Below, in pieces: positions 1 through 46,757 of a stretch of 46,757 bases of DNA. The notes below the pieces were generated by a model, which saw only the letters and a list, made by a program, of their open reading frames with translations, was not told the DNA's origin and ran no database searches. The stretch's first letter is position 1, and every line of letters begins with the position of its first letter. The DNA is from a virus: positions 1 to 46,757 of the IMG/VR virus record IMGVR_UViG_3300044632_000390; one strand, 5' to 3'. A program made the translations under genes and the position numbers.

Positions 1-214
1 TTATCAACATGGGTTTGTCTTTCATTACAAAGGCGGAAACTGTTCTCTGTTGGAAGAAGAACTCATAATGAATCATCCTGAGCATGACGACATAAAAGAC
101 GCTTTAGCATCGTGTGTTGAAATAGCTAAACCGCCCATTTCTTCACGTAGGTCTAAAGATAAAAGCAATGTAATAGAATTTTCTTCGCGCTTTGGAGGCG
201 TTAGATTTCGATGA
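1..214 (+). CDS. terL: Large terminase subunit, C-terminal fragment (second copy of the 46495-46708 sequence)
   Basis: This is the 3' end of the terminase gene that is complete at 45164-46708. The contig is circular and cut inside the gene, so base 1 is the third base of a codon. The encoded C-terminus is identical to the full copy, although four third-codon bases differ. The stop overlaps the portal start as ATGA at 211-214. It is not a separate gene. Confidence 0.95.
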   Translation, partial: YQHGFVFHYKGGNCSLLEEELIMNHPEHDDIKDALASCVEIAKPPISSRRSKDKSNVIEFSSRFGGVRFR

Positions 215-263
215 ATGATAACATTGAAGTAGATAGTTTTGATGCAGACCATCTAGCCACAAA
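1..263. repeat. Terminal overlap, left copy (matches 46495-46757)
   Basis: The first 263 bases repeat at the right end with four mismatches: positions 37, 100, 109 and 136 against 46531, 46594, 46603 and 46630. All four are silent third-codon changes in the terminase gene. The simplest reading is a circularly closing assembly from a mixed population, not a proven physical terminal repeat. Confidence 0.95.
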
Positions 264-1962
264 GATTGCTGATATGTGGCAAAGATGGGATTCTGATAGG
301 TTAGAGTGGAAAACAGACAAACAAGAACTACGTCAATACTTGTTTGCTACGGATACTCGTAAAACCTCTAATGGTGCTGTCACTAGCTGGAATAACTCCA
401 CTGTGTCGCCTAAGCTAACGCAGATACGAGACAACCTCCATGCTAACTACATGGCAGCCTTGTTTCCATCTCAGGATTGGTTTTTTTGGCAGTCGGATGA
501 CAAGTCAGCCTCTATGATGAGCAAGCGTCAGGCTATTGAAGCCTATATGCGTAAAAAGCTCAAAGAAGATCGTTTTGATTTGTTGGTTGAACAACTTGTA
601 TTGGACTATATTGACTATGGCAATGTTATCGTTACTTATGATTTTGTTCGGGATATTTACTCTGGCGCTAATGCCAACATTGTAAAGAAGTATGTGGGAC
701 CACGCGCCTATCGTGTCTCTCCTAACGATGTTGTTTTTAATCCGGTAGCTTCCTCGTTTGCTCAAACCCCTTTAATTCGCCGTATGTTAAAAAGTATTGG
801 CGATGTGATGCAAGACATTGATACAAAGCCAAATTTAGGATATAATAAAAATATCTTAAAAAAGGCTCTTAAATTACGTTCAAGAATAATAGATGACCCT
901 GAAATCAAAAAAGAAATCAATCTGAACATTGAAGGCTTTGGTAGTCTGGAAGAATATCTTAGTTCTGATATGGTGGAATTGTTAGAATTTTGGGGTGACA
1001 TTTATGACACTAAAACTCAAAAACTACACAAAAACAAAGTAATCACTGTTATTGACCGTCGCTGGATTATTCGCAATGAGGATAACCCGCTATGGACAGC
1101 GCATAAGCCATTCTACCATTGTGGCTGGCGTGTTCGGTCAGATAACTTATGGGCGCAAGGACCACTAGACCAGCTAGTAGGCTTGCAGTACCGTATAGAC
1201 CATTTAGAGAACCTTAAAGCCGATGTTTTCGATTTGATAGCCTACCCTATTATCAAAGTAAAAGGGATGACTATAGAGAGTTTTGAGTATCATCCCGGTG
1301 CTGAAATCAATTGTGGTGACGAAGGTGACGTAGAGTTTATGCGTCCAGACACTACAGCGCTTAACGCAGACATTCAAATTCAAGAACTCATGAATCGAAT
1401 GGAAGAATTAGCAGGTGCGCCTAAGCAAGCAATGGGTATTCGTACTCCCGGTGAAAAAACTAAATATGAAGTACAAGCATTAGAAAACGCGGCAGGTCGT
1501 ATATTCCAACATAAAGTGGCTTGGTTTGAAAAGAATGTAATAGAGCCTTTGTTGAATGGTATGTTGGCAGAAGCGGCTAGAAACTTTGACACTGTAGAGC
1601 AGATAAAGGTACTAGACGATGAAACAGGAGCAGAAATCTTTTTGGAAGTCACTAAAGAGGATTTGCAAGCGTCTGGCAAGCTGTATCCTATTGGCGCTCG
1701 TCATTTTGCACAGCAAGCTAAGTTTGTCCAAGAACTCGCCCAAACAATAGCGACTATTCAAGCATGGCCTGAATTAAAAGTACACATGAGTGCTAAGAAT
1801 GCAGCTAAAGCGCTAGATGAGAATTTAGGATGGAGCAACTACGGTTTATTCAGAGACCACGCAATGATATTTGAACAAGCGCAGACACAACGCTTAATAA
1901 ACCAACAGCAAGAAGATTTACAAACAGAACAGCAATTACCAGTGGAGCAACCTGAACAATGA
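211..1962 (+). CDS. Portal protein (T7 gp8-like head-to-tail connector)
   Basis: This protein forms the dodecameric ring at the capsid vertex through which DNA enters and leaves, and to which the tail attaches. At 583 aa it is close to the 536 aa of T7 gp8. It has the family's look of an N-terminal helical part, a middle domain rich in Trp and Asp, and a Gln-rich C-terminal tail (about 555-583) typical of the wing/barrel end. The start overlaps the terminase stop by ATGA, and the stop overlaps the next start in the same way, so translation is probably coupled. Its place between large terminase and scaffold is the usual podoviral order. The assignment rests on recognised family similarity and synteny. 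Confidence 0.92.
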   Translation: MNDNIEVDSFDADHLATKIADMWQRWDSDRLEWKTDKQELRQYLFATDTRKTSNGAVTSWNNSTVSPKLTQIRDNLHANYMAALFPSQDWFFWQSDDKSASMMSKRQAIEAYMRKKLKEDRFDLLVEQLVLDYIDYGNVIVTYDFVRDIYSGANANIVKKYVGPRAYRVSPNDVVFNPVASSFAQTPLIRRMLKSIGDVMQDIDTKPNLGYNKNILKKALKLRSRIIDDPEIKKEINLNIEGFGSLEEYLSSDMVELLEFWGDIYDTKTQKLHKNKVITVIDRRWIIRNEDNPLWTAHKPFYHCGWRVRSDNLWAQGPLDQLVGLQYRIDHLENLKADVFDLIAYPIIKVKGMTIESFEYHPGAEINCGDEGDVEFMRPDTTALNADIQIQELMNRMEELAGAPKQAMGIRTPGEKTKYEVQALENAAGRIFQHKVAWFEKNVIEPLLNGMLAEAARNFDTVEQIKVLDDETGAEIFLEVTKEDLQASGKLYPIGARHFAQQAKFVQELAQTIATIQAWPELKVHMSAKNAAKALDENLGWSNYGLFRDHAMIFEQAQTQRLINQQQEDLQTEQQLPVEQPEQ

Positions 1963-2210
1963 ATACTCTTTTGATGAAGCATAAACCAGATGATGTCTCA
2001 AAAGAAGATTTTGAAGGTTTGTGGACTAATGCGGGTTATACGCTTAGACCGCTTTACAACGTAGTTTTAGAACTCAAGAAAAATTCTCAAGGCATTAAGC
2101 GTGAGGATTTTGATTGCCCAAACCATTACGCAAAACTCGCTTATGAAGGGGGTTTGTGTAATGCTTATGACAAAATCTTGGCTTTGTTACCCGATTCAGC
2201 TAAGAACTAA
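1959..2210 (+). CDS. Small conserved-position phage protein between portal and scaffold
   Basis: An 83-aa, charged protein with no signal or membrane segment and no recognised domain. Its ATGA overlap with the portal stop implies translational coupling, and it is followed by a strong Shine-Dalgarno for the scaffold gene. The position suggests a role in head assembly or an accessory virion protein, but that is inference from neighbours only. Confidence 0.75.
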   Translation: MNTLLMKHKPDDVSKEDFEGLWTNAGYTLRPLYNVVLELKKNSQGIKREDFDCPNHYAKLAYEGGLCNAYDKILALLPDSAKN

Positions 2211-2226
2211 CTTTTAGGAGACTTCC

Positions 2227-2964
2227 TTGACCGAGGAAACCATTTTTTCCGCTGAAAGTACCAACAATCAGCAAGCCGTTGCAACTACCCAAGAGCAACA
2301 AAACTATCTAACCTCATTGGTTGGAGACACACAAAAATACAAGACACCCGAAGAATTAGCTAAGGCTTATGTCAACGCTGACCAGCATATCTTAGAGTTA
2401 AAAGAGAAGCTACGTCAAGCAGAAGCTAAAGCAGTAGAAGCTAAAACTATTGATGATGTCTTGGAGCGTATTACGTCTAACAAGGATACTTCAACAGAAG
2501 AAACCCCTTCTGCTGTTCAGTCGATTAACCCCGAAGAACTAGAAGTCCTAGTAGAGAAAACGCTTAAAAAGAAACAGCAAACGGACACCCGTGAAGCAAA
2601 TCTTTTAGCGGCTGATAAAGCCATGAAAGAGAAGTTTGGTGAAAAAGCAGTGGAAGTGTTTAAGCAAGAAGCTGACACCCCTGAAAAAGCCAAAGTGCTA
2701 ATGGAACTGGCTGCTGTTGACCCTAATAAGTTTGTGGCTATTTTTGCTAGTGGCTCTATTGTCACTAACACTATGGACACTGGTTCTTCTGTTACTACAA
2801 GTGTTAAAGACATAGCAAGAGGAAACCGCGAGAACATTGAAGGTACTAAGGAATGGGCGGCTAAACTCCGCAAAGAAAACCCTAGCTACTATTGGTCTAG
2901 CAATTTTCAAGCTAAGTTTCAAAACATGGTAACTAAGAATCCTTCTCTCTATTTTGGAAATTAA
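2227..2964 (+). CDS. Capsid assembly scaffold protein (T7 gp9-like)
   Basis: Internal scaffold that guides capsid assembly and is lost during maturation. The 245-aa protein is acidic and Lys/Glu-rich. It has the scaffold-like 'Y-x-T-P-E-E-L-A-K-A-Y' segment near residues 38-48 followed by a predicted coiled coil (about 50-75), and a basic C-terminal region of the kind that contacts capsid protein. It starts at TTG (2227), not ATG. The choice is supported by AGGAG at 2216-2220 with a 6-nt spacer, and no competing ATG is near. It lies directly upstream of the major capsid gene, as in T7. Confidence 0.88.
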   Translation: MTEETIFSAESTNNQQAVATTQEQQNYLTSLVGDTQKYKTPEELAKAYVNADQHILELKEKLRQAEAKAVEAKTIDDVLERITSNKDTSTEETPSAVQSINPEELEVLVEKTLKKKQQTDTREANLLAADKAMKEKFGEKAVEVFKQEADTPEKAKVLMELAAVDPNKFVAIFASGSIVTNTMDTGSSVTTSVKDIARGNRENIEGTKEWAAKLRKENPSYYWSSNFQAKFQNMVTKNPSLYFGN

Positions 2965-2976
2965 GGAGCATTTACT

Positions 2977-3945
2977 ATGGCTGGTTTTGATTATGCAAAG
3001 GTAAATGAGCATCTAGTACGGACAGAAGTTTGGTCAAACGAACTGAAAGAAGTCCTGCAAGAGATGCTCATTGGTACTAAATATGTGCGTTTTTTGGAAG
3101 GTTTTGGCGATGGCAACCAATTAACCATTCCTTCTCTTGGTGAATTGCCTGTACGTCAAGCAGACGAAGATAGCCCTGCTACTTATGATTCTGCTGACAC
3201 TGGTGAGTTTACTTTCTCAATTGATCGTTATCCTGAAGTTGCTACGTTCATTTCTGATCGCGCAAAACAAGATAGCTTTTATTACCAACAATTGATTGGC
3301 AGCTTCCCCAGCAAGATGCGTCGCGCCATTGACGAAAACCTTGAAACTGGTGTAATGTCTTTGGCTAACACCCAAACGCTAAACGATGCTAACAGCATTA
3401 ACGGCGCACCACATCGCTTTATTGCTTCGGGTACTACTAACACTACGTTGTCGTTAGATGATTTTGCTAAAGCTAAGTTTTCTTTGGACAAAGCATCTGC
3501 TTATGGCGCTCGTGTTGCTATTATTGACCCGTCGCAAGAGTATGTTTTGAATACTTTGACCAATTTGGTTCAGGTTCAGAACAACCCGCAATTTGAAGGC
3601 ATTGTTACTTCTGGCATGACTGCTACGGGTTCTATGCGCTTTATCCGCAACATCTATGGTTTTGATGTGTACGTTAGCAACTTCCTTGCTACGCCAACTG
3701 ACACTGCTATTAACGCAGATTCTCGTGGTAGCGTCAGCAGCCCTGCTAACCCACGTACCAACATCTTTATGGCTGTTGGCGGCGATTTGACCCCGTTTGT
3801 AGGCGCTTGGAGACAAATGCCACGCATCGAGTATGAACGCAATAAAGATATGCGTCGTGATGAATATGTCATGAACGCACGTTACGGCTTGAAGCTGTAT
3901 CGTCCAGAATGCTTGGTATCTATTATTTCTCGTTCAACCATTTAA
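2977..3945 (+). CDS. Major capsid protein (T7 gp10-like, HK97 fold)
   Basis: Main shell protein of the head. At 322 aa it fits the podoviral major capsid family. It has an N-terminal arm, a central segment with the typical alternation of structural beta strands and 'P-x-N-P-R-T' style loops, and a C-terminal 'N-x-R-Y-G-L-x-L-Y-R-P' strand seen in this family. AAGGAG precedes the ATG with suitable spacing. It follows the scaffold gene and precedes a short structural gene and a terminator, matching the gp9-gp10-Tphi layout of T7. Confidence 0.92.
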   Translation: MAGFDYAKVNEHLVRTEVWSNELKEVLQEMLIGTKYVRFLEGFGDGNQLTIPSLGELPVRQADEDSPATYDSADTGEFTFSIDRYPEVATFISDRAKQDSFYYQQLIGSFPSKMRRAIDENLETGVMSLANTQTLNDANSINGAPHRFIASGTTNTTLSLDDFAKAKFSLDKASAYGARVAIIDPSQEYVLNTLTNLVQVQNNPQFEGIVTSGMTATGSMRFIRNIYGFDVYVSNFLATPTDTAINADSRGSVSSPANPRTNIFMAVGGDLTPFVGAWRQMPRIEYERNKDMRRDEYVMNARYGLKLYRPECLVSIISRSTI

Positions 3946-3961
3946 TTGAAAGGATAATAAC

Positions 3962-4444
3962 ATGACCCGTGCATCTACTTGGACTAACGCCGATGGCTTG
4001 ATTGTCGGCTTTGGTACTAATGCTATTGACTTTGACAGTGTAGGCGCTGTGTTGTTTAACAGCAACGAAAAAGAACTCACTTTTGTTATTGACGGTGAAA
4101 AGTTTTCTGGTGGTGTATATCAGTTTGTAACCACTGAAGCCTTGCCTGTTGGTGCTTCTCCTGTTTCTGCTTCGGTGCGTGTAAGTGAAGTGTTTGTATT
4201 AGGCGGCACTACTCCCACGATTCAGATTGGTACTTCTGGTTCTGGTGCTGCTGCTGTGTTTGGTTCTCTTTCTGAGGCTAACGCAGAAGCACTTGGCACT
4301 TACCTGCTGTCTCCTACGACTACGCCGTTGACTTCTACCACTGCTGGTAACTTGCGTGTATCGCTTGGCGGTACTACTCCCACTGTTACTGCTGCTGGTC
4401 GTGCAACTGTAACCGTCACTTATCGTATTAACCCCGCTAAGTAA
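3962..4444 (+). CDS. Small virion structural protein, probably capsid decoration or stabilising protein
   Basis: A 160-aa, Gly/Thr/Ser/Val-rich, beta-type protein with AAAGGA upstream of the ATG. It contains two copies of an 'L-G-G-T-T-P-T' motif (about residues 80-87 and 138-145), with similar DNA in both places. It is encoded right after the major capsid gene and before the capsid-module terminator, so it should be made in similar amounts to the capsid protein. Decoration protein is the most economical call. I do not recognise a specific family. Confidence 0.7.
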   Translation: MTRASTWTNADGLIVGFGTNAIDFDSVGAVLFNSNEKELTFVIDGEKFSGGVYQFVTTEALPVGASPVSASVRVSEVFVLGGTTPTIQIGTSGSGAAAVFGSLSEANAEALGTYLLSPTTTPLTSTTAGNLRVSLGGTTPTVTAAGRATVTVTYRINPAK

Positions 4445-4452
4445 TAGGAGCT

Positions 4453-4480
4453 AGGGGCGGGGGAAACCTCGCCTCTTTTT
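4453..4480 (+). terminator. Rho-independent terminator after the capsid genes (T7 T-phi position)
   Basis: A 10-bp stem (4453-4462 with 4467-4476, including two G-U pairs) closes on a GAAA tetraloop (4463-4466), and a T tract runs to 4480. Its place just after the capsid genes parallels T-phi behind T7 gene 10, which would make capsid protein transcripts more abundant than downstream tail transcripts. The hairpin also lies between an AGGAG and the next start codon (see findings). Confidence 0.85.
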
Positions 4481-4482
4481 AT

Positions 4483-5115
4483 ATGCCTAATATACAACAT
4501 TCTGCTATTACAGACCCCAACATACATGAGCCTAAAGGCATTACAACGGCTTCCAATAGACAAGTGTATAAAGCTAATGGGAGTGGTTCAGGTGGGTGGG
4601 CGCGCTTAACTGAAGCCGATTTAGACTTTTCTAGCGCATCTAATAACCTATTTGGTTGGAATGACATTCACGATAGCCTATACACTTCTGGTTCACCTCG
4701 TGCTATTAGCTCTGGCTCTCGCACACAACTTACTAACAATGCTCTTGACGCATCTACTGATGTTACTAGATTGGGCGCTGTTTGGTCAACTGTAAACAAT
4801 AACTTTCTAATAAATGACCTTAACGCTCTTTACATTATTCGCGTAAATTGCCGTATTACCGCTGCTGCTGCTGTTGGTACACCTTATATTTGTCTATTTG
4901 AATTGCAAAGCGCTGCTGGTTCCACTGTTGTTGCTGGTCAAACAGTGTTTATTAAAGGTGGTAGTAATGTCAATCAAGTGTCATTTCCTTTTGTCATTCC
5001 AATGAAGTCTGCTATTAACAACCAGACATTGACGATTTTTGTTACTCCAGACACTAACATTAACTTATACGACACTGAGTTTTTAATTCAGCGTAATTAT
5101 AGGGAATCTAACTAA
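4483..5115 (+). CDS. Head fibre / capsid-associated spike-like structural protein
   Basis: A 210-aa protein whose N-terminus ('H-x-x-I-T-D-P-x-I-H-E-P-K-G' then 'V-Y-K-A-N-G-S-G-S-G-x-W') matches a phage virion family often placed beside the capsid genes and thought to be a head fibre or decoration spike. The C-terminal half is beta-rich and resembles trimeric TNF/C1q-like heads. Only 2 nt separate the terminator T tract from the ATG, and no normal-spaced Shine-Dalgarno exists. AGGAG at 4446-4450 could serve if the intervening hairpin folds. The stop overlaps the next start (TAATG). Confidence 0.7.
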   Translation: MPNIQHSAITDPNIHEPKGITTASNRQVYKANGSGSGGWARLTEADLDFSSASNNLFGWNDIHDSLYTSGSPRAISSGSRTQLTNNALDASTDVTRLGAVWSTVNNNFLINDLNALYIIRVNCRITAAAAVGTPYICLFELQSAAGSTVVAGQTVFIKGGSNVNQVSFPFVIPMKSAINNQTLTIFVTPDTNINLYDTEFLIQRNYRESN

Positions 5116-5822
5116 TGCCTAAACTTACGTTGCTAGACATGACGCAATCCATTCTGTCTGCAATGGATAGCGACGATGTTAACGACATTGATGACACTGT
5201 TGAATCTATCCAAGTGGCTGACTTGGTACGTGAGGCTTTTTATGAACTTATGTCTGAGCGTGACTGGCCTTTTCTGCAACAACTGACTACATTCAATAGC
5301 CTAGCAGACCCTAATAACCCCACTAAGATGGAAATGCCTGAAAATCTGAATAAAATTTTATGGGTAAAGTACAACAAAAAAGAAGTGCGTTACTTGTCAC
5401 CTAGCGACTTTGACGATTTGCTTTCTAAAAGAGAAGTGTTAGCTAATGTGGTGAACAGTAACGGAATCATTATGAACCGTGACCCTCAATACTATACTTC
5501 TTATGACGAAAAATACATCTTTTTTGACAGCTACGAAGCAACGGTGGATAGTGTATTGCAGTCTGCTAAGTGTAAAGTTTTTGGTGTTGTCTCTCCTCAA
5601 TGGCAACATCAAAATAACTTTATTCCTGACATACCTGAAAAATTCTTTACCACTCTTTTAGCTGAAGCTAAGAGCCAAGCATTTGTAAACTTAAAACAAC
5701 AAGTTAATGCTAGGGAAGAACGTAAGGCACAAAAGGGTAGAATAAGACTACAAAGCGAATCCTATAAAATAAACGATGGTGAGTTTAGATTTAATAGAAA
5801 GGTAAATTATGGCAGAAGATAA
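5115..5822 (+). CDS. Tail tubular protein A (T7 gp11-like head-tail adaptor)
   Basis: This protein forms the ring joining portal and tail nozzle. At 235 aa it is close to the 196 aa of T7 gp11. The N-terminal helix with 'A-D-L-V-R-E-A-F-Y-E-L-M-S-E-R-D-W-P-F' is characteristic of gp11-like adaptors, as is the later 'F-T-T-L-L-A-E-A-K-S-Q-A' helix. It starts by TAATG overlap with the upstream gene and overlaps the next small gene by 14 nt. Confidence 0.9.
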   Translation: MPKLTLLDMTQSILSAMDSDDVNDIDDTVESIQVADLVREAFYELMSERDWPFLQQLTTFNSLADPNNPTKMEMPENLNKILWVKYNKKEVRYLSPSDFDDLLSKREVLANVVNSNGIIMNRDPQYYTSYDEKYIFFDSYEATVDSVLQSAKCKVFGVVSPQWQHQNNFIPDIPEKFFTTLLAEAKSQAFVNLKQQVNAREERKAQKGRIRLQSESYKINDGEFRFNRKVNYGRR

Positions 5823-5979
5823 AATTTCAGGCTTTATTAAACGTATGCGCGAGGGTTCTCTTATAGGTGGAGATAGGCGTAAAAAGCGTATTGATGAAGA
5901 ATTAGAAAAAGCGGAAGGAAAGCAAAAAGATGAAAAAGTTGAGGACGTAAACAAGCATAAATGGAAAGGTGTATTATGA
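5809..5979 (+). CDS. Small charged protein between the tail tube genes
   Basis: A 56-aa, very Lys/Glu-rich, probably helical protein. It starts inside the end of tail tubular protein A (AGAAAGG upstream, good spacing) and ends with an ATGA overlap onto the next gene. No family is recognised. The overlaps on both sides and coding-like composition support a real gene, possibly an assembly factor. Confidence 0.65.
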   Translation: MAEDKISGFIKRMREGSLIGGDRRKKRIDEELEKAEGKQKDEKVEDVNKHKWKGVL

Positions 5980-6242
5980 TTACAAAAGAAAAGCAATATG
6001 ATTCAGTTAGCGACTTGTTGCGTAAGAAAGCAGAAAAAAAAGCGGCAGCTATAGAGCGTAAAGAAGAACGTGAAGCTACGGGTAACGTCAACAAACTTAT
6101 TATTGAGCGTGATTCGTCTGGTCTTTACTATTGCCGTTATTCTTTTTCTGGTCGTGTTCCTGATGCGCTTATGGGTAAATTTACTCATAAACAGAAAATC
6201 TTAGATATTGTAAATCTTAAACAAATTCCTTTGGAAGAATAA
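5976..6242 (+). CDS. Small hypothetical protein before tail tubular protein B
   Basis: An 88-aa protein. The ATG at 5976 is preferred over an in-frame ATG at 5961 because it overlaps the upstream stop (ATGA) and has AAAGG at suitable distance. The N-terminal half is a Lys/Glu/Arg coiled-coil-like helix (about 10-35), and the C-terminal half is a beta-type stretch. Its stop overlaps the tail tubular protein B start (TAATG). Function unknown; the location suggests a tail or connector accessory role. Confidence 0.7.
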   Translation: MITKEKQYDSVSDLLRKKAEKKAAAIERKEEREATGNVNKLIIERDSSGLYYCRYSFSGRVPDALMGKFTHKQKILDIVNLKQIPLEE

Positions 6243-8686
6243 TGGCTGTTACCGCTACCGTAGAAGATAATTTTAATTTTGTAGGTGGGTTAAACACTGA
6301 AGGGGGTTTTTTTGTCACTCCTAAAAATTCTTGGGTAGAAGGTACTAATGTTATTCCTCAAACGGATGGCAGCACTAAGATACGTGAAGCGTTAGAATTA
6401 GAAAACGGGGCTATTAATTTATCATACACAAATGGTAGTTTTTCTAGTTATTTGCCAATAGACAATAATGGCAATGTGTTTTCTACTGCTTACATTGTGC
6501 ATAAATGGGAAAATGTAAATAGCAAGCCAACTGTTAATTTTTTTGTTGTTCAAGCAGGGAACATTATCCATTTTTATGATGCCGATAAAGCTATAACGTC
6601 AAACAACAAACGCCCGTTTACTGTTAATTTGTTGTCTTATAAAATAGCGCAAGTAACCCAATTAGATGCGTTTTCAGCTATTCAGGTAACATCTTTTTAT
6701 GGTAACTTGCTTGTTACTCATAAACACATTGACCCGTTAATCTTAGCGTTTAGAGAAGATACTAATACGCTAGAAGTGTCGCAGCTAAAACTACGCATAC
6801 GCGATTTCAAAGGTATTTTTACAGGCTATCCAGACAATGTAGAAAAGTCTAATGCTGAGTGGACTTCTTTAGGTCTAAAAGAAGCTGTCATTTACAACTT
6901 GTTAAATCAAGGGTGGAATGGACAACAATTAAGCAATTACCAATCTGCTACTGGTAGATGGCCTTCTAACACAAAACAATGGATATTTGGTAAAGATTCT
7001 AACGATGACTTTTCTACTGCTACGTTAAACAAACAAGAGTTTGGCTCAAGCCCTGCTCCTAGAGGTAGAAACATTATTGAGGCTTTCGACCAAGCACGTT
7101 CATACCCTAATGACTATTTTGGTAGTTTGAATGCTGTTGTTCCTGCTGTTCCTGCTTCACAAGAAAAAAGGTGGAACGAGGAATTAGGGGAATACCAATA
7201 TGTTGACATTCCCGGTTATCAGCCAGACCCACAACAAATTGTAGCTAATGGGGAGTTTTTAAGAGAATCTTATGCTTCTCGCCCATCGTGTTGTGCTTTC
7301 TTTGCAGGTAGGTCTTTCTATGCTGGCGCTACGTCTAATGTAGTTAATTCGTGGGTTTTGTATTCACAAATAACAGAAAACTATTCAAAGTTAGGCGAGT
7401 GCTATCAAAAGAATGACCCAACAGCAGAGGTAGTGTCTGATTTAGTAGATGATGACGGTGGTGTCATTGTTTTACAAAACTCAGGACAAGTATATGCTAT
7501 TAAAGCAGTGGGTAACGCTGTTATCGTATTTGCTGCTAATGGTGTGTGGTCAATCTATGGCGGCGATAGTGGTTTCAAAGCAACAAGTTACATTGTAGAT
7601 AAAGTAACTGACGTAGGTTGCATCAATGGTCTAAGTGTTGTTGCTGTAGAAAACTCTGCTTTTTATTGGTCAGACGAAGGTATTTACAGCGTTACAGTGG
7701 ATTCTACTGGCTTGTCTAAAGCAGAAAACATTTCAAACGCTAAAATAAAAACATTGTATAACGCTATTCCATACATATCTAAACAAAAATGCAATGGTAT
7801 TTATGACAATGTAAACAAAATTGTATATTGGCTTTATGGGACAAACCTTGATAAAACAGCATTTAAGGATACAATTCTTGCAGCCGATTTACAAATTGGT
7901 TGTTTTTATACTTGGTCTTTTCCTAAAACATCAGGCTTTCGTATTCCTGCTGTACTAGGTTTCAATTTCACTGAGCCATTGTCTGCTATTGAACAAGAAG
8001 CTGAAGTTGTTATCGGCAGTGACCCGGTTGTTATTGGGAGCGACCCTGTTGTAGTTACGCTACAAACAGCAGATAATAACCTTCCTATATTAAAGTTTTT
8101 TGTTGCTTATTCGGATTATTTAGTTAGTGCTACTAACACTGAAAGAGTAAACTACACTTTTGCTGATTTACAAAAAACCAATCAAGTTGCTAACATAACT
8201 TTCCAAGACTTTAGTAGCTTTGTGCCTAATGCAAACACATTAAGCATTCTAGCGCCTATATGGGAATCTAGTGCAGTTGTGTATCCACGTAAGTATTTTA
8301 TTACGTCTTACGCGTTTGGTAACAATGGTCCCGCTAGGGCTAAAACAGCGCAATATCTAACAGTGTTTTGTAAACGTTCTGAAACTGCTTTAGATGCACT
8401 AGGACAAGAAGTTAATCCTTCTTCGTGTCTGCTACAAACTCGTTGGGATTTTACTGACAATAGTAACACTGGTAAATGGTCAGATGAGCAACAAGTGTAT
8501 CGCTATAACAGAGTGTTTCTTACAAACAACAATCAAGCATTAAACACTGGCTATCCTTTAATAATTACTAAGAACAAAATTAGGGGGCGTGGCAAGGCTT
8601 TACAAATGAAGTTTGAAGCTGAATCCGCTAAGAATATGCACATTTATGGGTGGTCTATAAACTATACGGGGAACACTAATGTATGA
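6242..8686 (+). CDS. Tail tubular protein B (T7 gp12-like tail nozzle)
   Basis: Forms the conical nozzle of the short tail. At 814 aa it is comparable to T7 gp12 (794 aa). The N-terminal 'F-V-G-G-L-N-T-E' and 'N-x-x-P-Q-T-D-G-S-T-K-I-R' segments are typical of the family, where the tail tubular protein describes its own bead-like propeller. Residues about 589-602 carry a tandem 7-residue repeat (VVIGSDP twice). The stop region overlaps the next start by 8 nt. It follows tail tubular protein A with two small genes between. Confidence 0.9.
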   Translation: MAVTATVEDNFNFVGGLNTEGGFFVTPKNSWVEGTNVIPQTDGSTKIREALELENGAINLSYTNGSFSSYLPIDNNGNVFSTAYIVHKWENVNSKPTVNFFVVQAGNIIHFYDADKAITSNNKRPFTVNLLSYKIAQVTQLDAFSAIQVTSFYGNLLVTHKHIDPLILAFREDTNTLEVSQLKLRIRDFKGIFTGYPDNVEKSNAEWTSLGLKEAVIYNLLNQGWNGQQLSNYQSATGRWPSNTKQWIFGKDSNDDFSTATLNKQEFGSSPAPRGRNIIEAFDQARSYPNDYFGSLNAVVPAVPASQEKRWNEELGEYQYVDIPGYQPDPQQIVANGEFLRESYASRPSCCAFFAGRSFYAGATSNVVNSWVLYSQITENYSKLGECYQKNDPTAEVVSDLVDDDGGVIVLQNSGQVYAIKAVGNAVIVFAANGVWSIYGGDSGFKATSYIVDKVTDVGCINGLSVVAVENSAFYWSDEGIYSVTVDSTGLSKAENISNAKIKTLYNAIPYISKQKCNGIYDNVNKIVYWLYGTNLDKTAFKDTILAADLQIGCFYTWSFPKTSGFRIPAVLGFNFTEPLSAIEQEAEVVIGSDPVVIGSDPVVVTLQTADNNLPILKFFVAYSDYLVSATNTERVNYTFADLQKTNQVANITFQDFSSFVPNANTLSILAPIWESSAVVYPRKYFITSYAFGNNGPARAKTAQYLTVFCKRSETALDALGQEVNPSSCLLQTRWDFTDNSNTGKWSDEQQVYRYNRVFLTNNNQALNTGYPLIITKNKIRGRGKALQMKFEAESAKNMHIYGWSINYTGNTNV

Positions 8687-8978
8687 AGTGTTTTGGTCAG
8701 ACGAAGATGGTCACTTGTATTTTGTGACAGACAAAGAAGGCACTGTTTGGGCGCATGCTGAAATACATAATTGGAGTAAAAGTTCTTATTACAAAGCTAA
8801 AGCAATATGGCTAGAAGCATTAGAATCGTTTAATAAAAGAGGAATTGAAATTGTTTGTGTCGCTATTCCAGACAATGACACTAAATTAAAAAAGTTTGAA
8901 AAGATGTTTGGATTTGAAGAAGTAGAAAGCATAGAAATTCCTAATGTAAAAATAATGTATTGTGAAACTGAGGTATAA
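8679..8978 (+). CDS. gp13-like internal virion / GNAT-fold small protein
   Basis: A 99-aa protein with the layout of T7 gp13-type proteins: a beta-hairpin start ('V-F-W-S-D-E-D-G-x-L-Y-F-V-T'), a central helix, and a C-terminal 'K-K-F-E-K-M-F-G-F-E-E-V' motif as in acetyltransferase-fold proteins. It is shorter than T7 gp13 (138 aa). Its position between nozzle protein B and a gp14-like protein supports the call. Whether it has enzymatic activity cannot be told from sequence. Confidence 0.65.
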   Translation: MYEVFWSDEDGHLYFVTDKEGTVWAHAEIHNWSKSSYYKAKAIWLEALESFNKRGIEIVCVAIPDNDTKLKKFEKMFGFEEVESIEIPNVKIMYCETEV

Positions 8979-8980
8979 TT

Positions 8981-9451
8981 ATGGGAATTGTTGAAGGTAT
9001 TATTGCATCTGCTGTTATTGGCGCTGGTTCGGCTGCTATGCAACAACGTGAAGCTAAAAAAGCCGCTTCTGCTCAACGTGAGGGACAAGCGCGTGTTTTA
9101 GCAGAGGAACGTAAAAGAGCAGAAGTGGAAAATGTACGCAAGCTACGTCAACAAGTACGAGAGCAACGCATAGCACAAGCATCGCTAACAAGTCAAGCTG
9201 CTTTAACAGGCGGTGTAGGAGGTTCTGCTGTTGCTGGTGCGTCTGCTAGTGCTGCTTCTCAAGCTGCTGGCAATGTATCTTTCATGCAAGACATTTCAGA
9301 AATTAACACAAACATTGGAAACATTCAAATGGAGACAGCACAAAGGGTTGGGTCTGCTCAAGCAAGGGGAGCCACTTATGGCGCTATTGGTAATCTTTCT
9401 GGCACTATTTTCAGTGACATGGGTGGATGGAAGAAAGTCTTTGGTGGCTGA
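8981..9451 (+). CDS. Internal virion protein B (T7 gp14-like)
   Basis: One of the core proteins ejected into the host envelope to extend the tail. The 156-aa protein has an N-terminal hydrophobic Gly/Ala segment (about 5-22), a long Arg/Glu/Gln coiled coil (about 23-65) and an Ala/Gly/Ser-rich membrane-active segment (about 68-95), as in gp14 proteins (196 aa in T7). A good Shine-Dalgarno (GAGG) precedes the ATG. It is followed by a 168-bp gap. Confidence 0.82.
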   Translation: MGIVEGIIASAVIGAGSAAMQQREAKKAASAQREGQARVLAEERKRAEVENVRKLRQQVREQRIAQASLTSQAALTGGVGGSAVAGASASAASQAAGNVSFMQDISEINTNIGNIQMETAQRVGSAQARGATYGAIGNLSGTIFSDMGGWKKVFGG

Positions 9452-9619
9452 ATGCCTCTAGGAAGCCTTAAAACACCCCTAGAATCGTTTATTTTTGAAA
9501 ATAGGTATCTGACTAGCTACCCCTTAAAAATAATGGCTTAAATCGCTTATTTTACTTTTTGGCAGAAAAAAGAAAAGAAAGAAAAAAAGTAAGATAAAAA
9601 AAGAAAGAAAAGAAAACTA
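9452..9619 (+). other. Gap with purine-rich leader before the giant virion gene
   Basis: No gene fits here. A 6-bp inverted repeat (9457-9462 with 9478-9483) follows the gp14-like stop. The last 50 bases before the next ATG are almost pure A/G on the plus strand. No convincing promoter, terminator or normal Shine-Dalgarno is visible; weak AAGAAAAG runs may act in ribosome binding. Confidence 0.5.
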
Positions 9620-12600
9620 ATGCAACCTATGGACATAAATGACACTAATGCCACTAATGAAAGCATTCCATTAGAGCCATTAGAGAATCCTTTATATCAA
9701 GATGTATCCAATAATATAGAGAATCCATTATACTCTAATGACATTAAACAAGAGAGTATTTATAATAAACCTATTATGAATACTACTATGTCTTATATAA
9801 AGAGTATAAACGATGATTTGTCTCTTGTCAATTATTGGGATAATGTGTCTAAGTCTGCTGCTTCTGGTCTAGCGCCAATGGCTGCTGAACAGGCGCAAAA
9901 GACACGACAAGAACTTGAGGAGATTTATAGGACTTCGCTCACTGACTTTGCAAGACAAGGGGCATTGGATTCTGTCAATAGGTCTCTGGAGCAATTACAG
10001 GCTGTTAGAGCCGATATTAACACTCAGGAGCCATCTACCTACCTTGACGTAAAAGAAAGCGCTCAAAAGGCTTCTGAATCGGTTTTAATGTTACAGGAGC
10101 TTTCTAAGAAAACAGGCAAGTCACCTGAAGAACTTTACACACTTGCTAAACAATTCTCAAAGAATTTAGCAATACGTTCTACGCTTGAGAATTTTCTAAA
10201 CACTTTAGAAGAACGTAGCTTACCTGTTCAATTCTTACAAGAAGTAATTCCTTTACAAACACTAGAGGACATAACACGTTTATTGCCCACTGTCAATAAA
10301 AAGCTAGAAGATTACGGATTTACTGAGAGTGTCTTAACAAACGCTTCAGCACAAAACTCTATTCAACAGTTGCTACGTGACTTACCTGAAAACGATGCTG
10401 TTCAGTTTTTATATGACTTAAAAGGTTCATTAGTAGACGCTGTAGGTGAGAAGGATGCTAGGAAGTTTTTAGCTACGTTATTGGAAGAAAGAAAAACCAC
10501 TAGCGACATAGCAGTAGAATCTGTGTTTAGGGCTATAGATGTTGTGTCTGTTGTCGAAATAGCGTCTTTAATCAGGGGCATTATTCGTGGTGGGTCTAAG
10601 ACAGTTAGTCCGTCTAAAGCTGCCATTGCCACTGGCAACGCTGATGCTGCTGCGGCTGATGTTGCAGCTACCATTGCTAAAGGCAAGCCTAGCATCTTAG
10701 GACATCCAGAGCCATTAGATGAAGCTAGTGCATTGAACCCTAGTATTGTTCCTAATGCTTATCACCAGTTAAGCCGCAATGTACAAGACAAACTACGTCA
10801 AGCATACGAAGAAATAGATAAGGCTTTAAGAACTGCTTTGCCTACAAGTGGGGTAAACAAGTCTGATGTATTGCGTACAACTGAAGCATTAAAGACACGC
10901 TTTGACCCCACTACTAATAAGAGTATTCGTGCCGCTGACATTACCCCTGACTTAGATAAAATGAGGGTAGGGCTAAGTGTTACTTACGACAACAAAGGTA
11001 TTCTATTTGACACTAAAGAAGCTGCTGAAGAAGCCTATAAAGGCAAGTTAGTAGGTCAAGTTGCTGTTGTAGAAATGTCACAACAAACAGAAGATGTTGT
11101 AAAAGCGCTACAACAAGACCTTAAAAGACAAATGGCAGACTTAGAAAAGAGTGGTGTAGCTGTTCTGTCTAAAGGCGAAGCCAAACCTGTTAAGCCTGTT
11201 TCTAACATGGATGCTGTACCAGTGTCCAAACAAAGCCGTGTAGAGAACCTGAATGACGTTATTCAGACCAGTAAAGCTGACACTGGCGCTATTGCAGCCA
11301 CTATTAAAGCCTTAACCAAAAAAGACCCTGAAACAGCAAAAGCGTTAGAACAAAAGTGGATAGAACTGCGTAAAGCAGTTAAAGAAGCAAAGCTAAACAC
11401 CACTGACGGAGCTAAACTTGTTAAAGCATTGAACACACCTGTAGAGGAAGCTGCTAAAGACTTTCAGACTGCTTTATCTGCCGCTGAAAGCAAAGCAAAG
11501 CCTCGCGTTAAAAAAACTGCTATTACACCTGAAATACAAAGCAAGTTATTGACGCTGGAAGAAACTGCTAGGATGCTAGAAGAAGCTAAAGCAGGGCGCT
11601 ATTTGCCTAAAGGTTATGTTGTTAAACAGCAATATGACCATCCTGTTTTTTCTGATAATAACCTAGCAAAATTGACAGAAGAAGAACTAAATGCTACGCA
11701 TGGTGCTTTCTTGTCTGCACTAAACCCTGCGCTTGGGGCTGCTGAAACTTATTATCGAACTGCTTTGGTTAGTGTTCACAAACAATCTAAAATAGGTAAA
11801 GCATGGGTTAATTATTTCAAAAAGATGCCTTCTCTTAGCGGCGCTGAAAGAAAACAAGTAACGGAAGCGCTTGTTAAGAGTGACGCGCTAGAACATGAGT
11901 TTGACCCATTAGAATTAAAAGCACAATTTGACATAGAATCCGAAGAAGCTATTACGGCTTATTATCTTTTTAGACAAAGCCGAAATATGTTGCACACAGG
12001 TAAAGATGGAGAAGCTGTTGATGATTTAATAGCTAGGGGCTTTAGAGAAGCTAAAGTAAGCGTACCCGGCACTGACGCTGAATCTACTATTGAAAGTTTT
12101 GTTGTCAAGCAAATAACAGATGCTACGCCTTTGTACGACAAACGCGCATACCACATGACGACTGGCAAAGGAACTACAATAAATCCAGAAAGCCTAGCAC
12201 ATGGCGCTCAAGTGTTAGAAGTGCGTGGTGGCTACTTAGCTGGAAAGACCAACTATGACTACATTATTGTAGAACCCACTAAGGTAAGAGTACACGACAT
12301 TACGTCTGTTGTCGGGAAGAAAGAAGGTACGTTTAGTCGTATTCACACTGATGAGTTTTTTATTACAGAGCGTATTCCTATAGATGGCGATGGCGCTGTA
12401 AAAGAGGGGCGCAGAGCGTTGCGTACTGCTACGACTATTGTAGAAGCTGATAAGTATGTCGCTGGCATGAACGCATTGCAAGCAATGGCTAAAGCTGGTG
12501 TGCGTATCTCTAAAGACGATGTAATAAAACATCTAGGTGACTTTGAAACCAAATTGGATGATATGGCAGATGCTTTCAATAGTGGTAAATACAATGACAG

Positions 12601-14731
12601 CATATTTGAACGTAATGTTAGTGGCGTAAGGGATGTTTTCTTTAGAAACCTTATCTATCGTGGGGGCTATGATGTTAGCACTGGCAAGCTGTTCTTTTCT
12701 CGTCGCGGGGATAAAGCTATTCCTTCAATCTCTCAAAAGTCCATCGAAGCAAACGTAGCAGACCCGTGGACATCCATACAAAGGGAAATCACAAACACAA
12801 TTAACTTTGTGTCTGCCACTGAAATGCGTAGGAACATGATTCAAAAATGGTACAACACTTTCAAAGACTTAATTCCTGCTGATATGCTTGGCAAAGATGC
12901 TGAGCAAACATTTGCTAATGCAGTGAATAGGCTCGATCAGTTTAAGAAGCTACGTGGCTATGAAACCACACGCGAAAAACAGATGATTGGTCAGCTAAAG
13001 TTTGTATTAAACTCTATTGGTGTAGAACATCCAGTAGAACGTATTACTCGTGCTGCTATTCATAGTGTAATGAACAACATAGAAAAGGGGCTAGGAGCAA
13101 CTAAGTTTGCTAACGTACCCGTTATTAAACACATTCCAGCAATGATGCGTCAATGGGATGTGCCTAACTTTGCTCGTTATTTGACTGCTCATGCTTTTTT
13201 GGGATTAGGCGCTGTACGTCAAATATGGGTACAATCGTCCGGTATGATGTACACAACTGCATTACATCCTGTTCACGGTTCTAGGGCTGCTTTTAACATT
13301 AAGCCTTTATTGACTGCTTATGCAAGTGACAATCCTGAAGTGTGGAAATGGGCGCTACGCGCTGCTGACCCTGAAGATGTTAAAGTAAGTGCCAATGACT
13401 TTGTGCGTACTGTTGCTGCAATGAAACGCATTGGGTTGTTAGACAACATTGGAGCTTCTACAGTTAATGAAGGGGCTGATGCTGCCGCAAACGTACTAGG
13501 AAAAACTAAACAGCGTTTTGATGCTGCTAGTTTCTATTTATTTAACTCAGGCGAAGCAATTAACCGTGTAGGCGCTTTTGACACAGCAAGGCGAGTGTGG
13601 TCAGAAGCCAATCCGGGGCTTGTATGGGATTCTACTGAAAACCTACCTAAAGTGCTGGAATTAGCAGACACATTTAACGGAAACATGACAAGAGCATCAG
13701 AAGCCTTTTGGCAGAAAGGTGTTCTGTCTATTCCAACTCAGTTCTTGCAATATGGCGTTAAGTCTAGCGCAAACCTGTTAGCTGCTTGTAAATCTACAGT
13801 TACAGGTAAGAAAATGAGGGGCTTAACTTCTAAAGAAATGTTGTCTGTCTTAATAGCAACGCCTTTCATTTACGGCATGGACAACACTGGAGTAGAATCT
13901 ATTTATAAAGAATGGCTAGGCGAAGAAATTGCTAATTTAAGCGACGAAGAAAAGCTATACATTGGGCAAGGTATTATTGCAGGTATTATTAATTCAGCGG
14001 CTAAAGCAACCACTGGACAAGAAGCGCAATTGGCAATTGGTACAATGACTAGTCCCTTTACTTTTTCAAGGGACTTGACTGAAGCGGCTGTAGATGGTAC
14101 ATTTGAAGTTACTTCCTTAGCTGGAGGCGCTTTTGCTTCTTGGTTAGAAAACGTATTCAAAATCCCTAAACACGCTACTGTTTTGTGGGAAAAAGAAGAT
14201 GTGACTTCAGCCGATGTTGTAAAAACCATAGCGCAAATATCTTCCGAAACTACGCAGTCTGGTAGAGCATTGTGGAAAACCTACCTAATGGCTACAAACG
14301 GTGGCTTAAACTTTGACAACCAAGGTCAGCTATTAGACGTACAATCTTCATTGGAAGTGGCTGCTAAGGGCGCTGGTTTTACCTTGTATTCCGAAGTTAC
14401 CAGAAATGCTTTCTTTAAGAACGATAAAGAATACAGGGCAGCTATGAAAGACATTGCTGACACTGTAAAGTTCCTGAAGAAAAAACAGTTTGAATTACAG
14501 CGAGACGACCCTTTAGCACAAGAGTTACAAAGGCAAATCAATGTTGTCATGAATAGACTTGAGAAGAATGACCGTAGAGTTGTAGAAAGACAAATACGAG
14601 AAGATAAAGACTACCGCACTCAAGTACAAAGATACATTGAAAGTAACTTTGATGAACCTACTCAGCGTAGGCTTCCCTCTGAACAAATTGGAGTACCTGC
14701 TTATCCTTTCCCAACAAAAGGCAATGAATAA
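9620..14731 (+). CDS. Giant internal virion protein (gp16-like role, no transglycosylase domain)
   Basis: A 1703-aa protein, the largest in the genome, in the position of the T7 ejection proteins gp15/gp16. The first third is helical and charged with coiled-coil segments, and about residues 310-360 form a Gly/Ala-rich stretch. The C-terminal third (about 1170-1450) contains Trp/Tyr/Phe-rich helices like those of membrane-inserting ejection proteins. The lytic transglycosylase domain at the N-terminus of T7 gp16 is missing and is encoded separately at 17042. An alternative ATG lies three codons downstream. It abuts the next gene (TAATG). Confidence 0.8.
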   Translation: MQPMDINDTNATNESIPLEPLENPLYQDVSNNIENPLYSNDIKQESIYNKPIMNTTMSYIKSINDDLSLVNYWDNVSKSAASGLAPMAAEQAQKTRQELEEIYRTSLTDFARQGALDSVNRSLEQLQAVRADINTQEPSTYLDVKESAQKASESVLMLQELSKKTGKSPEELYTLAKQFSKNLAIRSTLENFLNTLEERSLPVQFLQEVIPLQTLEDITRLLPTVNKKLEDYGFTESVLTNASAQNSIQQLLRDLPENDAVQFLYDLKGSLVDAVGEKDARKFLATLLEERKTTSDIAVESVFRAIDVVSVVEIASLIRGIIRGGSKTVSPSKAAIATGNADAAAADVAATIAKGKPSILGHPEPLDEASALNPSIVPNAYHQLSRNVQDKLRQAYEEIDKALRTALPTSGVNKSDVLRTTEALKTRFDPTTNKSIRAADITPDLDKMRVGLSVTYDNKGILFDTKEAAEEAYKGKLVGQVAVVEMSQQTEDVVKALQQDLKRQMADLEKSGVAVLSKGEAKPVKPVSNMDAVPVSKQSRVENLNDVIQTSKADTGAIAATIKALTKKDPETAKALEQKWIELRKAVKEAKLNTTDGAKLVKALNTPVEEAAKDFQTALSAAESKAKPRVKKTAITPEIQSKLLTLEETARMLEEAKAGRYLPKGYVVKQQYDHPVFSDNNLAKLTEEELNATHGAFLSALNPALGAAETYYRTALVSVHKQSKIGKAWVNYFKKMPSLSGAERKQVTEALVKSDALEHEFDPLELKAQFDIESEEAITAYYLFRQSRNMLHTGKDGEAVDDLIARGFREAKVSVPGTDAESTIESFVVKQITDATPLYDKRAYHMTTGKGTTINPESLAHGAQVLEVRGGYLAGKTNYDYIIVEPTKVRVHDITSVVGKKEGTFSRIHTDEFFITERIPIDGDGAVKEGRRALRTATTIVEADKYVAGMNALQAMAKAGVRISKDDVIKHLGDFETKLDDMADAFNSGKYNDSIFERNVSGVRDVFFRNLIYRGGYDVSTGKLFFSRRGDKAIPSISQKSIEANVADPWTSIQREITNTINFVSATEMRRNMIQKWYNTFKDLIPADMLGKDAEQTFANAVNRLDQFKKLRGYETTREKQMIGQLKFVLNSIGVEHPVERITRAAIHSVMNNIEKGLGATKFANVPVIKHIPAMMRQWDVPNFARYLTAHAFLGLGAVRQIWVQSSGMMYTTALHPVHGSRAAFNIKPLLTAYASDNPEVWKWALRAADPEDVKVSANDFVRTVAAMKRIGLLDNIGASTVNEGADAAANVLGKTKQRFDAASFYLFNSGEAINRVGAFDTARRVWSEANPGLVWDSTENLPKVLELADTFNGNMTRASEAFWQKGVLSIPTQFLQYGVKSSANLLAACKSTVTGKKMRGLTSKEMLSVLIATPFIYGMDNTGVESIYKEWLGEEIANLSDEEKLYIGQGIIAGIINSAAKATTGQEAQLAIGTMTSPFTFSRDLTEAAVDGTFEVTSLAGGAFASWLENVFKIPKHATVLWEKEDVTSADVVKTIAQISSETTQSGRALWKTYLMATNGGLNFDNQGQLLDVQSSLEVAAKGAGFTLYSEVTRNAFFKNDKEYRAAMKDIADTVKFLKKKQFELQRDDPLAQELQRQINVVMNRLEKNDRRVVERQIREDKDYRTQVQRYIESNFDEPTQRRLPSEQIGVPAYPFPTKGNE

Positions 14732-17040
14732 TGAAAGCACCTAATTATCAAGTTGATTTAGTACGTGATGTTCGCCCATCCACTGCTGATGTAAGTGGAT
14801 TAGCACAAGCTACAGCTAATGAAATGGCTACTGCTGGTGCAGCTAGGGCTGGTTTAGTTGGCTTAGTGGGAGGCACTATTTGGGATGCCTACAAAGGCAA
14901 GGAAGCTGCTGACTTTGAGAAGAAGATAGAAGCAGAGCGTCAGGGCTTTGTAAAGCCCCTAGAGGATGCGGGTAAGGGTTTGTTAGCTGCTGAAGAAACC
15001 AAGAAACAAGGAATGGTGTTTGCTGCTCAAACGGCTCAGAAGTTGTTTGATGAAAGCATGGGTTCAGATTTAGAAGGACGTGACCCTGAACTCATTAAGA
15101 AGCAAGTGGGGGAAATGTATGCTAAGACCACCACTCCTATTCTAAAAGAGTATGAACAAAAAATGAAAGCCTACGAGGAAGTGTTGTCTAGCTTTCCCGC
15201 AAGGCAGAGCGAAATGATGGCACGTTCAGAAGCATTGCTGAAACAATACATTGCACGTATGCCAGCATTGGCTGACCAATTCAGACAAACAACTCAAAGG
15301 ATTCTAGGAGTACAAGGCATTGAGAGCTTCACTACAATGCAAGCATATAGGGCTGTTGAGCAATTCTCGTCACAACAAGCTGAAGCTGCTAAAGCGGCTA
15401 GAAAAGTGGCTGCTGATGAGGATGCAAGGGCATTCAAAGCCTATACAGACGCTAATAAAGCAATGGGGGTAGATGAGTTTACTTCTTTGCAGCAATGGCA
15501 AGACCCTGTTATTCGTAACACAATGGGTAACATTCTACGTGAAAACTCGCAGCTTCGTTTAAGAATATCAAGAGAAGAAACTGAACTCAAAGCAGGTAAC
15601 TTAAATCTATCTGCTTTTGTTAGCACCCGACTAGGCGCTGAAGAAGCTGCTATGGCTGCTGCATTGCCAGCTATGTATAATGAGCTAAAACAAGCAGGGC
15701 TAGGGGAAGCAGACATTCTAGGCGGTAACTTATCGCTTGAACAGCTACGCAATCCTAAAATTATGGGTGTCTTGAGTAAGTATGCCGACCAAGCCACTAT
15801 GCGTATTAACCAAACTGCTGACAACATGAGAGCAGATATAGGCACTCGTGTAGCTAAAGGTGAAATAAGAGTTGGTGATGTCGAATACACTAGGTCAATG
15901 GAAAACATTGAGAAGTGGCGTAAGAACCATTTAGAAAACACCATTGGCACTAAAGGCACTGGACTGCTTAACGCTTTGGAGCTATACAGCAAAAGGGATG
16001 AAGCGTCTTTGCAGAACGCTAGAAACACTGTTGAAATGTTTGGCAACCTGCTAAAAATTGTTGACCCTGAAGGCTACATACAAAAACAAGTGGCTAGAGC
16101 TACTCCGGAAGCGCTTGCTAAGCTTGTAAAAGACCATCCATCGGCGGCGCTGGTGCAGACGATAATGGGGCGTATGCCTGAAGCACTTGAGAACCCCGCT
16201 AAATCCTATGAAATAATACGAGAGCTTTCTGAGAAAGTGGCTAATCAGCCTAACTTCCGCAATTCTTCTACGCCAATTAACAAAGCTGCTAATCCAGAGG
16301 CAGCGGCAATGAATGTCATCACTTACGAAGCTGCTGCTAAAGCTGTTAAACTAGCTGCATCAGACCCCACTGTTCCCATTGATGCTTACAACATGGACGC
16401 TGTAAAGAAAATCATCAACGGTGCTGCGTCGGATGCTGAATATGGCACTACGTTCTTTAAGCGACACTTCTCTGATTTACAGGCTGTCATACAACGTGCT
16501 TCCCCTGCTGATAAGGAAATCATTAAACAGCAAGTTTTGACTGCTTCCACTTCCAGCATCTATGGCATGGCGGGGCATGGCGAAGCATTGTCAAGTGCAG
16601 TTTTAGAAATGAAAAATCAGCCGTTGCTTAAAAACATGACATTCCCCGATAAAACAGGGGCAGTGCCTTTAGCTATTACTACCGAAAAAGAAACACCAAA
16701 ACAAGTAACTGGACGCGGCTTAGGCACCGGTGTTCCTCCTTCTTTGTTACCTTTACAGCAAAAAGAAAAGAGAATAAATAACATTCTTGTTCACGTTGAC
16801 AACGCATTACGAGTGAGGGCACAATTAAACGATGAATCCATCATTAAACTACGTCAAGACTTTATGCAGCAAGTGGACACAGCGTACAAGCGTGGCATTT
16901 CTTTGTCTCAAGTTGTTGCTGAAACGCTGGAAGGTGGAAGAAAACCTTCGGGTACTGGCGCTCCCGCCCCTGCTGCTGGTGCTGCTACTCCTGTTTCCGG
17001 TGGAACTACATCACAAGTTAATAAATGGTGGCTCGAATAA
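14731..17040 (+). CDS. Internal virion protein, gp15-like
   Basis: A 769-aa, strongly helical Ala/Glu/Lys/Gln-rich protein, comparable to T7 gp15 (747 aa). A Gly/Ala segment lies near residues 30-50, and coiled coil fills most of the rest. The C-terminal 40 residues are a Pro/Ala/Gly/Thr linker-like tail. It starts by TAATG overlap with the giant virion protein and ends 1 nt before the transglycosylase gene. The order (larger protein first) is reversed relative to T7. Assignment is by size, composition and position. Confidence 0.75.
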   Translation: MKAPNYQVDLVRDVRPSTADVSGLAQATANEMATAGAARAGLVGLVGGTIWDAYKGKEAADFEKKIEAERQGFVKPLEDAGKGLLAAEETKKQGMVFAAQTAQKLFDESMGSDLEGRDPELIKKQVGEMYAKTTTPILKEYEQKMKAYEEVLSSFPARQSEMMARSEALLKQYIARMPALADQFRQTTQRILGVQGIESFTTMQAYRAVEQFSSQQAEAAKAARKVAADEDARAFKAYTDANKAMGVDEFTSLQQWQDPVIRNTMGNILRENSQLRLRISREETELKAGNLNLSAFVSTRLGAEEAAMAAALPAMYNELKQAGLGEADILGGNLSLEQLRNPKIMGVLSKYADQATMRINQTADNMRADIGTRVAKGEIRVGDVEYTRSMENIEKWRKNHLENTIGTKGTGLLNALELYSKRDEASLQNARNTVEMFGNLLKIVDPEGYIQKQVARATPEALAKLVKDHPSAALVQTIMGRMPEALENPAKSYEIIRELSEKVANQPNFRNSSTPINKAANPEAAAMNVITYEAAAKAVKLAASDPTVPIDAYNMDAVKKIINGAASDAEYGTTFFKRHFSDLQAVIQRASPADKEIIKQQVLTASTSSIYGMAGHGEALSSAVLEMKNQPLLKNMTFPDKTGAVPLAITTEKETPKQVTGRGLGTGVPPSLLPLQQKEKRINNILVHVDNALRVRAQLNDESIIKLRQDFMQQVDTAYKRGISLSQVVAETLEGGRKPSGTGAPAPAAGAATPVSGGTTSQVNKWWLE

Positions 17041-17041
17041 A

Positions 17042-17509
17042 ATGGACTGGAAAACATTAGCTAAAAGCCCACAAGAATGGGCTAATTTGAAATACAATGA
17101 CCCGCGCTTAGATGCTTTTGCTGAAGAGGTAGAAAAGCGCTATCAGTTACCTACAGGAATTGTACTTGCTGTTAAGAATGCAGGGGAACGCACCAATCCC
17201 GGTCTGGTGTCTCCAGCAGGTGCTAGAGGAATAATGCAGTTTACAGATTCGACAAGAAAACTTAGAGAAGGCGCTTTTGACCATGACGTTGACGACCCAT
17301 TCCAATCTATCGACGCTGCTGGAAGATATTTGAAAGAGCTTATTAAAGAAAACAAAGGTGATGCAATGGCGGCAGTGGCTAACTATAATGGTGGACCATC
17401 TGCTGGTAAAGCTATTCGTAGTGGAAAGCAACCGCCAGCAAAAGAGACACAAGACTACATAAGCCGTGTAAAAGAGTATTTAACTAAAAAGTATGGAGGA
17501 AAGAAATAA
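17042..17509 (+). CDS. Soluble lytic transglycosylase (SLT, GH23-like), stand-alone
   Basis: Cleaves peptidoglycan glycan strands. The 155-aa protein has the SLT signature: catalytic Glu49, the 'S-P-A-G-A-R-G-I-M-Q-F' motif (57-67) and 'N-Y-N-G-G' in the last third. In T7 this domain is the N-terminus of ejection protein gp16. Here it is its own gene, 1 nt after the gp15-like gene, so it may still act as a virion-borne enzyme opening the cell wall on entry, or in lysis with the M15 peptidase next to it. The ATG at 17042 is chosen because the longer in-frame reading runs inside the upstream gene. It has a GGTGG Shine-Dalgarno. Confidence 0.88.
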   Translation: MDWKTLAKSPQEWANLKYNDPRLDAFAEEVEKRYQLPTGIVLAVKNAGERTNPGLVSPAGARGIMQFTDSTRKLREGAFDHDVDDPFQSIDAAGRYLKELIKENKGDAMAAVANYNGGPSAGKAIRSGKQPPAKETQDYISRVKEYLTKKYGGKK

Positions 17510-17886
17510 TGGATTGGTCTAAATATACCCCTTATTTTAAGAAAGAGGAGTTTACCTGTAAGCACACAGGCGAGAACGAAATGAAGCCTGAGTTTATGGA
17601 CAAACTGTTAGCCATAAGAAAACGCTATGGAAAACCTATGTGGATTACTAGCGGATATAGGTCTCCTAAACATCCCATAGAAGCTGCTAAAAAGGCTTCA
17701 GGCGCTCATGCAACAGGTAGAGCATGTGATATAGGCATACAAGGCTCAGAAGCGCTAGAACTGCTTAAAATAGCCTTAGAAGAAGGTATGACAGGCATAG
17801 GGGTGCAACAGAAGGGAGCAGGTAGATTCCTGCATCTGGATGATGTCACGCAAGGCTTACCAAGACCGAACATTTGGAGTTACTAA
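17509..17886 (+). CDS. Endolysin: M15-family D,D-/L,D-carboxypeptidase-like peptidase
   Basis: Zinc peptidase that cuts peptidoglycan peptides. At 125 aa it is the size of compact Peptidase_M15_3 proteins. Visible motifs are 'T-S-G-Y-R-S' (47-52), zinc ligands His67 and Asp74 in 'G-A-H-A-T-G-R-A-C-D', and His109 in 'F-L-H-L-D'. GGAGG sits upstream, and the ATG overlaps the transglycosylase stop (TAATG). It lies beside the holin gene, so it is the likely lysis endolysin. The absence of a signal peptide agrees with holin-dependent release. Confidence 0.9.
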   Translation: MDWSKYTPYFKKEEFTCKHTGENEMKPEFMDKLLAIRKRYGKPMWITSGYRSPKHPIEAAKKASGAHATGRACDIGIQGSEALELLKIALEEGMTGIGVQQKGAGRFLHLDDVTQGLPRPNIWSY

Positions 17887-17887
17887 T

Positions 17888-18298
17888 ATGTGGAATTTAC
17901 TTATACCCGCTGTAACGTCTTTATTAGACAAAGTTATCCCTGACCCCCAAGCTAAAGCTGAAGCGCAGCTAAAGATGCTAGAAATGGCTCAGAAGGGGGA
18001 ATTAGCTGCTTTAGATGCTGACATGAAACTAGCATTAGGACAGCTAGAGGTTAATAAGATTGAAGCTGGAACAGACTTGTTCAGAGGGGGCTGGAGACCC
18101 GCTGTGGGGTGGTTATGCGCTGCTGGTCTAGCCTATCAATTCCTATTACAGCCTATTCTACCGTGGGTAGTGGGCTTATTTGGTATTATGGTTCCTCCCT
18201 TACCTCCCATCGACAACGAAACTCTAATGGTATTGTTGACTGGCATGCTAGGCTTAGGCGGATTAAGAACGTATGAAAAGGTAAAGAAAGCAAGCTAA
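17888..18298 (+). CDS. Holin, GTA_holin_3TM family
   Basis: Membrane protein that permits endolysin release. The 136-aa protein has an amphipathic N-terminus (MWNLLIPAV), a cytoplasmic helical Ala/Lys/Glu segment, the family's 'F-R-G-G-W-R-P-A-V-G-W' motif near residue 62, and hydrophobic spans at about 67-100 and 113-130. This matches the three-transmembrane holins first described with gene transfer agents. The ATG at 17888 follows the peptidase stop by 1 nt, and an in-frame extension upstream is not needed. It is the last gene of the rightward block. The opposing terminator's T tract overlaps its stop codon. Confidence 0.87.
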   Translation: MWNLLIPAVTSLLDKVIPDPQAKAEAQLKMLEMAQKGELAALDADMKLALGQLEVNKIEAGTDLFRGGWRPAVGWLCAAGLAYQFLLQPILPWVVGLFGIMVPPLPPIDNETLMVLLTGMLGLGGLRTYEKVKKAS

Positions 18299-18334
18299 AA
18301 AGAAAAAAGCCTAAAGTGTTTCCACTCTAGGCTT
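18297..18334 (-). terminator. Intrinsic terminator of the minus-strand structured RNA / leftward block
   Basis: Read on the minus strand, a 12-bp stem (18323-18334 with 18307-18318, one G-U pair) closes on a GAAA loop and is followed by UUUUCUUUUU. On the plus strand the same hairpin has an A-C mismatch and no T tract, so the element works leftward. Confidence 0.88.
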
Positions 18335-18555
18335 AAATGTACCTCAGACGCCACTCTGGTTTACAATTCCGGTGAGTGGCGGCCTCCAGAGGAGGACTTT
18401 AGCCCGATGCCGAAGCAGGGCGGGAACGTATTAACAGCTTGTTGTAAGGTGGGGCTTATTACCCCGGTAACGACCCGTAGCCACATCCGTCGATGTGGTT
18501 CACCTGTAAATTCAGGCACATACTCTGATACCACTAGCCGGATAATTCACTAACA
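18297..18555 (-). ncRNA. Candidate discrete structured non-coding RNA, family unknown
   Basis: About 255 nt with no sensible ORF, richer in G+C than its surroundings and packed with hairpins. On the minus strand in 5'-3' order: CCTG/CAGG (18513-18516 with 18503-18506), a 7-bp CCACATC/GATGTGG stem (18492-18498 with 18481-18487), CGGG-type stem enclosing GGGG/CCCC (18462-18465 with 18451-18454), GCCC-TGC-UUCG-GCA-GGGC (18402-18421), CCTCC/GGAGG (18383-18395), an 8-bp CGCCACTC/GAGTGGCG stem (18374-18381 with 18349-18356), and the terminator. The C(UUCG)G and GAAA tetraloops and the G-U pair in the terminator appear only on the minus strand. A near-consensus promoter lies just upstream. I do not recognise it as tmRNA, 6S, RNase P or a riboswitch. 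Confidence 0.75.
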
Positions 18556-18561
18556 CTTACT

Positions 18562-18590
18562 ACTCTACACTACATTTTCCTTCTTGTCAA
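18562..18590 (-). promoter_or_regulatory. Sigma-70-like promoter for the minus-strand structured RNA
   Basis: Perfect -35 TTGACA (18590-18585), a 17-nt spacer and -10 TAGAGT (18567-18562), so transcription should begin near 18555, at the 5' edge of the structured region. A second TTGACA lies 12 nt further upstream (18602-18597). The promoter overlaps the 3' end of the last leftward gene. Confidence 0.7.
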
Positions 18591-18879
18591 GTGTGATGTC
18601 AAGTGGAGTGTACGCTGGAGGGTCAAATACTAAAAATACTTCTTCAACCTGCTCGTTACGCGCTCTTGTCAATAGCGAATATATCTCACCGCACGGTACA
18701 CTTACATTTTCATAACGAAACGCCATTTTCAAAGGCATTCCGTTTTCATCAATAAAACAACAACTAAACCGCGCTTTTTTTGTACTCCATGCGCTCCCAA
18801 AAACTTTACTGGCTCTTTCTGGAAACTGATCGAGTACATACCAAGTAGGCGCTCTTATAGACCACTTATGTACACTCAT
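18565..18879 (-). CDS. Hypothetical protein, last gene of the leftward block
   Basis: A 104-aa soluble protein with three Trp in the first 35 residues and a 'V-F-L-V-F-D-P-P-A-Y-T-P' strand near the C-terminus. No family recognised. It overlaps the upstream basic protein gene by 4 nt. The promoter of the structured RNA lies in its last codons. Confidence 0.65.
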   Translation of the reverse strand: MSVHKWSIRAPTWYVLDQFPERASKVFGSAWSTKKARFSCCFIDENGMPLKMAFRYENVSVPCGEIYSLLTRARNEQVEEVFLVFDPPAYTPLDITLDKKENVV

Positions 18880-19091
18880 GCTGGAGTCTTTCTAACACAC
18901 TGGATCGAAAGCCCCAAAGACTTTGCTGTTGCAATTTGTCGGATAGTGTTCTTTGTATAGAACACTTTTGAGCGCTTTATCGCTTGACGCATGTAACGAC
19001 GAAGGGAATTCCGCGCTTCTTCGTAGCTCTTGAACACTGCTTGTAGATACTTCGGAAGGCTTCCCTGCTTGCGTTTGATTTTGTAACTCAT
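18876..19091 (-). CDS. Small basic protein overlapping the MazG-like gene
   Basis: A 71-aa, Lys/Arg-rich helical protein ('S-Y-E-E-A-R-N-S-L-R-R-Y-M-R' in the middle), pattern-like for small phage DNA- or RNA-associated proteins. The internal ATG at 19091 is preferred because AAAGGA precedes it by 6-7 nt. The longer reading from 19121 lacks this. About 200 nt lie in another frame within the end of the MazG-like reading frame. The family is widespread in phages by appearance, but I cannot name a function. Confidence 0.7.
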   Translation of the reverse strand: MSYKIKRKQGSLPKYLQAVFKSYEEARNSLRRYMRQAIKRSKVFYTKNTIRQIATAKSLGLSIQCVRKTPA

Positions 19092-19263
19092 CTTTAATCC
19101 TTTCAACGTATAAGACTGCATCCATTAGTTCTTCTTGTAGGTGCTGAAACCACCCAAGTAAATCAATGTCATTGCGCTCTAATGTAACACCATATTTCTC
19201 TACTCCTTTCTTAGACCTTATGGCAAACTGGTTAATAACATTGTCAACTATTCTATCCTTCAT
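18892..19263 (-). CDS. MazG-like nucleotide pyrophosphohydrolase with out-of-frame C-terminal extension
   Basis: The first 60 residues ('S-K-K-G-V-E-K-Y-G-V-T-L', then 'L-G-W-F-Q-H-L-Q-E-E-L-M-D-A-V-L-Y') match the all-alpha NTP pyrophosphatase type common in phages. Its acidic residues E-E-x-x-D bind metal. Such enzymes hydrolyse NTPs/dNTPs or alarmones. The ATG at 19263 has GAGG at 6 nt; an upstream TTG is not needed. After about residue 62 the frame runs through the next gene in a different frame, and the extra 60 residues look random. Either a stop was lost or a frameshift exists. The N-terminal domain call is fairly safe, and the true length is uncertain. Confidence 0.72.
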   Translation of the reverse strand: MKDRIVDNVINQFAIRSKKGVEKYGVTLERNDIDLLGWFQHLQEELMDAVLYVERIKDELQNQTQAGKPSEVSTSSVQELRRSAEFPSSLHASSDKALKSVLYKEHYPTNCNSKVFGAFDPVC

Positions 19264-19271
19264 TGTCAACC

Positions 19272-19460
19272 TCAAAAAACACTAAAATCTATTTTTAAGG
19301 ATATAGGCTCATCTAGCTCTGCTAAGTGTTCTAGTACTTGGTCAAAGCGCTTGTAATTACAGCCTAACTCAACCCCTTCAACTAAATGAATAACAATGTA
19401 CTCTACTGTGTCCGTGTCATCATACACTTTCTTCGATACTGTAACCTCTAGTATGCTCAT
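19272..19460 (-). CDS. Small hypothetical protein
   Basis: A 62-aa acidic protein with alternating hydrophobic residues, probably a small alpha/beta fold. The start overlaps the upstream stop by 4 nt. No family recognised. Part of the tightly packed nucleotide-metabolism section. Confidence 0.65.
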   Translation of the reverse strand: MSILEVTVSKKVYDDTDTVEYIVIHLVEGVELGCNYKRFDQVLEHLAELDEPISLKIDFSVF

Positions 19461-19654
19461 GATTGAAAGTCCTCTAAAGTATCTCGTTTACGCTGCAACA
19501 CCGGAACCTTCTTAGCCTTTTCTTCTTGCTCTACAGCACGGTTAATGAGCGAAATAAACCCCTCACGCATCAACACCATCTTCTCTGCTTCAGTGGCTTC
19601 TATGGTCACTAAAGCACTCCCATCTTCGTATTCCTCTAGCACCTTCACTTCCAT
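19457..19654 (-). CDS. Small hypothetical phage protein
   Basis: A 65-aa protein beginning 'M-E-V-K-V-L-E-E-Y-E-D-G-S-A' with a C-terminal Lys/Glu helix. This style is common among small phage proteins of unknown role. It is preceded by the repeated leader AAAGGAGAGTTGAA that also precedes the genes starting at 19862 and 20179. Confidence 0.7.
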   Translation of the reverse strand: MEVKVLEEYEDGSALVTIEATEAEKMVLMREGFISLINRAVEQEEKAKKVPVLQRKRDTLEDFQS

Positions 19655-19655
19655 T

Positions 19656-19862
19656 TCAACTCTCCTTTTCTTTATAGCACTTACCTAGCACTGCAAAATC
19701 TTCTAAGCGTATATTGTACATAAACGACTGCACTTCAACTTTTAGCTGCCCCGTTGAAAGCACCTCCACTAACTTAACCGGTATTTGTTTTAACCCGTAA
19801 GGAAGTTCTTTTGTTGTGTCTTTTGGTGCTATAAGGTATGTCGTATCCCTATCTAACTCCAT
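19656..19862 (-). CDS. Small hypothetical protein
   Basis: A 68-aa beta-rich protein, with 'Y-L-I-A-P-K-D' near the N-terminus and alternating hydrophobics in the middle. It has the shared AAAGGAGAGTTGAA leader. It may be a divergent relative of the neighbour starting at 20179 (both begin with an acidic turn then 'Y-L-I'), but the similarity is weak. Confidence 0.65.
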   Translation of the reverse strand: MELDRDTTYLIAPKDTTKELPYGLKQIPVKLVEVLSTGQLKVEVQSFMYNIRLEDFAVLGKCYKEKES

Positions 19863-19876
19863 TTCAACTCTCCTTT

Positions 19877-20179
19877 TTAATCTCGCCAGTCAAAAAACAA
19901 TGCTTCTAATTTTTGTTTTTTGCTTCTTTGTTCTTGCTTTTTTACACTTTCTCGTATTTCTCGGTTGTAGTCAATAACGTCTATTACCTCGTACTCGTCA
20001 ACTAGTAACCAACAAATGTTCTTTATAGTGTCCCCTGAAAAAATAACAGCTCTAACTGCTTTTTTTTCTGGAGATGCCGCATATACTTCAACTTCTAATA
20101 AATAATTTGGAAGGTGTGGGTTTTTTCGTTTTATTAAGTAACAATAATCTTTTTCACACTCCGCTAAACTTATTGCCAT
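19877..20179 (-). CDS. Small hypothetical protein next to nrdB
   Basis: A 100-aa protein with a beta-type N-terminal half and a Lys/Glu/Gln helix (about 73-92). The start overlaps the end of nrdB by 10 nt and uses a GGAGAGTTGAA leader. No recognised domain. Confidence 0.65.
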   Translation of the reverse strand: MAISLAECEKDYCYLIKRKNPHLPNYLLEVEVYAASPEKKAVRAVIFSGDTIKNICWLLVDEYEVIDVIDYNREIRESVKKQEQRSKKQKLEALFFDWRD

Positions 20180-21123
20180 TTCAACTCTCCTGTCATCCCC
20201 ACTACGCTGTAATCAGTGACTACTCCTTCAAAGAAGTTCTTAAAGGAAGCCCCGTTTACGACCCAATCAAGCCAATCTATAGGGTTATCTTTCACTTTGA
20301 AGTTACCCTTTAAGCCTAGCTGTATCAAACGCCTATCAGCTAAGTATCTAATATACTGCTTTACTTCCTCTTTTGTCAAGCCCTCGATAGCAACAGCGTT
20401 GTAACAAAGGTCTATCACCTTATCTTCCAATGCTACAGCTTGCCTAAATGTCTCATAAATGCTACGCTTAAACTCATCGTTTACAATGCGTGGGTGTTCA
20501 TCGCATAAGGTTCTAAACAGCTTCACCATTCCTTCTACGTGTGCTGTCTCATCTCTTATCGACCACTCAACAATTTCACACATTCCCTTCATCTTACCGA
20601 AGCGCTGGTAGTTTAACAGCATAACAAAGGCGCTAAACAAACTCATGCCTTCGTTACAGGCTGAGCGTGCCACTGCTTGCGCTAGACCACTCATTGAATG
20701 GGTGTCTGCTTGGCTCATGAACTCAATCTTATCAGCCATTTCCTCATATTCTAGGAAGCTAAAGTATTCCTCTTCAGGTAAGCCTAGAGTGTCATTCAAC
20801 AAGGCATAAGCCCTCTGGTGGACAAACTCCCTATTGGCAAAAGAAGTGAGCATAGCCCTTATTTCATTGTTCTTAAAGCGTGGCAAGAAATGGTCAATGT
20901 AATTAGACCCTACAGCCACATCGCTTTGTGTGAACAAGCGTAAGATGCTAGTTATATGCTTCTTCTCATCAGGTGTAATGCCCCCTGTTTTCCATTGTGT
21001 AACATCCTCATTCAGCCTAGCTTCCGCTTCGTGCCAATGAATCTTCTCATGCTCTACCGCAGCCATGACAGCCCACGGATACTTAAAAGGCTTATATGTC
21101 TTACTTTGTTCTAATACACTCAT
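20170..21123 (-). CDS. nrdB: Ribonucleotide reductase class I, beta subunit (R2)
   Basis: Houses the di-iron cofactor and radical for converting ribonucleotides to deoxyribonucleotides. All expected residues are present with the same spacing as E. coli R2: Asp68, Glu99, His102, the radical Tyr106 (H-Q-R-A-Y), Glu158, Glu192 and His195 (D-E-T-A-H). At 317 aa it is at the short end of the family. It works with the alpha subunit at 23570-25276, with about 2.4 kb of other genes, thyX and a phosphoesterase among them, in between. The start overlaps a small membrane peptide gene by 23 nt. Confidence 0.95.
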   Translation of the reverse strand: MSVLEQSKTYKPFKYPWAVMAAVEHEKIHWHEAEARLNEDVTQWKTGGITPDEKKHITSILRLFTQSDVAVGSNYIDHFLPRFKNNEIRAMLTSFANREFVHQRAYALLNDTLGLPEEEYFSFLEYEEMADKIEFMSQADTHSMSGLAQAVARSACNEGMSLFSAFVMLLNYQRFGKMKGMCEIVEWSIRDETAHVEGMVKLFRTLCDEHPRIVNDEFKRSIYETFRQAVALEDKVIDLCYNAVAIEGLTKEEVKQYIRYLADRRLIQLGLKGNFKVKDNPIDWLDWVVNGASFKNFFEGVVTDYSVVGMTGELKWQ

Positions 21124-21244
21124 TCACTTCCCCGCTTAAAATAGAATTTACTTTATGACCAAAGAAAATAGTCGTCAAACCTAAGAAAACAACAATAATT
21201 GTGAGACCTAAAGCAAACAGCGTTCTTATAATTGCGTCAATCAT
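21101..21244 (-). CDS. Small single-span membrane protein (47 aa)
   Basis: Short gene with one hydrophobic segment (about 5-28: 'I-I-R-T-L-F-A-L-G-L-T-I-I-V-V-F-L'). AAGGAG lies 7 nt before the ATG. It overlaps the upstream gene by 8 nt and nrdB by 23 nt. Placement and Shine-Dalgarno favour a real inner-membrane peptide, function unknown. Confidence 0.62.
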   Translation of the reverse strand: MIDAIIRTLFALGLTIIVVFLGLTTIFFGHKVNSILSGEVNECIRTK

Positions 21245-21593
21245 TTGATTTCTCCTTCGCCGTCTTCCAGTAAGCGTCGCTTAGTTCTTCTTTGTTAAAA
21301 ACAGATTTAACTGTTTTGGTCATCAAGTCTGTTGTTAAAAACGGATTACATTTATGGTACATTAGTTCACCAATAGCGCTATTGAACCTTTCTGTATCGC
21401 TTAGTTCTTTGTTAGATGCACAATGCATTAAGGCGGCACGTTCTCGCTGAATTTCCAGCAAGCGCTCCAAGTGATTCTCCCACCTCCACGCCCCCTTATC
21501 TGCCGCCTTTGTTCCAGTAAAGTAAATAAAGTGGTCAATAGCTGTTTGTAGTTCAGCGTTTGTCATAAATAGTTTATCGTTCATTTTGCTCAT
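21237..21593 (-). CDS. Hypothetical protein
   Basis: A 118-aa helical protein with an 'L-E-R-L-L-E-I-Q-R-E-R-A-A-L' segment in the middle. No motif recognised. Its start overlaps the stop of the upstream 58-aa gene by 4 nt (ATGA). An in-frame ATG three codons downstream is possible. Confidence 0.65.
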   Translation of the reverse strand: MSKMNDKLFMTNAELQTAIDHFIYFTGTKAADKGAWRWENHLERLLEIQRERAALMHCASNKELSDTERFNSAIGELMYHKCNPFLTTDLMTKTVKSVFNKEELSDAYWKTAKEKSND

Positions 21594-21766
21594 TTAACTT
21601 CCTTTTTTGTGTCTCTCCACATAGCGCAAGCAGCTATGTCGCTAATAGCCTCTAAACGTGTATGTATTTGCACCGAAGTGTTTTCATCAACATAAAGCAT
21701 AGCACCTCTAGCTAATTCATCTATTTCTCTAAGTGCTGTAAGTTTATAAAGTTCAGTTATGTTCAT
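21590..21766 (-). CDS. Small hypothetical protein (58 aa)
   Basis: Short helical protein with an AAAGGGA Shine-Dalgarno and an ATGA overlap onto the next gene. It fills the gap between thyX and the 118-aa gene. No family recognised. Confidence 0.6.
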   Translation of the reverse strand: MNITELYKLTALREIDELARGAMLYVDENTSVQIHTRLEAISDIAACAMWRDTKKEVK

Positions 21767-21843
21767 TTAGATTCCCTTTAGTTTAACCAGTATCGTTACA
21801 CTTGCACGATAACATACTCAGTGTTACCGTGTAAAATAAATGT

Positions 21844-22554
21844 TTAATTCTCCATAAAAGCATTAAAACTAACAGGAAACTTCTCTCTTGTCAAGCGTTC
21901 TATGTCTTTTGCTACTTCTTGTGTCTCTCTTTGTGTATGCGAATCCAAGCGTAGCTTACACACCCTAGCAAAGAAAGCCAATGAACCTGTCCATATCCAA
22001 GTAGTCATTGTGTTTTGTGGTAGAATCATTCTAGCCTGTTCAGGGCATACGCCTGAGTTAATTAAGTCTTTATATAATCCAGTAACTTTCTGTAGCATTA
22101 AACGATGCTGGTTTTTAATAGTTGCTGAACCTAAGCCTAAGTCAATTTCGATAACTTCTTCGTCACTAGAACCTTGCTTCTTGTTCTCGGCTCTTTTACG
22201 CCACTTGTCTGGTGTGTAGAACTCAGGTTCATCGTCTACATAGCGCCTAGACACTTCATTCCACGTCCCCCCTACCTGATGCTTACCTAATTGCCTAGCA
22301 ACGAATATAGGGGCTTTAATGCGAAATGAGAGGCATGTATGAGCAAAGGGGCTCCAATGGTTATGCTTAGCTAAGTAGTTTATAAGTTTATTGTCTTTCT
22401 CAGATAAGCACTTAACCTGTTCACCATCAGCATCTATTTCCCTCAGATACTCCCAATCACTTTCTCTATCAAACGACACTCTAGCTGCATTGACAATGGA
22501 CAAATCTGTTCCCATGCAGTCAATCAACTCAACAGACATTTTAGCTGTTTTCAT
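21844..22554 (-). CDS. thyX: Flavin-dependent thymidylate synthase
   Basis: Makes dTMP from dUMP with FAD and methylene-tetrahydrofolate. The 236-aa protein carries the ThyX signature in its phage form, R-Q-L-x-K-H-Q-x-G-x-x-x-N-E-x-S-R-R-Y (87-105), where the usual R-H-R reads K-H-Q. It also has 'H-W-S-P-F-A-H' (66-72) and the later 'A-R-M-I-L-P' motif. ATG 22554 overlaps the upstream stop as ATGA and is preferred to a GTG further upstream. It serves with ribonucleotide reductase in dNTP supply. Confidence 0.95.
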   Translation of the reverse strand: MKTAKMSVELIDCMGTDLSIVNAARVSFDRESDWEYLREIDADGEQVKCLSEKDNKLINYLAKHNHWSPFAHTCLSFRIKAPIFVARQLGKHQVGGTWNEVSRRYVDDEPEFYTPDKWRKRAENKKQGSSDEEVIEIDLGLGSATIKNQHRLMLQKVTGLYKDLINSGVCPEQARMILPQNTMTTWIWTGSLAFFARVCKLRLDSHTQRETQEVAKDIERLTREKFPVSFNAFMEN

Positions 22555-22811
22555 CGTAAATACCACACTTCTTCTGTTCCCAAAAAGTCCACTATTTCAA
22601 ACACATTATCTAATCGTTCGCAAGAATCCCACGCTAATTTATGAGATTCACAGCCTTTATCCCAATACTTATATTCTATTAGTAGGTATCTTCCATTTGG
22701 CGAGATTGCTGCAACTTGTATTTGAAATACACTAGAATACTCAGCTTTCTTGTACTGCGCTATCACTGTATGTCCTATTGCTAAATCATCAAACTTCACA
22801 TTGGCTTTCAT
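22551..22811 (-). CDS. Hypothetical protein upstream of thyX
   Basis: An 86-aa beta-rich protein containing 'I-G-H-T-V-I-A-Q-Y' and 'Y-L-L-I-E-Y-K-Y-W'. It overlaps both neighbours by ATGA. It could be a small barrel, but no family is recognised. Confidence 0.65.
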   Translation of the reverse strand: MKANVKFDDLAIGHTVIAQYKKAEYSSVFQIQVAAISPNGRYLLIEYKYWDKGCESHKLAWDSCERLDNVFEIVDFLGTEEVWYLR

Positions 22812-23569
22812 GAAAACTCCTTTTCCAAGTATTCAATAGACAACAGCATTTCATCAAACTGTCCCTTCTTAACATCATTCAACACCACTAACCCCCTCCA
22901 ATGTCTGTTACTCAAGCTGTCCATGTAGTCCTCATCATGCAAGTAATAACTACCTGCGATGATTGAGCATATAGGCGTACCGTCTGCCCTCTTGCCATAG
23001 GCTATCTGTTTTCCTTGCTGGTGAAATGCTATGCAACTCATGTGCAGTTTAGACACAATGGCTGACGGGCTAGCGGCGGGTCTTCCCATAGCGCCTACAG
23101 GCCAGTAGTGACAAAACCCCACATCCTCTATAAACACTGGTCTTAAAAATTCATGCACTTCCCAATCAGCTTCATAGCCTAAGTCTTGTACGCTTATTGT
23201 CCCTTCTAAGATGGGGTTATTAGCGACAGCCCTATTTATGCGATTCTCATGGTTTCCCAACAGTATCACCATACGTGGCTTATATTGCTTTTCCTTGTTC
23301 TTCTTTATACGTGCCTGTTCCTCTCTCAAAGGGGCTAAAAGAATCTTCATAGCTTGCTTAGTGACTGCTACGTCATCCTTATAGCGCTTTCCTTCGAAAT
23401 ACTTGCTTCCTGCTTTGTCATGGCTGGAAAGACTTGGCATATCTGCAAAGTCACCCCCATTTACAATAACATCAGGCTTGTATTTAACAATGGCTTTTCC
23501 TGCCCATGTTAGATGCTGCAAAGGCACTCCGGGTTTCACTTGGCAATCAGGTATGCAAAGTATTCTCAT
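22808..23569 (-). CDS. Calcineurin-like metallophosphoesterase
   Basis: Two-metal phosphoesterase fold. Visible motifs are 'P-D-C-Q' near residue 7 (usually D-x-H, here D-x-Q), 'N-G-G-D-F' at about 37-41, 'L-G-N-H-E' at about 103-107 and a late His region. The 253-aa length fits. Similar proteins sit beside nucleotide or replication genes in many podophages, so the substrate may be a nucleotide or nucleic-acid end. It starts right after the nrdA stop. Confidence 0.85.
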   Translation of the reverse strand: MRILCIPDCQVKPGVPLQHLTWAGKAIVKYKPDVIVNGGDFADMPSLSSHDKAGSKYFEGKRYKDDVAVTKQAMKILLAPLREEQARIKKNKEKQYKPRMVILLGNHENRINRAVANNPILEGTISVQDLGYEADWEVHEFLRPVFIEDVGFCHYWPVGAMGRPAASPSAIVSKLHMSCIAFHQQGKQIAYGKRADGTPICSIIAGSYYLHDEDYMDSLSNRHWRGLVVLNDVKKGQFDEMLLSIEYLEKEFS

Positions 23570-25276
23570 TTATCCCTCGCAAGCGACACATGCCTCAGAA
23601 TCTTTCAAGGCATTACGTTCAATCTTAAACGACACTACATCAGCTTTAGCGGTTGATTCTGTACGTAGGTAGTACAAGCCCTTCAAGCCTTCCTTCCAAG
23701 CCTTTATATGCGTTCCTACAACATAGTTAATGTCTGAACCCGCTGGAAAGAATAGGTTTACACTTTGACCTTGACAGATATAAGGCTGTCTATGGGCAGC
23801 AGCAGTGACAACACCTCGCTGGTCAATCTCATACGCTGTCTTATACACTTCCTTTTCATCTTCCGTTAAGAAGTCTAAATGCTGTACGCTACCTTTATGG
23901 TTAATAATATCTTTCCACACCTCATCAGTGTTCATACCTTTAGCTTCCAGCAACTTCTCTAGGTACTTGTTTTTAACCGAGTAAGTTCCTGCTCTAGTGC
24001 GAGCAGTGAACGCAGGAGCAAACCACGGTTCAATTGACGGACTAGTATCCACTAGAACAGAAGTGTTAGCATTGGGAGCAATAGCAAGTAAGTGAGCGTT
24101 ACGCATACCTGAGCCTTTAATGTCCTCTGGTTCCCCACGTTCTTGTGCTAACTTCTGACTAGCTACAACAGCTTGCTCTTTAATGCGGCTAAACATAGCC
24201 ATGTTCAAAGCGGGTACGCGCCAGTCATTCCAGCCTAATCCTTTACGTTGCAGGTAACTATGGTATCCCATTGCACCTAAGCCCAATGAACGTTCCATGA
24301 CAGCAGAAAACACTGCTCTATCCAGCTCTGGAGGCGCATTGTCAATGAAGAACTGCAAGACGTTATCTAACATGACAATTAAGTCTTGCACCATGTTAGT
24401 GTCTTTCCACTCGTCAAAGTATTCCAGATTGACGCTGGATAGACAGCATACAGCAGTGCGTTGCTCATCTGTAACTAGATGGATTTCATTGCAAAGGTTT
24501 GAACCTTTAATGCGTAAGCCATTGGCATACTGATATGGATTCAATGCTTTATTAGCAGTGTCGATAAAGTTCAAATAAGGCTCACCTGTTCTAAAGCGAA
24601 CACGTACAATTTCAGTGAATAGTTCTCTAGCGTCAACAGTGTTTACAACTTGTTTAGTGTTAGGGTCAATAAGGTTCCATTGAGTGCCTTCCACAACAGC
24701 CTTCATAAAGTCATCTGTAATGTTTATGGCGTTATGAACGGCAAAGCATTTTCGATAGGTGTCTCCACCAGTGGGGACACGAATGTTAAGAAACTCCATA
24801 ATATCAGGATGACTAATATCCAGATATGCCGCATAGTTTCCTTTCCTAGTGCGCCCTTGACGATAGGCTTCCACGTCGCTGTCAATAGTTTTAATGAATG
24901 GAATAACCCCCGGAGATATGTCACTAGCTGATCTAACGCTACTCCAATGCCCACCTACGCCACCACCTTTGACAGACAGCCAACGTATCTCTTTTGAATG
25001 CTCAATAAGCCCCTCAAGGCTATCAGGAACATAAGCCAAGAAGCAGCTAATGGGAAGTCCTTTAACCTTCTCACCTTCATAGACAGCATTGGACAGCACT
25101 GGACTAGCAAACATAAACCAGCCTTTAGAAACATATTCCACTAAGCGCTGTGCTAATGCTGCATCCCCTTTGCTAAAGCACGTAGCAGCACGTTTGAAAG
25201 CATCTATGGGGGTTTTCTCATCAGGCCTCATGTAAAACTTTTGCAGCAATGTGTTTGCGTGGTCACTGAATATCAT
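23570..25276 (-). CDS. nrdA: Ribonucleotide reductase class I, alpha subunit (R1), no ATP cone
   Basis: Catalytic subunit. Cys78 (P-I-S-C), the N-L-C-N-E motif with Cys262 and Glu264, Cys277/278, the 'L-Y-Y-L-R-T-E-S' radical-transfer tyrosines near the end and the C-terminal C-V-A-C pair are all present. At 568 aa it is shorter than E. coli NrdA (761 aa) and lacks the N-terminal ATP-cone, so overall activity control by dATP is probably absent, as in many phage enzymes. The ATG at 25276 overlaps the upstream stop (ATGA); an in-frame TTG at 25288 is less likely. Confidence 0.95.
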   Translation of the reverse strand: MIFSDHANTLLQKFYMRPDEKTPIDAFKRAATCFSKGDAALAQRLVEYVSKGWFMFASPVLSNAVYEGEKVKGLPISCFLAYVPDSLEGLIEHSKEIRWLSVKGGGVGGHWSSVRSASDISPGVIPFIKTIDSDVEAYRQGRTRKGNYAAYLDISHPDIMEFLNIRVPTGGDTYRKCFAVHNAINITDDFMKAVVEGTQWNLIDPNTKQVVNTVDARELFTEIVRVRFRTGEPYLNFIDTANKALNPYQYANGLRIKGSNLCNEIHLVTDEQRTAVCCLSSVNLEYFDEWKDTNMVQDLIVMLDNVLQFFIDNAPPELDRAVFSAVMERSLGLGAMGYHSYLQRKGLGWNDWRVPALNMAMFSRIKEQAVVASQKLAQERGEPEDIKGSGMRNAHLLAIAPNANTSVLVDTSPSIEPWFAPAFTARTRAGTYSVKNKYLEKLLEAKGMNTDEVWKDIINHKGSVQHLDFLTEDEKEVYKTAYEIDQRGVVTAAAHRQPYICQGQSVNLFFPAGSDINYVVGTHIKAWKEGLKGLYYLRTESTAKADVVSFKIERNALKDSEACVACEG

Positions 25277-25542
25277 GCGCTTTCCCAATCTTTCAAAAAA
25301 ATACTCGGTTTTCCATTATAAACAGACACCTCCAATTTACCAAAAATGCTTGCCAACCTTACTAAATCATATGGATGTTGTATAACTATTCGACAATCAA
25401 AGTAGTGTGGTGAGTTATCTGCTAACATTGCCTCTGCCTCTACTATATCTTTGTGTTCTTTCTCATTCAAAAATCCATGCAATATAAGTCTTTCAATGTT
25501 CTTGTTTTGTTGCGTAGATATTATCACTATATTAAATATCAT
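25273..25542 (-). CDS. Hypothetical protein, paralogue-like to the next upstream gene
   Basis: An 89-aa protein. The ATG at 25542 has AAAGGA at 6 nt and is preferred to an earlier ATG at 25569. The C-terminal half ('I-V-I-x-x-x-x-D-L-V-R-L-A-S' then 'Y-N-G-K-P-S-I-x-L-x-D-W') resembles the C-terminal half of the adjacent protein. Function unknown. Confidence 0.62.
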   Translation of the reverse strand: MIFNIVIISTQQNKNIERLILHGFLNEKEHKDIVEAEAMLADNSPHYFDCRIVIQHPYDLVRLASIFGKLEVSVYNGKPSIFLKDWESA

Positions 25543-25552
25543 TTTGTTCCTT

Positions 25553-25810
25553 TTACTCTCTATAGTCATTATATATTTCTAAGTAATCGTTTCTATAATC
25601 AATAATTAGTGGACATTCTAGTTGTTTAGATAACTCTATCAATTCTTCAATTGAACCAATATCAATACTAGGGTGTCCATTTATAAATGCATTTCTAAAT
25701 GTAAACCCTAACTTTTTTAATTCTTCTGCTTGTTTCGCTTCTTCGCGTTTTCTTCTTGTGTCTATTTCAATTGCGTAGTATTGTTGAGTGGTGTATAGCA
25801 TGAATTTCAT
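25553..25810 (-). CDS. Hypothetical protein, tandem paralogue candidate
   Basis: An 85-aa protein: a beta strand, an Arg/Lys/Glu/Ala helix (about 18-35), then 'S-I-D-I-x-x-x-E-E-L-I-E-L-S-K' and 'D-Y-L-E-I-Y-N-D-Y'. The second half aligns by eye with the neighbour at 25273. It overlaps its upstream gene by ATGA. Confidence 0.65.
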   Translation of the reverse strand: MKFMLYTTQQYYAIEIDTRRKREEAKQAEELKKLGFTFRNAFINGHPSIDIGSIEELIELSKQLECPLIIDYRNDYLEIYNDYRE

Positions 25811-26013
25811 AACGCACCTACTTGCTTCGTTGTTATCTTAACATCCACATCATACTTCTTGTCCATGTCTGCCAGCAATGCTTTATATAGCTTCTGCTGC
25901 ATTCCAACAGCGTCTTGAGAAAACTCTAATACCTTCTCTGGATACGCATGCAAGATGTATTCAAAGTCTTTCACTATGTTGTAAATCCAAAATTCTTCAC
26001 CTTCAGTATTCAT
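25807..26013 (-). CDS. Small hypothetical protein
   Basis: A 68-aa acidic helical protein. Two adjacent ATGs exist (26016, 26013); the second is better spaced from AGGAG. No family recognised. Confidence 0.62.
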   Translation of the reverse strand: MNTEGEEFWIYNIVKDFEYILHAYPEKVLEFSQDAVGMQQKLYKALLADMDKKYDVDVKITTKQVGAL

Positions 26014-26254
26014 CATTCTCTCCTATGTTCAGACTTTTTGCAGCGCCACGTAAAAACTTATATGATTCGTCATTCAAGTCAAAAGTGTAAGTGTTGCATA
26101 TCAGTGCTAGACAATACATAAACTTACCTATGACTTCTGAATTGATGCCATCAGTGTTATACAAATCAATGGTTTTGTCAAGCAGTTTTATGGGATTACT
26201 GCTTCCCGCTATGGGTGTTAAAAAGACAGCATCCTGAAATTTACCTATGTCCAT
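26003..26254 (-). CDS. Hypothetical protein
   Basis: An 83-aa protein with 'K-F-M-Y-C-L-A-L-I-C-N' in the middle, probably helical and soluble. It overlaps the HNH gene by 10 nt and the following gene by 11-14 nt. No family recognised. Confidence 0.62.
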   Translation of the reverse strand: MDIGKFQDAVFLTPIAGSSNPIKLLDKTIDLYNTDGINSEVIGKFMYCLALICNTYTFDLNDESYKFLRGAAKSLNIGENDEY

Positions 26255-26619
26255 TTTAATCTTTCTTTCTTTTCTTTGTCTGACTTAACTTTGTGACACC
26301 CGAAGCACAACACTTGCAAGTTCGTTATGGGGCAAAACATTCTAGCAACAAAAGTGTTCCAATCAATAAAGCCTGTCAAAGTACTAACAACAGGCTCTAT
26401 GTGATCAACTTGTACTTCCTTTGCTACAAAATGTTTCTTACATGCTGCACACTTATAATGCTCCGCTAGTCTCCCTGATGCTTTATTTATTTTCTTCCCT
26501 ACTTTAGCTGCATTTAGACACTCATACTTAGGTGGGTATCTATTTGAAGCACTACGCAAAGCAGAAATAATAAAGTTCTTTAGCCTAGCTTGCGTCCACT
26601 CAAGTTTCTTCTTCGCCAT
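26245..26619 (-). CDS. HNH endonuclease
   Basis: A 124-aa nuclease with C-A-A-C (57-60), the catalytic 'V-D-H-I-E-P-V' (71-77), an Asn at 100 and C-F-G-C-H-K (105-110), i.e. a zinc-stabilised beta-beta-alpha HNH fold. No separate DNA-binding homing domain is seen, so it may be a free-standing homing-type or recombination nuclease. The ATG at 26619 is favoured over an upstream TTG; the gene overlaps its neighbour by 20 nt. Confidence 0.87.
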   Translation of the reverse strand: MAKKKLEWTQARLKNFIISALRSASNRYPPKYECLNAAKVGKKINKASGRLAEHYKCAACKKHFVAKEVQVDHIEPVVSTLTGFIDWNTFVARMFCPITNLQVLCFGCHKVKSDKEKKERLKWT

Positions 26620-26782
26620 CAGGCTTTCCAAATTCTTGTTTGTACATTGCTACAATCTGTATAGGGAAAGCGTCAATGATGTCCTCTATTGACAGGTTTA
26701 AGTATTCCACTAAGTCACCAGCACAATAGAAGTTATCTTCACAAAAGCCACGCATGGCAAGTAGTTTATCTTCTTTAGTCAT
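26600..26782 (-). CDS. Small hypothetical protein
   Basis: A 60-aa acidic protein ('D-L-V-E-Y-L-N-L-S-I-E-D-I-I'), helical. It overlaps the HNH gene by 20 nt. Unknown function. Confidence 0.62.
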   Translation of the reverse strand: MTKEDKLLAMRGFCEDNFYCAGDLVEYLNLSIEDIIDAFPIQIVAMYKQEFGKPDGEEET

Positions 26783-26785
26783 TTC

Positions 26786-27028
26786 TCACTCTTTTTCTTG
26801 TTGTCCATCGCCAAGAAACTCCTCTATGTCTAGTGGTTTATTCAAGTCTGTAGAAGCATCTAAGTTTATCTTGTACCCATAGATGGAAGAGAGGAAGTTA
26901 CTAAACTCCGCAACTACTTTCTCGTAAAGCTCAAAGTCAGAAGCAGTGTAATTGTAGTCAATCCTTCGTACTTCTTTACCTTTTTTAACATTTATATGTG
27001 TAAAAACGTATTTATCAATGTTCATCAT
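26786..27028 (-). CDS. Small hypothetical protein
   Basis: An 80-aa protein with an acidic C-terminus. ATGATG at the start overlaps the upstream stop (ATGA). No domain recognised. Confidence 0.62.
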   Translation of the reverse strand: MMNIDKYVFTHINVKKGKEVRRIDYNYTASDFELYEKVVAEFSNFLSSIYGYKINLDASTDLNKPLDIEEFLGDGQQEKE

Positions 27029-27273
27029 TCAACTCCAAAATGGTTTTTAATTGCTGACTCAATGTCATCAACTTCGTTGTAGTAACTTGCCAAGTTAGCG
27101 CACACCTTGATAAGCAATGTAGCAAAATGGTAATTAAACACAGTGTCAAAAGCATGCCAAGAATCCTTTGTCTGATTGGGATTGTCTTCGTATTCTTTTT
27201 CAGCTAAAGCGTATGCTTTTTTTTCTAGCAGTATTAACACATCATGCAAAACATCAGTTCCCGTTCTCATCAT
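27025..27273 (-). CDS. Small hypothetical protein
   Basis: An 82-aa helical protein with 'K-D-S-W-H-A-F-D-T-V-F-N' in the middle. GGAGG precedes two adjacent ATGs (27273, 27270), and the second is better spaced. The start lies 20 nt inside the preceding 57-aa gene. Confidence 0.62.
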   Translation of the reverse strand: MMRTGTDVLHDVLILLEKKAYALAEKEYEDNPNQTKDSWHAFDTVFNYHFATLLIKVCANLASYYNEVDDIESAIKNHFGVE

Positions 27274-27427
27274 CTTCCTCCCACATTCTCATCCATTCCA
27301 TAGCAAAACTAATGTCTTTTTCTGGATATCCATGTTGTCTTAAAAGTTCTTCAACACTCACTCCTTCTTTTAACTCACATGGGAACCCGTATTTCCATCC
27401 CATCGGCGGGTCAATCATTGTTTTCAT
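27254..27427 (-). CDS. Small hypothetical protein (57 aa)
   Basis: Met/Trp-rich acidic protein ('W-K-Y-G-F-P', 'F-A-M-E-W-M-R-M-W'). ATG 27427 has AAGGAG at 7 nt; an ATG 6 nt upstream overlaps that site and is less likely. It overlaps the next gene by 20 nt. Confidence 0.58.
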   Translation of the reverse strand: MKTMIDPPMGWKYGFPCELKEGVSVEELLRQHGYPEKDISFAMEWMRMWEEDDENGN

Positions 27428-27429
27428 CC

Positions 27430-27600
27430 TCATTCTCCTTTAGGTAGTTCTGGTAACGAAGCCGTATAAAGTAATAAATGCTGTAACATCAATTCCGGGC
27501 TGTAGTCATCCGACTCTATCTTGTCCAGTATTTCATCTAATGTGTATGGGTGTTGAATATGAATGCTCTTATTATTTGCTACGTACCTCAACCTGCTCAT
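27430..27600 (-). CDS. Small hypothetical protein (56 aa)
   Basis: Starts by ATGA overlap with the nuclease stop, preceded by GGAGG. The middle is 'L-D-E-I-L-D-K-I-E-S-D-D', probably helical. Its last codons contain the Shine-Dalgarno for the next gene, so the two are probably translated together. Confidence 0.62.
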   Translation of the reverse strand: MSRLRYVANNKSIHIQHPYTLDEILDKIESDDYSPELMLQHLLLYTASLPELPKGE

Positions 27601-28454
27601 AGCACCTCCTGCACTTTAGGCTTTTTAACAACTTTAACAAGAAACTCAGGACGACCAGAGTACATAAACGTCTTAATCCCCTCACCTCCATTAGAATCTT
27701 TCCAACATTCCGCTTTATAAGCACAATAACTGCAAGTCACTCCCAACTTCAAATTGGGGCTTGTTTCAGACTGTTTAACAGGCTCCAGATGTTCTAGGCT
27801 ATCTAAACTACTCTGCACCGTTTTAATAGCATTAGAAGCCATTTCTGGAAACTTGTCAATGTCTTTCTGCTCAATAGGGTAAAAACCCAAGTGTCCCAAC
27901 TCTTTCTGAATTGTTAGAAACCCTGCTTGTTTCATCCCTAAAGCATGAGCATAGCCACCTAGCTGCGCTTTGTACCCAAACGGGTCTTTATCAAGCGATT
28001 CATCAAACTTTCGTTGTCCTTGCTTAGTCGTGCTTTTGACATCCACCAGAACATCATTGATAATAGCGTCAATTCTCCCCCTAATCTTCCAGTCACCTAC
28101 TTCATGTTCCACTACCTTTTGCTCGTCTTTTACTTCATAACCAGCAGCAGACACCACACTTAGCACAAGCTCTTCCAGCATATCCCCGTAGAAAAACTTT
28201 AGCTTTGTTGTAGCATCTAAAGGTTCAGCAATGTCACTTCTATTATACCTGTACCACAATTGACGTGGGCAGGAAGCCCCCACTTCCGAAAAGTATAACA
28301 CCTTCTCTTTACGCTCTCTGCTTACATCAAACCACTTAGCGTAAGAAGCTACAACAGAATGCTTTTCTTTCGGGGTCGCTGGCGGCTTCTTTCCAGTGAT
28401 GACATCCTGCACATCCTGAATAAGATTATTTAGCACAAGTATCCCCAATGTCAT
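27597..28454 (-). CDS. PD-(D/E)XK exonuclease, Cas4/RecB-like with probable Fe-S cluster
   Basis: DNA exonuclease probably serving recombination, end processing or host DNA breakdown (the role of gp6 in T7). The active-site motif is 'G-R-I-D' followed by 'V-D-V-K-S' (Asp129, Asp138, Lys140). Four cysteines, Cys62 in 'A-S-C-P-R-Q-L' and Cys241, Cys244 and Cys250 in the C-terminal C-x-x-C-x(5)-C, match the Cas4/AddB-type iron-sulphur arrangement. Length from ATG 28454 is 285 aa; a GTG at 28436 with GGGG at 6 nt is an alternative start. It overlaps the upstream gene by about 29 nt. Confidence 0.87.
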   Translation of the reverse strand: MTLGILVLNNLIQDVQDVITGKKPPATPKEKHSVVASYAKWFDVSRERKEKVLYFSEVGASCPRQLWYRYNRSDIAEPLDATTKLKFFYGDMLEELVLSVVSAAGYEVKDEQKVVEHEVGDWKIRGRIDAIINDVLVDVKSTTKQGQRKFDESLDKDPFGYKAQLGGYAHALGMKQAGFLTIQKELGHLGFYPIEQKDIDKFPEMASNAIKTVQSSLDSLEHLEPVKQSETSPNLKLGVTCSYCAYKAECWKDSNGGEGIKTFMYSGRPEFLVKVVKKPKVQEVL

Positions 28455-28629
28455 CAGACCACTCAATAGGCGCTATGTATTTGAAATTAGCGTGCTTCCT
28501 AGCTGCGTCCCATCCAGCATGAAACGCTTTTTTCATAGCGTTGTTAAGTAAAGTCCTTATGTGTTCCGATGTGTCAAAAGAACGAAAGTTTTTACTATAT
28601 TGGCTATAAGCTCTACACTTAGCACTCAT
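28426..28629 (-). CDS. Small hypothetical protein between SSB and exonuclease
   Basis: A 67-aa basic helical protein ('A-M-K-K-A-F-H-A-G-W-D-A-A'). Starts by TGATG overlap with the SSB stop. Position within the replication/recombination group suggests a DNA-related accessory, unproven. Confidence 0.62.
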   Translation of the reverse strand: MSAKCRAYSQYSKNFRSFDTSEHIRTLLNNAMKKAFHAGWDAARKHANFKYIAPIEWSDDIGDTCAK

Positions 28630-29057
28630 CACAATGTCTCATCAGCGTCAAAGGGAGTGGTACTATCATCACCTTTAGGCTCATATTTGACAAGCTCAGT
28701 GATTACAATAGTGCCTTTAATAACTGCACCCTTACCATAGCGTTTAGCAAAGGAATGGTCATAACTACCAGTCACTTCAATGACAGCTTTAGAACCATTG
28801 CCAATAGACTTAGCATCAATAGTATTGCCCCCTTGAGACACAAAGGCAAAGGGATACTTGCTCTTAGCACTAAAGCTAAAGCCTTTCTTTTCGTCGCTGT
28901 TAATCTTCATGCCATAATCAGCTTCCAGCTTTTGTTTTGCTTTCTCGCTAATGTTAGCAATAGTGGCTTTATACTTTGTGTTGTCCTTGTTGTAGTTCTT
29001 ATTGACTTCAACAGCGTCATTAGCCCACATAATTTCACATGCAATTTTTACACTCAT
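28629..29057 (-). CDS. Single-stranded DNA-binding protein (T7 gp2.5-like role)
   Basis: A 142-aa protein with a beta-rich OB-like core, aromatic and basic residues, and an acidic tail ending 'D-A-D-E-T-L', the hallmark of phage SSBs that contact polymerase and helicase through the tail. The ATG at 29057 follows AAGGAG with ideal spacing; the longer in-frame reading to 29135 runs into the upstream gene and is rejected. It is encoded beside exonuclease and polymerase. Confidence 0.82.
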   Translation of the reverse strand: MSVKIACEIMWANDAVEVNKNYNKDNTKYKATIANISEKAKQKLEADYGMKINSDEKKGFSFSAKSKYPFAFVSQGGNTIDAKSIGNGSKAVIEVTGSYDHSFAKRYGKGAVIKGTIVITELVKYEPKGDDSTTPFDADETL

Positions 29058-29058
29058 T

Positions 29059-29268
29059 TTACTCTCCTTTAGTTGGGTTTGGCATTGGCATCCAGAGAAC
29101 TGGGTAACATGAAACCGTATAACCATATCCATCATTGTCCATCATCCAACGCTTGTTGTATTGCGCCGCCGCCGCTTTCATTAACACCTCACCATCAGCA
29201 TCGTAGTATCCGCACACGATAACAACCGTTCCATCCTTCGGCGCAGTTTCTATAGGTTGCCAAGTCAT
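29059..29268 (-). CDS. DUF551-like small protein
   Basis: A 69-aa protein with the pattern 'W-Q-P-I-E-T-A-P-K-D-G-T' at the start and 'W-M-P-M-P' at the end, typical of DUF551-type proteins common in phages and bacteria, function unknown. It has the AAAGGAGAGTTAA leader. Confidence 0.75.
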   Translation of the reverse strand: MTWQPIETAPKDGTVVIVCGYYDADGEVLMKAAAAQYNKRWMMDNDGYGYTVSCYPVLWMPMPNPTKGE

Positions 29269-29290
29269 TTAACTCTCCTTTGTTAAAATT

Positions 29291-29434
29291 TCAATCATGC
29301 ACTAAGTTCAAACCCATACCAAGCAAACAAACCCACACAACCCAAAATTCCCATGTGTCAATAGAAATACCACCAGATGCTAATGAGATACCTAAAATGC
29401 CACATAATAAAAATGAAATTATTGCCTTTCTCAT
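29291..29434 (-). CDS. Small membrane protein (47 aa, two hydrophobic segments)
   Basis: Hydrophobic residues 5-23 and 29-44 give a hairpin membrane peptide. TAGGAGAG lies before the ATG, between polymerase and the DUF551-like gene. Several such peptides occur in this block and may alter the host membrane, which is inference. Confidence 0.6.
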   Translation of the reverse strand: MRKAIISFLLCGILGISLASGGISIDTWEFWVVWVCLLGMGLNLVHD

Positions 29435-29443
29435 ATTACTCTC

Positions 29444-30325
29444 CTAATGTACTTCCGACCAATCAGCGCCTATCTTTGCTTCTGCATCAATACGACACCT
29501 AAATCCTACCACATCTCTTACTTCATTTGCAAGTCTTTTTGCTAATTCTGCTAACTTTTCTGCATCATCAGGATGGCATTCAAACACAAGCTCGTCATGT
29601 ATGAAGCCTAGCTGATGCGCTCTAATGCTTTGTTGTTTTATTGCAACATTAACATCCACCATCCATTGCTTTGCCACAACAGCGCCAGCATTTTGCAGCA
29701 AAGTGTTTAATGCTTTATGCTCTGAGCGTACCCACAAACGTCTGCCATCAAGTCCGGGTAAGCTGCCATATTTTAACACTATGCTTTGTACTTTATCCAA
29801 TAGCTTAGAATAGCGTGGTGTATCAGCCTTAAACTTGTCAATACGTGCCTGACCTATCTTAGCGCCATGACCTGTAATGCTTCCAATCTTAGCAGCTCCA
29901 GCGCCATACAGCAAAGCATAGATAAATGTCTTAGCCTGATCTCGTGTGTCTAGCCCCGCTGCCATTTGATTCTTTGTGTGTACATCCCCCTCCAGTAATT
30001 CCTTAGTCCATTCCTCGTCTTGCATGTAATGTGCTAGACACCTAAGTTCAATACCTGACAAGTCCACATCGACCATAATGTAGCCCTGTCTAGGAATCCA
30101 ACATGACCTCATCTCTTTGCCATATTGCACCTTACCTGAAGGCACTTGAGCAATGTTAGGGCTAGAGTGCGTACAGCGGCCTGTAACAGCTCCACATGAG
30201 TTTACATACCCATGTACCACACCTTCCTTATCAGCGTGTTCTAGCCAGTTTGCAAGCATTCCTGAGTGCTTCTGGAGCATCAGGTAACGGCTAAGCAGCG
30301 TTGCTGCATTGAGTAATGATGTCAT
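29444..30325 (-). CDS. Family A DNA polymerase, fingers-palm part (split gene, C-terminal half)
   Basis: The 293-aa polymerase catalytic half. Motif A is 'D-L-S-G-I-E-L-R' with Asp88, motif B runs from Lys132 to Tyr140-Gly141 and motif C is His243-Asp244-Glu245; all catalytic residues are intact. The exonuclease/thumb half is in a separate frame at 30291-31073, overlapping by 35 nt. The ATG at 30325 has GAGG about 9 nt upstream, so independent start is possible, as are programmed frameshift or an indel. No T7-type thioredoxin-binding insertion is apparent. Confidence 0.9.
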   Translation of the reverse strand: MTSLLNAATLLSRYLMLQKHSGMLANWLEHADKEGVVHGYVNSCGAVTGRCTHSSPNIAQVPSGKVQYGKEMRSCWIPRQGYIMVDVDLSGIELRCLAHYMQDEEWTKELLEGDVHTKNQMAAGLDTRDQAKTFIYALLYGAGAAKIGSITGHGAKIGQARIDKFKADTPRYSKLLDKVQSIVLKYGSLPGLDGRRLWVRSEHKALNTLLQNAGAVVAKQWMVDVNVAIKQQSIRAHQLGFIHDELVFECHPDDAEKLAELAKRLANEVRDVVGFRCRIDAEAKIGADWSEVH

Positions 30326-31073
30326 CTAATATCGCCTCATCCATGACAAAGTTTCCCTTGTCTGTTTTCTTTTTGGGTTTCCAGCCTAGCCCTTGCAAGC
30401 GCTTCACAATCTGTTGTCTGCTGCCGGGGTTAAAGACCTCAACATCATCCTTCAGTCTCTTTCCGGTTTTTACGGAGTATCTTTCCGTAATTATCGGGGG
30501 GAAAGCCTCTTGCATTTCCTTCTCAATCGCTGCCAATTCGTCATCAAACCGAGCCTTTAGTTCCAACACTTTCATTACATCTATCTGCCAGCCGTAGCGT
30601 TCCTGCTCTGCCAACACTCTAGCTGATGCGTACTCTAGCTGTATGCTTTTCTCGCTAAAGTGCTTTAGTTCCTCTAGCAAAGCAATGTGTACTTTTTGCA
30701 ATAATGTAACATCTTGTCTGCAATAAGTATGCAAATACTGCATATCAGGCTTATCGAAATCAATAGGCTGTTGCAGCTTATGATAACCTAGCGCTACTCC
30801 CCATGCTTCTAGGCTATGGCCTCCTTGTCTGTCAGCGTTAGCAAGTCGTGAAAGCACCAGTGTATCTACCTGCTTGTCCTCTGGAATCTTTATGCCCCAT
30901 AGTTTCTCAAGCCAATAGAAGTCAAAAGCTATGCCATTATGCGCTACAACATATTTATCATCGAGATATTCCTGTAAACCCTTTGGTGTATAGAAGGTAC
31001 TATCATCAACACAGCACATCCATATATGACTTTGCTTGCTGTCTGTCTCAATGTCTAAGTAGGCGTAGTTCAT
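30291..31073 (-). CDS. Family A DNA polymerase, 3'-5' exonuclease part (split gene, N-terminal half)
   Basis: A 260-aa proofreading half: Exo I Asp7-x-Glu9, Exo II around Asn46 to Asp51 and Exo III 'Y-C-R-Q-D' ending at Asp121. The C-terminal region ('F-N-P-G-S-R-Q-Q-I') is the normal thumb lead-in. The homology continues directly in the other frame of the downstream ORF, which shows that the two halves descend from one gp5-like polymerase. Combined length is about 550 aa against 704 aa in T7. Confidence 0.9.
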   Translation of the reverse strand: MNYAYLDIETDSKQSHIWMCCVDDSTFYTPKGLQEYLDDKYVVAHNGIAFDFYWLEKLWGIKIPEDKQVDTLVLSRLANADRQGGHSLEAWGVALGYHKLQQPIDFDKPDMQYLHTYCRQDVTLLQKVHIALLEELKHFSEKSIQLEYASARVLAEQERYGWQIDVMKVLELKARFDDELAAIEKEMQEAFPPIITERYSVKTGKRLKDDVEVFNPGSRQQIVKRLQGLGWKPKKKTDKGNFVMDEAILDDIITQCSNAA

Positions 31074-31252
31074 TTCAGCGCATGCCCCAACACGTAGTCA
31101 ATAACTTCATGCTTTTTATCCTCCATCAACGCTAGTGGTGTACGCATATCAAAAGCCTTGTTAGGGGACACCCACCACTTCTCAACAAGTTCTTTAGAAC
31201 CTAGCATAGAAGATAGAATAACGTCAAGTTTTTCTTTGACACTAGCGCTCAT
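31070..31252 (-). CDS. Small protein resembling the MbcA/ParS/Xre antitoxin toxin-binding domain
   Basis: A 60-aa protein. 'W-W-V-S-P-N-K-A-F-D-M-R-T-P-L-A-L-M' followed by a final helix matches the DUF2384-type antitoxin C-terminal domain by eye. No helix-turn-helix part is present and no toxin lies adjacent. It could be a solo decoy against host RES-type toxins or simply a small phage protein of the same shape. Moderate confidence in the domain, low in the role. Confidence 0.6.
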   Translation of the reverse strand: MSASVKEKLDVILSSMLGSKELVEKWWVSPNKAFDMRTPLALMEDKKHEVIDYVLGHALK

Positions 31253-31493
31253 TTGTAATCCCCCGTTTGTAAGCTTCTACGACATAGAAAGAATAGTTAA
31301 GATGTTCTAGCGCTTCTTCTCCTTGATAATAGTAATCGTCGTAGTAGCAATCACCCCAACTAAAACCACAATTAACATAAAAACCTTCCTTTGCGCGCCT
31401 TTCTATCCATTTAATTGTATTAAGAAGGTGCCCATCATCCATATCAGATATTAACATTGCTGTACCATCTCTAGTAATGTGCTCTACAGTCAT
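31242..31493 (-). CDS. Hypothetical Tyr/Asp-rich protein
   Basis: An 83-aa protein with a 'Y-Y-D-D-Y-Y-Y' cluster in the middle, otherwise no motif. It overlaps neighbours on both sides (4-11 nt). Confidence 0.65.
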   Translation of the reverse strand: MTVEHITRDGTAMLISDMDDGHLLNTIKWIERRAKEGFYVNCGFSWGDCYYDDYYYQGEEALEHLNYSFYVVEAYKRGITNER

Positions 31494-31705
31494 TTTTCAC
31501 CCCTTGCTAGTATGGCTTCCTCAATAGCATCAGCGTCTCTACCAGCAGCAACTTCGCTACAAAGTGCCGCGCACGCTTCACGCTCGGCAGCAGCGACAAG
31601 GGCGGCGAAGCGTGTAAGGTGCCGCAATGTCGATTCGCCCCAGGGCTTGCCAGAATCATCGCCCCAAATTTCCCGCGCTATACTAATAATGTCGTCTCTG
31701 TTCAT
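31490..31705 (-). CDS. Small conserved phage protein of unknown function
   Basis: A 71-aa helical protein containing 'F-A-A-L-V-A-A-A-E-R-E-A-C', a pattern common in betaproteobacterial phage accessory proteins. GAGGTGAG precedes the ATG. G+C is visibly higher than its neighbours, suggesting recent exchange. Confidence 0.68.
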   Translation of the reverse strand: MNRDDIISIAREIWGDDSGKPWGESTLRHLTRFAALVAAAEREACAALCSEVAAGRDADAIEEAILARGEK

Positions 31706-31717
31706 TTCTCACCTCTT

Positions 31718-31846
31718 CTAAAATAGCCACCACCCCACTAAAAGCGTGGGGAGCCAGTACAATGCCGTTAATGCACCGCCAATTAAAATTACAGCAAGCA
31801 AGATCAAACAGACCAGCGCACAATCTATAATGTCGTCTTTAGTCAT
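31718..31846 (-). CDS. Small membrane peptide (42 aa)
   Basis: Starts by ATGA overlap with the upstream stop. After a short charged start, residues 9-42 are almost wholly hydrophobic (two spans or one long span, ending 'G-W-W-L-F'). Function unknown. Confidence 0.6.
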   Translation of the reverse strand: MTKDDIIDCALVCLILLAVILIGGALTALYWLPTLLVGWWLF

Positions 31847-32076
31847 TTGTAATTCTCCAATAAGTATCCATATATTTCAGCATTGTCTGCTTGTGTAACT
31901 TTCTTTTCTAACCACTTGGCTTTGTATCCCTTTCTGTCTAATAGTTCCCAATTAAATTGTGCTGAATAACCTGAATGTTCCCATGTGGATTCTTCTTCGG
32001 GTTCATACATTGTAATGCCTATCTGACAAGGAATACCATGTAACTTGTAGTCAACAATGTCTATGTAGTTAGTCAT
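31843..32076 (-). CDS. Hypothetical protein
   Basis: A 77-aa acidic protein with several Trp and Tyr. It overlaps the upstream gene by 8 nt and the downstream gene by 4 nt. No domain recognised. Confidence 0.63.
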   Translation of the reverse strand: MTNYIDIVDYKLHGIPCQIGITMYEPEEESTWEHSGYSAQFNWELLDRKGYKAKWLEKKVTQADNAEIYGYLLENYK

Positions 32077-32596
32077 TTTTTTCCTTTAACTTAGCTTTAA
32101 GTGTTGAGGCAAATGTGTTCCAGTCACCCCCAAGTACGTCCATACCCGCTGAATGCCATGCTTCATATACTGCGTCAAAGAATAACCCTTGCCATTCGCG
32201 CTTTGAATTGCGGTAGGCTTGAGAGTATTTACCTTCGCCTGTTGTTATGAACGTATGGCAGGGGCTACACAACGCACCAATAAAACGTCCTTCCCCTCTA
32301 TGATTGCTACACCCCTTCACGATACACGCCACAGGCTCCTGCTCTGGCGCTAGTGCGGCCTCGATTTCTTGCTGCACGTCAGTAAAACGCTGAAGTGGGT
32401 CTGGCTGCGCTAGTCGCTCGCGTAGAACGGCGCTGTGTTTGGCAATACACTCATGAAGCGCACGCTCAAAAATTGCATCTTGTTGTGAGTGTCCAACATA
32501 AAATTGCCTTGCTTCCGTATATCCAAGCAGTCGGGCGTTTTCTATTAGCGCATCTAGCGCTTGCTGCATTATTTCTCGGTCAATTTTGTCAGTCAT
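32069..32596 (-). CDS. Modular hypothetical protein with Cys/His segment
   Basis: A 175-aa protein. The N-terminus 'E-I-M-Q-Q-A-L-D-A-L' and a central 'L-A-Q-P-D-P-L-Q-R-F-T-D-V' module recur in the next upstream protein. After it comes a Cys/His-rich part ('C-I-V-K-G-C-S-N-H' then 'C-S-P-C-H') that may bind zinc, then a Trp-rich helix. The repeated module is nearly identical at DNA level, pointing to recent duplication or recombination. Confidence 0.68.
   Translation of the reverse strand: MTDKIDREIMQQALDALIENARLLGYTEARQFYVGHSQQDAIFERALHECIAKHSAVLRERLAQPDPLQRFTDVQQEIEAALAPEQEPVACIVKGCSNHRGEGRFIGALCSPCHTFITTGEGKYSQAYRNSKREWQGLFFDAVYEAWHSAGMDVLGGDWNTFASTLKAKLKEKND
32342..32414. repeat. 73-bp direct repeat, copy 1
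   Basis: Matches 32762-32834 with a single mismatch (32354 G against 32774 A). It encodes the shared 'L-A-Q-P-D-P-L-Q' module in two adjacent proteins in the same frame. Confidence 0.95.
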
Positions 32597-32877
32597 TTTT
32601 GCCCTCCTGTGTACTCGTAAAAATACCGATCTGTTAATTCTTCCTGCATTCTTTTGCGATTATTGCCTTCCGGCCAAGATAGCGCAGCTTCTTTTTTGGC
32701 TCTTTTTTTTGCTTTTAGATGTAATTCTTCCAAGTCAAGAGCTATGCGTCGTGGTTGCGTGTCTGGCGCTAGTACGGCCTCGATTTCTTGCTGCACGTCA
32801 GTAAAACGCTGAAGTGGGTCTGGCTGCGCTAGTCCTAGCGCCTCCAACGCTTGCTGCATTAGTTCACGGTCAGTCAT
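32593..32877 (-). CDS. Modular hypothetical protein
   Basis: A 94-aa protein: 'E-L-M-Q-Q-A-L-E-A-L' start, the module shared with the downstream 175-aa protein, then a Lys/Arg/Glu helix. Starts by TGATG overlap with the primase-helicase stop. Function unknown; the module style is common in accessory genes of Burkholderiales phages. Confidence 0.68.
   Translation of the reverse strand: MTDRELMQQALEALGLAQPDPLQRFTDVQQEIEAVLAPDTQPRRIALDLEELHLKAKKRAKKEAALSWPEGNNRKRMQEELTDRYFYEYTGGQK
32762..32834. repeat. 73-bp direct repeat, copy 2
   Basis: Partner of 32342-32414, 420 bp away, one mismatch. Confidence 0.95.
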
Positions 32878-34460
32878 CACAACACCTCACTTTCATCAGA
32901 ATAAGAACATTCCTGTAACATACCCGACTTCGGGCAATATGTCAAGCCAAACGATTCACCAGTTGCTTGTCCGGTGTATCTGTCTTTAATAACACGAAAC
33001 AAGCGCTTGTTCCTTTGCTCTTTGTCATCAGCATTCTTGTTGCCTTCTATGCCAAACATGAAATGGCTCCACCGTGCTATAGCTCTGCTGCCAGTGAAGT
33101 CACGCTCACGTACTCTAGCGCCTTCTTCGTGGCTATCCCCGCCTTGTGGTGTAGTTAAATGAGACACAAAATGAATAATGATTTTATTCCTTTGCGCCAT
33201 GCTTGCCATGTCTGCCATGATGCTATCTAGTGCGCGTCGTTCCTCTTTTTCCTCTGCTAATAGTGCTGTTAGGTGGTCAAGGTAAAACAGTTTAACATCA
33301 TGCGCTTTTGCTAAAAAAGTAATTTTTTGTTTTATTGTAGCCCATTCTTTGTTCCCATCATGCTTAAAAACAAATAATGGTTTTTCTTTCAATCTAATCA
33401 ATGGCTCAGTGTAGTCATCTTTTTTAGCCTTTATGTGATAAACCTTGGCATCAATCTTACCTGCTATTCTCAAAAAAGTTTCTTTCATAGGCTGCTCAAG
33501 AGAAAACACCCCGACAGGTTGCCGCAATACATCCAAATCATACGCTACGCTTTGTGTGAATATGTCTGTCTTACCCATGCCCACACCAGCACCGAAGCCG
33601 TACAATTCCCCCTCACGTCTGCCATGTGTCAGTTTTGTCAGAGTAGGGAACACCCACGGAATGCCGTCTTTCTCATCAGCCAATAGGCTATCTAATATGT
33701 CAGCAAGCTGGACTATTCCTTCAGGCTTGTGCTGTTCTGCATTTTTATATGCGGCTAACCATCCACTAACATCTCCATATAACAAATAGTCATTAGCATC
33801 CTTGAAAAACCCCCCGCTATGTAATATGTGGGTTTTGTGGGGAATGACATCAGCGCATTCTTTAGCTGCTTTCTTTCCGGGTTCATCACCATCAAACGCT
33901 ATAACAATCTTGTCAAAGCTATCCAGATATTCATATTGCCTCTTAAACGAATCTAAAGCCCCATTAGCGCCATTTTCTACGCTCACACATGCTACCGTAC
34001 CTGCAAGCATCTGGAACGCAGCCAAAGCGTCGTATTCGCCTTCTGTGACAATTATGGTTTTGCTGCTGCCAATGGGGAATTTATCTTGACCGAACAAGCC
34101 TACGGTTTTAGAATAACCAGACCAATTAAATTCCTTTTCAGGTGTGCGGTATTTCTTGGCTTTCTTGTATGGAAAGACAACATCGCCATTCTCAAGACAC
34201 TCTACCCCGTACTGGGAACAAGTTTCTTTTGTTAGCTTGCGAGTTTCCAAAAGGTCTATCACTTTTTTCTCCTTCGACTGTTGCCGCTGTACGTTTTCAA
34301 ATTGCTGTTGCCGCTGTACGCCTGTTGCCGCTGGTTGGTAGGCATCCTCTGGTGAACACGCGAAGCAATACGAGTGGCCGTCGCTGTAAACTGCTCGTGC
34401 ATCACTGCTGCCGCACCAGTCACACGCCACATGCTCTGTAAACTCGCTGACTTTACTCAT
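32877..34460 (-). CDS. Primase-helicase (T7 gp4-like)
   Basis: Unwinds DNA and makes primers at the fork. The 527-aa protein has domains in order: zinc-binding Cys13, Cys16, Cys32, Cys35; a TOPRIM primase core with 'T-E-G-E-Y-D-A' (139-145) and 'D-G-D-E-P-G' (190-195); and a RecA-like DnaB/gp4 helicase with Walker A 'G-V-G-M-G-K-T' (292-298), Walker B 'L-F-Y-L-D-H' (about 382-387) and a late 'F-T-G-S-R-A-I' motif. T7 gp4A is 566 aa. Together with the polymerase halves, SSB and clamp-like protein it forms the replisome. Confidence 0.95.
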   Translation of the reverse strand: MSKVSEFTEHVACDWCGSSDARAVYSDGHSYCFACSPEDAYQPAATGVQRQQQFENVQRQQSKEKKVIDLLETRKLTKETCSQYGVECLENGDVVFPYKKAKKYRTPEKEFNWSGYSKTVGLFGQDKFPIGSSKTIIVTEGEYDALAAFQMLAGTVACVSVENGANGALDSFKRQYEYLDSFDKIVIAFDGDEPGKKAAKECADVIPHKTHILHSGGFFKDANDYLLYGDVSGWLAAYKNAEQHKPEGIVQLADILDSLLADEKDGIPWVFPTLTKLTHGRREGELYGFGAGVGMGKTDIFTQSVAYDLDVLRQPVGVFSLEQPMKETFLRIAGKIDAKVYHIKAKKDDYTEPLIRLKEKPLFVFKHDGNKEWATIKQKITFLAKAHDVKLFYLDHLTALLAEEKEERRALDSIMADMASMAQRNKIIIHFVSHLTTPQGGDSHEEGARVRERDFTGSRAIARWSHFMFGIEGNKNADDKEQRNKRLFRVIKDRYTGQATGESFGLTYCPKSGMLQECSYSDESEVL

Positions 34461-34677
34461 TGTAAAACCTCATCATATTAGCCCAAGGATGATAAATCCC
34501 ATCTATTAGCTCGTAACCCGGCACACAATAGGGGGAATATACATTGTACTTTACTTCCTCAAGGTGTAGCGCGTCAATTTTCTTTATCAGGTTTCTGTAT
34601 TTTGACTCATCGCCGCTTATAATCAAAGCCTCCCTGATCTCACAAAGCAAGCCCTTATGTTCGCTAACTGTTGTCAT
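34453..34677 (-). CDS. Small hypothetical protein
   Basis: A 74-aa protein ending in an aromatic-rich stretch ('Y-H-P-W-A-N-M-M-R-F-Y'). It overlaps primase-helicase by 8 nt and its upstream gene by ATGA. Unknown function. Confidence 0.63.
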   Translation of the reverse strand: MTTVSEHKGLLCEIREALIISGDESKYRNLIKKIDALHLEEVKYNVYSPYCVPGYELIDGIYHPWANMMRFYNE

Positions 34678-34859
34678 AGCTTGCTCTCTTTGTCAATTGC
34701 CATAACGACCTGTGCCGCTTGATTGTAACGCGGTTTATATACCTGATACTCTTGATTTACGCACACGTGTCCCATGCATTGCATATACGGCACAAGCGCA
34801 TCCCGCGCCTGTAACAATAGCGCTCTTAGTCGTCTTAGCTCTTCCAATTGTTCATCCAT
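34674..34859 (-). CDS. Small helical hypothetical protein
   Basis: A 61-aa protein, N-terminal Leu/Arg/Glu coiled-coil-like helix (1-22). Follows the lipoprotein-like gene by a few bases. Unknown. Confidence 0.62.
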   Translation of the reverse strand: MDEQLEELRRLRALLLQARDALVPYMQCMGHVCVNQEYQVYKPRYNQAAQVVMAIDKESKL

Positions 34860-34862
34860 TTT

Positions 34863-35144
34863 TTAGGCTCCTTTATGTTTCTTTCCGTCAACGATTAAAC
34901 AAGCGAGATCATCTTTAGGCATAAATTCCATTATTACAATTTCACCTTTCGGGGTTTCCGCAACTAGCGCAAAGCCTAGTGCAGTTTCAAAAGAGATTAT
35001 GCGCTCGGCCTGATGTTGTTTCAGTATTTGCGCCGCCTTAACTATTGTCATGCACGCCACTTCTTTATAAGCCTGTTCTGCAAATGCTGGCGCATAAGTA
35101 CAGGATGCCACCAGTGTTGTTAGCGCTGCTATATAGTGTTTCAT
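34863..35144 (-). CDS. Exported protein, possible lipoprotein
   Basis: A 93-aa protein with a signal sequence: basic start, hydrophobic core (about 4-14), lipobox-like 'V-A-S-C' at 12-15 and also an 'A-F-A' type I site at about 20-22. The mature part is a small alpha/beta domain with two Cys. The ATG at 35144 follows GAAAGGG; the longer frame from 35177 is rejected. An exported early protein is typical of superinfection exclusion or envelope modification, which is inference. Confidence 0.7.
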   Translation of the reverse strand: MKHYIAALTTLVASCTYAPAFAEQAYKEVACMTIVKAAQILKQHQAERIISFETALGFALVAETPKGEIVIMEFMPKDDLACLIVDGKKHKGA

Positions 35145-35168
35145 TTCGTACCCTTTCAAGTAAAGATA

Positions 35169-35187
35169 GGCGACCATATAGGCCGCC
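35169..35187 (-). promoter_or_regulatory. Hairpin upstream of the exported-protein gene
   Basis: A 7-bp stem with one G-U pair on the minus strand (35181-35187 with 35169-35175, 5-nt loop) located 25 nt before the start codon. No T tract, so more likely an mRNA processing or translation-control hairpin than a terminator. Confidence 0.45.
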
Positions 35188-35192
35188 CCTAA

Positions 35193-35255
35193 TTATCTGC
35201 GGAAAACCCGGCAAAGTAAAGCTAAGAGAGAGGAGAATAGCATTATAACGATCAA
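35193..35255 (-). CDS. Possible 20-aa membrane peptide
   Basis: TTG-started tiny frame overlapping the upstream stop, 'M-L-F-S-S-L-L-A-L-L' core and basic end. Ribosome-binding evidence is weak (GGAGG is too close to the TTG and 13 nt from the internal ATG), so this is tentative. Confidence 0.25.
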   Translation of the reverse strand: MIVIMLFSSLLALLCRVFRR

Positions 35256-35476
35256 GCCTCCCCCCGTATCTCTTCGATTGGCGTTATTGGCTTCCAGTCT
35301 TTCAGTAATTGCCACGCCGTATACTTACGATTTACGCGCTTTGCATGCTTTTGTGCCAATGCTCTAATGCTTGCAAGCGACAAGCGCCCATCTACCGGAC
35401 AAATAGAATCACTACCAAGCGCACAATCTACGCGGCCTCCGGTTTTTCGTTCGTAGAACTTAATCAGTTTTGACAT
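35252..35476 (-). CDS. Small basic hypothetical protein
   Basis: A 74-aa protein, Lys/Arg-rich with two Cys ('D-C-A-L-G-S-D-S-I-C'). GGGGGGAG precedes the ATG. Possible nucleic-acid binder, unproven. Confidence 0.65.
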   Translation of the reverse strand: MSKLIKFYERKTGGRVDCALGSDSICPVDGRLSLASIRALAQKHAKRVNRKYTAWQLLKDWKPITPIEEIRGEA

Positions 35477-35615
35477 TGCTCCCCCCTTTCTTTATGAGTT
35501 TACAGTCTTTCTCTGACAATAGCTCGATTTCCTCCGGCTCTTCAATGAACCTTACAAAATCCCTGTCAGTGATATGCTCAAAAACAGACTCGTATAATTT
35601 TTCAAGTGTCAACAT
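35460..35615 (-). CDS. Small acidic hypothetical protein (51 aa)
   Basis: Helical, Glu/Asp-rich; it overlaps the next gene by 17 nt and supplies its Shine-Dalgarno within its last codons. GCGAGGC lies before the ATG. No family. Confidence 0.58.
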   Translation of the reverse strand: MLTLEKLYESVFEHITDRDFVRFIEEPEEIELLSEKDCKLIKKGGSNVKTD

Positions 35616-35616
35616 T

Positions 35617-35889
35617 CTATGCCTCGCATATGTCGTAGTCGTTGTCCTGCTCGTAATTTAATAAATCGTCATACTCTTTTCGCCATTCTAGGTATTCATA
35701 AAAGGCAGCGTCATACGTGCTATCTTCTACAGCTTGCGCCCAGTTTGCCACTTTAACAGGGGTAAATTGAGAACCAAACTTAAGCAGAATTTGATACATT
35801 TTTTCTTTACAGTGGTCTTTAGCCTTCTCTACTTTGTCGTGCTTTGTGCCATCTCGTAAAACGAAAGTTACAGAATAGATCCGTTGCAT
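35617..35889 (-). CDS. Hypothetical protein
   Basis: A 90-aa acidic protein with many Tyr, and a beta hairpin start ('I-Y-S-V-T-F-V-L-R-D-G-T'). Unknown function. Confidence 0.65.
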   Translation of the reverse strand: MQRIYSVTFVLRDGTKHDKVEKAKDHCKEKMYQILLKFGSQFTPVKVANWAQAVEDSTYDAAFYEYLEWRKEYDDLLNYEQDNDYDICEA

Positions 35890-35890
35890 T

Positions 35891-36262
35891 TTATGCCTCG
35901 CTTTCTTCCAGTGCTGGCAGCTCGCCCAGCCTGCCTATGTTTTTCGCAACGTCGCGCAACCATTCCTGATCTTCATGATGCATGCACGGGTACTCCCTGA
36001 CTTGCTCATCAAAGAACCCTTCGATTCCGTGGTATGGTGAAAAATAAAAAGATTCTAATTTACAACCGCTCACCATACAACACTGATAATCACTATTGAC
36101 TAAAAACACGTTACCGCTTTGTTTATTAAATCCAATTTTTACGCCGTCATCATCAAAATCAATAGGCAAGCCGTGAGACCCCCATGCGTTCAGGATGTCG
36201 CGCACCATTTCGCGCTCTCGTGCGAATCCTAGTATTTCGCTCAAGTTTTCAGTGTAAGACAT
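35891..36262 (-). CDS. Hypothetical protein
   Basis: A 123-aa acidic protein with five Cys/His-containing spots and 'D-F-D-D-D-G-V-K-I-G-F'. AAAGGG precedes the ATG. No family recognised; acidic early proteins sometimes mimic DNA, but nothing specific supports that here. Confidence 0.65.
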   Translation of the reverse strand: MSYTENLSEILGFAREREMVRDILNAWGSHGLPIDFDDDGVKIGFNKQSGNVFLVNSDYQCCMVSGCKLESFYFSPYHGIEGFFDEQVREYPCMHHEDQEWLRDVAKNIGRLGELPALEESEA

Positions 36263-36274
36263 AATAAACCCTTT

Positions 36275-36343
36275 TCAAATAAGACAAACAAAAAGAAACA
36301 CTCCAATAAATGATAGACCTGATAGAAAATCATCGGCACTCAT
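36275..36343 (-). CDS. Possible 22-aa membrane peptide
   Basis: ATGA overlap with the clamp-like gene stop, AAGG 7 nt upstream, hydrophobic from residue 7 to the end. It fills the gap before the 123-aa gene. Small size keeps this tentative. Confidence 0.4.
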   Translation of the reverse strand: MSADDFLSGLSFIGVFLFVCLI

Positions 36344-36936
36344 GCTTGCACCTTAGCCAATCCGCGCTCGAAGTCTGATGATTCTGGCGCATCGTGGCGC
36401 ACTGGCATAATGACAGCATAAAATGATTTCTCATTGTCAACATAAACACCGCAGTTGGTGCCTTGCTGCGCCAGATAGCCGTGCTGCTGTGCTGTGCCTA
36501 GTATTTTCTGGGCTTTTGCTAGATCAGCTAAGTACTCAGGCATATAGTGCGCTGGCTGGATCTGTGGTAATAATTGCTTCGGCATTACGCGCCGATAGTC
36601 GGGATATTTCCCGTTAACCTCTGGCACTGTAATAAAGCCAGCGCCCGTTGTTCTAACTTTAAGCTGGCGCGTTGCGCCTTCAATTATCTCAAGCTCGAAT
36701 GTCTGCGCCTTTTGTTTGCAAAGCTGCTTCACTGTTTCGCTAGGCATGATAATTTCATCCCTATTAGTGTATTTTTTCTTGCAAACGATGTGCATTCTGT
36801 GGCCATCAGTGCCGACAAGTCTGTATCCTTCGCCATCCAGCTCGAATGACACACCGTTAAGATAATTTCTAATGTCTTTATTAGCCATTGCTAGGCTGAC
36901 GGCTTGTAAGTCTTTTGTTGCGATAGTGTAAATCAT
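36340..36936 (-). CDS. Sliding clamp-like protein (DNA polymerase III beta-type fold)
   Basis: A 198-aa protein with beta-clamp motifs: 'R-N-Y-L-N-G-V-S-F-E-L' then 'L-V-G-T-D-G-H-R-M' (about 27-53), 'I-I-M-P-S-E-T-V' (69-76), and 'N-G-K-Y-P-D-Y-R-R-V-M-P' (about 112-123). Bacterial clamps have three domains (about 366 aa), so this is a shortened version covering roughly the middle domain and part of the last. The ATG at 36936 has AAGGAG at 8 nt, and the longer in-frame reading is rejected. It may give the phage polymerase processivity in place of host thioredoxin or the full host clamp, or it may target the host clamp. Confidence 0.8.
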   Translation of the reverse strand: MIYTIATKDLQAVSLAMANKDIRNYLNGVSFELDGEGYRLVGTDGHRMHIVCKKKYTNRDEIIMPSETVKQLCKQKAQTFELEIIEGATRQLKVRTTGAGFITVPEVNGKYPDYRRVMPKQLLPQIQPAHYMPEYLADLAKAQKILGTAQQHGYLAQQGTNCGVYVDNEKSFYAVIMPVRHDAPESSDFERGLAKVQA

Positions 36937-36949
36937 TTTTAATGCTCCT

Positions 36950-37102
36950 TTATAGACACAAAATAAATAAAACCGCTGCTGTAAAAATAATACTGATAAT
37001 CGGAACAACTGTTACGTGTTTTTCTCTTGGCTTTTTTCTGGCATGGTACATTGTGGGCTTCTCTTGTAATGCTTGCCATGCGTTGTAGTCTCTGTGATGC
37101 AT
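36950..37102 (-). CDS. Small protein with C-terminal membrane anchor (50 aa)
   Basis: Basic, His-rich N-terminal half and a hydrophobic C-terminal span (about 31-50). AAGGAG fits ATG 37102 best; ATG 37108 is two codons earlier. The long in-frame reading to 37159 overlaps the upstream gene without its own Shine-Dalgarno. Confidence 0.58.
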   Translation of the reverse strand: MHHRDYNAWQALQEKPTMYHARKKPREKHVTVVPIISIIFTAAVLFILCL

Positions 37103-37121
37103 TTTCATTGCTCCTTCTTGG

Positions 37122-37451
37122 TTATTGATTAGCTTCAGTTTGTGAAATGTGAAAGACATAAGTAACCTTTGGGCGCATTTCTTCCTCGCATGCCTTAGTA
37201 GTATATTTTACCCAAGTTAGAACCTTAACACCTTTAACACCTTTTTTTACGTGCCTGTTGAGCGCTTTCCATGCGTGAAAAGTAAAGACATTCTCTCTAG
37301 GTTTAATGTCTTGAACCGGGATTCCCATTTGTGATAGACCTTCGATAATCGAAGCATAGTTTCTTATATCCAGCAGCGAGTTTGCGAAGCTCTGGTTTGT
37401 TGTAGCATTGTGCAATGCCTGTTGTGCTATCTCTTGCTGTTTCATTTTCAT
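37122..37451 (-). CDS. ArdC N-terminal-like protein (ssDNA-binding antirestriction domain)
   Basis: First gene of the leftward block. The 109-aa protein carries the conserved ArdC N-terminal (DUF1738-type) pattern: 'V-F-T-F-H-A-W-K-A-L-N-R-H-V-K-K-G' (about 55-71), 'G-V-K-V-L' and the closing 'V-F-H-I-S-Q-T-E' (about 99-106). ArdC proteins protect incoming DNA from type I/II restriction. The metallopeptidase domain is absent here. Being first out of the early promoter matches the place of Ocr (0.3) in T7. An ATG at 37445 fits AAGGA better than 37451. Confidence 0.68.
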   Translation of the reverse strand: MKMKQQEIAQQALHNATTNQSFANSLLDIRNYASIIEGLSQMGIPVQDIKPRENVFTFHAWKALNRHVKKGVKGVKVLTWVKYTTKACEEEMRPKVTYVFHISQTEANQ

Positions 37452-37480
37452 TTTCCTTCAAAGTTTGTTTCGATGAGTGA

Positions 37481-37509
37481 ATAGTAAACCTCCATTTTTA
37501 GCATGTCAA
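37481..37509 (-). promoter_or_regulatory. Leftward early promoter (sigma-70-like)
   Basis: TTGACA (37509-37504), 17-nt spacer, TACTAT (37486-37481). Transcription would start near 37474, about 25 nt before the ArdC-like gene. A perfect -35 and ideal spacing fit strong early use of host polymerase. Confidence 0.7.
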
Positions 37510-37526
37510 CTCATAAACCCCCATTC

Positions 37527-37542
37527 TTACAAACTGTTACAC
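37527..37542 (-). repeat. 16-bp site, copy 1 (inverted relative to 38286-38301)
   Basis: Reads GTGTAACAGTTTGTAA on the minus strand; the copy at 38286-38301 reads GTGTAACAATTTGTAA on the plus strand. It lies 18 nt upstream of the early -35 box, a usual place for an activator or repressor. Confidence 0.7.
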
Positions 37543-37553
37543 ATTTGTGTTGT

Positions 37554-37570
37554 GTTGTATAAAAACAACA
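37554..37570 (+). repeat. 17-bp direct repeat, copy 1
   Basis: GTTGTATAAAAACAACA, repeated at 38065-38081 with one change (T to C). It contains a GTTG/CAAC inverted repeat, so it could be an operator. Confidence 0.65.
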
Positions 37571-37617
37571 TATAAGACACAGCATTATTGCATTGTCTTA
37601 TGCTGTATGGTAAGCAT

Positions 37618-37646
37618 TTGACAAGCGCTCAGAAAGTCTGTATAGT
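37618..37646 (+). promoter_or_regulatory. Rightward sigma-70-like promoter
   Basis: TTGACA (37618-37623), 17-nt spacer, TATAGT (37641-37646). Predicted start near 37653, exactly at the first hairpin of the leader region. Confidence 0.72.
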
Positions 37647-37652
37647 TATATT

Positions 37653-37838
37653 ACATTCTAGATTATTGAGAATGTACCGCTTGGAGGCCAGCGGGGTAGA
37701 ACTTTCTAGGGTATCTATGAAAACGGGGTAATCCTCAGGTGACATTAAAAAACATCCCCCCGACAATCTGAACTAGACAATCATATTGCGTTATCTAATA
37801 AGCCCGGCGGTATCAATAAAACCGGGGAACAAGATAAC
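37653..37838 (+). ncRNA. Candidate structured leader or small RNA from the rightward promoter
   Basis: Successive hairpins: ACATTCT/AGAATGT (37653-37659 with 37669-37675), CCGCT/AGCGG (37677-37681 with 37690-37694), CGGGG/CCCCG (37724-37728 with 37758-37762), and a nested pair GTTATCT/AGATAAC (37790-37796 with 37832-37838) enclosing CCCGG/CCGGG. No ORF. The 3' end is unclear; a weak AU-rich hairpin with T tract at 37955-37980 could end it. Confidence 0.5.
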
Positions 37839-37879
37839 AAGCTGGAGCAAATAGAATAATGACCTATTTGTTTGGGCAG

Positions 37880-37910
37880 CCTAGAGATACATATATATAT
37901 GTCACCTAGG
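37880..37910. repeat. Large palindrome with AT core
   Basis: A perfect 14-bp palindrome ACATATATATATGT (37889-37902) sits inside CCTAG/CTAGG arms (37880-37884 and 37906-37910). Candidate origin-unwinding or protein-binding element. Confidence 0.65.
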
Positions 37911-37954
37911 ATGGCCTCGCTTTGCCTAATGAAACACATTAGACATTATGCATT

Positions 37955-37980
37955 AAACTATAAGTATATGGTTTTTCTTT
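37955..37980 (+). terminator. Weak AU-rich terminator-like hairpin
   Basis: 8-bp stem AAACTATA with TATGGTTT (one G-U), AGTA loop, then TTCTTT. It could end the RNA starting near 37653, but stem strength is low. Confidence 0.35.
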
Positions 37981-38001
37981 TCTTTATGGAAAACATTACA
38001 C

Positions 38002-38040
38002 TAGAGTTTAAAGGCATAAGGCACTATAGTGGAAACTCTA
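38002..38040. repeat. Nested inverted repeats
   Basis: TAGAGTTT (38002-38009) pairs with AAACTCTA (38033-38040), and the loop holds the 10-bp palindrome CACTATAGTG (38022-38031). Possible cruciform, operator or RNA hairpin. Confidence 0.6.
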
Positions 38041-38064
38041 AGGGTTATAACACAAATGACCTTT

Positions 38065-38081
38065 GTTGCATAAAAACAACA
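38065..38081 (+). repeat. 17-bp direct repeat, copy 2
   Basis: GTTGCATAAAAACAACA, directly abutting the 11-bp tandem array. See 37554-37570. Confidence 0.65.
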
Positions 38082-38236
38082 CTAATGTACCTCTAATGTA
38101 CCTCTAATGTACCTCTAATGTACCTCTAATGTACCTCTAATGTACCTCTAATGTACCTCTAATGTACCTCTAATGTACCTCTAATGTACCTCTAATGTAC
38201 CTCTAATGTACCACAATGCACCATAATGTACCATTA
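38082..38236 (+). repeat. Tandem array of 11-bp repeats (CTAATGTACCT), iteron-like
   Basis: Twelve units begin at 38082 and every 11 bases to 38203, identical except that the last ends in CCA. Two to three decayed copies follow (to about 38236). Unit length is one helical turn, as with initiator-protein iterons. No CRISPR-like spacers are present. Confidence 0.92.
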
Positions 38237-38255
38237 ATGGCAAGACAAGCTTGCT

Positions 38256-38302
38256 TGTAACCAAATGTAACACAATGAGCCACAAGTGTAACAATTTGTA
38301 AC
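38256..38302 (+). promoter_or_regulatory. Four helically phased TGTAAC sites
   Basis: GTAAC begins at 38257, 38267, 38288 and 38298, spaced 10, 21 and 10 bases, so all lie on one DNA face. The last two form the 16-bp site shared in inverted orientation with 37527-37542. Confidence 0.55.
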
Positions 38303-38306
38303 TTGC

Positions 38307-38338
38307 GGGGGTCACATAGGGGGCTGGGGGTGCTGAGG
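38307..38338 (+). other. G-rich tract
   Basis: Three runs of five G (38307-38311, 38319-38323, 38326-38330) and a trailing GG within 32 bases of an otherwise AT-rich region. A two-layer quadruplex is possible. Confidence 0.5.
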
Positions 38339-38440
38339 ACTTTTATGATGACACTCGAGAAAATCCCACAGAAATTATCAAGTTTCAGAGAAATGTTGTA
38401 AAAGTATCACAAAAGCCACAAATGACAGGAAAACATCTAA

Positions 38441-39499
38441 ATGCCTAAAGTACCGTTAAGCACAATAACATCAGGATATGGGACAGTAGATGCGTTAAAT
38501 TTGAATTTTAATGCTATTGAGGCTGCGTTTGACAATACGTTGTCTAGGAATGGGGATACCCCCAATCAGATGTCTGCTAATCTGGACATGAATGGCTTTC
38601 TTATTCTAAATCAAGCCAATCCTTATGTGGTAGATGGTCTTAATTGGAGGGGGAATTGGGTTACAGCAACAGCGTATGCTTTAGGTGACATAGTTCAAAC
38701 TAATGGCATAGCGTATATTTGCATTGTTGCTCATACGTCTGGTGTCTTTGCTACAGATTTAGCGGCTGTTAGATGGCAAGTGTTTGTTCAAACAAACCTT
38801 CCTACGCAAACAGGCAACAGTGGTAGATATCTAAGTACAAATGGAACATCTGCTAGTTGGGAAAATGTTGTTATTCCTGATACTTCTGTCACAACGGCAA
38901 AGGTGGCAAACGATGCCGTGACATTCCCAAAAATGCAAAACATTGCCACAGCACGATTGCTTGGCAGAGCCTCGGCTGGCACAGGGGATGTGGAGGAGTT
39001 GACGGGGGCGCAGGCGACCGAACTGCTGTCTGCTGCATCTGAGACTGTCAGCGGGCGCGTGGAGTTGGCCGATGCAACCGAAGCCGCAGCAGGTACGGAC
39101 ACGACTCGGGCGCTGTCACCGGCTCGACTGCGCGATGCATTAGCCGCTTCTGGCTCTGCACCCATGTATGCCTGCCGCGCATGGGTAAACTTTAGCGGAA
39201 CTGGAACCGTAGCTATTCGCGCTTCTGGGAATGTTTCTAGCTTAACAGACAACGGGACAGGTGATTATACAGTTAATTTCACTACGTCAATGCCTGACAC
39301 GGGTTATTGTGTGCTTGGAGCTACGCAACGTAATACATCAAGTAATGCAACAAGCGTGCATATTAGTTGCAACACGCATTCGTCAGCTACTGCTAGAAGC
39401 ACTGGGTCAGTTAGAGTGGTAACAAGCGTGGCCGGTACTGGAACAGAAGCTGGAACACCCATTGATGTTGAAGCTGTTAATGTTGCCATTTTCCGTTAA
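38441..39499 (+). CDS. Tail fibre protein (mosaic)
   Basis: First gene of the rightward late block. The 352-aa protein begins with a virion-attachment-like segment ('N-L-N-F-N-A-I-E-A-A-F' about 22-32). Residues 67-115 form a carbohydrate-binding-like module ('W-R-G-N-W', 'Y-A-L-G-D-I-V', 'Y-I-C', 'W-Q-V-F'). Next come the fibre repeats 'T-A-R-L-L-G-R-A-S-A-G-T-G' and 'G-R-V-E-L-A-D-A-T-E-A-A-A-G-T-D', and a beta-rich tip. The stretch encoding about residues 175-240 is distinctly more G+C-rich, which suggests recombinational import of the shaft. Confidence 0.82.
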   Translation: MPKVPLSTITSGYGTVDALNLNFNAIEAAFDNTLSRNGDTPNQMSANLDMNGFLILNQANPYVVDGLNWRGNWVTATAYALGDIVQTNGIAYICIVAHTSGVFATDLAAVRWQVFVQTNLPTQTGNSGRYLSTNGTSASWENVVIPDTSVTTAKVANDAVTFPKMQNIATARLLGRASAGTGDVEELTGAQATELLSAASETVSGRVELADATEAAAGTDTTRALSPARLRDALAASGSAPMYACRAWVNFSGTGTVAIRASGNVSSLTDNGTGDYTVNFTTSMPDTGYCVLGATQRNTSSNATSVHISCNTHSSATARSTGSVRVVTSVAGTGTEAGTPIDVEAVNVAIFR

Positions 39500-39508
39500 G
39501 GATAAACA

Positions 39509-39751
39509 ATGCAAGTCATAATCTACAAACAAAACAATGGTGTTTTGGCTGTTATTCGCCCCACGGTTGAAGCGCTTGAGCTGTATGGCATTGAGGCTAT
39601 TGCAGCAAAGGACGTTCCAGCGGGGAAACCTTACAAGATCGTGGACGCATCAGAGATTCCCACTGATCGCAGCCAGCGTAATGCTTGGACTGTTGACGAT
39701 GCGGAACTTACGGACGGCGTAGGCGCTGAATATGACACATTCCCGGAGTAA
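39509..39751 (+). CDS. Small protein after the tail fibre, possible fibre accessory
   Basis: An 80-aa protein with 'I-Y-K-Q-N-N-G-V-L-A-V-I-R-P' and 'A-W-T-V-D-D-A-E-L-T-D-G-V-G', a pattern often seen next to tail-fibre genes. May be a fibre assembly factor. AAGGA precedes the ATG. Confidence 0.65.
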   Translation: MQVIIYKQNNGVLAVIRPTVEALELYGIEAIAAKDVPAGKPYKIVDASEIPTDRSQRNAWTVDDAELTDGVGAEYDTFPE

Positions 39752-39754
39752 CTT

Positions 39755-40021
39755 ATGCTAATTAAAATTGATCCAGCAAAAATTCCACAGCCTGACCCTA
39801 AGCTAGTTGGCATTGAGTTTCAAGGTGTCATGTGTAGTGCAACACTGTATGACCAAAATGGTTTGCTGGCAATTCTTACAGCATACCAATTACAGGGCGC
39901 AGCCTTCCAGCCTACGCGATTTGAGTTTGCTAATGGAAACTCGTTGGTAATTACTAAAGACAACATCCAAGCTTTCATTGCAGTTTGGATGCCTTTTCGA
40001 CAATCGTTCTTTTTGCCATGA
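39755..40021 (+). CDS. Hypothetical protein
   Basis: An 88-aa protein with Pro-rich N-terminus and alternating hydrophobics. It overlaps the papain-like peptidase by ATGA. No family recognised. Confidence 0.62.
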   Translation: MLIKIDPAKIPQPDPKLVGIEFQGVMCSATLYDQNGLLAILTAYQLQGAAFQPTRFEFANGNSLVITKDNIQAFIAVWMPFRQSFFLP

Positions 40022-40458
40022 AACTATTGTTCTGCACAAGTAAACTTCCTGTTTCGGTGGCAATCCGGGTATTCACCTGGAGCGACTGGAGCCACGTTGC
40101 CATAATTGACGGTGACGAGATTATCGAAGCAGTGTGGCCTAGGGTGCGAGTGTCTAAACTTGAAGAAGCAAAGAATAAATATGAGAGTTGGGTAATTGCT
40201 GAAGTCAAGACTAAAAACGATGCTGAAATAATTAAAGCAGTGCGGTCTCAAGTCGGTAAACCTTATGATATTGGCGCTATTTTTGGTTTTGTAGCAAGAC
40301 GTAATTGGGAAAAAACAAATAAGTGGTTTTGTTCAGAACTTGTTGCGTGGGCTTTCTCACAAGCTAACGAACCATTATTCAGACGTGGTACATATTCAAG
40401 AGTGACTCCTCAGCACCTCTGGATGATTACTGACACTTTTCACAGGAACACGCTATGA
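40018..40458 (+). CDS. Permuted papain-like (NlpC/P60, YiiX-type) hydrolase
   Basis: A 146-aa protein in which the catalytic His comes first ('W-S-H-V-A-I-I-D-G', His26) and the Cys later ('W-F-C-S-E-L-V-A-W-A-F', Cys105), the order of circularly permuted NlpC/P60 enzymes. 'G-K-P-Y-D' near 80-84 fits too. Substrate may be peptidoglycan peptides or lipid/amide bonds. ATG 40018 overlaps the upstream stop (ATGA); a longer upstream reading is rejected. Confidence 0.8.
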   Translation: MKLLFCTSKLPVSVAIRVFTWSDWSHVAIIDGDEIIEAVWPRVRVSKLEEAKNKYESWVIAEVKTKNDAEIIKAVRSQVGKPYDIGAIFGFVARRNWEKTNKWFCSELVAWAFSQANEPLFRRGTYSRVTPQHLWMITDTFHRNTL

Positions 40459-40910
40459 CTGATGCTATCCTTTTCGTTTTCTTGCTGCTTGTTGTGGTCT
40501 TAGGCTATACGGCATATAAACTTCCCATTTCCCAATGGCGCGAGTATTTCAGCACCAGAACTGGAAAAGGTATTCTGAAAGGCATTGTTCTAGCGCCTCT
40601 GGCAATTATTGTCATTGCTTTGGTCATGTCGCTATTTAACGCTGCAAGCGCACAAGGACGTTGGTTTACCGAAGCAGGGGTGTTCATAGGCTTAGACAGT
40701 ACCCTCAAGCAATCGCCTCAGTGTCAAGTGAACGCTGTTGATAATCGCGGAACGAGCAACTTGGGAATGTTCGTGAATATTTGGCAATCACAAAGCGACC
40801 GCTTACAAGTAAACTTCAAATATACGCACCATAGTTGTGCTTTGGGTGCTGACAGAAACGCTTATGATGCGTTTGGTGTTGAGCTTCGCTGGATATTATG
40901 GAAGCGCTAA
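40455..40910 (+). CDS. Membrane-anchored protein with exported beta-type domain
   Basis: A 151-aa protein with hydrophobic spans at about 5-22 and 44-66 ('A-A-S-A' cleavage-like end). A beta-alternating domain with two Cys follows, ending 'G-V-E-L-R-W-I-L-W-K-R' like an outer-membrane strand. It overlaps the peptidase gene by 4 nt. Possibly an envelope-active or superinfection protein; family not recognised. Confidence 0.62.
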   Translation: MTDAILFVFLLLVVVLGYTAYKLPISQWREYFSTRTGKGILKGIVLAPLAIIVIALVMSLFNAASAQGRWFTEAGVFIGLDSTLKQSPQCQVNAVDNRGTSNLGMFVNIWQSQSDRLQVNFKYTHHSCALGADRNAYDAFGVELRWILWKR

Positions 40911-40912
40911 AC

Positions 40913-41116
40913 ATGACTAACCCCATTGACCCCCGTGAGTTTGGACGTTTAGAAGCAGAAGTTGACCTGTTAAAGCAAGAAGTACATCTACTTCGTAATG
41001 ACATTAAAAGCCTATTAGAGCTTGCCAATAAGTCTAAAGGGGGCTTCTGGGTAGGAATGGGTGTAGCGTCGATTGTTGGTGGTATTGTGTCTTTTCTAGT
41101 GGATAAGATAGCATGA
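40913..41116 (+). CDS. Small coiled-coil/TM protein, XhlA- or holin-like
   Basis: A 67-aa protein: Leu/Glu heptad coiled coil (about 10-40) and a C-terminal transmembrane helix (about 46-63, 'G-G-F-W-V-G-M-G-V-A-S-I-V-G-G'). It resembles haemolysin XhlA-type or accessory holin proteins. An upstream in-frame ATG at 40898 is possible. It overlaps the next gene by 4 nt. Confidence 0.65.
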   Translation: MTNPIDPREFGRLEAEVDLLKQEVHLLRNDIKSLLELANKSKGGFWVGMGVASIVGGIVSFLVDKIA

Positions 41117-41331
41117 AGAAACAAAAGCAAGTTGACTTTATGGTTCCCGTATGTGGTAATTGTCGCTTTTACAAGCCACAAGAATCTGAAGGAAACATGA
41201 ATGAACCTTATGGAGCTTGTTTTGCTATGCCGCCTGTTCCCAATGTGAATGAAGATGGGGTTGCTTCTTTAAGACCGTTGGTAGAAATAGATGAACCTCC
41301 TTGTGCTTTTCATCAAATGGTAGCTCAATGA
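41113..41331 (+). CDS. Small Cys-rich protein, possible metal binder
   Basis: A 72-aa protein with 'C-G-N-C' near 14-17 and further Cys at about 36 and 64, a spacing suitable for one metal site. It overlaps both neighbours by ATGA. Function unknown. Confidence 0.65.
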   Translation: MKKQKQVDFMVPVCGNCRFYKPQESEGNMNEPYGACFAMPPVPNVNEDGVASLRPLVEIDEPPCAFHQMVAQ

Positions 41332-41834
41332 AGAAAATTAAGTATGACAAGTCTGTTTTTTGTGACAGCCAAAACAGGCCGCTAATAACAGGATTGTTTA
41401 AGGAAACTTCTGCACAGCACGTAGATAAGAAATATGCAGTGTTTTCCTTAGATGACTGGCGTGAAGTGTATTTGGAGTGTCGTGATGTCACTGACTACAA
41501 ACCTGCTATGGCTTTGGTGGGTGACTGGAAACACTGGTGTATGCTGCGTAACAATGAAAAGCTAAAGCCTTATTTTGATGCGTGGCGTGATGAAGTAGAA
41601 ACTCAGCTTAAAATGGAAGCCATAGAGCTTCTAAAACAACATGCAGCGGGTCAGGGAGGCACTGCTGCTGCTAAATGGCTTGCAGAGGGTCAGTATAAGG
41701 AAATGAAAGCTAAAGTGGCTAAAAACTCCGTAGGAAGGCCTGTAAAAGAAGAAGAAGATACAAGCGAACAAGACAACAAGAAAATAGAGAAAGACATAGG
41801 TAGACTTGGGTTAGTTATGGGAGGTAAGCGATAA
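41328..41834 (+). CDS. Putative terminase small subunit
   Basis: A 168-aa protein with a Trp-rich segment ('W-K-H-W-C-M-L', about 66-72), an acidic/basic helix, then 'G-G-T-A-A-A-K-W-L-A-E-G' (about 109-120). Such an A-A-K-W-L signature is frequent in phage small terminases. The tail is Lys/Glu-rich. It sits in the late block upstream of the large terminase but separated from it by adhesin genes. ATG 41328 is chosen over 41301 because of ATGA coupling. Confidence 0.6.
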   Translation: MKKIKYDKSVFCDSQNRPLITGLFKETSAQHVDKKYAVFSLDDWREVYLECRDVTDYKPAMALVGDWKHWCMLRNNEKLKPYFDAWRDEVETQLKMEAIELLKQHAAGQGGTAAAKWLAEGQYKEMKAKVAKNSVGRPVKEEEDTSEQDNKKIEKDIGRLGLVMGGKR

Positions 41835-42118
41835 TGCCTTACATGAAAAAAGATAAGAACGGAAATTCTGTACGCGATCATCGGCGTGAGTATGATGAGT
41901 ATCATTCCAGCGAAGAACAAAAGAAACGTAGAGCAAAAAGAAACTCTGCAAGGCGTGAGCTAGAAAAAGAAGGTGTAGTTCGTAAGGGCGACGGTTTTGA
42001 CGTAGACCATAAGCGCCCATTAAGTAAAGGTGGTGGCAATCATAGGTCTAATTTACGTGCTGTACCTGCTTCTAAGAATAGGTCGTTTGCTCGTACTAAA
42101 AACGGAAAAATGAAATAA
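41834..42118 (+). CDS. HNH nuclease, packaging-module type
   Basis: A 94-aa basic protein with 'F-D-V-D-H-K-R-P-L-S-K-G-G' (His59) and Asn73 in 'R-S-N-L-R', a minimal HNH motif widely found beside terminase genes, where it assists genome packaging. A highly charged N-terminal helix precedes it. TAATG overlap with the gene before. Confidence 0.82.
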   Translation: MPYMKKDKNGNSVRDHRREYDEYHSSEEQKKRRAKRNSARRELEKEGVVRKGDGFDVDHKRPLSKGGGNHRSNLRAVPASKNRSFARTKNGKMK

Positions 42119-42435
42119 TGTTAAAACCTCAAATGGTTCGGGACACAAGTGGCGGTGTCGTACAAGCGTTGCAGCCTACAGAAAATGTAACACTGAGTGT
42201 TACTACTTCTTCGGCAAGAGTTCAGCTTCCTAGTGACACTGAGCTTGTACGCATTGCTACTTTAGTTGATGTTTATTTGCAATTTGGTGGAAGTGGCGTT
42301 ACAGCAACCACTTCGTCTATGTTGTTTCCTGCTGGAACAGAAGTGTTTAACACTCAAGACGCTACTACTACTCATGTAGCAGCTTTGTTAGTGGGTACAA
42401 CTTCTGGTGCATTAACTGCGACAAAAATGTTATGA
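42118..42435 (+). CDS. Small beta-rich virion protein
   Basis: A 105-aa protein rich in Thr, Val and Ser. It has alternating beta pattern and 'F-P-A-G-T-E-V-F' near the end, similar in style to small phage structural proteins. Overlaps follow on both sides (ATGA). Exact role unknown. Confidence 0.62.
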   Translation: MLKPQMVRDTSGGVVQALQPTENVTLSVTTSSARVQLPSDTELVRIATLVDVYLQFGGSGVTATTSSMLFPAGTEVFNTQDATTTHVAALLVGTTSGALTATKML

Positions 42436-42572
42436 TTATTTTTCTTAAAAAACTGCTTAAAATTAAACTGACGTTACAAGAAAAAGAAAAAGAAATGTGG
42501 CGTTTAACTAAAAAATATGAAAAATATAAAGAAGCCCGTCGAGTATTAACAAAGGAGTTAAATAATGCCTAA
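42432..42572 (+). CDS. Small coiled-coil peptide (46 aa)
   Basis: Short hydrophobic start (MIIFL), then a Lys/Glu/Arg helix. It begins by ATGA overlap with the stop before, and its last codons carry the AAAGGAG for the next gene, so it is likely translated. Confidence 0.58.
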   Translation: MIIFLKKLLKIKLTLQEKEKEMWRLTKKYEKYKEARRVLTKELNNA

Positions 42573-42972
42573 TGCTATATATGGTAAATCACGGGAAAAA
42601 TTCCTTAATGCTGACATTGATTGGTCGGTAGACACTATTAAAGTGGCTCTTGTTGATACTGCAAGTTATACGGTTGCTATTGATACAGACGAGTTTTATA
42701 GCACTATATCGTCTGCTGTTGTAGGTACTCCTATTACATTGAGTGGTAAAACATCAACATTAGGTGTTGCAGATGCAAACGATGTTAGCTTTACTGGTTT
42801 GTCGGGAGCGCCTTCTATTGAGGCTTTAGTTATTTATAAAGATACAGGTGTAGCTGGAACGTCGCCTCTTATTGCTTACATAGATACAGCAACAGGTTTG
42901 CCTGTATCTGCTGGTGCAACTCAAGTGGATGTTACTTGGGACAACGGCGCTAATAAAATTTTCAAACTGTAA
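42565..42972 (+). CDS. Virion structural protein of the adhesin cassette
   Basis: A 135-aa beta-rich protein: 'I-D-W-S-V-D-T-I-K-V-A-L-V-D' at the start matches a recurring phage structural family that sits near receptor-binding genes. AAAGGAG precedes the ATG. Confidence 0.68.
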   Translation: MPNAIYGKSREKFLNADIDWSVDTIKVALVDTASYTVAIDTDEFYSTISSAVVGTPITLSGKTSTLGVADANDVSFTGLSGAPSIEALVIYKDTGVAGTSPLIAYIDTATGLPVSAGATQVDVTWDNGANKIFKL

Positions 42973-42980
42973 AGGTAAAA

Positions 42981-43451
42981 ATGACGACTTTGGCTCAAAA
43001 AGTAGCAGAATTTCCAGCATCAACGCCGGACTGGGAAATTGCTGAGGTATTGAATGCGCCCGACCCTGCTCTGCCAATGAAGTTGACTTCTAGGCGCATC
43101 GGCGCTGGGACAATTATTGAAACAATGGGGCTTGGCGCTGTCGGTGGTGGTGTTTTTATTTCAAAGTTGCGCGGATGGGCAGAAAACCCAGAGACAATTC
43201 CTGCACAATTATCTGACAATGTTAAAGACATTGCAGAAATACTTCCTGTTATTGACCGTGGTGATTTTGAGGTGTCAAGCAACTCAGTGCGCACAATGAT
43301 TGACACGCTTGCCGCGCTTGGACACATGACGCAAGCGCAAGCAACGGCGTTAAAAGCGCTGGCGAATGATGTTAATCAGTCATGGGCTGAGCATTACAAC
43401 ATTGTCGTCACGGCACGAACTGTAGGCTTGGCGCGAGGCGCAAGGGAGTAA
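42981..43451 (+). CDS. Virion-associated protein of the adhesin cassette
   Basis: A 156-aa mixed helical protein ('D-W-E-I-A-E-V-L-N-A-P-D-P' and 'L-A-A-L-G-H-M-T-Q-A-Q-A'), a type often encoded with phage structural genes. G+C rises within this gene and stays high to about 44690, marking a foreign-looking insert. AAAGG precedes the ATG. Confidence 0.65.
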   Translation: MTTLAQKVAEFPASTPDWEIAEVLNAPDPALPMKLTSRRIGAGTIIETMGLGAVGGGVFISKLRGWAENPETIPAQLSDNVKDIAEILPVIDRGDFEVSSNSVRTMIDTLAALGHMTQAQATALKALANDVNQSWAEHYNIVVTARTVGLARGARE

Positions 43452-43454
43452 CGC

Positions 43455-43868
43455 ATGGCAATCGCAAAATGGGCAGCACCATCGGCACGGTCAAGCAACT
43501 TTGCAGGCACTACGCTCAATTCTCTGGCGAACGCTGGCGAAAGTGCAGTCGTCACTTATGACAACTCAACGAACCGTGACCTCTACGGCACAGTCACTAT
43601 TAAGTTGGGCAGTATTACGCCCGCGACGGGCGGCTCGATCACGCTTCGCGTCACTTTGAATGATGGCACAGACACAGCTGACCGTATTGGTGGGGATTTG
43701 TACGTTGTGCCACTTACAAGCGGGGCATCGGCAAAGGTGGCTGTTATTAACATGGTGCGGCTGTACCCGTATTCCATGAGAATTAGCGTGGTGAACAACG
43801 CTGGCGTGGCGTTCGCTGCGTCTGGTAACGAGCTTTATGTGCGCCCGTGGAATGAGGATATTGCGTAA
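43455..43868 (+). CDS. Beta-rich structural protein
   Basis: A 137-aa protein, Gly/Ser/Thr/Val-rich, with alternating strands and 'L-R-V-T-L-N-D-G-T-D'. Within the G+C-rich adhesin insert. Overlaps the lectin-like gene by TAATG. Confidence 0.65.
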   Translation: MAIAKWAAPSARSSNFAGTTLNSLANAGESAVVTYDNSTNRDLYGTVTIKLGSITPATGGSITLRVTLNDGTDTADRIGGDLYVVPLTSGASAKVAVINMVRLYPYSMRISVVNNAGVAFAASGNELYVRPWNEDIA

Positions 43869-44686
43869 TGCCACGCGGTGTTAGTCGCCTCGACGAGGCG
43901 CGCTTGCAGCGGCGGTTGTGGACGCCTGATTTGGCGCGGCCTGCGCTGTGGCTTGATGCTGCTGATGCTTCTACAGTTTCAGTAGCAACAGGCGTAAGTG
44001 AGTGGCGCGACAAGAGTGGAAACGGGCGGCATTTCACCCAATCAGTCGCGGCCAGCCAGCCAGCGTATAACCAGAACGGCATCAACGGTCTCGGAAGCAT
44101 CTCCTACGACCCGACAAATGACGCGCTGCAACGCGCCCCGGAGGCTTGGGCATTTCAGTACCCAATAACTGCATTCATCGTGTTTCGGGCTGCAGCATTC
44201 ACCAACGCCTATAACTCATTATTTGAGTTTTTTACCACAAATAACTCTACCACTGCGGGTTGGAGTGACCTCATCAAAAGCAATGGGAGGTCTGCGGTTT
44301 ATTCAACAAGCACTGGGGGAACCACACCAAACTACGACGGGACTGGTGTGGCGACTTACGTTACAAATCAAACCTACATCTTCACAGGCATACATCAAAA
44401 CAATTCATTAGTTGGGTTGAAGAACGGAAACACAGACGGTAGCAACTCCGGTTCTTATACCCTCCGCGCCAATTTGGGAACTTCGCCGCTATACATCGGC
44501 TCATCGCCATTGTTCTCCCGGTACACTAACTGGCAAATCGGTGAAGTGATCATCACCAATAATGCGGCGCTATCGACATTTGATAGATTGAAGATTGAGG
44601 GGTATCTTGCCAACAAATGGGGCAATGCCGCTGACATAGTGACGAGCAGCCCATTCCTGAACCGCCCGCCGCTGATCGGGGACTGA
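43868..44686 (+). CDS. Lectin-like (LamG/concanavalin A-type) receptor-binding protein
   Basis: A 272-aa protein. After about 25 residues come 'A-L-W-L-D-A-A-D-A-S-T', 'W-R-D-K-S-G-N-G-R-H-F' and later 'W-Q-I-G-E-V-I-I' with a terminal 'L-E/K-I-E-G-Y-L-A-N-K-W-G' helix. This is the classical layout of LamG-like domains on phage adhesins. Likely binds host surface glycans. Clearly higher G+C than neighbours, suggesting exchange with other phages. Confidence 0.82.
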   Translation: MPRGVSRLDEARLQRRLWTPDLARPALWLDAADASTVSVATGVSEWRDKSGNGRHFTQSVAASQPAYNQNGINGLGSISYDPTNDALQRAPEAWAFQYPITAFIVFRAAAFTNAYNSLFEFFTTNNSTTAGWSDLIKSNGRSAVYSTSTGGTTPNYDGTGVATYVTNQTYIFTGIHQNNSLVGLKNGNTDGSNSGSYTLRANLGTSPLYIGSSPLFSRYTNWQIGEVIITNNAALSTFDRLKIEGYLANKWGNAADIVTSSPFLNRPPLIGD

Positions 44687-44687
44687 A

Positions 44688-45164
44688 ATGCCGTTGCGAG
44701 TTAGAGTACCTCCACTTTTTTTAGTAACTTCTTCGTCTGTTACAGTTAGCGCTACAGGAATATCAAGCGAAGAATCTTTTGGAAATACACAAATTACTGC
44801 TGCTAGGGTTGCTGCATTATATCCTAACAGCATAAGCAGTTCTGAAACATTTGGAAACAGTGTAGTAACTTTTGCTAAAGTTTTTACAGCATACCCTAAT
44901 AGTATAACAAGCAATGAGGCGTTTGGAAGTCATGCAGTAATTCCTACTGGGGGTGGGACTGCTACAGTGTTTCCTTCTAGTATATTAAGCGCAGAAGCGT
45001 TTGGCACTGCTTCTCTAACAGTTACTAGAGTGGTGCAAATTTCCGCATTTGGTATGATAAGTCAAGAAGTATTTGGAAATGCTGTTGTTTCAACAGGTGG
45101 GGCAGTAGTAAGTGTTAGACGCTATTACCCAAGACACATGAGAAAATTCATAGGTCGTCGTTAA
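44688..45164 (+). CDS. Repeat protein with S-I-x-S-x-E-x-F-G motif, probable virion appendage
   Basis: A 158-aa protein made of about five 24-residue repeats with consensus S-I-x-S-x-E-x-F-G-x-x-x-V-T followed by V-x-x-x-Y-P-N (starting at about residues 24, 48, 72, 98 and 122). The basic C-terminus 'Y-Y-P-R-H-M-R-K' may anchor it. G+C drops back to the genome norm here. TAATG overlap with the terminase gene. Confidence 0.7.
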   Translation: MPLRVRVPPLFLVTSSSVTVSATGISSEESFGNTQITAARVAALYPNSISSSETFGNSVVTFAKVFTAYPNSITSNEAFGSHAVIPTGGGTATVFPSSILSAEAFGTASLTVTRVVQISAFGMISQEVFGNAVVSTGGAVVSVRRYYPRHMRKFIGRR

Positions 45165-46708
45165 TGGTAGTTAAAAAGAAACAATTAGACAAACAAGCCA
45201 TACGTGAGGCTGCTGAGGCTGATTTAGAGACTTTTATTCGTCTTATAGCGCCTCATCGTGTATTAGGGGATATTCATTCTGAACTTTGCCGCTGGTGGAC
45301 TAGAGAAGATGCAAAAGATAACCAATTGCTTTTATTACCACGTGACCACGGTAAAAGCGCTATGGTTGCCTACCGTGTGGCATGGTGGATTACAAAACAT
45401 CCTGATACCACAGTGTTATATGTATCTGCGACAGCTAACCTAGCAGAAAAACAATTAAAGTTTATTAAGGATATTTTTACCAGCGACACTTATAAATTTT
45501 ATTGGCCTGAAATGGTTAATGAGCAGGAAGGTCGTAGAGAAAAGTGGACTGAGGGTGAAATTGCTATTGACCATCCTAAACGTAAGCAAGAAGGTGTACG
45601 TGACCCAACTATTAAAGCTGCTGGTATTGGTGCTAACGTCACTGGTATGCATTGTAGTTTGGCTGTTTTGGATGACGTTGTTGTTCCCGATAATGCTTAT
45701 ACTGAAAAGGGAAGGGACGATGTTAAGTCGTACTACTCGCAGCTATCGTCTATTGAGTCAACGGGGTCTAAAGAGTGGGTCGTAGGTACTCGCTACCATC
45801 CGGGTGATTTGTATAAAGACTTGATGGAAATGACGGAAACCTACTATGACGCTGAAAAAGATGAAGATGTAGAAGTACCTGTCTATGAAGTGTTTGAACG
45901 TGTTGTAGAAACTGATGGTGAGTTTCTATGGCCTAAACAACGTAGAGCAGATGGAAAGACATTTGGGTTTGACGAAAAAGAACTAGCGCGTAAGAAAGCA
46001 AAATACTTAGACATTACGCAATTCTTTGCTCAATACTACAATAACCCCAATGCGTCTGAAAATGCCATTATAGACAGAAGCAAGTTTAATTATTATGAGC
46101 GAGAATCGGTAACTAACGTAAGTGGTGCATGGTACATAGGTGATAAACTTATCAATGTGTTTGCCGCTATGGACTTTGCGTACACAATAAATACAGGTTC
46201 AGATTTTACCGTAATTTTAATACTAGGCGTAGACGAAGATAATTATTTGTATGTCTTAGACATTGAAAGATTTAAGACAAACAAGATTAGCGTCATGTAT
46301 GACAAAGTAGAAAGAATGTATCGTAAATGGCGCTTTAGAAAAATACGGTGCGAAGTGTCAGGGATGCAAAAGATTATTGTGTCTCAATTCAAAGATTACA
46401 TGAGAAGTCAAAACATAGTGTTTTCTATTGATGAGTACACCCCACCTAGAAACGTAAAGAAAGAAGAACGTATTTCAGCTATTTTGGAACCGCGTTATCA
46501 ACATGGGTTTGTCTTTCATTACAAAGGCGGTAACTGTTCTCTGTTGGAAGAAGAACTCATAATGAATCATCCTGAGCATGACGACATAAAAGATGCTTTA
46601 GCGTCGTGTGTTGAAATAGCTAAACCGCCAATTTCTTCACGTAGGTCTAAAGATAAAAGCAATGTAATAGAATTTTCTTCGCGCTTTGGAGGCGTTAGAT
46701 TTCGATGA
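45164..46708 (+). CDS. terL: Terminase large subunit (packaging ATPase/nuclease, T7 gp19-like)
   Basis: Drives DNA packaging. The 514-aa protein has Walker A-type 'L-P-R-D-H-G-K-S' (58-65), Walker B 'L-A-V-L-D-D' (166-171), a coupling region, and a RNase H-like nuclease domain opening 'A-A-M-D-F-A-Y' near 335-341 with further acids downstream. The stop overlaps the portal start (46705) as ATGA. The 3' part is repeated at 1-214. Confidence 0.95.
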   Translation: MVVKKKQLDKQAIREAAEADLETFIRLIAPHRVLGDIHSELCRWWTREDAKDNQLLLLPRDHGKSAMVAYRVAWWITKHPDTTVLYVSATANLAEKQLKFIKDIFTSDTYKFYWPEMVNEQEGRREKWTEGEIAIDHPKRKQEGVRDPTIKAAGIGANVTGMHCSLAVLDDVVVPDNAYTEKGRDDVKSYYSQLSSIESTGSKEWVVGTRYHPGDLYKDLMEMTETYYDAEKDEDVEVPVYEVFERVVETDGEFLWPKQRRADGKTFGFDEKELARKKAKYLDITQFFAQYYNNPNASENAIIDRSKFNYYERESVTNVSGAWYIGDKLINVFAAMDFAYTINTGSDFTVILILGVDEDNYLYVLDIERFKTNKISVMYDKVERMYRKWRFRKIRCEVSGMQKIIVSQFKDYMRSQNIVFSIDEYTPPRNVKKEERISAILEPRYQHGFVFHYKGGNCSLLEEELIMNHPEHDDIKDALASCVEIAKPPISSRRSKDKSNVIEFSSRFGGVRFR

Positions 46709-46757
46709 ATGATAACATTGAAGTAGATAGTTTTGATGCAGACCATCTAGCCACAAA
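46495..46757. repeat. Terminal overlap, right copy (matches 1-263)
   Basis: See 1-263. It contains the terminase end and the first 53 nt of the portal gene (46705-46757). Confidence 0.95.

What the first reader, a model, noticed from the sequence alone, without database searches (positions are those of the whole stretch)
18297..18602. Self-contained promoter, structured RNA and terminator cassette between converging blocks
Seen: on the minus strand a TTGACA-17-TAGAGT promoter, about 255 nt packed with at least six hairpins, then a 12-bp GAAA-capped terminator with a U tract. The C(UUCG)G and GAAA tetraloops and the G-U pair in the terminator occur only on this strand, so three independent signs agree on direction. 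No ORF is present and G+C is locally high in an AT-rich genome. Inference: an abundant phage small RNA, perhaps acting on host or phage mRNAs or on a host protein. I recognise no described family.
Basis: partly seen in the sequence, partly recalled or inferred. Interest (0 to 1): 0.88.

Follow-up and report, generated by a model that had tools for sequence, protein, structure and literature searches.

The report
Phage copy of toxin-linked RNA
A freshwater phage carries a lone copy of a structured RNA, absent from RNA catalogues, that in many bacteria sits right behind a toxin gene, suggesting an unrecognised toxin-RNA pair that the phage may imitate to disarm its host.

Summary
The cassette is real, but its conserved unit is only the last ~120 nt (18427-18307, minus). 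That part belongs to an RNA family absent from Rfam 15: a 5' hairpin (HP1), a linker and second hairpin (AAG[A/U]C...GGCC), a long third hairpin and a terminator. A model built without the window finds it at 62.7 bits, E=2e-14. Covariation is strong: 18 of 22 pairs change on both sides, 0 of 500 shuffles as high.

Outside phages the RNA lies directly behind a MazF/PemK-fold toxin gene, with its promoter in the toxin gene's end. Protein-only searches gave 21 further toxin loci; 19 have the RNA in place. No gene upstream of the toxin is conserved. [quoted passage not shown]

The window has no such toxin and is an orphan copy. HP1 is also widespread in phages (109 viral contigs), often at a transcript start. 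Best reading: a phage mimic or decoy of an RNA antitoxin, as with pseudo-ToxI. Main doubt: orphan phage copies keep HP1 exactly but mostly lack the third-hairpin loop that all 41 toxin-linked RNAs tested keep, so HP1 may have another role. Nothing was tested at the bench.

The parts
18562..18590 (-). sigma70-like promoter TTGACA-17-TAGAGT, overlapping the 3' end of ORF 18565-18879
   Evidence: kept in relative L175; same placement (promoter in the 3' end of the upstream gene) as in toxin-linked relatives
18428..18551 (-). 5' extension of about 124 nt between promoter and conserved start; probable insertion, function unknown
   Evidence: absent from L175 and from the other family members with a recognisable -10 box, which start about 6 nt after it; fold z only -1.19
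18402..18427 (-). HP1: GUUCCCGCCCUGCUUCGGCAUCGGGC, first hairpin of the family, C(UUCG)G loop
18381..18399 (-). linker and HP2: AAGUCCUCCUCUGGAGGCC
18349..18381 (-). HP3: 8-bp stem, asymmetric internal loop, GG/CC inner helix; the loop AAUUGUAAA departs from the GA(n2-4)CAA of toxin-linked members
   Evidence: all 8 outer pairs show double changes in the family; loop comparison
18307..18334 (-). intrinsic terminator, 12-bp stem, GAAA loop, U tract to about 18298
   Evidence: 99% identical in L175
18565..18879 (-). upstream ORF, 104 aa, no family match; occupies the place held by the toxin gene in toxin-linked loci but is not a detectable homologue

Best explanation
The 3' half of the cassette is an orphan phage copy of an uncatalogued structured RNA family whose toxin-linked members are encoded immediately behind a MazF/PemK-fold toxin gene. 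In those loci the RNA, made from its own promoter in the end of the toxin gene and stopped by its own terminator, most likely is the antitoxin: it binds the RNase toxin directly, as RNA antitoxins do in type III systems. In this phage the RNA is most likely made during infection without any toxin and acts as a mimic or decoy that occupies a host toxin of this kind, so that the toxin cannot abort the infection. Shown by sequence: family membership, covariation, toxin linkage, absence of a conserved protein antitoxin, and absence of a detectable homologue of the linked toxin in the window. Inferred: transcription, RNA-toxin binding, antitoxin activity, and the counter-defence role.
For: Membership: model R2, built without the window, hits it at 62.7 bits, E=2e-14, as the only match in the window. 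R3 finds nothing else at E<=1 in 0.76 Mb that includes about 100 other phage contigs. Covariation over 29 members: 18 of 22 pairs changed on both sides, score 0.655 against 0.175 in shuffles, 0 of 500 as high, slid controls <=0.12; the same without the window. Toxin linkage: loci found by the RNA carry a PF02452 toxin (E about 1e-13) ending 24-26 nt before the CCGC of HP1 in 15 of 17 placed loci, 32 and 39 nt in the other two. An RNA-only search of 298 Hyphomicrobiales genomes gave 6 hits, 5 toxin-linked. Protein-only searches gave 21 new toxin loci; 19 have the RNA behind the stop at E<=0.01. No upstream gene is shared. The AlphaFold model of the toxin matches MazF structures. All 41 toxin-linked RNAs tested share linker and loop motifs. 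The window RNA is closest to toxin-linked RNAs of a viral contig (74%) and a Polaromonas plasmid (67%). Precedent: phage pseudo-ToxI suppresses ToxN (PMC3475682).
Against: No expression, binding or toxicity data. The window's HP3 loop lacks the GA(n2-4)CAA motif present in 41 of 41 toxin-linked RNAs, and 8 of the 12 orphan viral copies that keep the HP2 linker also lack it. HP1 is the constant part of the phage copies but a variable part of the toxin-linked set, although the phage set was chosen by its HP1. Most phage copies keep only HP1. The 5' insertion separates promoter and RNA in this phage. The host, and whether it has such a toxin, is unknown.
Confidence: 0.48

Rival explanations
1. 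HP1 is a general 5'-terminal element of phage transcripts (protection from decay, binding of a phage or host protein, or control of elongation). The window RNA works through HP1 and has nothing to do with toxins; toxin-linked RNAs are one user of the element.
For: In 29 of 81 distinct viral copies a TAnnnT box sits exactly 10 nt before CCGC, against 0-4 at other offsets; G(-4)TTC is 91/92/73/96% conserved although not part of the search pattern. Downstream sequences vary widely, including tRNA-like genes and other hairpins. Most viral copies lack HP2/HP3.
Against: The window keeps linker, HP2 and HP3 with paired stems, beyond HP1. In the window HP1 is about 128 nt from the predicted start, not at the 5' end.
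Confidence: 0.3
2. A decaying remnant: the phage picked up a toxin-RNA module, lost the toxin, and the RNA is drifting.
For: The HP3 loop has changed; relative L175 lacks the insertion and half of HP1; a 124-nt insertion separates promoter and RNA.
Against: HP1 matches the family consensus exactly apart from its variable position; HP2, the HP3 stem, terminator and promoter are intact; fold z -3.73. Phages rarely keep idle DNA. L175 has other deletions, one through its endolysin, so it may be a poor assembly.
Confidence: 0.14
3. A cis-acting RNA, for example a put-like antiterminator or a bidirectional insulator at the junction of the converging blocks.
For: Position between converging blocks; hairpins near a promoter recall HK022 put.
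Against: An intrinsic terminator follows within 50 nt, and the next gene in the RNA's direction is the opposing holin gene. put is about 70 nt with two stem-loops and acts on downstream genes. Related phages make do with a plain 80-90 bp junction.
Confidence: 0.05

Closest known systems
Type III toxin-antitoxin systems (ToxIN, CptIN, TenpIN; also AvcID)
   Same: RNase-like toxin next to a structured non-coding RNA, no conserved protein antitoxin; mobile, patchy distribution; terminator attached to the RNA
   Different: RNA lies downstream of the toxin with its own promoter; a single non-repeated ~90-nt RNA of three hairpins instead of tandem repeats; no pseudoknot established; toxin matches PemK/MazF (PF02452). 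Activity untested.
Phage pseudo-ToxI (phage PhiTE, PMC3475682)
   Same: Phage-borne RNA resembling a bacterial RNA antitoxin, without the toxin
   Different: Unrelated RNA; the single window copy is not a repeat array; suppression not shown
Type II PemIK / MazEF
   Same: Toxin fold and Pfam family
   Different: No conserved protein antitoxin upstream; conserved RNA downstream instead
HK022 put antiterminator RNA
   Same: Hairpins close to a phage promoter
   Different: Different architecture, followed at once by a terminator; toxin-linked relatives

Membership tests
Type III toxin-antitoxin | RNA antitoxin of tandem repeats processed by the toxin | tested here: not met
   One RNA copy behind the stop in the toxin loci examined; no repeat array seen
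Type III toxin-antitoxin | RNA upstream of the toxin gene, one promoter, terminator between them | tested here: not met
   RNA downstream with promoter in the toxin gene's 3' end
Type III toxin-antitoxin | Pseudoknotted RNA | tested here: inconclusive
   Only nested helices have covariation support; possible linker-loop pairing was not demonstrated
Type III toxin-antitoxin | Toxin of MazF-like fold | tested here: met
   PF02452; AlphaFold model matches MazF, probability 1.00
Type III toxin-antitoxin | RNA binds and inhibits the toxin protein | not testable with these tools
   Needs bench work
Type II MazEF/PemIK | Protein antitoxin gene next to the toxin gene | tested here: not met
   No shared upstream ORF among 39 toxin loci
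The new toxin-linked RNA family | HP1 - linker AAG[A/U]C - HP2 - HP3 - terminator | tested here: met
   62.7 bits with a model that excludes the window
The new toxin-linked RNA family | HP3 loop GA(n2-4)CAA | tested here: not met
   Window loop is AAUUGUAAA
The new toxin-linked RNA family | Toxin gene directly upstream | tested here: not met
   Upstream ORF has no Pfam, NCBIfam, PADLOC or PHROG match and the toxin profile does not hit the window
Any Rfam 15 family | Score at or above gathering | tested here: not met
HK022 put | About 70 nt, two stem-loops, acts on downstream terminators in cis | not tested
   put sequences were not aligned; only the published description was read

The most novel reading that the evidence does not exclude
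A new class of toxin-antitoxin system, widespread in Pseudomonadota, in which a MazF-fold RNase is held by a non-repetitive three-hairpin RNA encoded behind it, and which phages counter with orphan RNA mimics, many reduced to the 26-nt first hairpin placed at the start of their transcripts.
Probability: 0.35. Interest if true: 0.93.

Novelty: new variant of a known kind. Interest (0 to 1): 0.8.

Why it matters
If the pairing is functional, many solitary PemK/MazF toxins annotated as type II would have an RNA partner that protein annotation cannot see, and phages would have their own copies of it. That would add a type III-like class and a second natural case, after pseudo-ToxI, of phages copying RNA antitoxins. 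It can be tested with two short clones. Even without function, it is a well-supported structured RNA family missing from Rfam.

Tried and rejected
Synteny: holin relatives have unrelated neighbourhoods; related phage genomes have short plain junctions. The upstream 104-aa ORF found no relatives in viral contigs. An exact 18-mer from the 5' insertion and a 17-mer from HP3 gave chance hits apart from L175. Blastn hits of the 5' insertion to HNH endonuclease genes rest on a VNHIDG-like string and are too weak to use. (GNRA-loop HP1 in viral contigs) was mis-specified by one base and is not evidence. L175 suggested a 144-nt internal deletion; because that contig has other odd deletions it is used only for the promoter and the 3' domain. 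No paper holds the HP1 sequence, and paper searches found no described RNA partner of PemK; the library lacks most subscription journals and preprints. RNAs of other toxin-linked types found no match in 50,697 named phages by blastn.

Full report
1. Setting. The window is a 46.8-kb phage record. Its terminase is 54-56% identical to a spring-water Caudoviricetes record and Methylophilales phages MEP401/402, and 52-54% to Celeribacter phage P12053L and Vibrio ICP2. Near-identical freshwater contigs join the window's end to its start, so the record is probably circular or permuted. The finding lies where the rightward lysis genes (endolysin 17509-17886, holin 17840-18298) meet the leftward nucleotide-metabolism block.

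2. Promoter, hairpins, tetraloops, terminator, strand and absence of an ORF are as described. Only the 3' part folds better than chance: z -3.73 for 18427-18304 against -1.19 for the 5' 128 nt. Rfam 15 has no match.

3. How the family was found. Blastn of the RNA against plasmids gave weak hits over about 27 nt in intergenic DNA of an Endozoicomonas phage-plasmid and a Sphingomonas plasmid, and these two match each other over 35 nt at 94%. The shared string is the first hairpin, GTTCCCGCYCTGCTTCGGCATCGGGC. A pattern from it with 20 fixed bases occurs in 109 viral contigs and in 25 contigs from 84,980 genomes; I estimate about one chance hit or fewer in either collection. In the viral and genome copies, G(-4)TTC (not part of the pattern) is 91/92/73/96% conserved, and in viral copies a TAnnnT box sits at one exact offset in 29 of 81 distinct copies against 0-4 at other offsets. 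The hairpin therefore often begins a transcript.

4. Structure. Members with more than HP1 share a linker AAG[A/U]C, a second hairpin closed by GGCC, and a long third hairpin with an asymmetric internal loop. A model built from 18 members without the window (R2) finds the window at 18427-18344 minus, 62.7 bits, E=2e-14. The alignment behind R2 had been fitted to an earlier model, R1, that did include the window. On 29 members, including loci whose HP1 differs, 18 of 22 pairs change on both sides, 96.6% of cells pair, and the covariation score is 0.655 against 0.175 (sd 0.016) in shuffles and <=0.12 in slid controls. The alignment was fitted to the model, which leans towards the structure, but the slid controls and the all-compensated third stem make the conclusion safe. 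HP1 also varies: loops UUCG, GUAA, GAAA and GAUA, stems CCCG/CGGG or GCGG/CCGC. As a specificity check, R3 finds only the window at E<=1 in 0.76 Mb that includes about 100 other phage contigs.

5. Toxin linkage. In full-structure members from Alphaproteobacteria and some viral contigs, the gene directly upstream on the same strand is a PF02452 PemK/MazF-like toxin. It ends 24-26 nt before the CCGC of HP1 in 15 of 17 placed loci, and 32 and 39 nt before it in the other two, so the RNA's promoter lies in the end of the toxin gene. The converse test is independent of the RNA pattern. Toxin homologues were sought by protein in 385 alphaproteobacterial and 399 Pseudomonadota genomes. This gave 21 toxin loci not already known through the RNA; 19 have the RNA right behind the stop at E<=0.01, and the sequences are visible by eye. 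Examples beyond Alphaproteobacteria include plasmids of Polaromonas, Aquitalea and Enterobacter and a Neisseria locus. Two E. coli plasmid toxins with lower profile scores show no such RNA. No upstream gene is shared among 39 toxin loci. The toxin's predicted structure (pLDDT 82.9) matches MazF at Foldseek probability 1.00.

6. The phage copy. The window has no homologue of the toxin; the ORF in the toxin's place, 18565-18879, matches nothing. A linked toxin was found in only 5 of 109 viral loci. The window RNA is nearest to a toxin-linked RNA on a viral contig (74%) and to the Polaromonas plasmid RNA (67%). In this phage about 124 nt are inserted between promoter and HP1; relative L175 lacks them and also lacks part of HP1. 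Relatives with 55-99% identical terminases carry no detectable copy, though many of those contigs do not cover the junction.

7. Mechanism. Toxin-linked RNAs most likely are antitoxins that bind the RNase: they are the only conserved neighbour, have their own promoter and terminator, and keep a conserved fold. The phage RNA then most likely acts as a mimic or decoy, as shown for pseudo-ToxI (PMC3475682). Both steps are inferences. The strongest objection is that 41 of 41 toxin-linked RNAs tested carry GA(n2-4)CAA in the third hairpin region, while the window has AAUUGUAAA and 8 of 12 orphan viral copies with the HP2 linker lack the motif. Phage copies keep HP1 instead, and many keep nothing else. 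HP1 may be enough for a decoy, or it may have a separate role at phage transcript starts. The phage set was chosen by HP1, so its uniformity there is partly by construction.

8. Comparison. By the review PMC5086642, type III systems have repeats upstream of the toxin, one promoter with an intervening terminator, and pseudoknots. The first two are not met here and the third was not established, so this is not filed as type III; it may work like it. It is not type II as far as seen, since no protein antitoxin is conserved. I found no description of the RNA in Rfam 15 or in the papers searched; PADLOC 2.0 and NCBIfam have no match to the toxin. Preprints and most subscription papers were not searchable.

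Noticed in passing
window 29444-30325 and 30291-31073, minus: Two adjacent overlapping ORFs match successive parts of one DNA polymerase family (phrog_17, profile 670-922 and 932-1232): a split polymerase, a frameshift or a sequencing error.
   Followed up: no
window 18591-18602: A 12-nt unit carrying TTGACA is present twice in the window and once in relative L175; the copy that pairs with TAGAGT is the one kept.
   Followed up: partly
window 17840-18298; L175:3693-4250: The holin next to the RNA is replaced by an unrelated gene in a relative that is about 98-99% identical in flanking stretches, so the lysis end is being swapped. L175's endolysin lacks about 38 residues in frame.
   Followed up: partly
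L317, L325, L329, L343, L348, L352, L371: After HP1, many freshwater phage contigs share another hairpin, GATAGAGCCCAAGCC..TTGAGGCGTCTCACGCTTGGGCC; others have tRNA-like genes there (L363, L364, L365, L402). Possibly arrays of small RNA modules behind one promoter.
   Followed up: no
window, within 18428-18551, minus: The 5' insertion holds GTGAACCACATCGACGG, which would encode VNHIDG as in HNH endonucleases and weakly matches such genes on plasmids; possibly a scrap of a homing endonuclease gene.
   Followed up: partly
L333:3191-3270: An HP1-type RNA sits directly behind a gene that looks to me like a major capsid protein (judged by eye, no family search) and ahead of a terminator-like hairpin.
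   Followed up: no
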